A DNA stretch of 64,000 nt from Clavelina lepadiformis (Eukaryota > Chordata > Ascidiacea > Aplousobranchia > Clavelinidae), in the NCBI RefSeq assembly GCF_947623445.1, contig NC_135245.1, forward strand, positions 18,545,501-18,609,500, given 5' to 3'. The notes under the pieces were generated by a model. That model was not told where the DNA came from. It did not search any database and was given only the letters and a program-made list of their open reading frames with translations. The translations under genes were made by a program, and so were the position numbers. Positions 1 to 64,000 of the stretch are shown piece after piece; the stretch's first letter is position 1; every line of letters starts with the position of its first letter.

Positions 1-29
1 TTCTTGTAGGCCATTTTTATATGCGAAAT

Positions 30-300
30 GAATATTTCATTATATGTAGATTACGCAGCCTGTTATTAAAGATGGTTAGGTTAGGTTAGGTTAGGAGAGT
101 GGATATGCAAAAAGTCTATTTATGGTTTTATTGGAGTTAGAGTTAGGTTAGAAGGTAAATTTAGGTCATGTTCAAGTTACTATGTTATAACATTTGCGTT
201 AGGTTAACAACAAACTCTCAAAACTGGCTTCGAACAGACAATTTTTTCCAGTGAAATAGTGGCTGCTTTTTAGATATTTCGAAAACCTGGTACTAGCCAG
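30..300 (+). repeat. Dispersed repeat family R1, copy 1
   Basis: Three stretches of this window share the same ordered blocks on the same strand: a CAGCCTGTTATTAAAGAT-like block, a GGTTAGG-rich block, then TATAACATTTGCGTTAGGTT, then an ACAATTTTTTC..AATAGTGGC block. This copy carries a short TTAGG-type tandem run near 76-101. The other copies lie near 33,415-33,660 and 41,290-41,500. No coding capacity, terminal inverted repeat or poly(A) end is evident, so the class (MITE, SINE or older fragment) is open. Boundaries are approximate. Confidence 0.6.
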
Positions 301-3300
301 TAGCCAATGCTTTCAGGCTTCGGTAAGATTTACCCATGCTACTGAGTTAAATCTTATTTTACCTTAACCTTCAGGATAACCCTAAACCAAATCACCTACA
401 GCAATGTTTCCTTAGCACTTGCAAGTACAGAGCACTGGATAGTATTTGGCTTTAGGGCGATTTATTTTATGGCTTATGTTTGTTTCAGTTATCATGTCAT
501 TGCCAGTTGGATATCAATTTCATTTGCTGTAACCGCTCCCAAAATTTTAAGACGTTTGAAATGTAACTGATAGTACTATCCGTATCAATGACAGACAGCA
601 ATTTCCTGCCCAAATCAAGCCCACGTTTTGTTGGACCCCTCTACCTCCCCAGGAATATGTGAGTCAGTTGTAGTCCGTCGTCAGACTTATTGTCACATCA
701 TTGCTTGTAAGAAACATCTTACTTGTTGCAATGCAGCGGTCTCTTCCACGCAAATTACTTCCTCTACGATGAGAGGTGTAAAACGGGAAATTTTAATTTT
801 ATTACGTTTATGTGTGTGTTGTCTTCTACAACGGCATCTGGTGTTATGTATAGCAATAGTTTTACCACGACATTTGCGTATCTTTTACCACGTATCTTTT
901 TTTCGTTTAAATCAATCTGTGCAATTTAATTTATGAATGGCATTTACCAAGATACCGTGCATTACAAGCGGCATAATGCTTCTTGCACACCAGCCATCAT
1001 AATCAGCCATTGTAAATATGCGAATGATGGCAGTAACTTAAAACGTGCAGGGAGTTGCACGACGGTTCGCTATGCACTGAACACAAATACCGTGCACTGA
1101 GTTTGTCAGCGTCTGTGACGGTGCTCCTTTAAAATCAGCGTTTTATTGTAAACTCCATTAACCCTAATAACAACGCGTTTCACGAAGTTAAGCAACTTAG
1201 ACATGACATTCTCCTGTAATGATCGTGAGATATCTTTATAGTGCAGGAATAAGTCGCAATAAGTGCAGTGTATTTTCCGAAAGAAATCTTCACAAGAATC
1301 CTGTCATCGTCTTATTCGTAAAACCACATACTTTATAGTGTCAGTCATAATACCCAAATACTTTGGGACCGCGCGCCTCGCAGTGCTTAAATTCCTTAAC
1401 CATCGGTCTCAGTCGCTATCCTGGCTTATGCTGTCTGAGCTACTGGTTACACAAGCGCTACCTGTTCAATAATGCATTGAACACATACCGGAAATGATTG
1501 CTATTGATCACGGTCGAGGTCACGTGACTTTCTCCCATTCACAAAATAGCGCACCGCCAGAGCAGTCCCAAATGTTTTCGTCATGAGGGTGTAGCACTTA
1601 GCGCGTAGGTGGCCACGCGTGCTGGCGTTGCACTCATCTACATATTTACGAATTAATTAAACCAGCTATCCGTCTCTAATCGATATGTAGATGTACTGTA
1701 TATAAATTAGAAAACGATCTCACTGTCAACATTTACATGTTTCAAAATATGCGTTAGTACGTGTGTACATTGTCGAAGTTTATAGGTTGATTTTAGTCGT
1801 CCCGTGTTCAGTAACTTTTGTCAAGGTGCCTTAACATTAGCGGTGTCAGCTTTATCATAAACCTTGCCAGAAGATTTAGCTACAAAGGCATGTATTGGCT
1901 TGAAACAGTTGTCTTTAACGAGCTCTTAGCAGATGAATGAGTCGCCTATGTTTACATAAATAAAGCTGGCTTCCGTTTGCTTGCCACCAAAACATAGAAT
2001 GTCTTGTTATCGGCCTCCTGCTGAATCTGTCCAATATTTAATGGCGTCTACCGTGACACTGCTAAGATACCTTTTTGGCTAACTGTTTGTCGGGTAGAGA
2101 TGGTAGATTTCCAAACGACGAAACCGATTTGTGATAATTGATAACGTACGTTTTCAAATCCAGCCTCGTATAAAAGGCATACTTTTTTAAGCATTTATAC
2201 TTAATTTTTAAAAAAACTTTTAGTGGCTCTTTTCAAAAAGCTAACGAACTCTGGTGTTTGACCAACTGAAAGTTAGGAAACTTGCTCCATTTGTTCCGCG
2301 CACAATCGGTTGTTTTTTGTGCTGGTTTTGAATGCAATATGTGTAAACTTTTATGGATAGATTTGAAACCTAGCAGTAAAGTCCAATACCGTTGTTTCTT
2401 AACTGAAATCGGCAAATTTGAAGCTTACTCGGTAACATTTCATTTAAAGCAAGTTTATATCTTGATAAATTAAGAAACTCTGTAAGAAACTTTTAGCTAC
2501 AAACAATAATATCTTTGCCCATACTTGAGAAACTAAAACAGTACTGGCAATTATAGTAATTGGTTTTCAGGTGAACGTTATAGACCCGTTTTTTTGCATT
2601 GCTGAGAATAGCGTGCAGAAAGCTTCACGTTGCATGAGAAAGTGTATCCAGCTTAAGTCGGTTGTTTATCTTGTTTGTGTAGCAAATAGAACCTGCTATT
2701 AGAGCGGCGTTACACGCTTAAAAATCTTAAGTAAATAAACACACTTCACTGGCGGAATTTACAGTCCAGTAACCTACAATCAGCGCATTGAAAGGTTCAC
2801 GCAGGTTCCTATATAAAGAACATATTTTTTCATCAGTGAAATAAGTTCAAAATGGCCTAAATATGACTACAATGAGTATCTTGTCTTTTCCGCTGTTAAC
2901 TAATCACGTTTTTAATCTTATTCCAATATTTTTTTCAGTTTTTTTCCGTGTTGATTGTATCACTTTAAACAAATAATTTGTAGGTGCCTGCCCAGGTTTT
3001 CCTAACATATTTAACGCCACCGCTGCTAACAAGTTACAAACGTGTAAGTTACACCGTGTAACACTGTAACATGTGAAGGTGAACATAGATGGTACGAGAC
3101 AGGGTTTGGTAATTTTGTAGTCTTGTCTTCCAGGTCCATTAAAACTGAAATAAACTTCAAGTCCAACCTCGGTGTAGCATTAAATGTCAGGTGCAACATA
3201 AACCCATCAAATTATCTCTTATCCCCACTGGAAAGTTTGCTTTCAATGCGCCGGATAAATGTAATGTTAAAATTTGCGTCACGCCAACGTAGCACTCCTC

Positions 3301-4245
3301 GTATAAAACATAGGGCGAAACGGCAATTCTGCATCGGAGAATTGGCACACAAACCGACTTTCTCCGACGCATCATACAAGTTTTCCAGTAGGGTCTCTTA
3401 TCGCAAAGATACGAACGGAAGTACTTTGAACCAATAAAGATCCTTTTTTCCGCGGCCGTGCGCTTGCCATTCATAAAAACGGAATTTCTCTTCGGTTCTC
3501 CTTTTTCTGAATGAACTCACGGGAGATATCTTCTCTCGCGCGAAACGCACCAACACTGCGTGCAGGTGATCAATTTGTGTTTCACTCTGGTTAAGGTGAC
3601 GCCAATTCTTTACCTGAACCAGAGAGAGGTTGATGTGTACGTTTGTGAAGTCAATAAGCTTACAGTAACAGTGTGTTTTTTGGGCTGATTACAGAAATTA
3701 ACCTAGATTTTTTGTATTGAAGCCATTCCTTTTCTCAACCTAGTGTGTATATTATATAACTAGGTGGATATGTTTAAGTGTAAGTTGATCGTAAGAAATC
3801 GGTTATAGCTAATGAAAACGTGAAGCAGGTCCCCAAAAAATATGAGCTCTTTTCAGAATTTACCGTCTTGCCTGGCCATCATAAATGCCTACTACTGCAG
3901 TTGCCGTCGTAACAGAAATTTTTTAAACGGATCAAATCCAGACTTATTCCCCGGCGCAACGCCAAAGCAAAGGAAGGTTAATCTAATAAGACGGGCGTGT
4001 GTGTCATCATGCCATTAAAGCGCTTTTATTTCCGCTCGCCGCCTCAAGTGGACATTCTTCATACAATATTAACACCATTAGCCGCAAGCTATTTGGAGGG
4101 AGGGAACAGAAGGCTTTAGACAAGCGCTTCAAGTCAATTGATATCAAATTCCCAGCGGTATTGCTCAGCACTTAAAGAGTTAGGAATGCAAACTTGTTTT
4201 TAATTTTTGCCATTTTTCTACGAAAATTGGCATTGTTTTTAAGGT

Positions 4246-4330
4246 CAGTGGCGCCCAACCTGGGGCCCGTTGGAAATTTCAAGGTCTTGTGAATAATATC
4301 ATGAATTTTACAAAATTAATTGGTCAGTAC
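4246..4330 (+). mobile_element. hAT-like terminal fragment
   Basis: The run CAGTGGCGCCCAACCTGGGG followed by CCCG resembles the left terminus of non-autonomous hAT elements (CAGTG..CCAACCTGGGGCCCG). No matching inverted end or 8-bp duplication was found to the right, so this is probably a decayed or solo end. Confidence 0.3.
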
Positions 4331-7300
4331 TCCATGTATTTCATTTTTTGATTGATTGATATTTTGCCCAGTTATAGTGGCTTATGTCAGGCCAGGGAGG
4401 ATTTAACTTGATTGCGGAGGTAATAATTGATCGATGTGTTAATGCTTATTATTTCGTTATATTATATATCAACACTATGTATGTATGTCACTTTTGTGAT
4501 GCCAAATGCAGCATGCGAGTACCGTAGGACAGAAAAGAGAGGTTTCTGTTGCAGAAGTGGCACAATTACAGGAAAAGGTTAAAAATGTATAATGATTTAA
4601 CGCTAGATTCGCTGTGGTAGCCTATGACAGTAACAGTAAGCAGCATACGGCAAGAATTAGACTTTAAATGAATTTCTGAAATCTTTTGTGAAAGGATCCA
4701 CAGACTACTAAAATTCATTTTGGAGATCCTTGACCTAAAAAGATGAGATACCAGTGTTTTAGGTCTTGTTTAAATTTCAACGTCGTGCAAAGGTGAAAGG
4801 ACGCTGCATAGATTTGAAATGTTTACATCGAAAATCCGACCCGCTGAATATTTCGATGTTGCCAGTGAGGCTGTTACTCATATGAAGTCAAACACACCGC
4901 GACTTAGCATCCGTGCTGTTTATGGCATTTAGTAACCTTTTTGCTTTTTAACTTCTACGGGGTATAGGGTATATGCAATACTGAATTATCTTATCAGCAG
5001 GAGATTAACGACTAAAGTAGAAACAGGCATTTTTCGTTTAATCAGAGTCATTAAGTAAAAGAAAGTCAGGTTAATGGGTCACAAATCGGCCGTTAGCTTA
5101 TCGGACATTCCACAACCGAGCCGTAGATGCTTGATAAGGCGTCATTGTACAGATTCTTGGCTTTCCGAGTAGAACAACGTGCCGGCGCCACTTCCGTTAA
5201 ATGCCGAGGGGAACGAATGCGTGTGCGCGCCTGTATGCTAACGTCATATTAACGAGGCTATGACTAACTATGATAATGATGATTACGACCCACGACGCTC
5301 TCCTACCGAACTGCTGGACGGCGGTGTACAGCGCATAATATTTTCGCGGACATTTACCATAGAAATTTGCGCGACGAAGCACCGTAAATAACATTCAAGG
5401 TGCAGCGAGTTTTCATTTTCCACAGAAATTTAACAGCTTGGTAATTTCAACGTTTTATCGTTGCTCTACATCGAGGCGCGTGACACGAGTCAGTTATGAC
5501 ATTTGGCTGGTTTGCGCCATAATTAAACACAACTTCTCAATTTGCATTCTATCCTCTCATAATCTGCATAATTAGACTACTCTATATCCGGTCGCTCGTC
5601 ACTACCGGTCGTAGAGTTTTCATTATTGCACATTTTTTCGAAACGAAACCAGAGAACGCGCATTTTATTGTATTTATTAAAAATATTGGAAAATAGTCCC
5701 CAATACCGAACAGCAAAGAATCAATACAAATTAAAAATCGCCGTCTCTCGAGTGTAAAATGAAATGGTATGCTTAATTTCAACAACGAGGCCATGCAACG
5801 TAGCATCACGTTTAGCGAGTTATGGTACTCGTGTATAAGGCAAAAATCGGACACTACAAATCCGGCAACCATTAACCTTTTCTCTTAGTTGTTGTCTACG
5901 TTTTATATACTTCGCGTTTTACAAGCAAGCCATGTTTGATGCATTTCTTTTAAAGACGCAACGTTGTTGACAAACTCCCAAGCTATAAAGGACGCGCGTT
6001 TTTACATCAATAACAGAACAGTATCTTCACCTGAATAAGTTCAGAATGGTCTGAATAACACAATCAAAACAAGTTTTTTTCATGCTTAAATATTCCACCT
6101 GATGATGGTTTTATTCCAAGATTTTTTTTGCTTTTGATTCCTGTTGATCTTATTTCTTCAATGATATTAATATCGATGCCTCCATAAAAAACATTCAACT
6201 TTCTTTCTGTGAAACATGACGGTGTAGAGCTGATTGTATTGAAGTCTTACGACTGATTGGAATTCATGCCCTGAAAGTGGTAAAGTTTTCTTTAGTTTTA
6301 ACCATTGCTTTGCTTTCTGCAGATTGTGATTTAGAGTGCTAGGGCTTTCGACTAAAGCTTTTGCGCAGGATATGATAAATTATTGCTAGTCATAAAGGAT
6401 TACTCGGTGGACGTCGAGTTTCAAACGTTGTGATAGACCAGCCGGGCCGTAGCAAGAGAACTATTAACCCCGACAAACGAAATCGACAAGGACGGTATCT
6501 AGGCGTTGTATTACCTTCGGCTGAAATCTGCTCACTATTTCATAACGTTTCGGCCCGTTATGGAGCCATAGCTTTTGACATTGAAAAAACAAACTTCTGA
6601 ATTTGTCAGCCGAACGTGCCATGCTGTTATCATGGAAAGCAGAGGAAACGAGGCTCGTATTGAATGGAAGTAAGAAAATTATTTCGTGCTATTTTAAGAA
6701 CTAAAACATGTGACTGCGTTGCAGCAACTTGTAATCAGTTCACTTGTTTGATAGTTGTCACTAGATGTGTACATCGTATGTGTATTATTTAGTCCGGTCA
6801 TTCGTATGTCTACAAAAATTATGTATTTTCAATTTGTTGGTTCAAATTATTAGGAACTTACAATTCAGGTTTTGTAACAATTTGTTTGAGTAGTTTCCGC
6901 TTAAAAAGCTGTAATTTTGGTATGATTTCGTCATATATATATGCCAGGAATTTTGTCCAGAAGTTCGGTGTGGTCTCATGTGTAAAGTATTTTTTAGAAA
7001 TGTTTTAGTTGAAAAAGTAATAATTAGAAGATTAAAATACCAGAATTCACAATAAAATATTGCGGTATGTTATCTACATCTTAAGTATATTTTCAGCTCA
7101 ACTTCGCCAATGAGAAAAAGAATAACTTGAATTTAAACATATTACCCTTCTGTCAAGTCAATAATGCAGTAATATAGCAAATTCCACTGGTACCGCCGCC
7201 AGCTTGATCAAATAAGTTCGTCAAACGGCGCGGCAGGTTTTTTGCTTGTCCATATTCTGCTGGTATAGTCCTAAATTAAACATTAGTTATTACGATGTCA

Positions 7301-7854
7301 ATTGGCATCGGTCAATATTTGAACTGGGGTTTTCACTTCCTCTCGCTTGCCTGGATCGCGTGCAAACCCGATAACCTGCTGTTGAAGAGAAAATGGGTAT
7401 AGGTTAGCACTGCCAGTAGAGACGTTTCTGTACATGTTAGTTCTCGACGGCGATTTGATCGTTTTACAAGCGCCTAGATGCGAGTTCCATAAACAATTCT
7501 TGATGCATTCCATACGATTAGGTTTGTGTTCAGATACCTATTTCAAATTAAACCTTTATTTCCGAGCCGCAAAACACGACCCCGTGCTGCTATACATGAA
7601 GATTAGGTCATGTATGTCCTATTGAAAGGTTGACAAAAGGTACGCCCTTCGGCTAAGTCTTTAACAGCGCTAATTGTTCAAACATTGACGTTTTAATTTG
7701 GCGACTAATCCAAACACTTCACGAAAAGATCTGATAACCTTTGCCAGGCAAATTCGTGCGAACTATTGCATTTAATGTCCCTGTTGAAACTTTTTATGAG
7801 CTGTTAATCAGCTTAACTAGTGTATTATATATTTAACCTTGCAGCAGGGGTTCT

Positions 7855-7990
7855 TAACCTTTTTCTATAGCAAGATTACTCCCCACTAAATAAACATATA
7901 TTCCTATTGCTTCGAGATTACACACCTTCAAGTGGTTAAATTCGATAGTACTATGCAAGTCAATAAATAAAAACTAAATTTCATTATTAT
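7855..7990 (+). mobile_element. hAT-like terminal fragment
   Basis: CAGGGGTTCTTAACCTTTTT is a typical hAT/Charlie-type terminal sequence. The opposite terminus (AGGTTAAGAACCCCTG) is not visible nearby, so it is listed as a fragment with uncertain right limit. Confidence 0.35.
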
Positions 7991-10769
7991 GTCACTAAAC
8001 GGAAAAATGACAGCAAAATATAACATTCTTGTAAGTAGTGGTAGTAATTGGCCGGGCGAGTCCTGAACAAGTTTGGTCGAATTCAGACTGCTGAAGATGA
8101 ATCGTGGGAGTGAAATTGAAGTTGGGTGAACACCAAAACAAACGCAGTCGTGTGTTAAGATCGGTGGGCCGTCACATAAGTTTTCAACACTCTTCGCGAC
8201 ACTCGCGCTTGTATCAAATTCCTTGTCTTTGAGACCGTGACAAAGCGGAAAAAATAATAATCTGCTTGGCTCACCCTGAGCCGCGTCATCACTTCTACAA
8301 ACTCCAGTAGATCCTACATCGTCTGTATTTCATATCAATTGTTAAGAATCGTCGTCGAGATGCTAACAAAGCATATGGAACTCACTTACATTTCTATCAC
8401 TCGAATCAAGGCCTGTAGTCTAACATAACCTGTAATTGAGAAACATTGTTGGTACCTAAATGATACATAGCTTTTCTTTTCTACAAAAACAAGGCAATTA
8501 GGCTAAACTATAACTTACTGTTTTACCATTTAGTACAAGGTGCTTGCGATACGTGCACCTCAAAACAACTACTTGACAAACATCAGACGATTGAAAGGTT
8601 GCATTCGTAACGTTTGTTTAATAAAATTTTGTCCTGGACGTGTGGATTTTTCCATTATTCGGCGAATTACACTTTGTTAGGTTAGTAATTTTCGTAAATG
8701 CCTCAGTGCCATTCCGAAAACGAGCTTTCATTTCCGATTCGGTTTAGCTTTATGTAAACATGTATAGTCGTCTGTGATTCACACTAAACGTGTTTACATA
8801 ACTCATTAAAAAAGAGCAAACAAATAACAGGCGCGTTAATGGAACAAAGATTAACGTAGTTCCGAAGATGTGAAAACGCCAACCTTACGCAATTTCGAGT
8901 GAAGACAAAAGCTTAGTTTCCTTTATTTCGGTCTACAGGCTTTTAACCACTGTAATTACGTCATTGCGGAAGGATATGGCCACCGTTAGACATTTATTAA
9001 CCCTCTTTGCCCGATGTTTTCGTCTCCGGTAATTATATGACTTTAGAAGCGATCGTGTATCGCAACTGCTGTGACTGTTGACAAAGTGTCGCATTGTGAA
9101 GTGAAATATTCTGTCCAATATTCCCGTATAGAGTTTCTATATTTTAACTTTAAACGACAGCTTGGTAAGTCATTACATGTCAGTTAAGTTAAAACGAAAA
9201 TAAATTTCCCAGAAAAAAATCCAACAACATATCCCGAAACCCAACCTGTTTACTGACAACTGGTGTCAGCTCTTGGTCTTGCACAAAGCTCTTGCTTTCC
9301 CCGTAAAGTTCTCGTTTTTAGTGTGAATGCAGATTTTATGGCCGCAGGCTGCCTCCCAAAACGAAGATGACAGCGGCTAACAACACCCATTTTTGAAAGT
9401 TGGGAGCTACGCGACGTTACATTGATTGTAAACAGTGTCAAAAGTGGCAAAGCAGGTATCTAACCGCCTTTATGGTTGTCAGTTGAACTGAGTACAATCA
9501 TATGCATCTGTTGCTAACAAAAACTTTTTTAAAACCGATTCTACTGCAGTAGTTCATTTCTCCGAAATATCTCGTTTCAAGGCCAAATATTTGGCTAGAG
9601 TGGTTTGAACCTTAATACCAGGTGAGCTATTGCGCACCATTGTCGGTCTCTTGTTGCACAAGGCCCTGGGAAGTTTTTCAATGGACGATCGAATAACCGG
9701 TACCACAGCAACGTTTCCGAACTTCGCGCTGTTTGTCCCCCACGTTTCACTTGAGCTGATGTTACAAACACATCGTGAAGTATCAGTGATCTGTTGTTAA
9801 ATTTTGACAAACATTGGCTTTAAGATCTCATTGTTTCACATGTGGAGAGGATTTTCGTCATTAAGTCATCGTGGAATACCCCATTGGGTTGGTCCGTTGT
9901 TGAACTGAATGTGCCAATTATACTGGTGATTAGTTCCCTTGATAAACGTTAGACATACCGGTCCTATTTACATCGTCTGTATAACTCCATGGTAACAATC
10001 CCCAATCGTTTAAGAAAAACTCTAAACTTTGAAACCTTGTCGAGGCAGATTTTGCGATAAAAACTTATATGTTTTTCGCAGTATCTGGCTCTTCTTGTTA
10101 CCATAGTTGTTTAGTTGTCACCAGCAGCAGTCGGTAGCCGAATTTAAATCTTGTCTTTTCATCAGATTTGAAGTAAAAATACTTCCAGGTTAACCGCTTA
10201 ACATTTCAGCTGCAGTTTCTACTGTATAAGTAGTGTAGATATACTCCATAGATATTCGGAATTAAACAAGAATCTAAACCTTTGCAAGCAGTTTTTGCCG
10301 TAACTTTTATTTTGCACGAAACTGCAAGACCAACAGCAAACACTCAAATTTTCGGTTGTATGACCGCAATTTTAATGAATTCGTATTTGCCACCGAACAA
10401 ATACCAGAATATATTTTTATTCGTATTCTCACGAATTCGAATCTTTTCCAATTTGGCACATCCCTGGTAGAAGTACCCGCTTTCCGACACTCTGACAATA
10501 CCGTTTCCTCAGTTAAGGGTATCAGACGTATTGATCGACAATTCGCTTGATCATCCTGCTTAGAACACCGTGGTTTAAGGTTACTATCTGGATTGATATT
10601 ACATGAAGTCATTTTCAATTTTTTTGTACTATTCATGATTCCGCGTAAAGTGTCACATTTTTATAACATTCCATGCTCTGAAGTTTTATGTTAGAACCGT
10701 ATAAAATATGACCAGTTGTCATCAACATACCTTTTTCATGCATCAGTGTCTCTCCCGCATTACTAGATT

Positions 10770-13700
10770 ATGAGTTACAAGTCTGCCTTTTCTTGCAGTG
10801 AACATCCCATTGTTCGAGTCGAGGCAACGGTCATGGCGAGGGGAGAATTAGGCTGGACACCCTATCTTGGTGCAGGGCACAGCAAAGTCGCCATTTACGA
10901 GAGCACCGTCCGTACACATTATCGTATCTATGGGTACAAGATACATGACAGAAAGGTAACTGGCATTAGTTAAAACTATTTATTATAATAATTAGTTCAG
11001 TTATTTGATTAGCACATTCACAACACTATGGATTTTAGTATACCTCCCAAATAAAAACAAGACGCAGGTTTGCTCGTACGAGTTACGTGTGTAACGTTCG
11101 ATTTGTGACCTAACCAATTTCGTTAGGACAGAAAGCGTGCTGTGCGGTCCCTGTTTACTCGGTGCGTGTTGTTTATATTCGTGTTCTGCTGTGTGCTTAT
11201 ACCGCCAACAAATCGGACCATCACCAAACGTTTATCATAACTTACCTGACGCATACCTGTGCTCCGAAGGCAAACGCGTGCATTATTTCACACGCTGCGC
11301 CGGCCACTGAATGATTTTGAATCTTGATTAAAGGACCGAAGAAATTTCTTAACCTTCGTTGGATGTTTTTGCACATCTCCTGCTACAGCAATTACTATGT
11401 AATATACAGCAAACCTGATATCCATTTACGTGTTTTTCGTAAACTTGCTTTAGAAAATGGCTCACGTTTTGTGCATTATTTCGTCACTATTGATGTGCCA
11501 TGACGTAATAGACGACTTATTTTCGCATCCTTTGCGGATAGAAGATCTTACGAGAGAGTTTCCGGTGATATTGTTGTAGCAAAGTTGTTTATCTCTTTTT
11601 TTTACATTGATATACGGCGCCTACTTTCAGCCAGGCAAAAAGTGTAATTTTGCAACTACTGACTTTTTGGCGGTTTGTGAAGTCTCTGTTCGCCTAATCA
11701 GTACTGTTTTAAATTTAAGTTTAGATGTATATTGCATCATCCATTTAAAGTGTTGTGAGTGTCATTTGAGAATGAAAATCCGTATTTTAGAATCTTCTGT
11801 TTCCGCCACCCATTTCCTAATTTGAATCATTAATCGCAGTTAATAGATGACACAGTTTGCTCACGTTCCGCCATTTATGGCTTTCGTTATCATCGAAAAT
11901 GTCACGTGATTTTTCTTTTCAAACCTATCGAAGCCGTTGTGATTCACATCATTGACCCCCAGTGACCTTCCGAATACTTACTGAGCAGTGCCGGAAATTC
12001 GGTTAAAATCTGGTTTTTGTTTCTACCAGGTCACGTTGGACTCTTTGATCCCGCCGCGCATGCTTTTCGTTAAGGCGAGTGACATTTTTCACCACTGGAC
12101 CATAGGTGACCAGCGCATGGGCCTAGCTTTTCACGGCACTGTGGACGCCCGCTCTTTTGACCGCGGTATCCGAGTCGCCCTGGAAAATTTAGAAAAAGGT
12201 AAGCTGTCTTATTGGGTGTTGTTGAAAGTGACTAAATGAACATTTGCTGTTAGAAGAACCCATTTTAAGCCATTCAAATCTGGCTGTGATGCTACTGATT
12301 GGTAAGAGAGAGAGCCAAAACTATTTGTACAAACGGTGCCTGAAGTGGATTGAAAATCACACCCTTTGTATTTTCATTGCGAAAAAGTTTTTAAATAACT
12401 TTATTCCAAAGCCCACCTTCTGCAATTTAGAATGGCAATTGGAAACCGAGCGACGCAATTTCGCAAAGAAGATAATTAATTGATGACGTCACCGTATGAT
12501 AGCGCGCACGTGGAATGCCAGTAAAAATGACACTTAGCAACTTGCAGCATTACACGACTTAAATTGAGACAATGCGACGAACAGCGCGTATAGTTGGCAG
12601 CTTTTTTCCTAAGGCCTTGCAACGGCTACCAGACCTAACCGGCCATGTTTTCGACATTAATAATCGAACAACAGATGCCAGTGGTGACGTCATTTCCGTT
12701 CTTGTATCGCTTAGTTAGAGAATCGAAGGAAACGTATATGGCGACATACGCAGGCACACCCCATTCAAGCCGCGGTTTTCCAAGCTTGTTTACCCCGAGT
12801 TGGACAGTTTTCGCTCGATCGTGCTGTGCACTGGCAAGTGAACCGAATGACCTGTGAAAACCCGATTTTGTTTACGTGTATTTTTACCAAATCTATGATG
12901 ATATCGAATTTTTAGCTGTTTTTAATGGGAACTTTTGTCTGCTCTCAGCCTATGGCTGCTGTGAAATTTATCTGTGATTGCTGGTCAGGACTACTAGCCT
13001 CCAACTCGCTCGTTCAATCGAACGAAGGTGTTTCGAACGGTTGCAGAGAATGAAACCTACACATAGGATGTGGTTTAAAATGAGTCATTCTTAAAAAGGC
13101 GTCTTTTATCCTTTTCGTTTATTCCATGTCGCTTCCTCATAATAGAACCCGAAAACCACTACCGGTCTTTATTATCAGCCACAGAAGCAAAAATAAACAG
13201 CGATATTTTCTTTCCAAACCCGATTAAATTACTGACTAGTTTTGTTGGCTTGTCGCTCGTTAGGATCACCGAGTCTCGCTGCTCTATTTGTATTTCTGTC
13301 CGCTTTTTATTTCACCTATGTTTAAAGTTCTTTTGGAAGTCGGATTAAATCAAGTGAGATTTCATGCGCGTGCTTTCAACCTAGCATTACCATCACAATC
13401 TGCATCGTCTAACCGGGAATTTTGTTGATACAAGTTAATCGTTTTTCATACCAAAGACTACTCCCATGCCTTGCAGACAGGGACAAAGCATTGCATAACA
13501 TCGGTATAATCAAGTAAATTTACCAATCCCCGTTTTTGTTTAAGTCCTATATTCCAGTCCTTCATATTGGTGACTGGTAATTGGCCTTTTTCAATGGATC
13601 CGGTATTAATTAGTCCTATTTTAAGCTTTCTGAGGTTCTCACACAATTCTAATCATTGATTCGATCAATTTTTCTCGCGTTTTTGCCGTATTAGTCGTTG

Positions 13701-16629
13701 ATATTGATCGACCTCGATACAACGGCATTCCTTCCGATCTACCAACCTATTTCCCAATTTGGACATTTCAAAAAAACTCTTTTTAACACAGGAGTGTTAT
13801 AATTTGAAATACCACCACAGTAGCGTTTCGACAAACACAATGTAAAGATATAAAATGTTACTTAGCATAGTTTCTGTGAAGTTATCTGACGGTACGCCTT
13901 GGGTTTTCGTTGCTAAAGGCAGGTTTCAGAAGAGAATCACGGCGAAGTTTTGGCGATATTGATCCCACGAGTTGACCATCAAGAGTTTTTACGCTTGGTC
14001 AGACGTGCTCGCTCAAGCGTGAAATTTGTCTTCGATTCAATTTCCGTTCAAAATCACCCATCTAGCGAAATCATCTTTTTGCTACCCATGCACCCTGTGT
14101 TTAAACCGCTGGGGTGTTTTTACGCAGTTCGTAATCGCGTACATTTGCACTAGATCTTTATAAATGGGTTTAAATGTTTAAACAACTAGCATTCGTGTTA
14201 ACTGTAAATGTGCAGCTTTTAAGGTTAAGTTTCATGTATGCTGGCTTGTACAAGGTGTACTTTCGTGGCGGTGTACTTTGTGGTTTTAGATTGCTGCCCG
14301 AATCTTTGATGTACAGGAAAGCCCACTCGAAAGATTCTAAAAGCTAGTTACACGATTTAATACGAGCGTTACAACCCTTAGTACATTGTCGAGACGTTTC
14401 TGCTCCCGCCTCTTCTCCGCTTGTTTCTTTATTTCTCTTTTATTCTCTTTATTTACCAGGCGCCTTTTTAATCTCCGTTGCCGACCGGAGATGTTTCGAA
14501 ACACCACATCCGCTAACAAGTACTAAGGTCGCCTACGGACCACACACTACAGCGCTATGCTCATAACGTTTCGACGCAACGGCGAAGCGATCTGTGTGAA
14601 CTTTGTCGACTGCCATTCGCCGCCTATACTTCGCAGAATTGTTTTTTATGAATGGGATCTCGACTTGAGCTTGCTGTCGTGGCTTAAACGTATCGTTATC
14701 GGTTTCACTTTAGCTACTTTGAAGTCAAGTGGTCCCATTAATTGAAAATTCACCACTTTGACTCTGGTGTTGCACGCTTTCCGATCAACCAGTTCAGCTT
14801 GCGCTTTTCACATTTTAGTAAACAAGCATCGTGATATCGGTATGACGTAGGCATGTGTGCCACAGAAACCACAAGTACAGAGAAAATAATCAGTTCGTTA
14901 TGTTTAAACCTTACTTGTCTGCATTACAAACAAGGGAAGCATTTTTAAACCAATTAATATCATGTTTTCTGTCTTAACCAGCTTACCAGGGCACCAGTAG
15001 TGGGAGCAGTACTTGCAGCAGGACATCAGACGAACCTCACTCGGTGAGTGGAAGTGCATAGTTGCCTTCATTTATTTTGGCCATAGTTTACTTTCCTGTC
15101 GTCACTCTGTGCGGCTTTTTTTGGTTTGTCTCTTAAAAAGCTAATTTGACGAATTTATGAGCTCATCTTGAAAACCTTTTGCTATCTACAGGCTTCTCCC
15201 ACTTCAAACCATTCCTTTTCATTACCAAGTTCAGACGACACTTCACGCGCAAAACCGCAGCCGTCATCTATGACGTCATCATTACGTCAGCCCGTACCGC
15301 GTCAAATCACGACCTTGAAGTTGCCGAGGTCCACGGCGCCGTTTCGTCAGCAAACGCTGTCCGCCTCGTCGTCATGGCAACGTCCTGCGCCTCCTCGTGT
15401 CCAGCGTCGTCATTCTTCATCTGTGCCTGGTCATGCGCAACGAAACCTGTCCGTAACCTCGCCGCCGATTGGCCAGACGACGCCACGTGACTATCCTAGG
15501 TCTCCAGTGACCTGCACGCCACCGTCTACCCCTGAGCTTCCTGTAAAGGATTTAGACGACCATATGAAGGTGGAAGGCCGAACAAATTTGTTAAAAGTTG
15601 TTTGCTCTTTTACATATATCTTTACATTGATGTTAAAGCCGGCACAAGTTCATATGATAGTTCGTCGCTATGTAGCTCGCGGTGCATATTTCTCCTTCCA
15701 ACTATGATCTTTTTAAATTCCAGGAATCTCCGAAAACTCAACCTCCAACCCTCAAAGAGTCAGATGCTCCTGTAGACGTCTTCTCCTCATCCGCACAACG
15801 ACGTCACAGACATCGTCATCACCGTCATCAGTCGAGATCGCGGAAAACGAAAACTCCGAACCTAGATCACCTCGAAAGACAAAGAGACTTGCAACCCACC
15901 AAACCGAACTCTTACGTACAATTTGCTTCGGCGCGAAGTTCGGCGTGGAGGTCCGGGTCCGGTGTACCCATGAATGAAATAAGTGTTCGGCCGAACGACG
16001 AACTTTGTGTCAAGTACCACACATCGAGATACGCTTCTCAGCGTATCGTGCCCGGCGGAATGTATGATTGCCGGTACCAGGGCTTAAAGACGAACGATGA
16101 TTTTCATTCTGACTTTTACCCGAAACCACCTTACCACACAAGCCCGTCGTTTAGCTCGTATTCTGACCCCAGCGGTGTTTTGAAGAAAAAGACACTTCTA
16201 ATAGATCACGGGAAGTACAAGGAGGACTTGGCCGAACGAACACGCTGCCGACATTGTCAGACAATGTTTAACATCGACCGAAATCGGCCCGGGGATTGTC
16301 CGGACGCGCCACCGGACTCAGGTCAAACTTGCATTGAACGAGCCAGCTGCCTTTGCTTAGCACACTCGGTCCTGTATAACTGTTTTCGCGACTCAGAGGG
16401 CAACTACGAGCACGAACCTTGCTCCTGTTCGCGACATTACAATGGTCGTTCGTCCCGTCGGAAATGGTTAGTTTTGGCCGCATTATCCGTTTTAGTCCCG
16501 TGTCTGTGTCTTTATCCCGTTTTAAAAAGCTGTCATAAATGTGGTGTGGCTTGTCATTACTGTGGTGGGCGCCACGAACCATTGCCTGTAAATCGGAATA
16601 GCCCAAATCATCCTTCAAAGAGGCGCTAG
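10770..16629 (+). CDS. SPRED: Sprouty-related EVH1 domain protein (SPRED)
   Basis: SPRED proteins bind neurofibromin through EVH1 and bring it to the plasma membrane to switch off Ras-ERK signalling. Exons: 10770 (or 10799)-10955, 12030-12198, 14982-15043, 15192-15569 (or 15542) and 15724-16629, all phase compatible, giving about 566 residues against about 420-440 in vertebrates. EVH1 spans the first two exons (VRVEATVMARGELGW through FHHWTIGDQRMGLAF to ARSFDRGIRVALENLEKG). The last exon has a His/Arg-rich tract, a possible c-Kit-binding-like patch (ISVRPNDELCVKYHTSRYA, about residues 352-370) and the Cys-rich Sprouty domain (about 440-549: RCRHCQTMFN, DCPDAPPD, CLCLAHSVLYNCFRDSEGN, SCHKCGVACHYCGGRHE). 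The start is uncertain: an in-frame ATG lies at 10770, but TTTTCTTGCAG at 10788-10798 is a good acceptor, so a short upstream first exon is likely, as in vertebrate SPRED genes. The 117-126-codon exon 4 is Ser/Pro-rich and diverged. Confidence 0.92.
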
Positions 16630-18940
16630 TTTTGACCTCGCCGTGGGGTATAAATCCGCCGGAAAACCGAGTCGGAAGTTTTTGTTCCGCTTCCGCCCAA
16701 TTACCGGTTCCTTTTTGATTGTTGCATCCCTCTGGCTTAATCAATCCTTAACGCGTACAACTATTTCGTTTTGTGCCACTGTAAGCGGCGTGGCTTGCCG
16801 CCTCGGCCACAGGGTTACCTCAAGAGAGTCGTCTTCAAATATTCACACCGCTTCAGCCCGATTGTTAAACTTCTATGAATGTGAAAGGTTAAAGCAAGTT
16901 GGGCGAGCGTTGCCCTTGTACAAGAAGAAATTTTGAAAGTTTCACTTATTTAAATATTTTCTTTTATCTTTTCGTTTGAATCGCGTAACTTTTTGTTTGA
17001 CTTGGTTTTGCTTCTTATTTTTTATTAAATCTTACCGTTTTTTTTGACAGAACAACAATTTTTCGTTAAATATTTTCGGCTTCTATCTTCGACTTTCCAA
17101 AAATTATTCTTGAATCCCAGTGTAGAAAATTTTGTACAACAAAGTGTAATTAGTTCAAGATTTCACTTCTCAATTGTATGATATTGGGTTGACAGCCAAC
17201 TTTCGCTACATCAGCACCTTGGTACCAAGACACCATAGTACGCGTGATTTTCTCCTCTTATTCATACTTTCACCTTTGACCTCTATTCGTAGTCATTGGC
17301 CATTTTCCCCCGAGCAATGCGCTTGATTTAGTGCTGAGATAGAGCTGGTGTTTGTGGAATGTTCCAGATCGCCTTTAGAGCGCGGTTTCTCAGTTTATGC
17401 CAACAAGGTGATTGGAAGTGCATTGTGCTGCTATACGTTTGGATGTGTCATAGATTCCGCCTCCAAGATGACTGGTCGAAGTTTTGAGTAAATCAATTTC
17501 ATCGCTTTTAATTTTCATCGTGATTCTTCATTTTGCTTTAGAATTCACCAATCGCGACCCAACTGGTAACTTTCGATCTGTTACCCCAAGTTTGTGCTAA
17601 TTTCATTGGAAAATTGCATCGTTAAAAGTTCTCCATTTATTTTTACCTAATTTTATTCCTGCCGTTATTATTATTTTGCCGTGATATCATCGTGTTTTTT
17701 TCTGGTAATTTTTATTTTGCCTATCCTTCAGTTTTCAAACCTGGGCCTTTGCCAATGTCATAGTACAGCGAGATGGGGTCGTGTTTCAGCCTAGCAAGGC
17801 TAATGGGATGACTTTGAAGCCCCCTCCCCCAAGCTGTTTGGCATTCTTACCTTCTGGGTCAGACCTTCATGACTCGATGTAGTTTTGTTTCGAATAGGTA
17901 TCATTTGCTATTTATTTCTACCCCCAGCAAAAACCCACCATCATAGTTCCACCCACCACTTTGACCCAACTGCTAAAGTGGGTCCCAGCGACCCTATTGC
18001 TCGTTTTGTTTTCTCACTAATCTTGCCCATAATTTTGGCCGTTCTTAGCTTGTGTTGGAGCTACATTGGCGCTTTTTCTCCACGTACTAAGTTTCGTTTG
18101 TGTTCTTGTATAAATTTTCGCGCGTCGGAACGATAGAAAATGTTTCCTTATATTATGTGTCGTTCGGTAAGCAAGGACTTTCAATGGTGTTGCTTGCAGA
18201 ATTGTGGAGGGATATGCCTGTGGTTAGAGCGGACATTTTAAACACCAAATGTAACTACGGTACTTAACTTAATTTTGGTATTTAAAGTGGTCTGTTATTG
18301 GAAAGATCAAGTTTAGTAAGAGCAACATTGGACTTTACTGAGGCCAGGGTTATATCTCAGTCAAAATCGCGTCGCAAGTCTTTTGTTATAAGTGACTCGA
18401 GTCAAGTCAGTCGATATTCGACTGAAGGCAAAAATACCACTCCTATCAACCTGAAACATTTAGGATTATTACAAATTTAGCTTGGTTTGGTTGTAGGCTA
18501 CCATACGCGTTCGTAGACAAAGATATACTTCAATGTGTTAGGGCCAATACAAATAAAAAACAACAGACTATCAAGTCATTTATGTGCTTTCTTAGAAAGA
18601 AATTCAAGTCTTTGAGAAAAGTGACTGGAGTCGTAAAATATTTGCTGTAATAGAATTTTCAAACAGCACATCTCACTCACCGGAAGTTAAATCCACATAA
18701 TAAACTAAATCAACAAATGAAACAATTTCACCACATGTAGGTTTGATTGATTACTGTAGACGAGCACGCATTAAGCAGGTCCGACGTCACGTTGCAATGA
18801 AGAAATATTACATCTACAGGTTTATTATCCAATAGAATGGCTGGTCGCTAAAACACCACGATTATTTAGAATTTAAATAGGAACAGCAAAGTGCAATATG
18901 AGTGGAATTATTCAACACAGGTGGTTTTGATGGAAGGAAG
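16630..18940. other. Intergenic / 3' UTR stretch between SPRED and IVD
   Basis: The first few hundred bases are probably the 3' UTR of SPRED; the following DNA is T-rich and has no supported gene. Around 18,290-18,620 there are GACTCGAGTC-type motifs (for example GTGACTCGAGTCAAGTCAGT near 18,391) that recur near 60,150-60,270 and look like remnants of a small DNA transposon. IVD ends tail-to-tail with SPRED. Confidence 0.5.
18290..18430. repeat. GACTCGAGTC-motif element remnant
   Basis: GTGACTCGAGTCAAGTCAGT followed by a CGATATTCG palindrome is shared in style with 60,130-60,270, where GACTCGAGTC and AGTCAAGTCA recur several times. Such motif clusters are seen in non-autonomous DNA transposons of many animals; no clear ends or target duplications are visible here. 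Confidence 0.3.
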
Positions 18941-21900
18941 TTATTCAAACATTTCGTTGAACGACCTCCCAATCAACCACCTTCGAACTTCACTGGTACC
19001 AGCTCCGATTTCATAGAGCTTAGCATCCCGCAAAAATCTTCCGGTAGGATAGTCGTTAATGTAACCGTTTCCACCTGGGAGTAAAATACATTTACTGATC
19101 ACTCAATCAAGCACAAATTCCTAACATTGTGATGTAACATTGTTACTGTTGCAGATAAAGATACCCTAGGAGCTGCACTCACAGTAAGTCAACTTAATAA
19201 GCTATTTTCAATTGAGGAAGCTCTTATTTTGTTAAAGTTTTGTTCTTCACACGAAGTTAAAAATGATTACTACAAACCAAACAATGTGTGCTCATGGGTG
19301 AAATAGGTAACACGTAAAAAAATTGCAAAACGTGGATATTCAATTTACCTAAAAGCTGAATTCCGTCCAAGCAGACTTGTGTGGCAGTTTCGGCGGCATA
19401 CAGAATGACACCCGCGCAATCCCTGTTGTTAAAATGGCCTTTGTCACACGCGCGTGCCACAGTGTACATGTACGAGCGGCATGCACTAAGCTTCGTGTAC
19501 ATGTCGGCCATCTTGCCTTGAATTAACTGCAAAATCAAACAGCTTTTAAAAAAACTACAACACTCAACATAGAAGCTACACATTGTGGTAGTGGGCGACA
19601 TGCACTTGATATTATATTATTAAATATTATTGACACAGTCTTTTTTGCAATAATTTTGACTACATTCACTTCAACCTTAAGTGGTCGCGACCTATTTTCT
19701 GTGAGTATCTACCGCCCAATACAGAAGGCTAAGTGATATAGATAGTTTGTTTTCTGCTGTGCTTTCAGCATTACAGCAAAATTAAATGTTATGAACGCAA
19801 AGTAATTTTACAGCAAAACCTTACCTGAAAATGTCCGATGCTTTGACCAAATTGTTTCCTTTCGTGAACATATGGAAATGCAGTGTCGATGGCTGCTTGC
19901 ATCAAGCTGGAAATAATCAAAGTGATTACACACCCATGGCAGAGTTTGAATTATTTTGTTTAAAGAGCAGTTTAAATTTAATACATTCGGCCATGCACTA
20001 ATATTAAACGCTACGCACACAAATCACTACGTGAATCAATTACCCCAATGGACCAGCAGACAGCACAAGCCTTTCAAGATCGAGGCCACTCATCAACACA
20101 TACACACCTCCATTCATTGATCCGAGAATATTTTTCACTAGTTTAAAAATTACGTAAAATTAATAAAAAATTGAAAAGATAAATTAATAAAACTTCTCGT
20201 GGTTTAAAATAAAAATTCTTAATTTTGCAGGTTTTTTTAGGCTAAAAAGTAAATATTGGAATATTGTTTGGAAGAAGCATTCCGTGACGCTAATGTTGAA
20301 GAACTCTTAAACCACTTGAAGTTTTACAGATTCCATTTCTGTCATATATCACGTCCATCACGAGTGATTTCTGACAGAAACAAAGCAAATTTCTGCCCTA
20401 CCCTATTGGTCCTGCGGCTGCACCCAACCTTTCTAAATCAAGTCCTGTCATCAATACATATACACCATGGTTGACCGGTCCGAGGACGTTACTCTCTACA
20501 TGGGAAGAATATTGAGATATTGTTGTTACAGAGACCTATGTAACATATTTAGTATTTACGGTATAAACTTTTACGCGTGAAGCGTTTTGATGAACTGTTA
20601 AATATAACATGAAACCCCTTTTCTGTATCCCAGTAAAATAATTTTCAACTTAACGCCCACCCAATGTAACGAACAGACTGCTACTAAAATATGGTTTGTA
20701 TTTGGCAATAGCAGGCCTCACTACCCATTATTGCCAGAGAGAATGATCGGCAATTTTACCTGGAACTTTGCAATCTTGAAACACGAGTTCTCCGGTGTTA
20801 GAACCTCTCATGCCAAGTTTGTCAAGTTTTTGTGCAGTTGAAAAGCCATCCATGCCTCGCTCAATTAAAAATGCAGTGATACCGTGTGCTTTGGAATTCA
20901 TGTCAGTTTTGGCATAAACTACCAAAGTGTCAGCGTCTGGTCCGTTTGTAATCCAGAATTTGTTCCCATTCAAAACATAGTAATCGCCTTGAAAACAAAG
21001 TACTCAAAAGTCAAGTAATTATAGAAGAGTTACAAAACTCAGGTAAACATATCAATCATGATGTCAAAGACACAGAAATCATATGTTTTACCTTTCTTCT
21101 CAGCTCGAAGTTTCATGGATACGACGTCTGACCCCGATGACGGTTCACTCATTGCAAGGGCACCAACGTGCTCTCCTGATATTAACTTATAAAACAGATG
21201 ACAATGGATTTTTAAGGAGTAAGTTTGAGTGTTAACAAATACTGCCTTTATCCTTGTATTATCCCAAAAGTTGAAGCAAAGTATATTATGGGCCATGCAT
21301 GTATTACTTCTAAAAGCATACGCCAAGATTTCTATAAATGATTAAATAAACTAGATTAGCGTTGCCAATACCTTTGGTAAGTATTTTGCTTTTTGTTCGT
21401 CATTGCCATGTCTGACAATTTGATTGACGCACAGATTTGAATGTGCGCCATAACTTAAAGCAATGGCACCACTCGAGCGTGACATTTCTTCCATTACAAT
21501 GCAATGTTCAAATATCCCCAAACCAGTTCCACCATCAGACTCTGAAGTATATATAAGATAAATAGTAACCTGCTGTCCAAAAATAAATAGTAAAACGATG
21601 GAAGACTAGAGCCAGGTTGCACGTGGCAAAGTAAAACAGATATATATCTGTTTCACCCACAGCTCAAACTCAATCCATTTGAATAAGACTGGTGGTGCCC
21701 AGGTGTAGGTGAAACATGCTGAATTTATTTTATTTATCTGCTTACCACATGCAAGCTAACTCTGGTTTTCAATTATTTTACTTTCAAGAGTTCAAGACTG
21801 CTAACCCCGTAATTTTTTTTCTTTTACCCGCCACTACAAAGTAGATCCAGTATTGGTTTAAAAATTTACTAAAATCATAAATTGACAATTCTAAACAACG

Positions 21901-22566
21901 ACCAAACTCTGCATTTTTAAAACTTTACCTCCACAAATCAGCAGAGAATATGTATTTTCATACTTGCACAAATGCATGGTTTACATGGCATGGTATTTAT
22001 TTTCATACTGGCAAATGGTTTACATAGTTTAAAATCGACGATATATATGCATAGTTTAGACTTATTATGCACAAACCACAATCATGTTAATTTCTGACTC
22101 ATGTTACCTGGTGCGGTTATGGCAAGCAGTCCCATGTTACCCAGCTTCATCCAAAATTCTCTCATTTGGGGAAAATCATTGCTACTGTCTATTTCATTGG
22201 CAAGAGGGGTTAATTCTTCTTCGCAAAACTTGCCAACTGATTCTCGAAGCTTAATAAAGAAAACATAAAACTGATTGCAAACTTGCATAAATTCAAACCT
22301 TTTAAGCAAGTAATACATTATTTTTGTTTCATTTTTAAAAGTGGCTGAAAAATGTGGCAATTCATAATCCCATTTTCAGTGCTGACCTCATCACAAACCT
22401 GTTTTTGTTCTTCAGTGAAGCCAAGCATCACATCATCAATTGGCACTCTCATTGACAATGCTTTGCTTGTCGAAAATGATTGCGCTTGACAGCTTTGTGA
22501 TGACTTTAACAAACATGTTGATGATCGAGTAAAAACTTGGCGAGATAATCTTGATATCAGTGCCAT
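18941..22566 (-). CDS. IVD: Isovaleryl-CoA dehydrogenase, mitochondrial
   Basis: FAD-dependent acyl-CoA dehydrogenase that oxidises isovaleryl-CoA to 3-methylcrotonyl-CoA in the mitochondrial matrix (leucine degradation) and passes electrons to ETF. Nine exons on the minus strand join in frame: 22566-22399, 22249-22108, 21541-21372, 21185-21092, 20987-20760, 20137-20044, 19906-19825, 19526-19349, 19074-18941. Together they give 429 residues, close to the about 425 of the human enzyme. The N-terminus ([16 protein letters not shown]...) is Arg/Ser-rich, as expected for a mitochondrial presequence. Recognisable blocks: LREFW-like [108 protein letters not shown] with the IVD-type catalytic Glu (residue 289), [20 protein letters not shown] and [12 protein letters not shown]. 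All key elements are intact. It is divergent from BIVM, with 1.96 kb between the two starts. Confidence 0.97.
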
Positions 22567-22850
22567 GGTTTGACTAGGTCTCTATACAGAACTCTTTACA
22601 CACATAATTTAAAAAATTATTATAAAATAGAGTGACTATATTGGTATTTCATAGGCAGACTAAGGTGTTTGGGAAAAAGAGCCTAAATGACTAGGTTGAG
22701 AAAACAGACATGCAGTCATGCATGCAGTTTGCTTAATATCAGTAAGATTAAGGTTCGTTCTAGAACAGACATTAAATACGGCCCACGGATAAGGTCATAA
22801 AAGGTACGGCTTGTTTACAATACTGACTAAATTTGGGTTTAGTAAAATTA

Positions 22851-22938
22851 GTATACAAGTGCACAACCAGATGACGTCACAATTTGAGTAGCTGGGGTCT
22901 AGTATACAAAGTAATTCTGTGGCTGTGCACTTGTACAC
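22851..22938 (-). mobile_element. 88-bp mariner-like MITE (family M1), copy A
   Basis: The terminal inverted repeats GTATACAAGTGCACAACCA and, inverted, GTGTACAAGTGCACAGCCA are flanked on both sides by TA, the Tc1/mariner target site. The interior holds ATGACGTCAC, a full cAMP-response-element palindrome. It lies about 0.3 kb upstream of the IVD start and is inverted relative to copies B and C. Confidence 0.75.
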
Positions 22939-22970
22939 TATACCTCATTTTTTGCACTTATTTTAGGTTA

Positions 22971-23068
22971 AGTGTAGAAGTGCACAACCATGTAGGGTGC
23001 ATTTGTATACTAGTGACTAGAACCCACCTACTCAAATTGTGACGTCATTTGGTTGTGCACTTTTGCAT
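22971..23068 (+). mobile_element. Mariner-like MITE (family M1), copy B
   Basis: Same family as the 88-bp element just to the left, in the opposite orientation and about 10 bp longer through a small internal insertion. The ends AGTGTAGAAGTGCACAACCA and, inverted, ATGCAAAAGTGCACAACCA are flanked by TA. CTCAAATTGTGACGTCATTT is the shared core with the CRE palindrome. Confidence 0.7.
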
Positions 23069-24525
23069 TAGACCCTATTTTTGTTTAATTACACATCATT
23101 ATTCCACGAACCTGTTTCATACCAATTCCGATTTCCGACCCTAATTAGATTCGCTGCGCAGACATTACTGTGACAGCGATTACGAAAGCATCAACTCGAT
23201 ATGCTTTATGATTACGTAATATGCTATGCTTTACATGTTTAACTGCCGCGTCATTAATTGCCATTGACTAAAGCAAAATTAATGAGCAAAAACATTGCGA
23301 TGACCGTTATACCATAATAGAAATTGCTGTTTTGTTTTCAATCCAACCTTGAATAAGTCCGGTTAAAAAAATGATTAAAACATGCTCTTGCTACAAAAAA
23401 GGTTTTTATAAAAATATCATGTGCGGGATTTCCCCTAAAACTAATTTAAAAGCAAGTAAACTTAGTAAAGTTTTGAAGCAACTTTAGGTTGAAAAGTTGT
23501 AAATACCGTTGTTTGTTTACATAATATTACATCAAATGCATTGCCTTACCTATAATTAATACTTTTACTTCTCGTTAACAAATACTATAACAATTACTAA
23601 ATAACGATGTTGTAGAGCCAGAAGCGGCTTAATGCAAACATTGCATTTGTTAATCTCATTCAGTGATTTGCACACGTTTTGAAAAGCCAGACTGCCGAGT
23701 TCAGGCGCACTTAACACTGTTTTCGATCAGCTACAGTGGCGCACTTTAGTTGCATAATTTTGCACTTGATGACTTAGAACTTTTGCGCAGTTTTACATTT
23801 TATTGATATAGATTATAGAGATTGATTTAGTCACAACTGTGACAATTACTTCGTAGTTGCGCACCTAAGACAGTAATGCCGCACTTCAAGTAAATCCAAA
23901 CAATTTTGCACAAACGAATTTGTCATTTTTGGTCGTTTAGCGCACGCAAGAACTTGCTGAAAATGATCGTACCCTGTAGTCCGGTTGAGGAAAACGTACA
24001 GCATAATCCAGTTCTCGCTATTGTTTCATCTTGTTGAGGAGATTTCTCACCCAAAAACAATAAAGTTTTCAGTCTGGAGTATACTCATTTCAAGTCGTTC
24101 ATATCACGGTAGAACAGTTGTTCTCCAATTAAAATGTTTGCATCTGCTGTGGCTCTCGTGTTTTTACTTGGAACTAGTTGTTTTTCCCAACATTTGATTA
24201 TGTTTCTAAATGAGTAGATAACATTATGCTTAACGCAGCATTTCCACTTGAATCTTAATACTGTAATATCGGTTCAAAGTCAATTGCCAGTAATATGTCA
24301 GTGTTGTGTGTTCACAAAATGCATGCATATGTGCATAATATTTTGTAATGAGTTGGTATCGTCCAAGTACATTACTACTAGGCTACCTAATATATAAGAA
24401 TTATGGTAGGCCTAGTGTGCTGCAATATACACTGCCTAACCTGTATACAAGTATATGTTTCAAACTTTGCTGTGACTTAGCTATAGGCAAATCTAAGAAA
24501 AAACAGAAGGCTGTTTTTTACAATT

Positions 24526-26434
24526 ATGGGAAATTTTTATTCCTCCTCGAAGGAAGAGCCACAGTATGAAGAGGAAGATTCAGAATACGAAAGCTGTGTG
24601 GAGGAAGATTATGTTGTTGGAAAACAACAGCTGAAACAATCTTCAAAAGTGAATTGTTTAAATGGGATTAAACAAAACAGAAGTATGGGACAATACAGTG
24701 TTTATCCAAACACAGACATGTCAACGGAATTTACGCTCGTCATGGAACCAAGCATGGTGGATGATGTGTCCTCTTCTGAATCAGAGTTAACACCATCTGG
24801 TCTTGCAACACCAGCATTATCTGAAGTTGAGGACACTTTTGACTCTTCGCTCACTAGCATTGCAGCATCCAAGTCTATAATGAGCCAGACCAGCTCCATG
24901 TCCCCATCAGAGGAATTTGTGTCTTTCGATGGGAGCACAATCGCAGGTTCAAGCTGTATGGGAGCATCAGGGGATGGCGTGGATGCAAGTCTTCCGTCTA
25001 AAGTTTTAAGCACAGTTGATGTTGAGGTTTCTTTTGTAGAAAGCACAGCCCTGTCCTGGGATGTCAATTTTGATGAAAGTAAAACAAGTAAGAAGAAGAC
25101 CAAGCCTCCAAAAGACCTACAAGAAAGGCTTTCTTCTAAGACATTTGTCTCACAAAGACGGAAAGAATACCAAAAGTATGACAGTTCCATTTTCTTCGTA
25201 AGAATAAATTGTTAAAATGGTTTTTGTTTCTACAGCTTGTTTCACTATGGCATTACGTATTTTTAGAATGACCGTCAGCTCTCCACCAGTTATGCTTGAG
25301 AACATTATGCAGCGAAAAGTTCTCGATCTTAGGCGATGGTATTGCATGTCTCGGCCGCAATATAAAAAATCGTGTGGCATTACATCTCTTGTTTCTGTTT
25401 GGAATTATCTGTTTAGTACTTTAGGGACAGGAAATTTGAACCCAATTACGCAGGTAAAACAAAGTTAGTTAAATTTCATGTTCATATCCTTGTTAAGTGG
25501 GTGGTTTTTCTCAGGAAGAAGCTCTGCACATTTTGGGGTTTAAACCTCCATTTGGTGAAATAAGATTTGGCCCGTTCACTGGCAATGCAACTCTAATGAG
25601 ATGGTTTCGAAGACTTAATGAATTTTTTAGTGTCTATGGAAAAGCACATTACCTCTATAAACCGAAAGGTAAGAGGATTCAAATCTTTCTAAACTAAACA
25701 GTTTCTAGTGTTGTTTTTATTTTTATCGGTCAGAACAAGTGTTATTTCTATATTTAGTAGTGACCCAGGATATCATAATTTTTTACGATTTCTGTTAAAA
25801 ATCTTGTTATTTGGAACACAGGAAGACTCCAGACGAAAAAAATGACTGATGATGGTGCTTTGACAAGCCTTCAAATTGGACTAAAAAGTGAAAATACTGG
25901 ATTCATCTATCACTGCTTAAACCATTATTTTTGTCCTATTGGATATGAAGATACGCCCCAGGTTTGAAAGCATCATCTTACAGAATATAACCTAGAACAT
26001 GGCCGAAAGCTTTAGTTTGATGATGTTTTGTGGCAGAATCCATCTGAAGCCTATGAAGGAAAAAGAATTGCCGCAGTTCAGGAAGATAACTGTGTCAATC
26101 CAAATAATTTTGATGATGCTGTGAAATACGAGACGTGGGTTTTCATAGGAGAACCGAGCAAGAAGCACCCACCAATGCATTGCAAGAGGCAATAACTAAG
26201 CGTATTGTCGTGACAATGTAGGTAATGTGGGCATTTTTTAGTCTGATTTTCCTTAATAGGTGGACAGAGATCCTCCAGGATCTTCATTTGGAGAGTCCAT
26301 CGTATTATGACATCCGGAGGCCGGAGAAGGGAGTCCAGCAGAGAAAAACCAAAAAGACAGGAGGAAATCTCCATTGCATCATCGCCTTCAAAAAAACGGA
26401 GAAGAGATCGCGCAAGCATACTTCTAAAAAATAA
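24526..26434 (+). CDS. BIVM: Basic immunoglobulin-like variable motif-containing protein (BIVM)
   Basis: Six exons join in frame to 477 residues (human BIVM is about 503): 24526-25197, 25313-25453, 25515-25668, 25822-25961, 26037-26188, 26260-26434. The acidic/Ser-rich N-terminal 200 residues are diverged. The rest carries the BIVM signature: [143 protein letters not shown] and NLHCIIAF. The biochemical function of BIVM is not established. Two oddities: the N-terminus MGNFYSSS fits an N-myristoylation site, and intron 5 (26189-26259) must use a GC donor (AG|GCAATA), because an in-frame TAA follows at once and no GT donor precedes it. The exon 2 acceptor at 25312 has a weak pyrimidine tract. 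It converges with the MEA1 homologue. Confidence 0.95.
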
Positions 26435-27612
26435 CTTACCAAGATCACAGAGAATGTCTGTAATATATTTCTGTTGGTGCATTTTTCGCATTGTTTGGAG
26501 TTGCTAAAGTAGTACTTTTCCATACTTGCACAACGTTTCGTTACACTGTTAGTTTTGAGCATGTTTTTTTTAATTCAGAACTGTGTCCTGTTTTAGACTG
26601 TGTAACATTTTGGTGTAGTTTCATTTTTACGTTTATTTCATGTTCCCAGTTTTTACATTTCACTGTATTTTTGCACAACTGTTTCATATTATTTTGTGCC
26701 ATTAAACAACAAAATAGGGATCTAGAGCAGAAGTGCACAACCACAGAATGCCTTTGTATGCTAGACCCCAGCTACTCAAATTGTGACGTCATTTGGTTGT
26801 GCACTTCTGCACTAGACCCCAAAATAGATTACAAGATGAATAGCTACAAGATACTTAATTGGAGCAGTGATGTGAGCATAATATAAGTATGGCACAATTC
26901 ACTAGAACATGAGTTCTTAACCTGAGATCAATCTCATTTATGCAAGGGTTAAAGTAGTTAAACAATTTGTCAAATTATTTTGCAATTTGGACAATTATTG
27001 CACAAATTATCAAGGAACTGATTTTCCTTTATTTTAAGTTAATGCATTGTCTCCTGTTTCATTATTTTGGATTTAACCTAATTTTACCAACATGGTACAG
27101 TATTCTGAGGATAAAATGGTTGGGATTCACGACTACCCACTAAAAATCTGTTTGGTTGGTTTCAGTTTGCTGTCAAAGGTCGTGTCGGGGAGAGGAACAG
27201 GGATAAGTAATATGTTAAGAACTCCTGTGCTAGGACTACAGAACATATATGATAAGATAAATATAATTGCATCCACAAGAGAACACACCATGAAATAGCC
27301 CAAACTAATCATGAACTGAAGATAGGATCAACTCAGAAATTTAACTCAATTCAATGGGAATGTTTTGTTGGACTGATGGTTTCAAAGGCCGCTGCTTGTT
27401 TTTGAATGAACTGTGATTATGTTCCAAACGGTCAAAAAGCTACAGAAAAAAGAACTCTACCACATTTATATGAAGGTTTTACTGCCACCTTTCAATAGAA
27501 ATATAAAGAAATATACTCAATTCGAATTCTTTGCATACTGTCATAGTATTGCTCTGACAAAACATTTCATATGAAATAGGACTTGGGTCTGCAGCTCTGC
27601 GCTAATCCTACG
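26435..27612. other. Convergent intergenic region BIVM/MEA1
   Basis: Holds the 3' regions of the two convergent genes and MITE copy C. Several 60-130-codon open frames overlap in conflicting directions and show no family resemblance; I do not support any of them as genes. Confidence 0.5.
26725..26812 (+). mobile_element. 88-bp mariner-like MITE (family M1), copy C
   Basis: Ends GAGCAGAAGTGCACAACCA and, inverted, GTGCAGAAGTGCACAACCA; flanked by TA on both sides; exactly 88 bp, as in copy A. The interior CTCAAATTGTGACGTCATTT matches copy B. Confidence 0.78.
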
Positions 27613-29788
27613 TCAAGAAGGAGGTTGTTCCATTTGAGTGGATGATGAGGCAAAATCAGTCTCAATGTCGCCACCAGTTATCGTTTTTCTCACCACTTCA
27701 TTCCATGCGCTGTTGGAGATCTCTTTTGCCCAAGGGGGAATCGAGGAAACTGACAACTTGACATGCTTCATCGCATCTTTCACAAGATCTAAAAGATACT
27801 AATTGATTGATTAACCATAAATTAACAATAATTACCCTCGCCGAGGAATTAAGCTTTCATCGGCGTTCAAATATCTGTTTCTTGGAAACTATTGATTTCA
27901 AAAGGATATGAATGGGTCTAGGTTGATCAAATTTGGTGCTTTTCTAGTTTAACAATAAAACATCACTAACTGTAATGTTAAGAGAATCATTTACCAGAAT
28001 CCACTTTTAATTCCCTCGGTTGCTCCTCTTTGTAAGTTGGCGGAAGTTCTTCTTCATCCGAGCTGAGGTCCACTGGGTCCGACAATGCGCTGGGTATTGG
28101 TTGGTATCTAATATAGTTAACAGAATTTACTCACAGGTATATGTACCTGAAGCAGCTAAAAACAAAAGTCAGTGAGGTTCAGCTAAGCAAGTCAAATATT
28201 TTACAGCATATATCAACATATAAGATGGAAGTTGATTTAGTAAACCAAACTGTTGTAATTACTACAACTACAGGAAAGATATTCATAATACTACTTTATT
28301 AGAAATAAAAAAAATTTCGCTTCACTCTGAAAATGGACTATTGAAAAGTACGAAACACTTTAGTGTTTTTGTGTGTAATAAAGTAGTAATATGGATATCC
28401 CTGCTATAGTTGTATTAATGTTGTAATTTAGCAAATATCAAATAATTGTGTAAACAATATTTATTAAACGTGTAGAAACCTTTCCTAATCGCAAAAAAAT
28501 GATTTTAGTTATATGAATTTGATGTAAACCAAGAGATGAAGTCATTCTCAATGCACTGGAGACACATGAGTGTATGTGCATTTTGGGTGGTGGTACGTTG
28601 CACCAACAATCAGTGTTAAACTTTAGAGCAGTGATTCTCAAACTGGGGTCCACGGTCCTTCAGGGGTTTACGAAGCAATGTTCTGGGACCGCGAAACGCC
28701 TTCTTAAACGAACTATGGACATGGTTGAAATATCCCAGAAGGTAAAGTTCATTATTTTTATGTTGCAAAACGTCTGAAGACAATACAGCGACAGTGCCTG
28801 CAGTTGTATCACATACTGTGGTAATAACGTCATGATAGCACCGTGGCCGTTTTTTCGTGGAAAACAAATTTGCTGCACAGCGGGAGTTTTTGCAGCCTCC
28901 AGTCCGTGTCTCAAGCAAGGAAAACTGCAATTTGCTACTACCCTAAAGCTGTACGCTTCATTGTGTTTGGTTATTATGATGTGATAACCTTTGTTATCCT
29001 ATAATATGTCACCAGATGTGTAGGTCTTTAACTTATCGTTGGTAATCTGCTTAGTTAGACATGTTTCAGTGTTTAAATTAGGTGAGATTTATTTTTGCTG
29101 AGCTACAGTTCAGTTTTATTCCAGCGTAGGTAAACAAGTTTTTGTTCAAATTTGCCTTAATTTGTGGTGGAACGTGAGTCATTGAAAAATTTCTATTTAA
29201 TTGTGGTTAAATGCAATCATTCAATTAAGCAAATTCATTCAGGAATTATTTTTAGAAACCTTCACAAATTAACGAGTGTTATAAAAAATTCCATCTATAT
29301 ATATTCTATAACATTTATAGATGGGAAGTATAAGACCTGAATTTGTGGTAGAATCAGAGTATTGTTATTGAAAAAACAAAAATAAATTGGTTAGTTTCCT
29401 TGTTTAGTTACACTGGAAGTGTGCTATTACACAGCTAATGGACACAGTTCGACCAATTCAATCTATAAATCCATTGGACATTGAGTGCACAGAAGCTCTT
29501 TCCAAGTTGTTAAATTTCAAAATTATGCACCTAAAATGTACCACTGTAGCTCACGAAAAACAGTATTTAGTGTGCCCATGCCAAACTCTACAGTCTGGCT
29601 GAATAATAACATGTGACATAACAAAATGTTGTAACAAACCCATTGTTTTCAGGATTATCATCTAAATCATCATCATTGTCTTCATCAGTACTGATGGCAG
29701 CCACGTGAACTTGATTCATTTGTTCTCTTAAGTCTTCCTCTTCTTTAGACGCTTCAGGTTCCGGAACAAGTGAGCCCAATAAAGGCAT
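27613..29788 (-). CDS. MEA1: Male-enhanced antigen 1 (MEA1) homologue
   Basis: Three minus-strand exons join in frame: 29788-29640, 28107-27995 and 27788-27613 (phases 2 and 1), giving 145 residues against about 175-185 in human. The N-terminus is acidic (MPLLGSLVPEPEASKEEEDL, then DEDNDDDLDDNPENNG). Exon 2 opens with YQPIPSALSDPVDLSS, matching the GYxYQPL motif of MEA1. Exon 3 carries DLVKDAMKHVKLSVSSIPPW and AKEISNSAWNEVVRKTI, matching the conserved C-terminal ELVKxxM..[21 protein letters not shown] block. MEA1 is a small, widely conserved acidic protein of unclear molecular role. The stop TGA lies at 27615-27613. The first intron (about 1.5 kb) contains a hAT-like end near 28,629. The donors are GTTTGT and GTAAAT; the first is weak but gives the only phase-compatible join. 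Confidence 0.85.
28629..28700 (+). mobile_element. hAT-like terminal fragment in MEA1 intron 1
   Basis: CAGTGATTCTCAAACTGGGG followed by TCCACGGTCC is a classic hAT terminal sequence. I could not locate the matching inverted end, so only the left terminus is claimed. Confidence 0.4.
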
Positions 29789-31164
29789 TTTGTAAATTTT
29801 TTATTATGTTTTAAATCCAAATTTACTAGTAAAATCTAGATGTATAATTTGCACTTATTAACAATTTTACTTAAAGTCGAAATAAATCATTAGGTATCTT
29901 TTTCATTTTTTAAAAAAGATGTAGGATTTCTAAACATAAATCCTGGTTCTAAACTACAAAGTTAACTGGAATGCGTGCAGTTATATATCTAGAAAGAAAA
30001 ATGGAAGCTGAAAATAGGTAATCAAGCAGGGGATTACCCTTGAAGTAAAATACTTTGATTAAAAAACATAAATATCAAATTATTCAACTTATGTTACATT
30101 ACTACATCATATGAATACATAAGAATGCCATAGCTGAAATAGATACACTCATAAGTTGTGATCGCGATAAACGACTTGCATTTATGAAAAGATGTAGTTA
30201 CTAAATTGCTACTAAATAAAGACAGGTTTATGCCACGAAGCTCTACACTACGCTACACTACGTTTTTAAAGCCAGAATTTCAACTAAGGCCACTCCAAAA
30301 AGACGACTTTATTGAAAGTAAACGGAACCCTTACATGTTGACATTGATTTGTTAATTGTTGGCCCATGTTAATTGTTCTCCGAGTTTCTAGATAAATGAA
30401 ATACCCAGTGAGGTTATGTTGGCTGATAGCGGTACTACAAGTTGTGTCAAAGGTTGATTTTTCACACAGACTGGTTACGTATATTGTTTGCTGTCTGGAG
30501 CGAGTAATCATAAAAGCACTGAAATAAAAAGTTTGAATTTCAATGTATTCAAAGTTTTATTCTCAGCGAATTAACGAGCAACCTTTACCACCAGCACCGC
30601 CGCAGGGTAGAGCTAAATATCCGCTTTGGTTCTATTTAATGGTATCGTTGGTTCTATTCTATTTAAGCCTAAAAGAGAAGGCGAGCAAGTATATTTGCGA
30701 ATAAAAGATTGTGCGAATTATCTTGCTGCTTTTACTTTGTTTAGTTTTTCAAGTTTCAACAGTTACATAATGTCGTTTTGTCGTTTTGTCGTTTGCAGCA
30801 TTTCACAAACGAACTTTGTAAATGGATGTTCGGTTCATAATTTAGAATCTCCGAAAATACGTGAATTGGCCCAAGCTGAGCTTGCAAACACCGCATCACG
30901 TAATTTAACATTTGAACTTAAAAAATGTCGTAAATAATACAGGCAAGCGTTTACTGAAATATTTTTTCGGTCGCAATGAGTAAACAACTTCAGCAAATTT
31001 TTCCATATCAAGTTGTCCACTTAAAATACGAACAAAGTTTAATAATTTCCGACATTGGCCTGCAATGCTTGACATCTGGGAGATGTAACAACTACAAATG
31101 TTTACAATGGACCGGTTTGATTCTACGTGACCTTCTGTTTATGCTTCCTTTACTTTAAATAAGA

Positions 31165-31210
31165 ATGTTGAAATTGAAAAATTGAAATTGTTGAAATTGA
31201 AAAATTGAAA
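31165..31210. repeat. TTGAAATTGAAAAA tandem simple repeat
   Basis: The unit TTGAAATTGAAAAATTGAAA is repeated about twice with small changes. Purely local expansion, no other feature. Confidence 0.6.
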
Positions 31211-31649
31211 ATACCTTAAGGTCGCGGTCTCTTAAAATTTCTTAGCGGTCGCCTATTAGTTAAACCTTTAAAAAACTTGAATACCGCATTGGTTTAAAAA
31301 ACATTTTGTAATTTTAATGTGGTTTTTGGTTACTACCTGGATTGGAAAATGACCTTTGAAATCCGGCCTCGCAATTGACGTCGAAGCATTTTATCAGGAA
31401 TATTTAACTCAGAATGTATTCTAAGCCGTGACATCATTGACAGACGAATTTCGTTGAGTTATTTTTGCAGACGTTTTGCAGGCATTGATTTACAATAAAT
31501 TCGTTGGCTCTTGATCACTGTAAGAAGCAATAGTAACTGACGGAATGCGCCTTGGGATTGCCACTTAGCTGATTTCTTGGACACTTTTGACAGCGTTGTG
31601 ATCTTTCACGTCATCACATCTGACGTGATCGTTGGGAAGGGCATAACCT

Positions 31650-32590
31650 GCCACCACCAGGCAACCTATATAGTTAAAACGGAAGTGACGCAGCGAGGGT
31701 ATTTTAAAAAGCGCAGCTAATTCACCAAACAGTAAAACGGGAAATAACCTATGTAAGAGCACATCATTTCTTCAGTAAAAGAAAAGGTTACGTGACTGCT
31801 ACAGTAGGCTTTATACTTATAGGTATCAAATGATAAACAGAGATGAGGTCAGATAATAAAAACGCAAAGCTTAGATATACGTCGACTGTTTCGGTCTCTT
31901 TGCTCGTTCAGTTGCGACGTTTATTGGATTTTCTTGTTTATAGTCAACGTGGGAGAGACGCCGTTTCGCGGAATGCTAGCAAGCATTATTTAAAAACAGC
32001 AGGGCGAGTTAAGCAATTGCTTCAGGATTACGTTTGTTTTAAATCTTGTACTTCGAGAATATGCTGGTCCAAAGCAGTCACATCGCTCGCATTGGCCTAA
32101 TGCCGACTCAGAGTGATGTGTTTATATAAAGGCCAAATCATGCCAGAAAAAGGTCGTTGGAGGTATGACGAATCTTTGAGGAATTGGTTTTCCAAAAAAC
32201 AGTTTGAGCACAGAAGTTTTGTTATGCGTTGTTTGTATATGATTTAAAACTTATTTTTAAAAGAACTAACCTACGAATGCTTGCGAAGTTTTATAAAACT
32301 GGTATAAATTGATAGTTAAATTCCCGCGTGAAGATCGGGCAAAAAGGCAATTCATTTGTTATTCGGCATAATGTGCAACCACCAGCCAACCTATATAGTT
32401 GACGCAAAGAGGGTATTTTAAAATGCGCAGTCCATTCATCAAACAGTAAAATGCGAGGTAATCTATGAACATGAAAAGTGTGCCGCGATGTTTGAAGTTG
32501 TACTAAACTGGTATAAACTGGTAGTTAAATTCCCGCGTGAAGATCGGCCACAGAGGCAATTCATCTGTCATTCTGCCATGTAAAAGATTT
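31650..32590 (+). repeat. Imperfect segmental duplications
   Basis: A block with CAACCTATATAGTT, GAGGGTATTTTAAAA, GCGCAG and CAAACAGTAAAA occurs near 31,655-31,755 and again near 32,385-32,470. A second block with AACTGGTATAAA followed by TAGTTAAATTCCCGCGTGAA and AGGCAATTCAT occurs at about 32,295-32,370 and 32,508-32,572. The second pair is about 210 bp apart, which implies a local tandem duplication after the first block had spread. No coding function is visible. Confidence 0.65.
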
Positions 32591-33414
32591 TTATCAATTG
32601 CATAAATTTTTGAAAACCTTTTTGTGATTTTTCTCAAAGCGAGACTCGAGATCAATCAAACCACCAATCATTTCATCTTGGCATTAATAATCTATGATGT
32701 CATAAAGCTCCATTTTGTCGGTAAGTGGCTTCGATTTGGAAGAGATTTATTCCCTTTTTTCAATCATTGTAAATGTATCGCAGTTTTAGGGATGTGCCAC
32801 GAGAAAGATTACTCGGGTTCGGTTTCTGGTTTGCCGAATCTATTCGTAGCCTATATCGACATTAAAAGATAAGATTTCGACAAAAATTGCCAAATCTTTC
32901 TTGTAATATGACGTAGCCTACTCGCTAAACAAAGAGCTTTGTTTAAAAAAATATGGTTCACACAACGATCGAAATAGCAAAACCATTAGGAATATGATCT
33001 TCACTACGTGAGCAACGTTTACTTTATACTTTAAAGCTTCACCGAAAAGCTAAACCATCATATCTTACCAAGTCGATAAATTTATATAAAAAATATTAAA
33101 TTCGTGTTCGCCATTGTCAGGATACTTGTTTTCGCCGATTCTGTTTGAACTACAGTTGTTATCTTTAATCGGTCTAATAGGCATTGGCACATTTATTGGT
33201 ACAAAACTCCATGTTGCTTTTTATTCGGAACAAACGAATCCATACCAGTCTTTAATTTAATTAACAATGGAAATCCTTGTAAGTAAAAGCAATTATATAA
33301 TCAATTATCGGGCTGCAACAGATCGTATTGGAGTTGAATTTTTGTAAAAGGTGAATGGACAATCATATGTTCAGACGATTCGGTCTAAATTAATTAGAGT
33401 GACTATATTTCATC

Positions 33415-33660
33415 AAAAGTATAGGTCACGCAGCCCATAGATAAAGATACGCGGCTAGGTTAGTAGAGTTGTTATATGCAAAAACTTGATTTTAGTTATT
33501 TAGCGTTTAATTGGAAGGAACATTTGGAATAGGTTTAAGTTTAGGTTTGGGATAGCTTTTTTATAACATTTGCGTTAGGTTGACAAAAACTGTGAAAAAA
33601 GTTTTAAACCTACGATTTTTTTTTCGATGAAAAAGCGGCAGCAAAATTTAATTGATATTT
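33415..33660 (+). repeat. Dispersed repeat family R1, copy 2
   Basis: Same block order as the copy at 30-300: CACGCAGCCCATAGATAAAG, GGCTAGGTTAG, ATATGCAAAAACTTG, TATAACATTTGCGTTAGGTT and a GATGAAAAAGCGGCAGC end. Moderately diverged from copies 1 and 3. Confidence 0.55.
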
Positions 33661-35559
33661 TCAGCACAAAGTAAGCATTTTCAATATCGTAGTTCGTACG
33701 GTAAAGCACTGTTATTAGATGTTAGTAAAACAAATTACAGTAATTGCACCTAAGACTTTTCCGAAATTAATGTCAGCGTTCCTTCTCGACTATAAATGCC
33801 AACATTGAACAATTTGTGCGTTTTGGATCGATTTTATCATCAAGACTTTGGCGGTTGGATGCTTTTAACGACGATTGTGATAAGTTCAACATTGCATCCG
33901 GGTTGTATCGAGGATAGTTGGTTGTACTGAGTTTTCTCAAAGGACAGATTAAGTTTTCTTACATGGCCTGTGCTATAAGATGGAAGGGACTAAATAGATG
34001 AGATGAATTCTGGTGTAATTCCTTTTTCAGATTTTTTTCAGTGATATTGCAAATGTATGCAAATTTAATATGGCTCCTAAAATTTGATTGACATTTTTAA
34101 TATATCAGCGCATATGCATATGCAGAACCTCAGTTATTTTTAATGTTTCCATTCATAAATATTTTATAAACGTTTGCCAGAAGAGCTTTAATTGTTATTC
34201 AGAACCTCATTGTGTGACGTATTATGGCAAAGGTGGTTTGAAAATGATCTAATACTGAATTTTATTCAATTAAGTACACATTTTCCGAGCTTTTATGCTT
34301 TATTATAGCTTTATTATCTTTATCACTTTCCCACCATTTATTCTAATTGTAGTTGAAAGGGGGAATTCCTTTACGATATTTGGCAATTTTGATATTTGAC
34401 GTGGACTGTTTTCTAGATTTTTATTTTTATTTTGGGGTTTGATAGGATTTGTTTCAAAATTTTGCCACAAATGCCTTTTTGATTTTTAGCACCAACAGCT
34501 TCTTATATGCAAGGATATGGAGAGATGGCATTAACTGCGTGGTTTTAAAGTAATAGCGTGCTCTGGAGTGAACTATTGATCCAGCTGCACTTTCCATCTT
34601 TAATTACAAGACGTAAAAAGCGTTATTAAGATAAACTATGCGTTGAACTTGACCAAAATGCAATTAATAACCGCCTTTATACAAACGAATAAGAACTGTT
34701 CACCAGTTTAATGTCTTACCGGTAGGTACGGTTGTTAGTTTTATGAAATCTCGAAAGTAATCCTTATTTATTCCCTTAAATCAATTGGATTTTTTAATTA
34801 AAACTCCACCGTAGTTGCTGCAGATCTTTGCCATTATGCAGAATAAATGTCGAAGTAAAAGTTATCTATTCTTTTGTTATTAGTTGAATTTGGAAGAACA
34901 TTTAATATTATACCAACTGCAAATACGTTTCACAAACCGCTTGAAACGTCAACTTATAAAGCCTATATAAGTATATATCGTATAACTTGGGTTACTATAG
35001 ACAATTCAAATTTTTATTTTATTTCAGATTTTCCGTAAAAACGTTCTTAACTAAACTTTTGACAGAAAAATGAAATTGAATCTTTAAACTAAAATTTAAA
35101 GCGTATTTGCGACTGTTTTTGGCTGCAGCTGCAGTTTATTTCAGGGATAGCCCTAACATATGTAAATAAAGACGGTCGATTTTAAATCATTTGTTTGTTG
35201 TCAGTTATTTTCCAAACTCATTCGCTGTGCTGTCTCTTCATTTAAATTTATGAACAGACGAAGATGAATTTTTAATAAATTTGTTAGTTTTCTGCAACAG
35301 CGTCACATTAATATTCAAAGCACACTTGCTTATTACTTTGTTTCCTTTACTTGCAAAACCCTAATTCTTCTATCAAGAAAAGTCACAATCAAGTACAGTA
35401 TATATGTAAGAGCGGAATCCAGATAAAAAGTCACAAAAAAAATTAACTAACACTACGTCAAAGGCAAAAACTGACAGCAAAAATAAAGCGAAGATAAAAG
35501 TCTCATAACAAAGCGTCAGGTAGTTGCGCTGAGACGTTTGATTACAACAGGTTAGCAGA

Positions 35560-35830
35560 CCCCTCTGCGTATGGTTTGTTAATGTTACTATGACTTACAA
35601 AAATTTATGATTTGTGGTTTTGTTCTTTTCATCTTAGGATCTGAAAAGCGTTAGAAAGACATAGACATAGACAAAGCGTTAGAAAGTAGTGCTAAGATGA
35701 TTGCTCACAGCTGGAGTGAGCAATCTTTTCGTCTTATGGCTGTCCAACCGGTTAGCAGACAGCTTTGTATATGGTTTGTTAATGTTACTATGACTAGTCT
35801 TACAAAAATGTAACTATAATTTGCAAACGG
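35560..35830 (+). repeat. Direct repeats around GGTTAGCAGAC
   Basis: GGTTAGCAGACCCCTCTGCG + TATGGTTTGTTAATGTTACT at about 35,550 recurs at about 35,750 as GGTTAGCAGACAGCTTTGTA + TATGGTTTGTTAATGTTACT. Between them is a short AAAGCGTTAGAAAG / AGACATAGACATAGAC duplication. A related fragment, GATTTGTGGTTTTGTTCTTT, occurs near 35,610 and 36,437. Confidence 0.55.
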
Positions 35831-36786
35831 TATGTAAACAAACAATATGTATGATTGATGAATAGAATTGCATCAAACGTATTATTATTATTATACAACA
35901 AGTACGGACAGGACACCCAATCTGCTTTCCACCAGAATTTTCATTAATTTAGTAATATTACAAGTAAAAAAGGTTTGGTTGTTAATAGAGTACTGATGAG
36001 TGGAAGGGGTTTATAAAAATAGCTGGATGTATTTAACTACAGCTCGGCATTGTCGAACCTCCCATCAATTTGGTTCACGTATAATTCCTTATGAGAAGGC
36101 AAGACACAATTCTGTGATTTTCTTACCATCCAACATGTATAAGTTGCACCTTTCGTTTCCGGGAATGTTTCTTTGTCAAATTGTAGCTGGCTGCAATAGT
36201 GGCCTTTTTGTCTGTGACTTTTTCATCAGTCATAGTACGAGGGATGTCCTCGCGCTTGCCGAAAATCCAAATAATTAACCGATGTTTATTTGAAAACTGA
36301 AGTTATCATTATTTTGTATACAAGCTACACGGGGGCAAATACGCATTAGCAAAGATTATTTCGTGTAACATACGATGATAAGAAATGAAAGTGTAGCTAT
36401 CTGCTGTTGACGACTTAATGTATCCTCTGATAAGCCGATTTGTGGTTTTGTTCTTTCCTACCTCATGATCCGTCAATGTGGTCGCAAATTTGGCATAAAT
36501 TCTCGAAGCGTTTAGCCTACAGCGCAATAAAATCGGTTTCAAATGTTTTTAAAATGTCGAGAGGTAAAGCCAAATTTAGCAACGAGTGATATTGCCGAAA
36601 TGATATTACAAACAATATTGTTATTGTCGTCATCAACACTTGTTCGCCTGAGGATTGCAACATAAGGATAAACAGTATCATTGTTTTACAATAGTCGTTC
36701 GTCGTTGCTTCAAGTTCAGAAACAGTTTCAAACCGAACGGAACTTCGACTAGCTGTGGTTTGAACGTAAATGTGTAAAATTTAACC

Positions 36787-36853
36787 CAGGATTTCTTAAC
36801 CTTTTCAATGCTGTGTTGTGGTTCACGGCCTATCTGTAGGTTAAGAATCCTTG
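36787..36853. mobile_element. 67-bp hAT-like palindromic MITE
   Basis: CAGGATTTCTTAACCT at the left and AGGTTAAGAATCCTTG at the right are near-perfect inverted repeats of hAT type. No matching 8-bp flanks are visible, so the insertion is old or the ends are slightly wrong. It sits about 140 bp upstream of the GPCR start at 36,995. Confidence 0.5.
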
Positions 36854-36994
36854 AGCAATATTATTGACAAAAGGTGCGTTTGGATAATATTAGTTGGTTT
36901 TTAGTTTATTTAGTCTCTTATGTAATTACTTTTCAAACGCAGGAGTTTGTGTTGCTGTGGATATATTTAATCTAGTATATCTCTTAGTTTTAAG

Positions 36995-38333
36995 ATGGAA
37001 ACAGGGATTTTGGTTCCAGTTATACTTTTTATCATCTTTTCGGTCGGAGTGCCTGGAAATGCTATTGTCCTGTATGTCCTCGTTCAACAAAGGCGCACTT
37101 GGACAGTGTCCACTCATTATCTTATCAACTTGGTCATTGCCGATCTTCTTTTTGTTCTGACGACGCCTCTCTGGGGTCACTACTACCTGAGCAAGTTTGA
37201 TTGGGTTTTCGGTGCCGGGTTATGCAAATTGTCTGCCGCCATAACCAGTATCAACATGTATGGGAGTGTATTCTTTTTAACTGCTATGGCTGTCGACCGC
37301 TGGATGGCGGTGGTGCATGCGATTGATTGGGCCCACTACCGTAAACACCAGTGGGCGCGCTGGGCCTGCTTTGCAATCTGGTGCGCAGCTGTTGTTCTTT
37401 CAATCCCAAGATTTCTTTATCAAATCTTGAGAGTAGTACCTGTGCAGGCACCGACCTTTAACAAAAACTATTCCACTCCTTTGTTATTGTCCAATACTTT
37501 CGGTGTTAACGGAAGTTCCATCGATGCAACAAGCTTCGGTGTGAACCCCACTCAGAAACAAGATGCCGAGTCGGTAATTAGAACTTACTGTACATTTTAC
37601 ATTCCGAGTGGAGAAACCAAAGCGTTAAAAGCTGGTTTTATTGAACTCTTACACGCTTTAATTGGGTTTGTCATTCCCATGGTCATAATATGCTTTTGTT
37701 ACGCAAGAATCCTCATTACTGTAAAATCAAAACTGATTAGCAAAAATGTGAAGAAAGATAGGATTTCTAAGCTGGCAGCTCTCATCATAATGGCCTTCTT
37801 TATATGTTGGCTCCCGTCTCAAGTGATGAAGATTTATTCGGCGTTGGGTGGTTGGTGGAGAGCGTTTTCTTTTGATAAAACCACATACCATATAGTTTAC
37901 CCATACACGCTCTGTCTGGCTTGGATAAACAGTTGTATAAATCCGCTCATCTATGTGTTAACGACCAAAACTTTTCATGATTTTGTGAACAAACACTGCT
38001 GCACAGGGTGCAACAAATCTGCTCGAAAATACGTGCTAAGATGGACCCGTGTGGGGCGCCAGGAAACAATCAATTCAGAAGAAGGGGGCAATAACCAGCA
38101 AGGAACACATCTTGTTGAAATACACACTGTGAGCGAAGTCTCATTATTGCCTAAAAGTTTTTTAAATGTAACTATGGCAACATTTGTTATGTAACAAATT
38201 GCCAATTAAAGAAGTTTTCTTTATGGCGAGTAATGAATCCGGGATTTTGTTTCAGAAAGAAGAAGTCAGCAAAAACGTCTCAGACGAAAGATTTGAGAAA
38301 AAGAAGAGAGACGAAAGCACTGCCAGGCTTTGA
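36995..38333 (+). CDS. Class A GPCR, RXFP3/RXFP4 (relaxin-3 receptor)-like, paralogue 1
   Basis: Seven-transmembrane peptide-type receptor. Exon 1 is 36995-38128 (378 codons). A strong donor (ACT|GTGAGC) and acceptor (TTTTGTTTCAG) add a 25-residue tail exon, 38256-38333, giving 403 residues; without splicing the frame runs to 38194 (399). Markers: GN in TM1, D50 in TM2, Cys77, then CKLSAAITSINMYGSVFFLT with DRW (101-103), FFICWLPSQ in TM6 and CLAWINSCINPLIY in TM7. TM3, TM6 and TM7 resemble RXFP3 (SMNMYASVFFLTAMS, CWLPNQ, CLAHSNSCLNP), but angiotensin/apelin-type receptors are an alternative. TM1 starts about five residues after the Met, so a first exon may be missing: TTAGTTTTAAG just before the ATG could be an acceptor, and an in-frame TAA lies at 36968. 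The long second extracellular loop has NYS and NGS sequons. Confidence 0.85.
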
Positions 38334-38523
38334 TATTGCTTCTTCGTTGACCACAAAAAGACGCATTTAAATCTACATTCGTTCGATGTGTTCAGTTCCA
38401 TCTGTTTTGTGCATGTTGTGTTATATTGCTTATATATTGCCTACATGTGTCGTGTTCATTGTATAAGTTTGCTTATTGTTTGATATGCCGGCTCCGATCC
38501 TGTATCTAGGCTAGAGCTTAGAT

Positions 38524-39007
38524 CATACGAGTCAAACTCCCGGCCCGCTTTACAATAAAACTTGGCCCGCAATGTTATTTTATGCATTGAACTATTTCGG
38601 GCTCGCGAGATCATTGTATAGTAAGCTTATAACTCACTTTTTTCAAGCAAGAAACAAGATTATAACAAATCGCACAATACAGCAGCACAGCAGTTGCCCC
38701 ACCATACGATAGAGTAAATAGATTTATTCTAACACTTCTAATCTGGGCTGCTTTTGTCTTTATTGTTTGTTAATTTTTTAATGCTTTTGCAAGAAAATGA
38801 ATGAAACATAATGATGTAAAAGAAGAATAATCAAAAATAGCCCAGTCAAAAATCGTCAAAAACATCAAAAATTTGGTGTTGATTCGCTGCCTGTTCCAAG
38901 TCATGTTTTGTGTCACGAAACGTTCAATCAAGTTTTATCCTTTCGGCCCGCGGCGTTAAATAAATTTTGAGTTTTGGTCCCTGGTGCGATTGAGTTTGAC
39001 ACCCCTG
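38524..39007. mobile_element. 484-bp non-autonomous hAT-like element with 8-bp target duplication
   Basis: The flanks are identical 8-bp copies of GCTTAGAT (38516-38523 and 39008-39015), the hAT hallmark. The ends are CATACGAGTCAAACTC and, inverted, CAGGGGTGTCAAACTC, followed inside by GGCCCGC-type motifs typical of hAT MITEs. The interior shows no transposase reading frame. Confidence 0.85.
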
Positions 39008-39949
39008 GCTTAGATAGTTCAACTTCAAGCATAAATACGGTTTTATAATGGCAGAAGTGTTCCCAGTTATTTCCTGACATTAAAAGAAATCTGCCACTAA
39101 AAGAAATTGTGGCAAATTAAAAACTTGAAGCGACTTTTTCCGTAACACCTGCTAATGAGACCGATTGATATGAAGAGGTGGTTAGGGCACAAACAGCCTC
39201 TTCATCAGCTTCATCCAGTAAAAGAACCTAACTTTATAGCTATGTTATGTAACAATGTAAAAACTCTATATAACTGTCCGTGCCCAGGGTCTGATGTCAC
39301 TTGTCACTTTACCCCTGAGCTAGCTCTCTGGAACCTGGAAGAATCATCGCCGATTTGTAAGGTTATGACAAATTAGTTTTCGTTTGTGTATTACTTGTGT
39401 GAAGTATTACACATCAAACATATTTGTCATAATGACCGCGTATGCTGGCGGTAATTGTTACAATATGAGCGAGGACGATTGATGGTTGATGACTTGTTTT
39501 ACTTCTGACTCGATGGTATGAGTTCTCATTTCTCAAACGGCGTGACTATGCTGTTAGTTGCTTAATTCTGTTTATACAAATTACTAAACTATAAAGTTCC
39601 CATTTTATTTATTATCAGACACAAAGGCTTCCACCTTCGGGCAAAGCTTACTGAATGTTACATTGCGCAGTAGTAACCAGTGAAATCGATCACGTAAAAA
39701 AGGGGGTCATTGCAAAACAACACAAGAGTAATTATAGGCACACCAGTTCAAGCGAGGTAATTTATCTGACGTCATTACGCAGTCTTAAAAAGTGAGTGAT
39801 AAAAGTAACAACTCATGACTCGTGACGTAACCGTCACAAGGTTGTGATACCATACCATTCTACCTTGCAATATCATTGGGCTTGCACATTTTTGTCATTT
39901 TTGTGATTTCAAATGGCAAAAAATAATTTTTTGCCATTTCACAGTACAC

Positions 39950-40010
39950 CTGAAAAAGCAAGCTTATGCTTGCGAAAGCTCGTGTCGAAAAATATAAAGT
40001 TAACCTTAAG
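39950..40010 (+). repeat. Hairpin motif resembling the end region of Penelope-type elements
   Basis: CACCTGAAAAAG + GCAAGC-TTAT-GCTTGC hairpin + GAAAGCTCGTGTCGAAA has the layout CUGA..stem..GAAA known from hammerhead-ribozyme cores in Penelope-like retroelements and related repeat ends. The core is not canonical (CUGAAAA rather than CUGAUGA), so it is probably not an active ribozyme. No reverse-transcriptase frame is nearby. Confidence 0.35.
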
Positions 40011-40453
40011 AATGCCAAAATATATCCTGTTTCTTATTTTACTTTAAAATTTGGTTAACACGGTTCAGACAACATCAACTTGTGTAATGGATTAAGATTT
40101 TATGCACATGTGATTATAGCAATAAGCCAAAATTAGAGGTTATACCATACGAGAGGCAAACCTTCATAACGAAATGGTAACGCCATGGTCATACCACAGA
40201 ATACCAACAACAAGATTATTGTATAAAATTTATACAATCTCTAAATAATCTGCAGATCTTGTCGTCAGATTTCTATGGTCCTACGTATTTTTATTATTTA
40301 GAGAAATCCCCAACAAGTACAGCCTAGTATCGGATAAACAAACATCACCGTAATTTCGCTTGCGCTTTCACTGACTGTGTCATGTCAGAATGTGTTGTGC
40401 TTGTCCAGGCTAAAATCGTTTTCAAAAGTATGCGATAGGCCGAGTGTTGACTA

Positions 40454-43400
40454 ATGATGAATATCAATATTGACGAAATTGCTGAGCCAGATGGGGATCC
40501 ACCAGTCAGACGAAGACAACCAGACGGCAATCCACCCATCAGACCTGTTGGGCCTAGACAAGTAGGCCTAGATGAGGCTGCTGCTAGACCCCAAGAAGCT
40601 GAGCGGAGAGATGCTGCCAACATTGACCTGTGGAATATGCGAATGAACTTTGAGGGAAAGCCAGCTGTTATAGCTACTGGTGGGCTGGTGGCTGTGGGCG
40701 CTTATGTGGTGATAAGAATCGTAAATAATCCTTCGTCACTGGGCAGAGTTTTCAATTATTTTGAACGCTCTTGTCATTGTGTCCTTCAGCGAATTGGAGC
40801 AGGGTCTTTAATGATACAACTGGTAACGGAGGGTGAAGATGCCCAGAAAGAGTTTCTAGACGCATATTTTTCTAACAAAATGTTGTCAGCCATTAGAGAG
40901 ATATTTGAGCAGGAGTTAGATCTCACAGTTGGTGATTTAACACTTGAACGAGTTGGGAAAGTGGAAGGTAGCAGACAGGATTTTGACGAAATCATGGAAG
41001 AAGCAAAACTTAATCTCAAAAACTCCAGTTACTTGCAAACAAAATCTGAGGTAAGTGCCTATTTACCTAATTTGAAAAAAAATTTACATATATCTCAGAA
41101 TGGGAAGTTTGGTATTTTTGGGTGAGAAATCCCTCGCACAACAAGGTGAAACAATAGCAATTATATTTCCTACACAATTAGCTTAAGTTTCTTGCGAACT
41201 TGGAAAACTTTTCAATCTTGTTCATATCTGGGCTACGATATGATACTGCAGTCTGTGCAGTCAGTACCAGTAATAAGTTTTTTGAAGTGTTTATTTCACC
41301 ATATAGCTTATAGGCCCAACAGCCTGTTGTTAAAGATAAGTGTTTAGGTGAATGTGTGTCCAAAAATGTGTTGGTGTTAGATTTAGATTAGAAGATAGAT
41401 TTAGGTTACTATGTTTTAACATTTAAGTTAGGTTAACAAGGAACTGTGAAAAATACCCTTGAATGCACAATTTTTTCTAATAAAATAGTGGCAGCCTTAG
41501 TTATCTGATAGATCTAGTTTTATACAATTTGCAAAGGTGAGGGCTATCGTATATGCTACTGAACGAGGAATCATATTATTGTTTGAGTTTTTTTATGATT
41601 TATGTCTATGTTTATTTATTTTGTGTTTCTATTGAAGTTTCGTTTACCTTAAACATAGGTAAATTAGGCATTTAGCAAAACATTTCTTTTGTTTTTTTAT
41701 ATAACTGATATAGCAAATTCGTTTTGTTGAAAACGTTGTTCTGGTTTGTCTTAACTTTTGAAGCTCAAATAACTTTCACGACTGAATTTCATTGCAAGCA
41801 TTGCAATGAAACTTGCCCATTATTTTTTTAGATTGTACTAGCTCAGCATCAAATCTTGGAGGACGAGTCACGAATCTTGGCTCAAACAATACCGCAAAAG
41901 ACCGACAAGCAAAGCACATTGGACACTATAAAGTACATGGCCTGTAGATGTGTACAAAATCATACTTAACTTAGCAATTATTTCATTTTCTTGTCTTTGG
42001 TTTCTATATATACGTACAATATACATGATGGAAATATCCTTTGCATCTTACACATGCATTCGTACTAACTACTCATTTATTACTTTTTCTACAGAAAGTT
42101 ACAGGAGGACTGGAAAGCTAAACAGGTACAACTATTAATGCTATTGTTGCAATGTTTATCTTATTGTGTTAATTTGAAATCAAAGCTAAACTATGTATGC
42201 CGTATTATATATACGTTATTTACTTGATTTCACAACCGTGGCTCATAAAGTTTTTTGTATTACCATTTTCGCAGCTTTCATACGGGCGACTTACACTTGA
42301 GGGGGGCTTACATTTTCTTAATCAAACCAAACTTTTACCTATTTGCGATATTGTTACGGAGAATAGAGAATATGCTGTATAGTGAAAAAACTTACTGTTC
42401 CTTATGTAACCTGTTTTTGATAGTGTAGTAGACGTTAGAAAGTTTATTGCAGAGGTTTTCTGTAGCTTATGTTGCTGTGTCGCTTGCTGTGCCATTACAT
42501 GTGACTTAGAATCAGCTTATATATATTAATTTCTTAGCATGTATAAATGCGGCTTACCATCGATGGGGGGCTTACATTCAAGTAATTACGGTATAATGTA
42601 AGAACTTCCTGCAGTACGGTATTACATCAAACAACCTATGCACAGCTGCTTAACTTCCAAATTATTTCCCTTTACTGTTATGTGCTGATGGTGTAAGGTT
42701 TTGGATGCACTTTTACACCACCGATGCTTTTCAAACACAAGCTGTTTGATAAGTATATAAAAGTATTTCAAAAAAGATTAGTGTTAGGGGTTTGTATTGT
42801 TCAAAATTTTTATGCCAATATTTTTCGTTGCACTACAAATTAATACTGACTTCATATATCGGTTATCGGTTTCTTTGATTACTAAATAATCGGTATCGGC
42901 TCTGAAAAAAAACCATATCGGTCGATCTCTAATTTAAATTGAGCTAGGAAAATTTAGGCTAGTAGGCGCTAGTGACTAAATTTTTTGCTAACCATTTTCC
43001 GAAAGCGTACATGAAGGAGAAAATGTGGAGCAAATTCTTTTAGTTAGTCATCTGCTCGAGGAAGAGAGCGGCTCCGGTAATCACTTGAGAGAAATCTTTA
43101 ATAGTTTGTAAACTTTGTAGTCTAGCATGGCTAATACAATGCTAATATAACATTTTATATCACACTTCTTAGGAATAAACAGTCATTTTTCCTGCAATTA
43201 ACAATGTATTGGTAATTTAGTATAAACTTAAGTATTATGTCAATGAACAGTAATAGTATTTGAGTAATTGTTATGAGTTACAAAGGGCTATTTATTTTGC
43301 AGTTATTTGCTGTTTACAATGCCCATGAATTTTTGACAAGCCCTGACAACATTGACTTGATAGAACGTGGCAGTTTTTCAATTTTACGAAATTGTTTTCA

Positions 43401-46400
43401 TAAAAAACTGGGTAAAGTTGCTGTGGAATGTGTAACAAATAAGTACGCACTTAATTCCTTAAGGTAAGTCACTGCATGTTGCATGTTTTTCAAAAACTTA
43501 CTATCACAAGAAAGATAAATGCCATTTTATCTCTAATGTAAGAATTCTATTGTCCGTTTTTTTGCTTATCCCCTCAGATTTCTAAAAACGCTGTCCCAAC
43601 TAGATCGGGGTAGCACTGTAAAACTAAAACCTCACTTAATTTATGTTTAATTTTGCATTAATCTACATTTACGTTAAGTTTTAATTTTATTTTTTCTTCT
43701 AAAGTTTAATTTTCTAAAAACCAGCAATAGTGATTCCATTGTGGTGTTTATATTAATAATGCAATCATTTGACATTTAGCGATGCTAAAAAAGTTGAGAT
43801 GGCGCGGGACTTAAGTGGCCTTCGTCACAGAAACATTGTGAGAATCCTTGGAATCACGAGGTGGCAAGATTCTGTCGGAATCATTTGGGAGTTGGTAGAA
43901 GGAGGCTCCTTACATGATCTTCTCATGTCAGATGCTGTGGAGGACATACCTTGGGCTTCTCGTTTTCGTATTGTGAAAGAAATGTTTCACGGTTTAGTTT
44001 ATTTACATCAATACCATTTGGCTGAATCTGCATTCCATGGCGATTTGAAGCCATCAAACATTCTTCTCACAAGAAATCTTCTGGTCAAAATAGCAAGTCC
44101 GAGCGCCATTTATTCAATAATCAATAGGAAAATTGATAGTACTTCTCATACCCCTTTATATGCTCCTCCAGAATTTCTTCAAAATCTTACTTCAAAGAAA
44201 TATTCTGCTTATGACATATACAGGTTATTCTCAATTTCAATTTGATTCCAATTTACACAAGAACAATTTTCCTGGCCTTGTTTGATCATTCTGACCTTTG
44301 CTATGTGTTGCAGCATGGGTGTCATTTTGTATGATGTCATCACTCGTCATCGAGCATTCAGTGGTGTTGATCTTTTCTTGGTATTAGAACTGGTAAAGCA
44401 CCGGGGGCAGAAACCAGATATGAAATTTGTATCTCGAGTGGAAGGAGAGCTTTCTAGTCAACCAGACAATCTTGCAATCATGAATCTATTGAAGAATGTC
44501 ATGGAGCTTTGCTGGAGTTTTGATCCAAAAGATCGACCTGATGCACCAACAGGTATATTTGCTTCCTGGTTTAAAATTGAATTTTCCATTTCAGCCCTTT
44601 TTTGTGTTTATGATATTTTTAATACTAACTTTTTGTATTGTAGTTTAATTTTTTGTTCGTTTAATTACTTTCATATAGTCTTGAACATGTTGAACAAAGA
44701 GTTTTTGAAAGTGAATAAACAACAGCTGGCTCTGGAAGCAAATTCATTGAAAGAGCAAATGAGTCATTACCTTAACGAAGAAGTTTCAAAAGTTGACAAA
44801 ATTCCCTTGGATAACTTTAGGCCCCCGTTTGAAAAAGATGTTCATGTTATTGGCGACAGACCAGACCAGCTCCAAAACCAGACCATACCTTCTGCAGACC
44901 AGCAGACAGAAGGTAAAACGATATATTTATGCAAGTTGCTGTTGACATGTTTCTAGTTTATGTAAAAGAGTTGCGCTTGTTGCTATGAATAAAATGTCAA
45001 GTGAAGCAGAGCGTAATTCAACGGCATGGATAACTTACAAAACTATATGTGATGTTACATAAATAATCAGTATGTAAACACATCTATTTTGTGATATATG
45101 TGATACGATAACAACTATGTAAAATACAATGCAGTCCACTGTTTAGTTATCTAACCATCACCACTTTCATGGCACTCTGCATAAAGTTGCCTAATATTTT
45201 TCCATGTTAGTTATTTTAACAACATTTATCAACTATGTTTATTGGACATTGTCTAGCTCTATTATTGGATCATAATGTTAGTAGTCAAACATGTTGTTTT
45301 AGCTCCATTGCCTTCTTCTGCAACTACAGTGACCGAGATTGATCTGGAAGATTTATTACTTCCAAAACACTCCTCCTCTGATTTTATGACAAGCAGAGAT
45401 GAAAGTTATCTTCTTGGTCGCGGAGGTTTTGGAACTGTGGTGAGATGCCAACTTTCTCATCTTGGCTCTGTTGCAGCAAAGTGTTTCAATTTCAGTGATG
45501 TAGGGAAAGGTTTAAAAAGTTCTATTAAGGATGGGTATGAATGAAATTGGTGTTTATTAATTTATCTTATTAATCATTTCCATGCTATAATTTTTAACTG
45601 AATGTTATAGTTACGTGGAAATGCCTTTGTTATAGACTTTATCCTGTTTATTGTCTATTCCCAGATTCTTGCATGAAGTGGAAGTTATAAGGAGACTTGA
45701 TCACAAGCATATTGTCAAAGTTCATGGATTAACAAGTTGGTCAAGTTATGCGGCAATCGTCATGGAACTGGCAGCCAGAGGAAATCTTTTTGATCTAATT
45801 TTAAGCAAAAACATCAAAGTATTGCCGTGGGAATTAAGACTTCGGATTCTTCAGCAAGTGGCTTCTGCGTTGAATTACCTGCACCATTATGATTCAGAAA
45901 TGACCATTATCCACGGTGATGTAAAGACGGCAAATGTTCTTCTGAGTCAGAATTTCGAGCCGAAACTTACGGATTTTGGTTCAGCCACCATCTTTTCTGC
46001 AACTGATGGCGTGTTGTCTTCATCAAAGCAATTCACTCTATTGTACTCGGCCCCAGAATTTCTGCTGTCACCAGATAAAAGTAAAACAACCAAGATGGAT
46101 GTCTACAGGTTTTCGCTGTTGTATTTTCGTTTTGAATTACCAAATATGCTGTTTATTTATTTTTTTGCGGTCAGGCTGTATTGTTTTTGATTTAGATTAT
46201 TATGAGAATATGTTTTGCTAATTTACACCTAACTATGTTATTCAGCTTTTCTATACTGGGCTATGAAGTCATAACCAGAAGATTGGCATTTTTTGCCGAG
46301 GCTAAGCCGAATCACGTTATTGCTGCACAAATAAAAGCAACTGGATTAAAACCAGAATCCAAACATCTTCATGAAATTGATGATGCTTTAGCCAGTCAGG

Positions 46401-48772
46401 TTGTTGACCGTCATATTTTCCATGTGCTCAAAGATGTAGTTGAAGTTTGCTGGGACACAAACCCAGATGAACGACCTGATATTACATCTGGTAATATTTG
46501 TACATCTTGCACTGTCATGTAAAGACTCTGAATTCTAAACACGCTACAGACAAAACTGCAACTGCAAGTTAAACTTTCTTTTTTCAAAACTTGAACAACT
46601 AGATTTTCAATTTATTCCAACGATTTAGTGATGGTTGTGAGAAGTACAGACATGACCTTTTGCTTTTGTGTAGTTTACAACTGGTTGACTGCTGAGCTTG
46701 ACAATGTGGACCAAAGTAAGCTGGAACGGCAAATTCAAATGCTCACTCGGGGGCTTGATGTTACATGTGACAAGCAGAAGCAGGTTAAAATGCTACCCTT
46801 GGATGAATGGCGACCTGAAATGCCCACAACCACAGATGTACATGATAGCTGTGAGGACACTTCTAGTTTGTCATAATTGTTACTACGTTGTAGTGCATGA
46901 CCACATTTATTTCACCTGCCTTCACAACAAGTCCTGAGTTCTTTTGTTTTAGTTGTGTTAACATGAAATCTATTTCGACCTTTAGATGATGGTGGTGAAA
47001 CTAATACTGACTTTGTCATTGCGGAAAGTACATCGAGTCAGCCCAGTGTGTTTTCCAGAAAGCATGATGCTGTCACTCAAAAATCACAATTGAACATTCT
47101 ACTTGTTGGTGATGAAGGGGTTGGTAAAAGCTTATGTGCTGCAAGGTTGTGTGGAATCGACGGTGACACAACTGCATCAAAACCAGGTAAAGGTTAAATG
47201 GAAATAATAGTGCAGTGATAAATATCATAAATGGTTCGAATATTGAAGGAATTATTGTGTCATATCTCATTCCCATTCAGGCATTCATGTGAGTGTGCAA
47301 ATTGTGTATTTGATTTTGAAGTTTTAGGAATTTAATTTAATTAATTTTAATTATTTTTATTTGTATTATTTTATATTTATATTGTTTTTATGTTATTTGA
47401 TTTGTAATAGTTTGATTTATTTTCATAGTGTTAGAAGTCAAGCAAGCATCTGTGGAAACAAACATGGACAAAAGCAAAGTTGATCTGCTCATTTGGTATG
47501 AATTTCTCACAACTTATGCCTTTTGTGTTGACCTCTAACTAAAATGCAGCAAAACATGATCAACACCTTGTTGTGATGCTTTGCATCTTATTTCAGGGAC
47601 TTGGCTGGTAGTGATGTGTCAAAAACTATCATATCAAATTTACCAAAGTTTGATGGATTGGTTGCAGTCTATGACATCACAAATGCAAAGAGCTTCAACA
47701 ATATCCCATATTGGTTGCGTCTTACTGGAAACGTGAGTTGATAAAATCAAATAGCAACAACAATAAGATGTATGTTTGGTTTCGATCTACTAGGACCATC
47801 TGTTATTTGAAAGCAAAACTAGACACTTTTAGCAAATTTTGTCCTATAAAAACGTACTGATACTAGACAAAAATGTACTTGGGCTTTAGTTAGGAAGTTT
47901 TTGATATTCTCCATATATTAAGTGTTATCATCGCACAAATAGCAATATTCCTTGTATAACATTACACTGCTACTTTTTGTCATCGATATTTCAATCATTT
48001 AACCTTCAACTAAATTTTTTCACTCACAGCTTTTCGATGAACAAATGTTTGGCTTGTTGCTAGGCAACAAATGTGACCTCGATGATGAGAGAATGATCAA
48101 GGAGGAGGAGGGAGAAGAGGTTGATGCTGTAACGTGGTTTTTATAAATTTAATTGACGCGTGTATGCGAAAGATTTATTACGCTGTCAACCAGCTACGTT
48201 TTAAGTAATTTAAAAGCAGTGTTCTCTAATTTTCAAGCAATATATGGCAACAGTTAAGTCAACAGTTGTTATTTCGGAGCATTATTAGACAGTAGTGTAG
48301 TGGTTTAAGAGTTATGTGAATGAAAGTTGAAAATGATTGGTAACATGAAGAGTGGAACTGTTATCAGAAGCATTGATACCTTTGCTAAGAACAATCAAAG
48401 TCCATCCAGTCGCTTTTGGCATCATTTCTTCCATATTTAAAACATATTGTCGCGTTTTAGCTTGCGCAGTTGAACGGCTTACAGTTCTTTGAAACAAGCG
48501 CCAAGGAAGCAATAAAAATCAACTTCGCTCTCATTCAACTTGTGTCTAAGATCTTTCTGGAAGGGGCTTCCAAGGTAAGAATAAACTTACCGAGTTAAAA
48601 ACACCGCTTGCTTAAAGGTTTTTAACATTTCTGGTGCATTTTACAGGTCGGATCTACTTCTAATAAATCGAAGGATATTGGAAAAGGGCGTGGAATAAAA
48701 CAGCCGGCTGACAAACCACTGCAGAACTTAGCAACTACTCAAAACTTTTCACCCTTGAAATTGCCCGATTAG
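40454..48772 (+). CDS. TRADD-N-like / pseudokinase / IRAK-like kinase / Rab-like GTPase fusion protein
   Basis: Seventeen exons with matching phases give 3,630 nt, 1,209 residues: 40454-41050, 41832-41932, 42095-42125, 43303-43463, 43780-44223, 44314-44552, 44679-44912, 45303-45534, 45665-46108, 46246-46490, 46674-46850, 46986-47186, 47429-47495, 47597-47732, 48030-48119, 48470-48574, 48647-48772. Order: Pro/Arg-rich start with a doubled PDGxPP motif; hydrophobic helix about 70-90; TRADD-N-like domain about 108-185 (GSLMIQLVTEG, FLDAYFSNKMLSAI); helical linker; pseudokinase about 255-520 (Glu285 in place of the VAIK Lys; HGDLKPSN; no DFG); helical spacer; kinase about 630-920 (GRGGFGTV 641, Lys662, HGDVKTAN 763, DFG 783, APEF) closest to IRAK1/RIPK; Rab-like GTPase about 1003-1170 (GDEGVGKS 1010, WDLAGSD 1058, NKCDL 1116, ETSAK 1141); tail ending KLPD. 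Likely innate-immune or death-receptor-type signalling; inference. The main alternative is two or three neighbouring genes. Confidence 0.82.
41290..41500 (+). repeat. Dispersed repeat family R1, copy 3 (intronic)
   Basis: Lies in the first intron of the fusion gene, same strand as copies 1 and 2. Shared blocks: CAACAGCCTGTTGTTAAAGA, TATGTTTTAACATTTAAGTT + AGGTTAACAA, AACTGTGAAAAA, and ACAATTTTTTCTAATAAAAT + AGTGGCAGC. Confidence 0.55.
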
Positions 48773-49973
48773 TGGCAAAATGAACCACCTGTAACTCTTC
48801 ATTTTATGCGACTAAAACACCTCTCTGCCAAAGAAAGATTTGAGCTTATGGAAACCACTGGTTGTAAAAATAATTTTGTCTTATAGAAATTTGTTTGCTG
48901 TAAACCTTCCACCTTTTCTTATTTTTTACTTCTATGCTTGTTTGTTACTTGTTCGCGTTTTTATTCATTAAAGCACTTACATTTATTCATGTCAGTATTC
49001 TTCCAATTTATATAGGTTCATATCATGTGCATTTTATTGCCTTCAAGTTCAATATTGTGGCACTAGATCTGTCAATATGATGTTTATTATTTCGTCCACG
49101 AGCGTTTAATCAGTTGGCATTTTTTTAATATTTGTGATTTTAAAAATCGGGTATTATTGAATCTGATTTTTGTTTAGTAAATATTTAGTTTTTTACCAAA
49201 GCGATTGTTGCGAATTAGACGTGCTATATTAGTTTGCTTTACAATAAATAGGCTGTGTGAATGAAAGGGTTAAATTCTCACAGGAAAGCGAGTGTTACTT
49301 TTCAGTTATTAGGCCAGACAAGTGCTATGAAATATATTTTATGTCGACGATAAGCGAATCAACGTTACAGACAAACTTTAATATATGCAAACATAGGAAT
49401 TCTGCCGGTACCAAGCCAATTGTGACTTCATAAGCAAACTGATGCGAAAAACGAAGCCGTCATAGACGAATTCTACTGTATTAACCTACACAAATGCTTA
49501 GTATATTTATTATTTACCTTACCTCTAATTTGGGCTTATAATACCTTTAACCCTAGCTTATGCAATTTTTGATCTTTTCAAGAAAATTGCGAAACCGTTT
49601 TACAATAAAACGCATAAATAAACAAAACAATAATATCAAACCGTAACAATAATATCACAATTATGAAAGGATCAGCTTCAGTTTGACTTTGTGCTGACGG
49701 ACGCAATTCACAAAATGTTCGACATGACATAATTTCTTACGTTGTATGTTCACTATTTGAATAACCATAATATTAAACCAAAGACAACACAAGTATCACA
49801 ACCGCTCATTAGAAAAGCCTCATTGTCCTGTTTCCGCCACCGCCTGTATGTCTCTGGTGACTCTAACACAAGCAGGCATTCGAAAGCGAAAAGAAACACA
49901 CGATCGCCGAGTTCGGTACCACCGCAGGGTTTGGGTGAAATCGACGCTTGAAGTTTCATATTACATATATACA
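48773..49973. other. Intergenic region between the fusion gene and GPCR 2
   Basis: Convergent 3' regions. A TTCATTAAAGCAC stretch near 48,964 may serve as a weak polyadenylation site for the fusion gene. Nothing else is supported. Confidence 0.4.
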
Positions 49974-51538
49974 TCACACCATTGTGGCCTCATTGCAGGC
50001 AACACAGGAGTCGATTTCCCCGTTGGCGGGAGTCGAAAGCGCACCTCCCGGAAACGAAGACTCGGCGTTCAGCTCCGAGTTCATCTTCCCCAAACCCTGC
50101 ATAACTGCGGGGCAGGAGTAGTAAGAAAAAGTCTGTTCCTCCATGCCCGTGGTGGGAACGGACTCTCCCGGATGGGGATCCCCCTCGTGTAAATCCTGTG
50201 AATGAGTGGAAAGCGTTAAATAAAAAACACATTCATGATGAAGTGTGCAAGCTTACAGGCCATCTTATTCAAGCCTAGATACTGCAGTATCTTTTGTAAA
50301 CGAACTAATGAAGGTTTCACTTTTACGCTTAAAAGAATTAAAGTTAAGATATTTCAGGACGCAGAAACAAAAATTAAACAAAGAATTGTTTTCACCTTCG
50401 CAATATGAACCTGAACAGGAGGTGAGTAGCGGACGATGACGCCACGCTTGGCTTGTGGCGTGGCTGTTATCTTGTCTTCTTTGTGTTGGCCTGGCACGCT
50501 GAGTGTCATCCGGTAGGGTCTGACGGATTTGTCAGAACTGCAGATGTCTTTCACATTCTCCTGGAAGTTGGTGGTTGTAAAAGCGTAAACAAAGGGATTG
50601 ATGCAGCTGTTAGCCCAGGCTAGGCAGAGAGCGTACGGGTAGACTGCAGAGAAGAACGGTTCCGAAAAGTAGAATGCATGCCACCATCCGGACACGGCTG
50701 AGTACAAGTTCATCATCTGAGCGGGCAGCCAACAGATGAAGAAAGCGATGATTACAAACGCAGCGAGTTTGGCGATCCTGTCTTTGCTCACGCGTCGGCT
50801 TATCACCTTCTTTTTCACGGTGATCACGATTTGAACGTAGCATACCGATATCACGATCATGGGGATCACGAAACCAATCATGGCGTTTATAAATTGAATG
50901 AAACCCATCGTGGTTTGTTTGTTGAGATCAGTGGTGGGTATGAACAATATGCACTGAGTGATGTTAGATTGATCGTTTCTTTTCAGAGCAGAGTTAAAAA
51001 TCGAGGCTGCGGTTGGAGCCCCGGGTGTAACAACTCCGTCTGATTCTTCAGTTGCATTTACAGTGATGGCCGCCTCGCCGCCGGGATTAAGTTGTGGAAC
51101 TCTCAACACTTGGTACAAGAACCGCGGCAGTGCCAGTAAAAGAGCCAGGCACCAGATTCCACAGCTGACCCATCGCGCCACCGTGCGGTTGCGAAATCGA
51201 GAGACTTGCGTGGCGTGCACTACCGCCAGCCAGCGGTCCATGCTCATAGCAACCAAAAAGAAAATGCTCGCGTACATGTTGATGGACGTCAGGGAGCCAG
51301 AGAGTTTACACATGCCCAGTCCAAACCACCAGTCAAATTTGTTGAGGTAATAATGACCCCAGAAAGGTGTGGTGCAGAGAAAAAGGGTGTCCGCCACAGC
51401 CAAGTTGAACAGATACGTTGTCGTTGGTGACCAAGAACTTATTTGACGTAACAATACGAAGAGAACCAAAGAATTCCCGATAATTCCCAAGAAAAATAAA
51501 ATAAATATAAAAACGGCAATGACATAATTTGTGATCAT
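49974..51538 (-). CDS. Class A GPCR, RXFP3/RXFP4-like, paralogue 2, with spliced PDZ-ligand tail
   Basis: The receptor body lies on the minus strand, 51538-50411 (376 codons from the first ATG, MITNYVIAVFIFILFFLG). A phase-0 intron (donor CAG|GTTCAT, acceptor CTTTCCACTCATTCACAG) adds exon 50195-49974 (73 residues, DLHEGDPHPGESVPTTGMEE... ending NEATMV), 449 residues in all. Unspliced, the frame stops at 50354. Motifs: NLAVADTLF in TM2, TPFWGHYYLNKFDWWFG, CKLSGSLTSINMYASIFFLV, DRW, FFICWLPAQ, CLAWANSCINPFVY. The second extracellular loop holds NATEES (Asn-Ala-Thr sequon). The last three residues T-M-V form a class I PDZ ligand. It is most like paralogue 1, which also has a phase-0 intron in its tail. 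The extracellular N-terminus is almost absent, and an in-frame TAA sits a few codons upstream, so a missing 5' exon is possible. Confidence 0.85.
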
Positions 51539-54176
51539 TTTTACCGCTGGCTTCACAGTTCTTTAAACAACAAACTCAAGTGATAATAGACCTGTAATGC
51601 AACATATACCAAAATTAAAACTTTCTCCACGTTTCTTTAGTTACTAATAATAATAGGAAAAAGTGAGGCAATAATTTGGTTGTAAACTGCAGCAAATTCT
51701 GCTTATAAAGTCGTAATCTTTTACGGTAAGTGGTTAGGTTATATCGTATCCTGAAGGGTATACAGCAATTTTTTGCAACACCATTCATCGCCCTGTTTGA
51801 TGCGTTTAGGGCAGATGACAAGGTTCTTTACACTTCGCTGATGGCTAATAACGCTGACGGTGCATGTTACAAATATGAATTTGCTGAATGTGTCATTCAA
51901 TGTAAAACTGACTTCCAGACCTACGCTAACTATGGAAGACTGGTTCATCACTCATTGGCATAAATTATGTCGTAATAACTCTCATAAAATACCTTAATTT
52001 TGTTCATATTTCAACCTTTGCAGTTTCGTTGATGCTTTAGGCTCTGAAATTTGATATAGCCTGAAGTTACTCTTCTGATTGATTCTGACAACGTCGTCTA
52101 CCCGTCGTCAACACTACCTAGGCCAATTGAGGTGTGTTGTCTGCTGGCTTGACGCCATAGTGTTCGTAGCGGCCACTTTAAAATATGATATTTGACCCTC
52201 ATATTGTTCATAAACGTTCTTGCATTGTTTCGAAAGGCGACAAAAACGTGACATACGTTGGTGGCATATGTTGAAGCCCGAATAACTTTCTTTAAGCCTT
52301 GCAGCAAACCGAAAAATTAAACTGTACTGCATACTGAGGCCTCATCGAGCGTTCTTTCAAAAGTGCATGGCTTGAATTCGCATTCATTGTCCTTAAATTA
52401 AAAAGGACATCGACCTCCATCGATTTGGTCATTCTCGAACATTTTTTGAAATTGATTTTTTGGGCAAATGAAATGATTTCTACTCATTTGAACTCTTACA
52501 CTGTCAGACTAAAAGTAAAAATCGATGCAGGCATAAAATTACAATTTCAACACAACCTGGAACAGACGTTTATGACCTACTTAAACTCTGCAGTTTGTTC
52601 ACTGTTAAAGGTAATTAGGCATCTTGCCAATAGCTATTGCTGACAGAACGCTTTTATTTTATAACCGCAAGTTCAGGTAAGTTTAGGCAATAAAATAACT
52701 CCGGTTCGTGGTCACAGACGCAATACATTGGTGTTGAATTATCAGTAACATAACTTGCCAGGTGGTCACTGAGAACTAGGCTAACATTTCCAAGTGATTG
52801 GGCAATATTTTGCGGATAACGTCCAAGACTCACCGGAAATTTAACACCTCATCTGCCAAACTATGATCGAAATGTTCCAAGCTCAGCTGTATGCTAACAA
52901 CTGCTTATTTGCAAGACTATGCCTATACAGGTTTGAGAATAAATATTTTATATCGTACATTTTTATTATGCTGTTTGTATGTTTTTCTTCTGTCACCCAA
53001 TATTGTTTAAACATATTTAGCAGAATATTAAATTCTTATAATAAAAAATAGGGTTTATAGTTCTTTTAAGTTATTTAAGTTAGGTCTGCTTGATCTGATG
53101 CTGGACAATATACTGGAACTGCGCAGTGTATAACTAATATGACACAGATTCCTTTTATATATAGGTTGAAATTACAAACAACACTCGATCCGGTATTACT
53201 ACGTCGATGCATACGTCAAATTCCATCTATTTTAACTGCAACAATGCCATTTTCTCCTAGTATCCAATCTTTGAGGTCAATAACAATAGCTTGCCTATGT
53301 TGTGCACCTTGCAACTGCCTCATGAACTTGTGTGACTGCAGAAAATATCTTCATGACATCACAACAATAACAACATGGTGACGTGCGTTGCGCAATCGAT
53401 CCAAGGGGCTATTTAAATCGCTGTAGGTAATTAACCTTGCAACTGACGAAACAGGCTGCTTATAGCCTAGAACGGAACCGAGCAAGCGCAAAAATACGAA
53501 CTAGAAATGAAGAGTTTGCTGTTTCTAAATAGACAATCATAAATCTTGTTGACATTTATTGCCATCTTCCCCATCTGCTACTGTCACACAACGTCATGAA
53601 GTTTCGCTTAACTTCCGTAACAATACCAAGCTGACAACTGAATCTATTACGTCATAATAAAACATCATGACTATGCAATGCTTCTCTCAACTTGACTCCT
53701 CTGGACAATCATTAATAAAATATATTAGCCTAATATTAACGCCACTGGCGATATACCGGTATCTCTTCTGTACAGTCTTTTCAACGCGTCTTGCGACTCG
53801 GCTTCTATATACATAATCGCATTTCCTGTAACATGTAATCTGAATCACGAAGAAAGTATGTATCGCCTTTTGTCGGAATAATGTTACGTCATAATTAATG
53901 CGTCTTGCGCGCTGACCCTATAACTTAATGCAGTATTTACACCACAGTTTGTTGTCTTTATGTCTGTTAATTATTATTAATAGATGGAGCGGAATAGGCC
54001 ATTCCAGAAGACGGGCCAAACATTGATTGCTTCTGGCTTTAAAGGGCGATTGCGGTTGAATATGCTTTTCCAAAAGGCCAAGCTGACCTCTTATGACCCG
54101 AAGCATTACCACCCGCAAGTAATTTAGAAAACCGCTTAAGCCTTTTGGTCAACAAATGATTAATTAGTGCTATAGG

Positions 54177-54562
54177 CAGGGTTGTAATGTTGTCTTTATT
54201 TCTAAGATTTGCCCTCTGTTTGAAAGTCGGTGTTTTAGAAAATATTTTTGTCCTTATTTTCACTTGCGTCCTTATTTTTGTCTTATTTTTAGGGCAGAAG
54301 TTTCCGTATTGGGCATTTCGATACCTTAGCATGCCATTTCGGACCAATGGGAAGGAACAAGCAAACTCAAACTTAGACAAGACCTGACGTGAGGTGGAGA
54401 AACAAGTAGTGTCTCATCTTTTCGACACATCGCTTTCTCCTGCGGCCTTTTTGCATTGAATCGATGTGTCACAGAAATACATTCCATAACTTCTGATCCT
54501 CTTTAACCTTATTTTGTTTCCTGGTTGTCCTTATTTTCGAGTCCAGATCGATGGTAGACCTG
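54177..54562 (-). mobile_element. 386-bp hAT-like MITE (family H2), copy 1
   Basis: The ends CAGGGTTG and, inverted, CAGGTCTACCAT are flanked by GCTATAGG (54169-54176) and GCTATAGA (54563-54570), an 8-bp target duplication with one mismatch. The interior has repeated GTCCTTATTTT motifs, the reverse complement of those in the 355-bp element at 58,609, so the two are the same family in opposite orientation. Confidence 0.7.
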
Positions 54563-54581
54563 GCTATAGAAAATTCTAGAG

Positions 54582-54757
54582 CAGGGATGTCCAACCTGCG
54601 GCCCGCCTGAGATTTTTGTGCGGCCCGTTAGTCATTTTCACTCCAAAAGTATGTACTTTATGTACCCATTTTTCTTGAAATTTAATAGGTTCTGCGGCCC
54701 ATTGAATTATTTCAATTGACAATGCGGCCCACTATAATAAAAGGTTGGACATCCCTG
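54582..54757. mobile_element. 176-bp hAT-like MITE with perfect 8-bp target duplication
   Basis: TTCTAGAG flanks both sides (54574-54581 and 54758-54765). The inverted ends are CAGGGATGTCCAACCT and, inverted, CAGGGATGTCCAACCT (perfect 16 bp). GCGGCCC motifs recur inside. It lies 19 bp from the preceding MITE. The perfect ends and duplication suggest a fairly recent insertion. Confidence 0.9.
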
Positions 54758-56092
54758 TTCTAGAGTATAGAGTGATGCATAATTCATTTGGAAGCAACAG
54801 CGATGTCTCCACAACAAACAATAAACAAAAAGCAACATTAAATATTCATTATCGAGCGGCCTTTCATCAAAGTAATTGCGCATGCGCACTATCACATTTG
54901 GGAAATTGGAGTAACCGTAAATACGTATATCCATGCTTGGCAGGCATTAAACTTGCATGGTCTGATATTGCATTTTGGTGTAAAACGTTTTATGGTTCGC
55001 TTCTATTCTTTGTCTAGTCACGGCTTTGAGGTCACGTGCCATGAATTGATTCTAAACTGTAACGAATGTCAAATTCAACTGAAACGTATCAGATCGATTG
55101 CTCGAAATTGATTAAATCTTTGCGTGATTGAAGTGCGCTTGAGATCGGGTTGCACCGTGTCATGTCAAACAGATCTTCTTCTAATTTTCTTTCTTTGGTT
55201 ATTGATTTGTTATTAATTACAGTTTATCATATTTTTTATAATTGTACTAAATTGTACAGAAACATGCCACAATATTTAATATAAAATAACATTGTTTGAA
55301 AGATAATAATCACTCCTTGTTCTTGAAGTGTCGCTCAAACGACAAATTGCGTTTTGAATTGCTTAGTTAGTCGGGGTTATCTTGCTGCTGCTAACGCAAG
55401 AGAGCGTTATTAAAAATGTATATTTAGCCGAATATAATCCACGGCCTATAGGTCACTTTTCAGTCCATTTTTACCGGCTTATAAGTTTATTCAATTGTTC
55501 TAACATTTGCAAAACAACAGGCTGCGGTCTTACGTCATTAACACAACTAATTAAATGAGTCCGCGAAAGAATTTTGAAAAAATCAAATATCGTCAAAAAT
55601 ATTTTGCAAATTTCAGTCATTTAGACACCCCCAATGAATACCGTGACGTTATTTATGACGCCATACATTTCGACAGAGGCCCCTTTTCTATTTCTTTTAT
55701 TTACTGCTCATTGCCTGGAACAATTCTAACGCAAGATGTCCTTACGTTAAAAAGGATTCTGTTATTGCGAGATTCTGTCAAAATAAGTTTGGTTATAGCA
55801 ATTGTAATAACGTCTTAACAGCCTATGTCGTGTCAATTTAACTACCTTAACAATGACATTAAAAAAACGCTTACCCAAAAACTTTGTGTCAAAACGTGAT
55901 CGGTTTTAACCAGAAAATTTTACCACAGATGTCGTTAGAACCACATTATTCAATTTTAATTTAATAAACACAACAATGGTTTTGTTGCATGCACATGAAC
56001 AAAAAGATTAATAAAAAATACCGCTGTTAGAGATTTAAAAATAAACGCTAAAGCATAACGCTTTACTGTTCATTAGTTTATCCCAATCAAGC

Positions 56093-57163
56093 TTAAATGT
56101 GGTTGAAATTGATTAGCTTCGTCGTCTCCGCTTTCGGTGGCTGAACCCTGTTGACCTGTGGCGACGTTGCCTTCTGTGAGCATGGTTTGAAACTCACTTG
56201 CAATGTTTTGTTGAAATATCCATACAGCAATGGGTTGAGGCAACTGTTGGCCCAGGCGAGACAAATGGTGTAAGGATAAATCTGATCGAAAATCTTTTTC
56301 GGAAAAAACTTTAAACTGCACCACCAAGTGAACGCTGCCAAAAGATTCATGATTTGATTTGGAAGCCAACATACGAAAAATACTGCTACGATAGCTCCAG
56401 CTAGTTTTGCTATTTGGTCTTTTCGGGCAGGGTTAGAAATCAGTTTCTTGTTAACTGTGATAACGATTTTAGCGTAGCAGATAGAAATTACGGTAAATGG
56501 AAGCACAAAGCCGATTGTTCCGTTGAGAAATGCGAGAAGTCCGTGCGTTAACCTCATGGAGTATGCTTCAGGCACCGCTAATATGCATTGTGTTACACTT
56601 TGTGGCGAACCTGACCATTGTGTTGTTGTCGTTTTGGATGAAACCATACTGTTCGGGACAGTAGCTAAATTGTCAGTTAACGGCAAGCCAACACTGGTTA
56701 TGTTAAGGCTGACATTCTTGATTGTTATAGTCTTTGTAACTTGAAACACGTAGCGTGGGACACTGAGAATGCCCGCCGCTATCCATATGCCGTAGCAAGT
56801 GCAAATCACGATCCTGCGCGTGCGTTTCAGACCTAATGTGTGCGGGTGAACGACCGCAGCCCAACGATCTATGCTCATCGCCGTAATAAAGAAAATACTT
56901 CCGTACATGTTGACAGACGTAATCCCAGACATCAACTTGCACGAGATCTCTCCAAACTGCCAATTGAGCCCGTGTAGGTAATATAACCCCCAGAACGGCA
57001 CTGACAGCAGGAAGACCGTATCTGCGACCGCTAAGTTAAATAAGAAAATCGTGCAGGATTGCCAATCGCGTCTGTTGCGCAAAAGAACGAGCAGAATTAT
57101 TGAGTTTCCAGTGAAGCCGACGGTGAATATGCAAAATAGTATGATCGCGATTGCCGTCATCAT
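56093..57163 (-). CDS. Class A GPCR, RXFP3/RXFP4-like, paralogue 3
   Basis: Single-exon receptor of 356 residues from the first ATG at 57163 (MMTAIAIILFCIFTVGFTGN); the open frame reaches further upstream only through non-ATG codons. Motifs: NLAVADTVFLLSVPFWG in TM2, NWQFG, CKLMSGITSVNMYGSIFFIT, DRW then AAVVHP, IVAVFFVCWLPNQIMN in TM6, ICLAWANSCLNPLLY in TM7. CWLPNQ and CLAxxNSCLNPxLY match RXFP3/4 best among the receptors I can recall. The second extracellular loop has Asn sequons (NVS, NIT). The C-tail is short, ends NFNHI and shows no tail intron, unlike paralogues 1 and 2. Two copies of a hAT-like family lie on either side in opposite orientation. Confidence 0.88.
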   Translation of the reverse strand: MMTAIAIILFCIFTVGFTGNSIILLVLLRNRRDWQSCTIFLFNLAVADTVFLLSVPFWGLYYLHGLNWQFGEISCKLMSGITSVNMYGSIFFITAMSIDRWAAVVHPHTLGLKRTRRIVICTCYGIWIAAGILSVPRYVFQVTKTITIKNVSLNITSVGLPLTDNLATVPNSMVSSKTTTTQWSGSPQSVTQCILAVPEAYSMRLTHGLLAFLNGTIGFVLPFTVISICYAKIVITVNKKLISNPARKDQIAKLAGAIVAVFFVCWLPNQIMNLLAAFTWWCSLKFFPKKIFDQIYPYTICLAWANSCLNPLLYGYFNKTLQVSFKPCSQKATSPQVNRVQPPKAETTKLINFNHI

Positions 57164-57729
57164 TATGTAATCTCTTTCCTTTGAACTTTTATCTTTCAAC
57201 CTTCCGAACCTCCTTTAAATGTTTTGTTGCCCCCTTTTGATTGCAAAATTTCCCAGAAACCTCGACGTTTGTGGACGCTCAAGCTCACACCCTACAATCT
57301 TTGAAATATACAAGTTTATGAGAAACTCAATTGAAAGAACTCAGAAAATTCTTGAGTAACAGCCAGTTTTTAATTGCAATGTAAAATTATGGACAGTATG
57401 CTAACTTACAAAGCCTTAATAAAATACTTATCATTTAATTTCATTTTTTTGAAGTCTACAGCGGTTATATGTTAATCCCCTGAATGTCGTGCTATCAATC
57501 AGCTTAAGGAAAGTTGATGTTATTAGTCCACACTCGCCCACGACGAAGAGCCTTTGTCTAAGAATTTTCTCTCAGCTGCAAGTCCATCGCTGTTGTTCGA
57601 TGATTTTTAATGAGTTCTCGTTCATCTTATTTTATTTGACACTTAGTGAGCAATTTCCAAACATAGCATCGTAAAATTAGCCCAATGCCACAAAGCAGCA
57701 TTTTCCTTTCCTGTTGCTATGTGCTGAGG

Positions 57730-58035
57730 CAGAGTTGTTAGTCGGGTCGGGCTTTTCGGATAAGGTTCGGGCTCGGGTTTAAGCCTTAAAAAAATATCTT
57801 GTCAAATTTGGACCGGATTTCATACTCGCAATGTGCCACATTCGCGTCGTAATTTCACTTTTTTTACATGAATGTGAACGTACGCAGGTTGCTAACCTCC
57901 TGACAGAGATAAATGTGCAACTTAGCAAAGGATGACAGTCAAAAAATGATGTCAAAGATGATCTATCAAACTCGGTAAATTTAACGTTCGGAACAAGTTA
58001 GGGCTCTCAATAATTTCTAGGTTTCGGGTTACAAC
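57730..58035. mobile_element. Possible decayed DNA transposon
   Basis: CAGAGTTGTTAGTCGGGTCG at the left and, inverted at the right, AGAGTTGTAACCCGAAACC form plausible terminal inverted repeats around a GGTTCGGGCTCGGG-rich stretch. No target-site duplication is visible, so this is tentative. Confidence 0.35.
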
Positions 58036-58608
58036 TCTATGCGTTCAACTCTATTAATTACAACTCTGTGCGTATGATAACAAATGGTCCCGAAACCATA
58101 CGATCTGCAATACCTGCTGTATGATATGTGTCTTTGATTAAGACCTTCTCTTTTCTATACTAGACCCTTCCAAATACATTTAAAATCAATGTGATCGTCA
58201 ATATAAGCAGTTTGAAATGTATTTTTTCAGTTCTATTGACTTGAACGACTTAATGCACTTCAGTGATTCATAAAAGTCTTCCCTAAAAACCTATTAAAAG
58301 TCAATTGCGTCACCTTTCAGGTTCAACCGGATTTCTTTTCGGTTCTTTGAAACAATTTAAACAATTTTACAATTGATAAATTTATCGATTCGTGAATTCC
58401 GGGTTTCGTCAACTTTGTCATCTTTTTTGCTAAAATTGTTTTTTTTTCGTTTTTGCTGAGATTTGTTTGCCCTAAGATTGCGATATTACCTTTACGCTGA
58501 GATTGAAAACACATTTAAAACTTTGCCTATTTTCCATTGAAAACTAGAAATCAATAAATGTTATTTCAAAAATCACTCTAAAACACGTAATCGTCTATAC
58601 TCTATAAC

Positions 58609-58963
58609 CAGGGTTGCCATCAGTCTCAACTCAAAAATAAGGACGACTAGAAAATGAACGAGGAATACCACCTTAAACAGTGTACAAGAAGAGAAAGCAA
58701 CCAATGTTCCTAAAAAAAAAAAATAAATAAAAACAAGACACTATCTGCATGTCCTTAATTTTGGTATCTCTTTGGTACAAAATGGTATCGTAAAGGTGAC
58801 AAAATGCCCAAAATAAGGACAAAAGTGCCCACCTCCGCCCTAAAAATAAGGACGAAAGTGAAAATAAGGACATTTCTTAGAAAAAAGGACAAACATGTTT
58901 TCTAAGACACGGACCTTTAAAATAAGGACAAATCTTAGAAATAAAGACGGTATGGCAACCCTG
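58609..58963 (+). mobile_element. 355-bp hAT-like MITE (family H2), copy 2
   Basis: TCTATAAC flanks both sides exactly (58601-58608 and 58964-58971). The inverted ends are CAGGGTTGCCAT. The interior carries seven or more AATAAGGAC-type motifs. No transposase frame. Same family as 54,177-54,562, opposite orientation. Confidence 0.88.
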
Positions 58964-60129
58964 TCTATAACCCTGAGCGCTGTATTATGAGCCAGATAAA
59001 CGTCCTACGTAACAAATACCTCCACACAAGTAACAGGTATGACCGTATAGGACTATATAGATTATAGCCTGTTGGTTATGATGCTTTTTTGTAATTGCAA
59101 GCTATTACTTTGCTGGAAATACAAACCAACGCCTACAGACGAAAACGTGCCAACCGAGAGAGATTAATGAGCTTTCGGCATTTCCAACAGCAATTTTGCT
59201 TGAACGATACCGTAGGAACAAATTTCACGCGATTGGATATGCAACACTTCTACAGTCTAGCTAAAGTCTGCCACTATTCCAACGGAGAAAGATTGTATGC
59301 TCGAGGAGTTTTTACATTTTCTTGTGAATCTAACCTGAATGCCACGCCTACTAATAACCTAAACATTTTTTAGTATAAATCTGACCCAATTACGGTGAAA
59401 TAGTCACTTTCACAGTTCAAATAAGAATGTCCTTAAGAATTATCGTATTTATATTTCTTTAAGAGTCCAACTGCTCTATGAAAGGTTTATTGCACGCCTA
59501 GCATTCCCAAAGGCATTTCGGTAAAGTTCAATGGCGCAGTCGTTCAGATCTTTCAACCATGACGGAGATCAAACCCATTCACGTCACTTATGATGTTATA
59601 ATTACTTTTTTGAGCTAAGGCCAAGGTGACGCTTATTCGACTGCCCATGGGTTATGTCACAACAATGTTTGAAATGTTGTAAAATTATTGTTAACTTCAC
59701 TGATAAACTGTCACCATGTCATGGACTACACTTTGTATTGTACATCATTATTTTATTGGCTTGTCTTTGTGAACAAGTTTCAAATTATGACATATGTAAA
59801 AACATGAACATCGCATAAAGAAATAACAGAACGGTTTTGATTAGTTTAGATAGTTTGGTTTAAATACCAGATTATTTGATTTCTGTTTAACTAACCTGTT
59901 CGCTTGCAGAAATGTTTGTTTCTTTACCAATCACATTTCTTTATCACGTTTGAGAGAAAGACGAAACTCTTGTGGTCAATGGTACATAAAAAAGTAAACA
60001 ATGACAAGTATACAGTACAGTATCAGCAAAAGATTTTGAGATTCTTATTTAGGGAAGCATATTTACAAAACTTCTTTACAACAAGATTTACAACGCTTTT
60101 GTATACATTTTGTTGCTGTACCACGCAGA

Positions 60130-60275
60130 GTAGTGACCAAGTGACCAAAGTCAGGTCACAAGTCAAGTCATAAATGCAATTTCAATGAAACTCGAGTCAA
60201 CTCATGTCTTTGCAAAAAGTGACTCGAGTCCGAGTCAAGTCAAGTCACTGATTCGAGTCGTTACGACTCTAGTGC
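60130..60275. repeat. GACTCGAGTC / AGTCAAGTCA motif cluster
   Basis: Multiple GTGACC, AGTCAAGTCA and GACTCGAGTC units occur in about 145 bp (for example GTGACTCGAGTCCGAGTCAA). Related to the stretch near 18,290-18,430. It lies just downstream (3') of GPCR 4. Confidence 0.5.
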
Positions 60276-60331
60276 CACGACGGCCGATAAACTGGACTCT
60301 GGATACACGACAAATCAGTTAAAACAGCACT

Positions 60332-61465
60332 TTAAATATAGTGATTGACCGAATGGCAGCTAGCCCTGGTATAGCCACCTCTCCTTTCTGCATTAGCTTT
60401 AAGCGTTGAGAGCTTGACACTATTTGTGACTCTTTTTGACTCTCTGGCTGGTAAGCTTATCGAAGAATTACGTGATGAGAAGTCGGAAGGTCTCCGCTTT
60501 GAAAACGTGTCCCTGGCTTTAAGCTGGAAGTTGGTTGTGATGAAGGCGTAGGCTATAGGATTAAAGCAGCTGTGGCTCCAAGCTAGGCAGTATGCGTAAG
60601 GAAAAAACTCCTGGTAGATTCTGTTTTGAAGAAGGGATACATCCGCCCAGAAAGCGATAGAGGTGTAAAAGTTCAAGGCTTGCATAGGTAGCCAACAGAT
60701 GAAAAAGGCAGATACAATGCAACACGAAAGCTTTGCCACCTTGTCCTTTCGTACTCGTTTGCTGATTATATTGTTTTTTACCGCCGTTACAATTTTAACG
60801 TAACAAATACCGATGATGCACGTTGGAACCAGAAATCCAGTGAAGAATTGGAGAAAGCTCAATGCCCCTAAAACCGTAAACTTGTTTGGGTATTTGCTCA
60901 CACCGTGATAGTCGCAGTAAGAGTAAAATCCTTCTGTATTCTTGCCCCATGACTGGTTGAGAGAAACATCGGACTTGTTTGGCTCGGCAAAGATTCCCTC
61001 AAATATATTGGTATCCTTAAGTTCTTTGGTCTCGGCAAATATCGCGTTGGGTAAGCTTAAGATCGCGGCAAGGAGCCAAATTCCAAGACATCCCAATTTC
61101 GCCGTTTTATGTGTCCGCACGTGGGCGAACTTGATGGGGTGTGCTACCGCCACCCAGCGGTCGATGCTCATTCCAGTAAGAAAATAAATACTGGCATTCA
61201 TATTCAAAATTCCCCAGTACAAGAAGAATGTACACATCGGCGATCCGAAATTCCAATGCATCTGGTTCAGCATAGCTTGCGCCATGAATGGAATGGAAAG
61301 AAGAAACAAAGTATCGGCTGCGGCAAGATTAAATAAATAAATCGTCGGCACGCACCACGTTTTTCTCTGGCGAATCAACACCCAAAGCACGACTGAATTC
61401 CCGACAAGTCCGATAGCCATGATTACGTAAAGCAAAACACCGGGAGCAACGAACGATTCATGCAT
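60332..61465 (-). CDS. Class A GPCR, RXFP3/RXFP4-like, paralogue 4
   Basis: Single-exon receptor, 377 residues from the first ATG at 61465 (MHESFVAPGVLLYVIMAIGLVGN). Motifs: NLAAADTLFLLSIPF in TM2, HWNFG, Cys in TM3, YWGILNMNASIYFLTGMS then DRW, AAILSLPNAIFAETKEL at the end of TM4, FFICWLPMQALNFYTSIAFW in TM6, CLAWSHSCFNPIAY in TM7. The TM4 end and the WLPxQAL stretch are particularly close to RXFP3 (ALASLPSAIFSTT, CWLPNQAL). It is the most diverged of the four: the TM2 Trp of the ligand motif is Met, and TM3 is NMNAS rather than NMYGS. The second extracellular loop has NKS and NQS sequons. The basic, Ser-rich tail ends SVNHYI. Probably Gi-coupled, by analogy with RXFP3/4 only. Confidence 0.88.
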   Translation of the reverse strand: MHESFVAPGVLLYVIMAIGLVGNSVVLWVLIRQRKTWCVPTIYLFNLAAADTLFLLSIPFMAQAMLNQMHWNFGSPMCTFFLYWGILNMNASIYFLTGMSIDRWVAVAHPIKFAHVRTHKTAKLGCLGIWLLAAILSLPNAIFAETKELKDTNIFEGIFAEPNKSDVSLNQSWGKNTEGFYSYCDYHGVSKYPNKFTVLGALSFLQFFTGFLVPTCIIGICYVKIVTAVKNNIISKRVRKDKVAKLSCCIVSAFFICWLPMQALNFYTSIAFWADVSLLQNRIYQEFFPYAYCLAWSHSCFNPIAYAFITTNFQLKARDTFSKRRPSDFSSRNSSISLPARESKRVTNSVKLSTLKANAERRGGYTRASCHSVNHYI

Positions 61466-61471
61466 ATTCAA

Positions 61472-64000
61472 AATGACCTATCTCTTCTTCAATAACCTGG
61501 AAAAGAAGGACGGAAGTTTTTAAGTACCACTCGCGAAAAATACAAACACTGGCGCCTTGCCTTTCCAGGTACTGCTATGACTCACAAAATCGCCTGTCAA
61601 GAAACTCATATACGATATTATATCATTTTTATAGGCAATATTTTGCCATGAGTAATGCATTTATTTTCTGGTCAGGAAGTGGTTCAAAAAACGTTTTGTA
61701 GGTAAAAAATATTGCTTTTTTTCATTTAAAATAAACCAAATTATGATTAACTCTACAAATTAAGTAACACAAATATAACTTCGAATATATAAGATTTTAA
61801 GTAATACTGTCAACAACAAAACTTGTAAAATTCCAAATAAATATTCGATTAAATCAACCCTTTGTTGGATAAATGCAATAATACACGTTTGTAAACAAGC
61901 ATTTTACCAAAAACAGCAATCACTGAAGCTTGACTCAAACAAGAAAAAGCTTCAAAGTAATTGCGTCCTGATCTCATTCTTTATTCTCTTCTCAAATAAA
62001 ATAAAAATGTTCCAAACTTAGATTACTTAAAACTGCCGTGATAGAAGTGAAGCAGTAAAAGTTCTTCTTTAATTGACACTCTGATTAAGACAATGGCAGA
62101 TTTTCGCTATCATCTTAAAGATGGATTCTCAACTTTGTCTCATCAACATCCTGTTATTATCATGATGGCACAATGATTTATTTCACGTCGTTATACTCGC
62201 CAATAATGTGTTGTGAGCCGTTCTACGCGCATTACCCAAATGTTATCATTCGGCACATATATATTTTGAACACTATTAAGCACTTTTCTGTACAGCACAA
62301 AGCTCACGTGGGTTAAATTGATTGTACATTACGTGATCATTTGTCAATTGTCCGTGAATTTTCAGCTGATACTTGGCTTTTGAACAAAATTTCATGTTAC
62401 TTAAAATGGATTTTTCAAGCTTCGTATACGCTTTTACCTGTTGGAACGTTAGTGTCGTAGTACATGAAGCATATATTAGCATGTACACTTCATTTTTTTT
62501 AAGCATTTTCCCGCGTATACGGTAGTGGTAGCGACCATGAATTTTTCAAATTTTGGATTAAAGACTGAATTTTAACCTCATCAAAATGTTAACAGCACGT
62601 CGAATGATGCACAGCTGCTTTTTACAGTAAAAAGTTGGTCTAAAACCAAGAATGCGTATCGCAAGACATCAGCAGCATGGAATTATTAGATAGCAATCAA
62701 CGCTCATCGTCTTTCTATTCCAGTCTCTTGCTCGTCACTGTTGCTATAGTTACTGAACTACCTTTTTCTACTTAATATCCATTGCGTAGCTCGAAAACAA
62801 CGTTGACGTATCAAATGCCATTGATTATTATGCAAGCAGTCTATGTCGTGTAAGGTCGCCAGGCACCATATATTGCCTGCCAGTACAAATTAAACGTTTT
62901 CCGGCGTGTCCTTTATCGGTGACCTGCAAACACAACCAGACCAACGATAGGCGCAAAAACAGGATTTTTGAAAGTACAATTCGGCAGCATTTAAGTTGTT
63001 ATTGTCTACTATTGCAAAAAAATCTCCAAAAGTCTGCTACTATATAAACATCCAGCAAAATTCAGAAACTGCGCCCGATAGTAGTTTATAAATGACAACC
63101 AATTGCGCCAACTTTTGGATTTATATTCACTGCAAAAAATTGCTCTGCCAAAAATGCTGTTTTCTGAAACAGATCCTCATTAGCATGAAACAAATCCATA
63201 AACGCTTTAAATATGTTTGCCTAAAATACTCAGATTAAGCTTCATAGCTTTATACAGTGTCATAACTATTCGGGGATTTTCGTGCTGCGGTGTCACATTT
63301 TCTAAATTTGCATCAAAAGATGTTCACGCCAAACTTCAAAAAAGTCTGCGTCACGAACAGGTCAAAGAATGCCATAAAAATACGTGAAATACCGCGGCAT
63401 CCAGACTATTCCAAATACCAAATACACACCATCTTTTGTTGCATCAGCTGCGAGGTGTTATTAGTCCTTGCCATATTGTCACGACGGGACAAACTTTTCT
63501 TTGGTGAGTAACTTTTACGACTTTCTCCGGCGCATGTAATGACTCGACTCGACTCCGTAGCTCGATTGTATTTGGGCTTGGTGCTGGGGCAACCGTCCTT
63601 GAAACGCATATGCGTTAGTTGAGAGGAAAGGTGTCAAATTGCCCAATTAGTTTCATTCAGATTGATCGAAAGCTTGCGCAGTGATGTGTATAAGTTGTTG
63701 TACTAGAACTTCAAAACTTTGCCATGAATTTTATTACGCTTGAACTATATACTGTATTTCAGAACGACTAGTAGGTTTCATAATCATTTTTGATTATGTT
63801 TTTGGTTATTTAAGTAGCAATTTACAAATATGAGCAAAGCTACTTATAAATTAATTAATTTTTTTAGATCATCTTCTTAGCGCAGTAGAGTAACAAATGA
63901 CAATGTTACTTTGGAATAAAGATACTCTTCCGAGAACATACGTCACAGGGAAATTTATAAGCCAATGTCTGAGAATATGATTGAAAGTAAAGGAAATTTC
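61472..64000. other. Right-end stretch, nothing recognised
   Basis: A+T-rich DNA upstream of GPCR 4. No coding sequence, RNA gene or transposon end that I can support. It may contain the GPCR 4 promoter and a missing 5' exon. Confidence 0.4.

Follow-up and report, generated by a model that had tools for sequence, protein, structure and literature searches.

A predicted RIPK-type signalling protein of Clavelina lepadiformis joining a TRADD-N-like domain, tandem kinases and a Rab-like GTPase

A single gene on chromosome 6 of the ascidian Clavelina lepadiformis is predicted to encode a RIPK-type signalling protein in which a TRADD-N-like domain is followed by an inactive RIPK-like kinase, then by an active RIPK/IRAK-like kinase and, at the C terminus, by a Rab8/10-like GTPase, and which would belong to an expanded family whose kinase module is continued by varied partners across a phase-1 intron. 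We give this reading a probability of about 0.6. Its foundations are an open reading frame, the identities and catalytic residues of its domains, and a pattern of junctions that recurs in the family; its expression as a single transcript, its activity, its pathway and its regulation are predictions of the model developed below.

Gene structure and domain content

The coding sequence lies on the forward strand of the window (the whole 64,000-nt stretch analysed) and runs from ATG 40454 to TAG 48770-48772 (Table 1). Rebuilt from its parts, it comprises 17 exons and 3,648 nt encoding 1,215 amino acids without an internal stop, with GT-AG borders at 16/16 introns and exon phases that agree throughout. 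This confirms that the reading frame is real and upholds the open 17-exon gene of the preliminary description, whose exon count and frame stand while its total of 3,630 nt is 18 nt below ours. The tunicate source supposed in that description is right as well. Exons are richer in GC than introns (41.4% vs 31.1%). Locally, two donors are weak, that of exon 9 at the 63rd and that of exon 15 at the 71st percentile of local GT, and an acceptor at 45330, in the same phase, outscores the one used for exon 8 at 45303.

Table 1. Coordinates, in the window, of the predicted gene and nearby signals
Feature	Position	Strand	Basis or remark
Exon 1 (aa 1-199): N-terminal region and putative TRADD-N-like ferredoxin-fold domain, ~aa 80-195, GS 117-118	40454..41050	+	
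Exon 2, linker	41832..41932	+	splice signals and frame only
Exon 3, linker of 31 nt	42095..42125	+	splice signals and frame only
In-frame ATG, alternative start of a kinase-first protein	43273..43275	+	like the N-terminus of the C6:17.80M relative
Exons 4-7, RIPK-like pseudokinase K1 and tail PLDNFRPPF	43303-43463, 43780-44223, 44314-44552, 44679-44912	+	
Exons 8-11, intact RIPK/IRAK-like K2 and tail PLDEWRPEM	45303-45534, 45665-46108, 46246-46490, 46674-46850	+	
Phase-1 intron, kinase tail to GTPase, 135 nt	46851..46985	+	
Exons 12-16, Rab8/10-like GTPase	46986-47186, 47429-47495, 47597-47732, 48030-48128, 48461-48574	+	
Exon 17, C-terminal tail, TAG 48770-48772	48647..48772	+	splice signal and frame only
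ATTAAA, candidate poly(A) signal	48967..48972	+	

Pfam finds two Pkinase stretches on the spliced protein (1.7e-70), K1 and K2. K1 carries E285 at the VAIK lysine and SPS (403-405) at DFG; HGD is retained and, of the catalytic set, D385 alone is kept, which by sequence makes K1 a pseudokinase. K2 retains K662, D765 and D783 and is predicted to be an intact, active kinase. Ranked against PDB sequences, K1 is nearest to RIPK3 (2.1e-24), RIPK4, RIPK1 and RIPK2, and K2 to a plant lectin receptor kinase, BAK1, RIPK2, RIPK3 and IRAK4, so that among solved structures both lie near RIPK/IRAK kinases; the pseudokinase followed by an intact RIPK/IRAK-type kinase proposed earlier is borne out. The two domains are 32% identical over 338 columns, the common tail counted in, and share an identical run of exon phases with exons of 444 and 239/245 nt, as would fit a simple internal duplication; against this, they fall in separate groups of a tree of 22 kinase cores (one row, L033, being a 21-residue piece only), K1 with C6:17.80M and C6:6.02M (support 0.74, or 0.91 with C3:23.15M added), K2 being joined by intronless copies and by C5:6.69M (0.69), which leaves such a duplication possible.

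Behind K2, Pfam places a Ras domain at aa 1006-1167 (6.4e-27), and the best PDB matches of this region are Rab10 (6e-29) and Rab8A (4.5e-24), in agreement with the Rab-like C-terminal domain first described from the sequence. P-loop (1010-1017), DxxG (1059-1062), NKxD (1116-1119) and SAK (1149-1151) motifs are present; the DxxGQ glutamine is replaced by S1063, switch I is degenerate with an unrecognisable switch-I threonine, and the last 20 residues of the protein contain no C-terminal prenylation cysteine. Given S1063 and the lack of that cysteine, we regard the GTPase as Rab-like rather than as a membrane-cycling Rab. T1068 occupies what we take to be the position of the switch-II threonine phosphorylated by LRRK2 in Rab8 and Rab10. 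The degenerate switch regions might mean decay.

The N-terminal domain is more difficult to assign. Pfam returns no TRADD match at E<=1 in the first 249 residues of the spliced protein, nor in two relatives taken in longer form or in the domain at C5:6.69M, while among trimmed relatives TRADD-like_N appears below threshold in 3/6 rows (best E 0.14) and TRADD_N in 1/6 (E 0.1), with THOC7 reaching 0.052. The consulted portions of Kaur et al. 2021 (PMC8195603) describe the TRADD-N motif as a tiny residue and a serine at the b2-b3 turn. A GS pair fitting this description is invariant across 6/6 aligned N-domains and sits at the b2-b3 turn in a predicted model of the domain. The GS turn, together with a modelled fold that may be of the RRM-like b-a-b-b-a-b type, makes the TRADD-N label of the preliminary description plausible, and a Pfam profile match of the window domain does not accompany it. 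We also considered the N-domain relatives as kinase fusions and rejected this, as kinase and Ras parts were unmatched at E 0.1 in 8/8 of their 9.9-kb loci (L021-L028). Open reading frames farther on at these loci look leucine-rich by eye, and the one submitted to Pfam gave no match.

Junctions between the domains

The join between kinase and Rab-like GTPase (46850|46986) appears well supported at the sequence level, because the best donor past the tail motif is in phase 1 in 9/9 kinase tails tested, the phase also used here, and because exon 12, the first Rab exon, contains no Met. The K2 exon block is itself flanked on each side by a phase-1 intron. The same evidence bears on a two-gene arrangement, in which a kinase gene would stop at 46874-46876, with exon 12 opening a Rab-like gene of its own: reading through exon 11 adds eight residues before that stop, 24 nt past the donor, and the donor is weak (score 0.4), yet it is the only positive-scoring one past the K2 tail. 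Two genes are also hard to reconcile with a Rab frame that is closed upstream at 46964, with the absence of a poly(A) hexamer (AATAAA/ATTAAA) between 46345 and 48511, the 135-nt intron included, and with the recurrent phase-1 continuation, and we consider this arrangement quite improbable. At C6:17.80M the next module has its best acceptor in phase 2, not 1.

Support is weaker where the N-domain meets the kinases. Translation could instead start at ATG 43273 and yield a pseudokinase-kinase-Rab protein, exons 1-3 then belonging to a small gene of their own or to an alternative 5' end; this start gives, in frame, MSYKGLFILQLFAVYNAHEF, resembling MCLKNDGLFTKDLLNYNAQEF at C6:17.80M, and a Met stands just ahead of the start motif in several relatives. 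Also in its favour, exon 4 is preceded by the longest intron of the gene (1,177 nt), exons 2 and 3 are without homology support, and AATAAA occurs at 41479 and 43174. Three observations nevertheless argue for the longer protein and make the later start, in our estimate, unlikely though deserving of attention. A GT follows the exon 1 peptide at the matching place in 8/8 rows (the window and 7 relatives, with peptide ends chosen by hand); the exon 4 acceptor is present and in the correct frame; and C5:6.69M pairs an N-domain with a family kinase that lacks, in its first exon, a Met ahead of the glycine loop, an adjacency of N-domain and family kinase with a shuffle P of 0.007. Since exons 2 and 3 together measure 132 nt, splicing from exon 1 to exon 4 would likewise keep the frame. 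A gene in decay, or an artefact of the assembly, with no working product, which the dead first kinase and degenerate GTPase switches might suggest, strikes us as extremely improbable in the face of 17 exons open in frame, intact catalytic residues in K2 and, in the consulted part of the assembly's publication, a QV of 67.4 from HiFi reads.

On the preferred reading of one continuous protein, the N-domain would recruit or cluster the chain, as TRADD-N binds TRAF2, the pseudokinase K1 would gate K2 in cis, and K2 would phosphorylate downstream proteins. The innate-immune or cell-death signalling hub suggested in the preliminary description would be one possible setting for it. With neither prenylation cysteine, DxxGQ glutamine nor recognisable switch-I threonine, the Rab-like domain may serve as a nucleotide switch, either slow or locked, or as a docking surface, and is perhaps a cis substrate of its own kinase at T1068.

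An expanded kinase family and its known counterparts

Besides the window gene, 109 other places in the genome match the kinase (116 kinase places minus six window exons and one second exon), pointing to a large expanded family in which neighbouring domains seem to differ from gene to gene. We read eight loci, C6:17.80M being picked for nearby Ras exons, C5:6.69M for a nearby N-domain and the other six as high-scoring, intron-containing places, a selection from which no family-wide rate can be derived; C5:6.69M is without a tail motif and so stands outside the count of nine tails. The family module would consist of a start motif, a kinase, a helical linker and a PL.EF..PF-type tail, with the partner encoded across the phase-1 intron. 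Behind the kinase we find, depending on the locus, Kelch, SH3, TIR then a Rho-like GTPase, two Macro then a Rab-like GTPase, a tyrosine kinase or a TPR-like domain, the GTPases at C3:23.15M and C6:17.80M sharing the strand of the kinase. Adjacency tests covered 118/156 Ras places (extra exons of the same genes and unlisted matches left out), 77/77 TIR, 27/27 Macro, 11 N-domain places and 109/116 kinase places. P values were 0.16 for Ras, 0.20 for TIR, 0.017 for Macro and 0.007 for the N-domain; Ras-type and TIR exons are, by distance alone, not near family kinases beyond chance. We tentatively propose, at somewhat less than even odds, that Clavelina RIPK-like kinases have swapped their C-terminal halves (second kinase, Kelch, SH3, TIR, Macro, TPR-like) by way of a single conserved phase-1 intron, and that on at least three occasions a small GTPase was acquired behind such a kinase (Rab; Macro then Rab; TIR then Rho). 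On this proposal the window gene would be a self-contained chain of pseudokinase, kinase and Rab, in which the kinase may target the switch-II threonine of its own Rab.

Among known systems, RIPK1-4 and IRAK4 are close in their kinase domains, RIPK3 being the best relative of K1, and RIPK2/3 and IRAK4 among the best of K2, but the window protein differs in its tandem kinases, the first of them dead, and in the Rab-like GTPase behind; Pfam finds no death domain, CARD or RHIM on the spliced protein. ROCO proteins (LRRK2) and DAPK1 likewise combine a kinase and a Ras-like GTPase in one chain, and the Roc model also matches here (4.3e-11). In ROCO proteins, however, Roc is followed by COR and the kinase, if present, is C-terminal, whereas the window GTPase follows the kinase, Ras/Rab outscores Roc and COR is absent from the Pfam matches of the spliced protein, so that the earlier remark on an order unlike ROCO holds. 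Rab8 and Rab10 resemble the GTPase most closely in the PDB and differ from it in S1063, the degenerate switch I, the lack of a C-terminal cysteine and the fusion behind a kinase. Domain-shuffled metazoan TRADD-N proteins, in the consulted portions of Kaur et al. 2021, show lineage-specific expansion with changing C-terminal partners, including a protein kinase in the sponge Amphimedon and, in other animals, Macro, TPR and GTPase domains (PMC8195603); what stays constant there is the Death-like/TRADD-N unit and in Clavelina the kinase module, and the GTPases there are of AIG and GBP types, that of the window gene Rab-like. The words 'Ciona' and 'urochordate' are absent from the main text of that article, and in the open-licence literature we recognised neither a kinase-Rab fusion nor a tunicate kinase family of the Clavelina type.

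If the preferred reading is true, a close invertebrate relative of vertebrates carries a RIPK-type kinase and a Rab-like GTPase in one chain, in an order unlike that of ROCO proteins. A constant kinase with changing partners across one intron phase may offer a testable case of animal signalling rewired by exon-module exchange, and, if the kinase phosphorylates its own Rab, the protein would parallel the LRRK2-Rab relation within one fused chain.

Gene model and domain composition of the window gene

The genome searched spans 209 Mb in 95 contigs, with the window at C6:18545501-18609500; for C. lepadiformis kaClaLepa1.1, the assembly statistics given in PMC10884593 are 210.1 Mb, nine chromosomes, an N50 of 25,070,715 bp and a chromosome 6 of 20.77 Mb, and ERR10908613 is named there as a poly(A) RNA-seq run. 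Rebuilding the exons bore out the open spliced gene of the preliminary description, with 17 exons, GT-AG borders at every intron and a coding sequence of 3,648 nt (1,215 aa). ATG 40454 is directly preceded by an in-frame stop, and neither AATAAA nor ATTAAA occurs in the window between 46345 and 48511. Ranked against local GTs and AGs by a generic splice matrix, 14 of the 16 donors reach at least the 85th percentile and all 16 acceptors at least the 73rd; the poor-scoring donors are those of exons 9 and 15, and acceptor 45330 outscores the modelled acceptor of exon 8 in the same phase.

By comparison with PDB sequences, the pseudokinase K1 has RIPK3, RIPK4 and RIPK1 as relatives, the intact kinase K2 a plant lectin receptor kinase, BAK1, RIPK2, RIPK3 and IRAK4, and the GTPase is closest to Rab10 and Rab8A. 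The GTPase keeps its P-loop, DxxG, NKxD and SAK motifs; S1063 stands where Gln follows DxxG, alignment reveals no recognisable switch-I Thr, and Cys is absent from the final 20 residues of the protein. T1068 aligns with a Rab10 Thr nine residues past the DxxG Asp, which we take to be the LRRK2 site.

The gene is flanked by ORFs of ~400 aa at 36971-38194 (+) and 50354-51562 (-), seven-helix receptor-like by eye. A repeat just upstream (39907-40047) recurs reversed on C2 (L028, about 5068-5238), both copies translating to FLPFHSTPE..LCLRKLV.KNIKLTLR, and a Macro domain exon (C6:18526708-18526944) lies about 19 kb upstream of the window start.

Domains of the window gene and partner domains behind family kinases (same strand; Pfam values; loci named by contig and position, L-numbers being stretches that were read)
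Feature	Position	Details
K1	about aa 256-575	E285 replaces VAIK lysine; SPS 403-405 replaces DFG; HGD kept
K2	about aa 634-959	K662, D765 and D783 all kept
GTPase	aa 1006-1167	Pfam Ras
ATTAAA	48967	3' of the stop
C6:6.02M		TPR-like (TPR_12 0.005, below cut-off)
C3:1.40M		SH3 5.4e-5; SH2 0.016, below cut-off
C1:24.43M		Kelch-like 0.0095, below cut-off
C3:22.48M		Kelch 2.7e-9, 1.3e-8, 1.9e-4
C8:4.60M		no Pfam match (one ORF searched)
C3:23.15M	L052, 3463-8854	TIR 2.2e-15, then Rho-like exons (Ras 3.8e-7, 0.0015); presumed P-loop exon without Pfam match
C6:17.80M	L045-L047, C6:17794800-17809000	two Macro 7.4e-13, 2.7e-6; then Rab-like exons 8.1e-10, 8.5e-5; P-loop exon 0.0026, below cut-off
C5:6.69M	L048, C5:6688001-6698000	N-domain in front; weak SH3 0.071; tyrosine kinase 4.7e-19

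The kinase family and the probable kinase-Rab join

K2 matches at least 116 places in the genome, 109 of them outside the window and not second exons. Eight of these 109 loci were read, and in five of them a partner domain scores above the Pfam cut-off; each locus row of the table is a candidate single gene. A long unrelated ORF (L052 6081-7133) interrupts the GTPase exons at C3:23.15M, and the Rab-like exon set at C6:17.80M is repeated nearly identically 5.7 kb further on. At C5:6.69M, the RIPK-like kinase has HGN in place of HGD, and the first of two successive tyrosine-kinase-like stretches lacks, by eye, the HRD motif.

The tail motif closing the kinase module was compared in window K1, window K2 and seven loci (C5:6.69M, without the motif, was left out). 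The top donor past it is phase 1 in 9/9 tails, which share descent and so are not nine independent trials; the next module's top acceptor is phase 1 in 8/9 (phase 2 at C6:17.80M), the next exon of the seven outside loci having been picked by eye, none with a Pfam match of its own (one searched). These observations identify a spliced phase-1 continuation past the tail as a feature of the family. The window join 46850|46986 is likewise phase 1, exon 12 contains no Met, and K2 (exons 8-11) is flanked on both sides by phase-1 introns, the pattern expected of a shuffled module. We consider a continuous kinase-Rab chain likely, with a probability of roughly 85%.

Elsewhere, nine intronless family kinase places form an array at C2:3310226-3379179 (about 5-11 kb spacing), the eight copies compared being nearly identical. 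Large TIR exon arrays occupy C4:0.70-3.42M (29 of 77 TIR exons) and C5:22.5-23.9M; four family kinases lie amid them on the same strand, and Kelch exons share the C5 region.

The N-terminal domain and its proposed connection to the kinases

PMC8195603 describes the TRADD-N hallmark as an RRM-like fold whose strand 2/strand 3 turn carries a tiny residue plus Ser. Modelled by AlphaFold from a single sequence, aa 62-199 adopt the order b-a-b-b-a-a-b-a (mean pLDDT 64.5) with GS at this turn, and GS is invariant across six aligned N-domains; the domain has eight to eleven further matches in the genome, mostly on C9. Pfam TRADD does not match the window domain, gives sub-threshold matches to trimmed relatives and does not match their longer forms or the C5 domain. 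The GS turn and the model make the earlier TRADD-N label plausible, and we treat the domain as putatively TRADD-N-like.

At the corresponding position in all eight rows compared, the N-domain exon is followed by a GT, so this exon is probably spliced onward, and window exon 4 offers an acceptor in frame. Initiation at ATG 43273 would yield a kinase-first protein resembling relatives; at C5:6.69M the same N-domain and kinase pair recurs, and the kinase exon has no Met ahead of its glycine loop. Distance shuffles against family kinases gave P = 0.007 for the N-domain, 0.017 for Macro, 0.16 for Ras and 0.20 for TIR. On balance, we lean towards the full chain, N-domain included.

Proposed working of the protein

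Our searches of open-licence papers found no kinase-Rab architecture of this type; the wider kind, lineage-specific signalling proteins with shuffled domains, is already known. In the working we propose, the N-domain would cluster or recruit, K1 would gate K2, K2 would signal, and the Rab-like domain would serve as a switch (slow or locked), as a docking site or as a substrate in cis. The RIPK relatives suggest a possible role in innate immunity or cell death.
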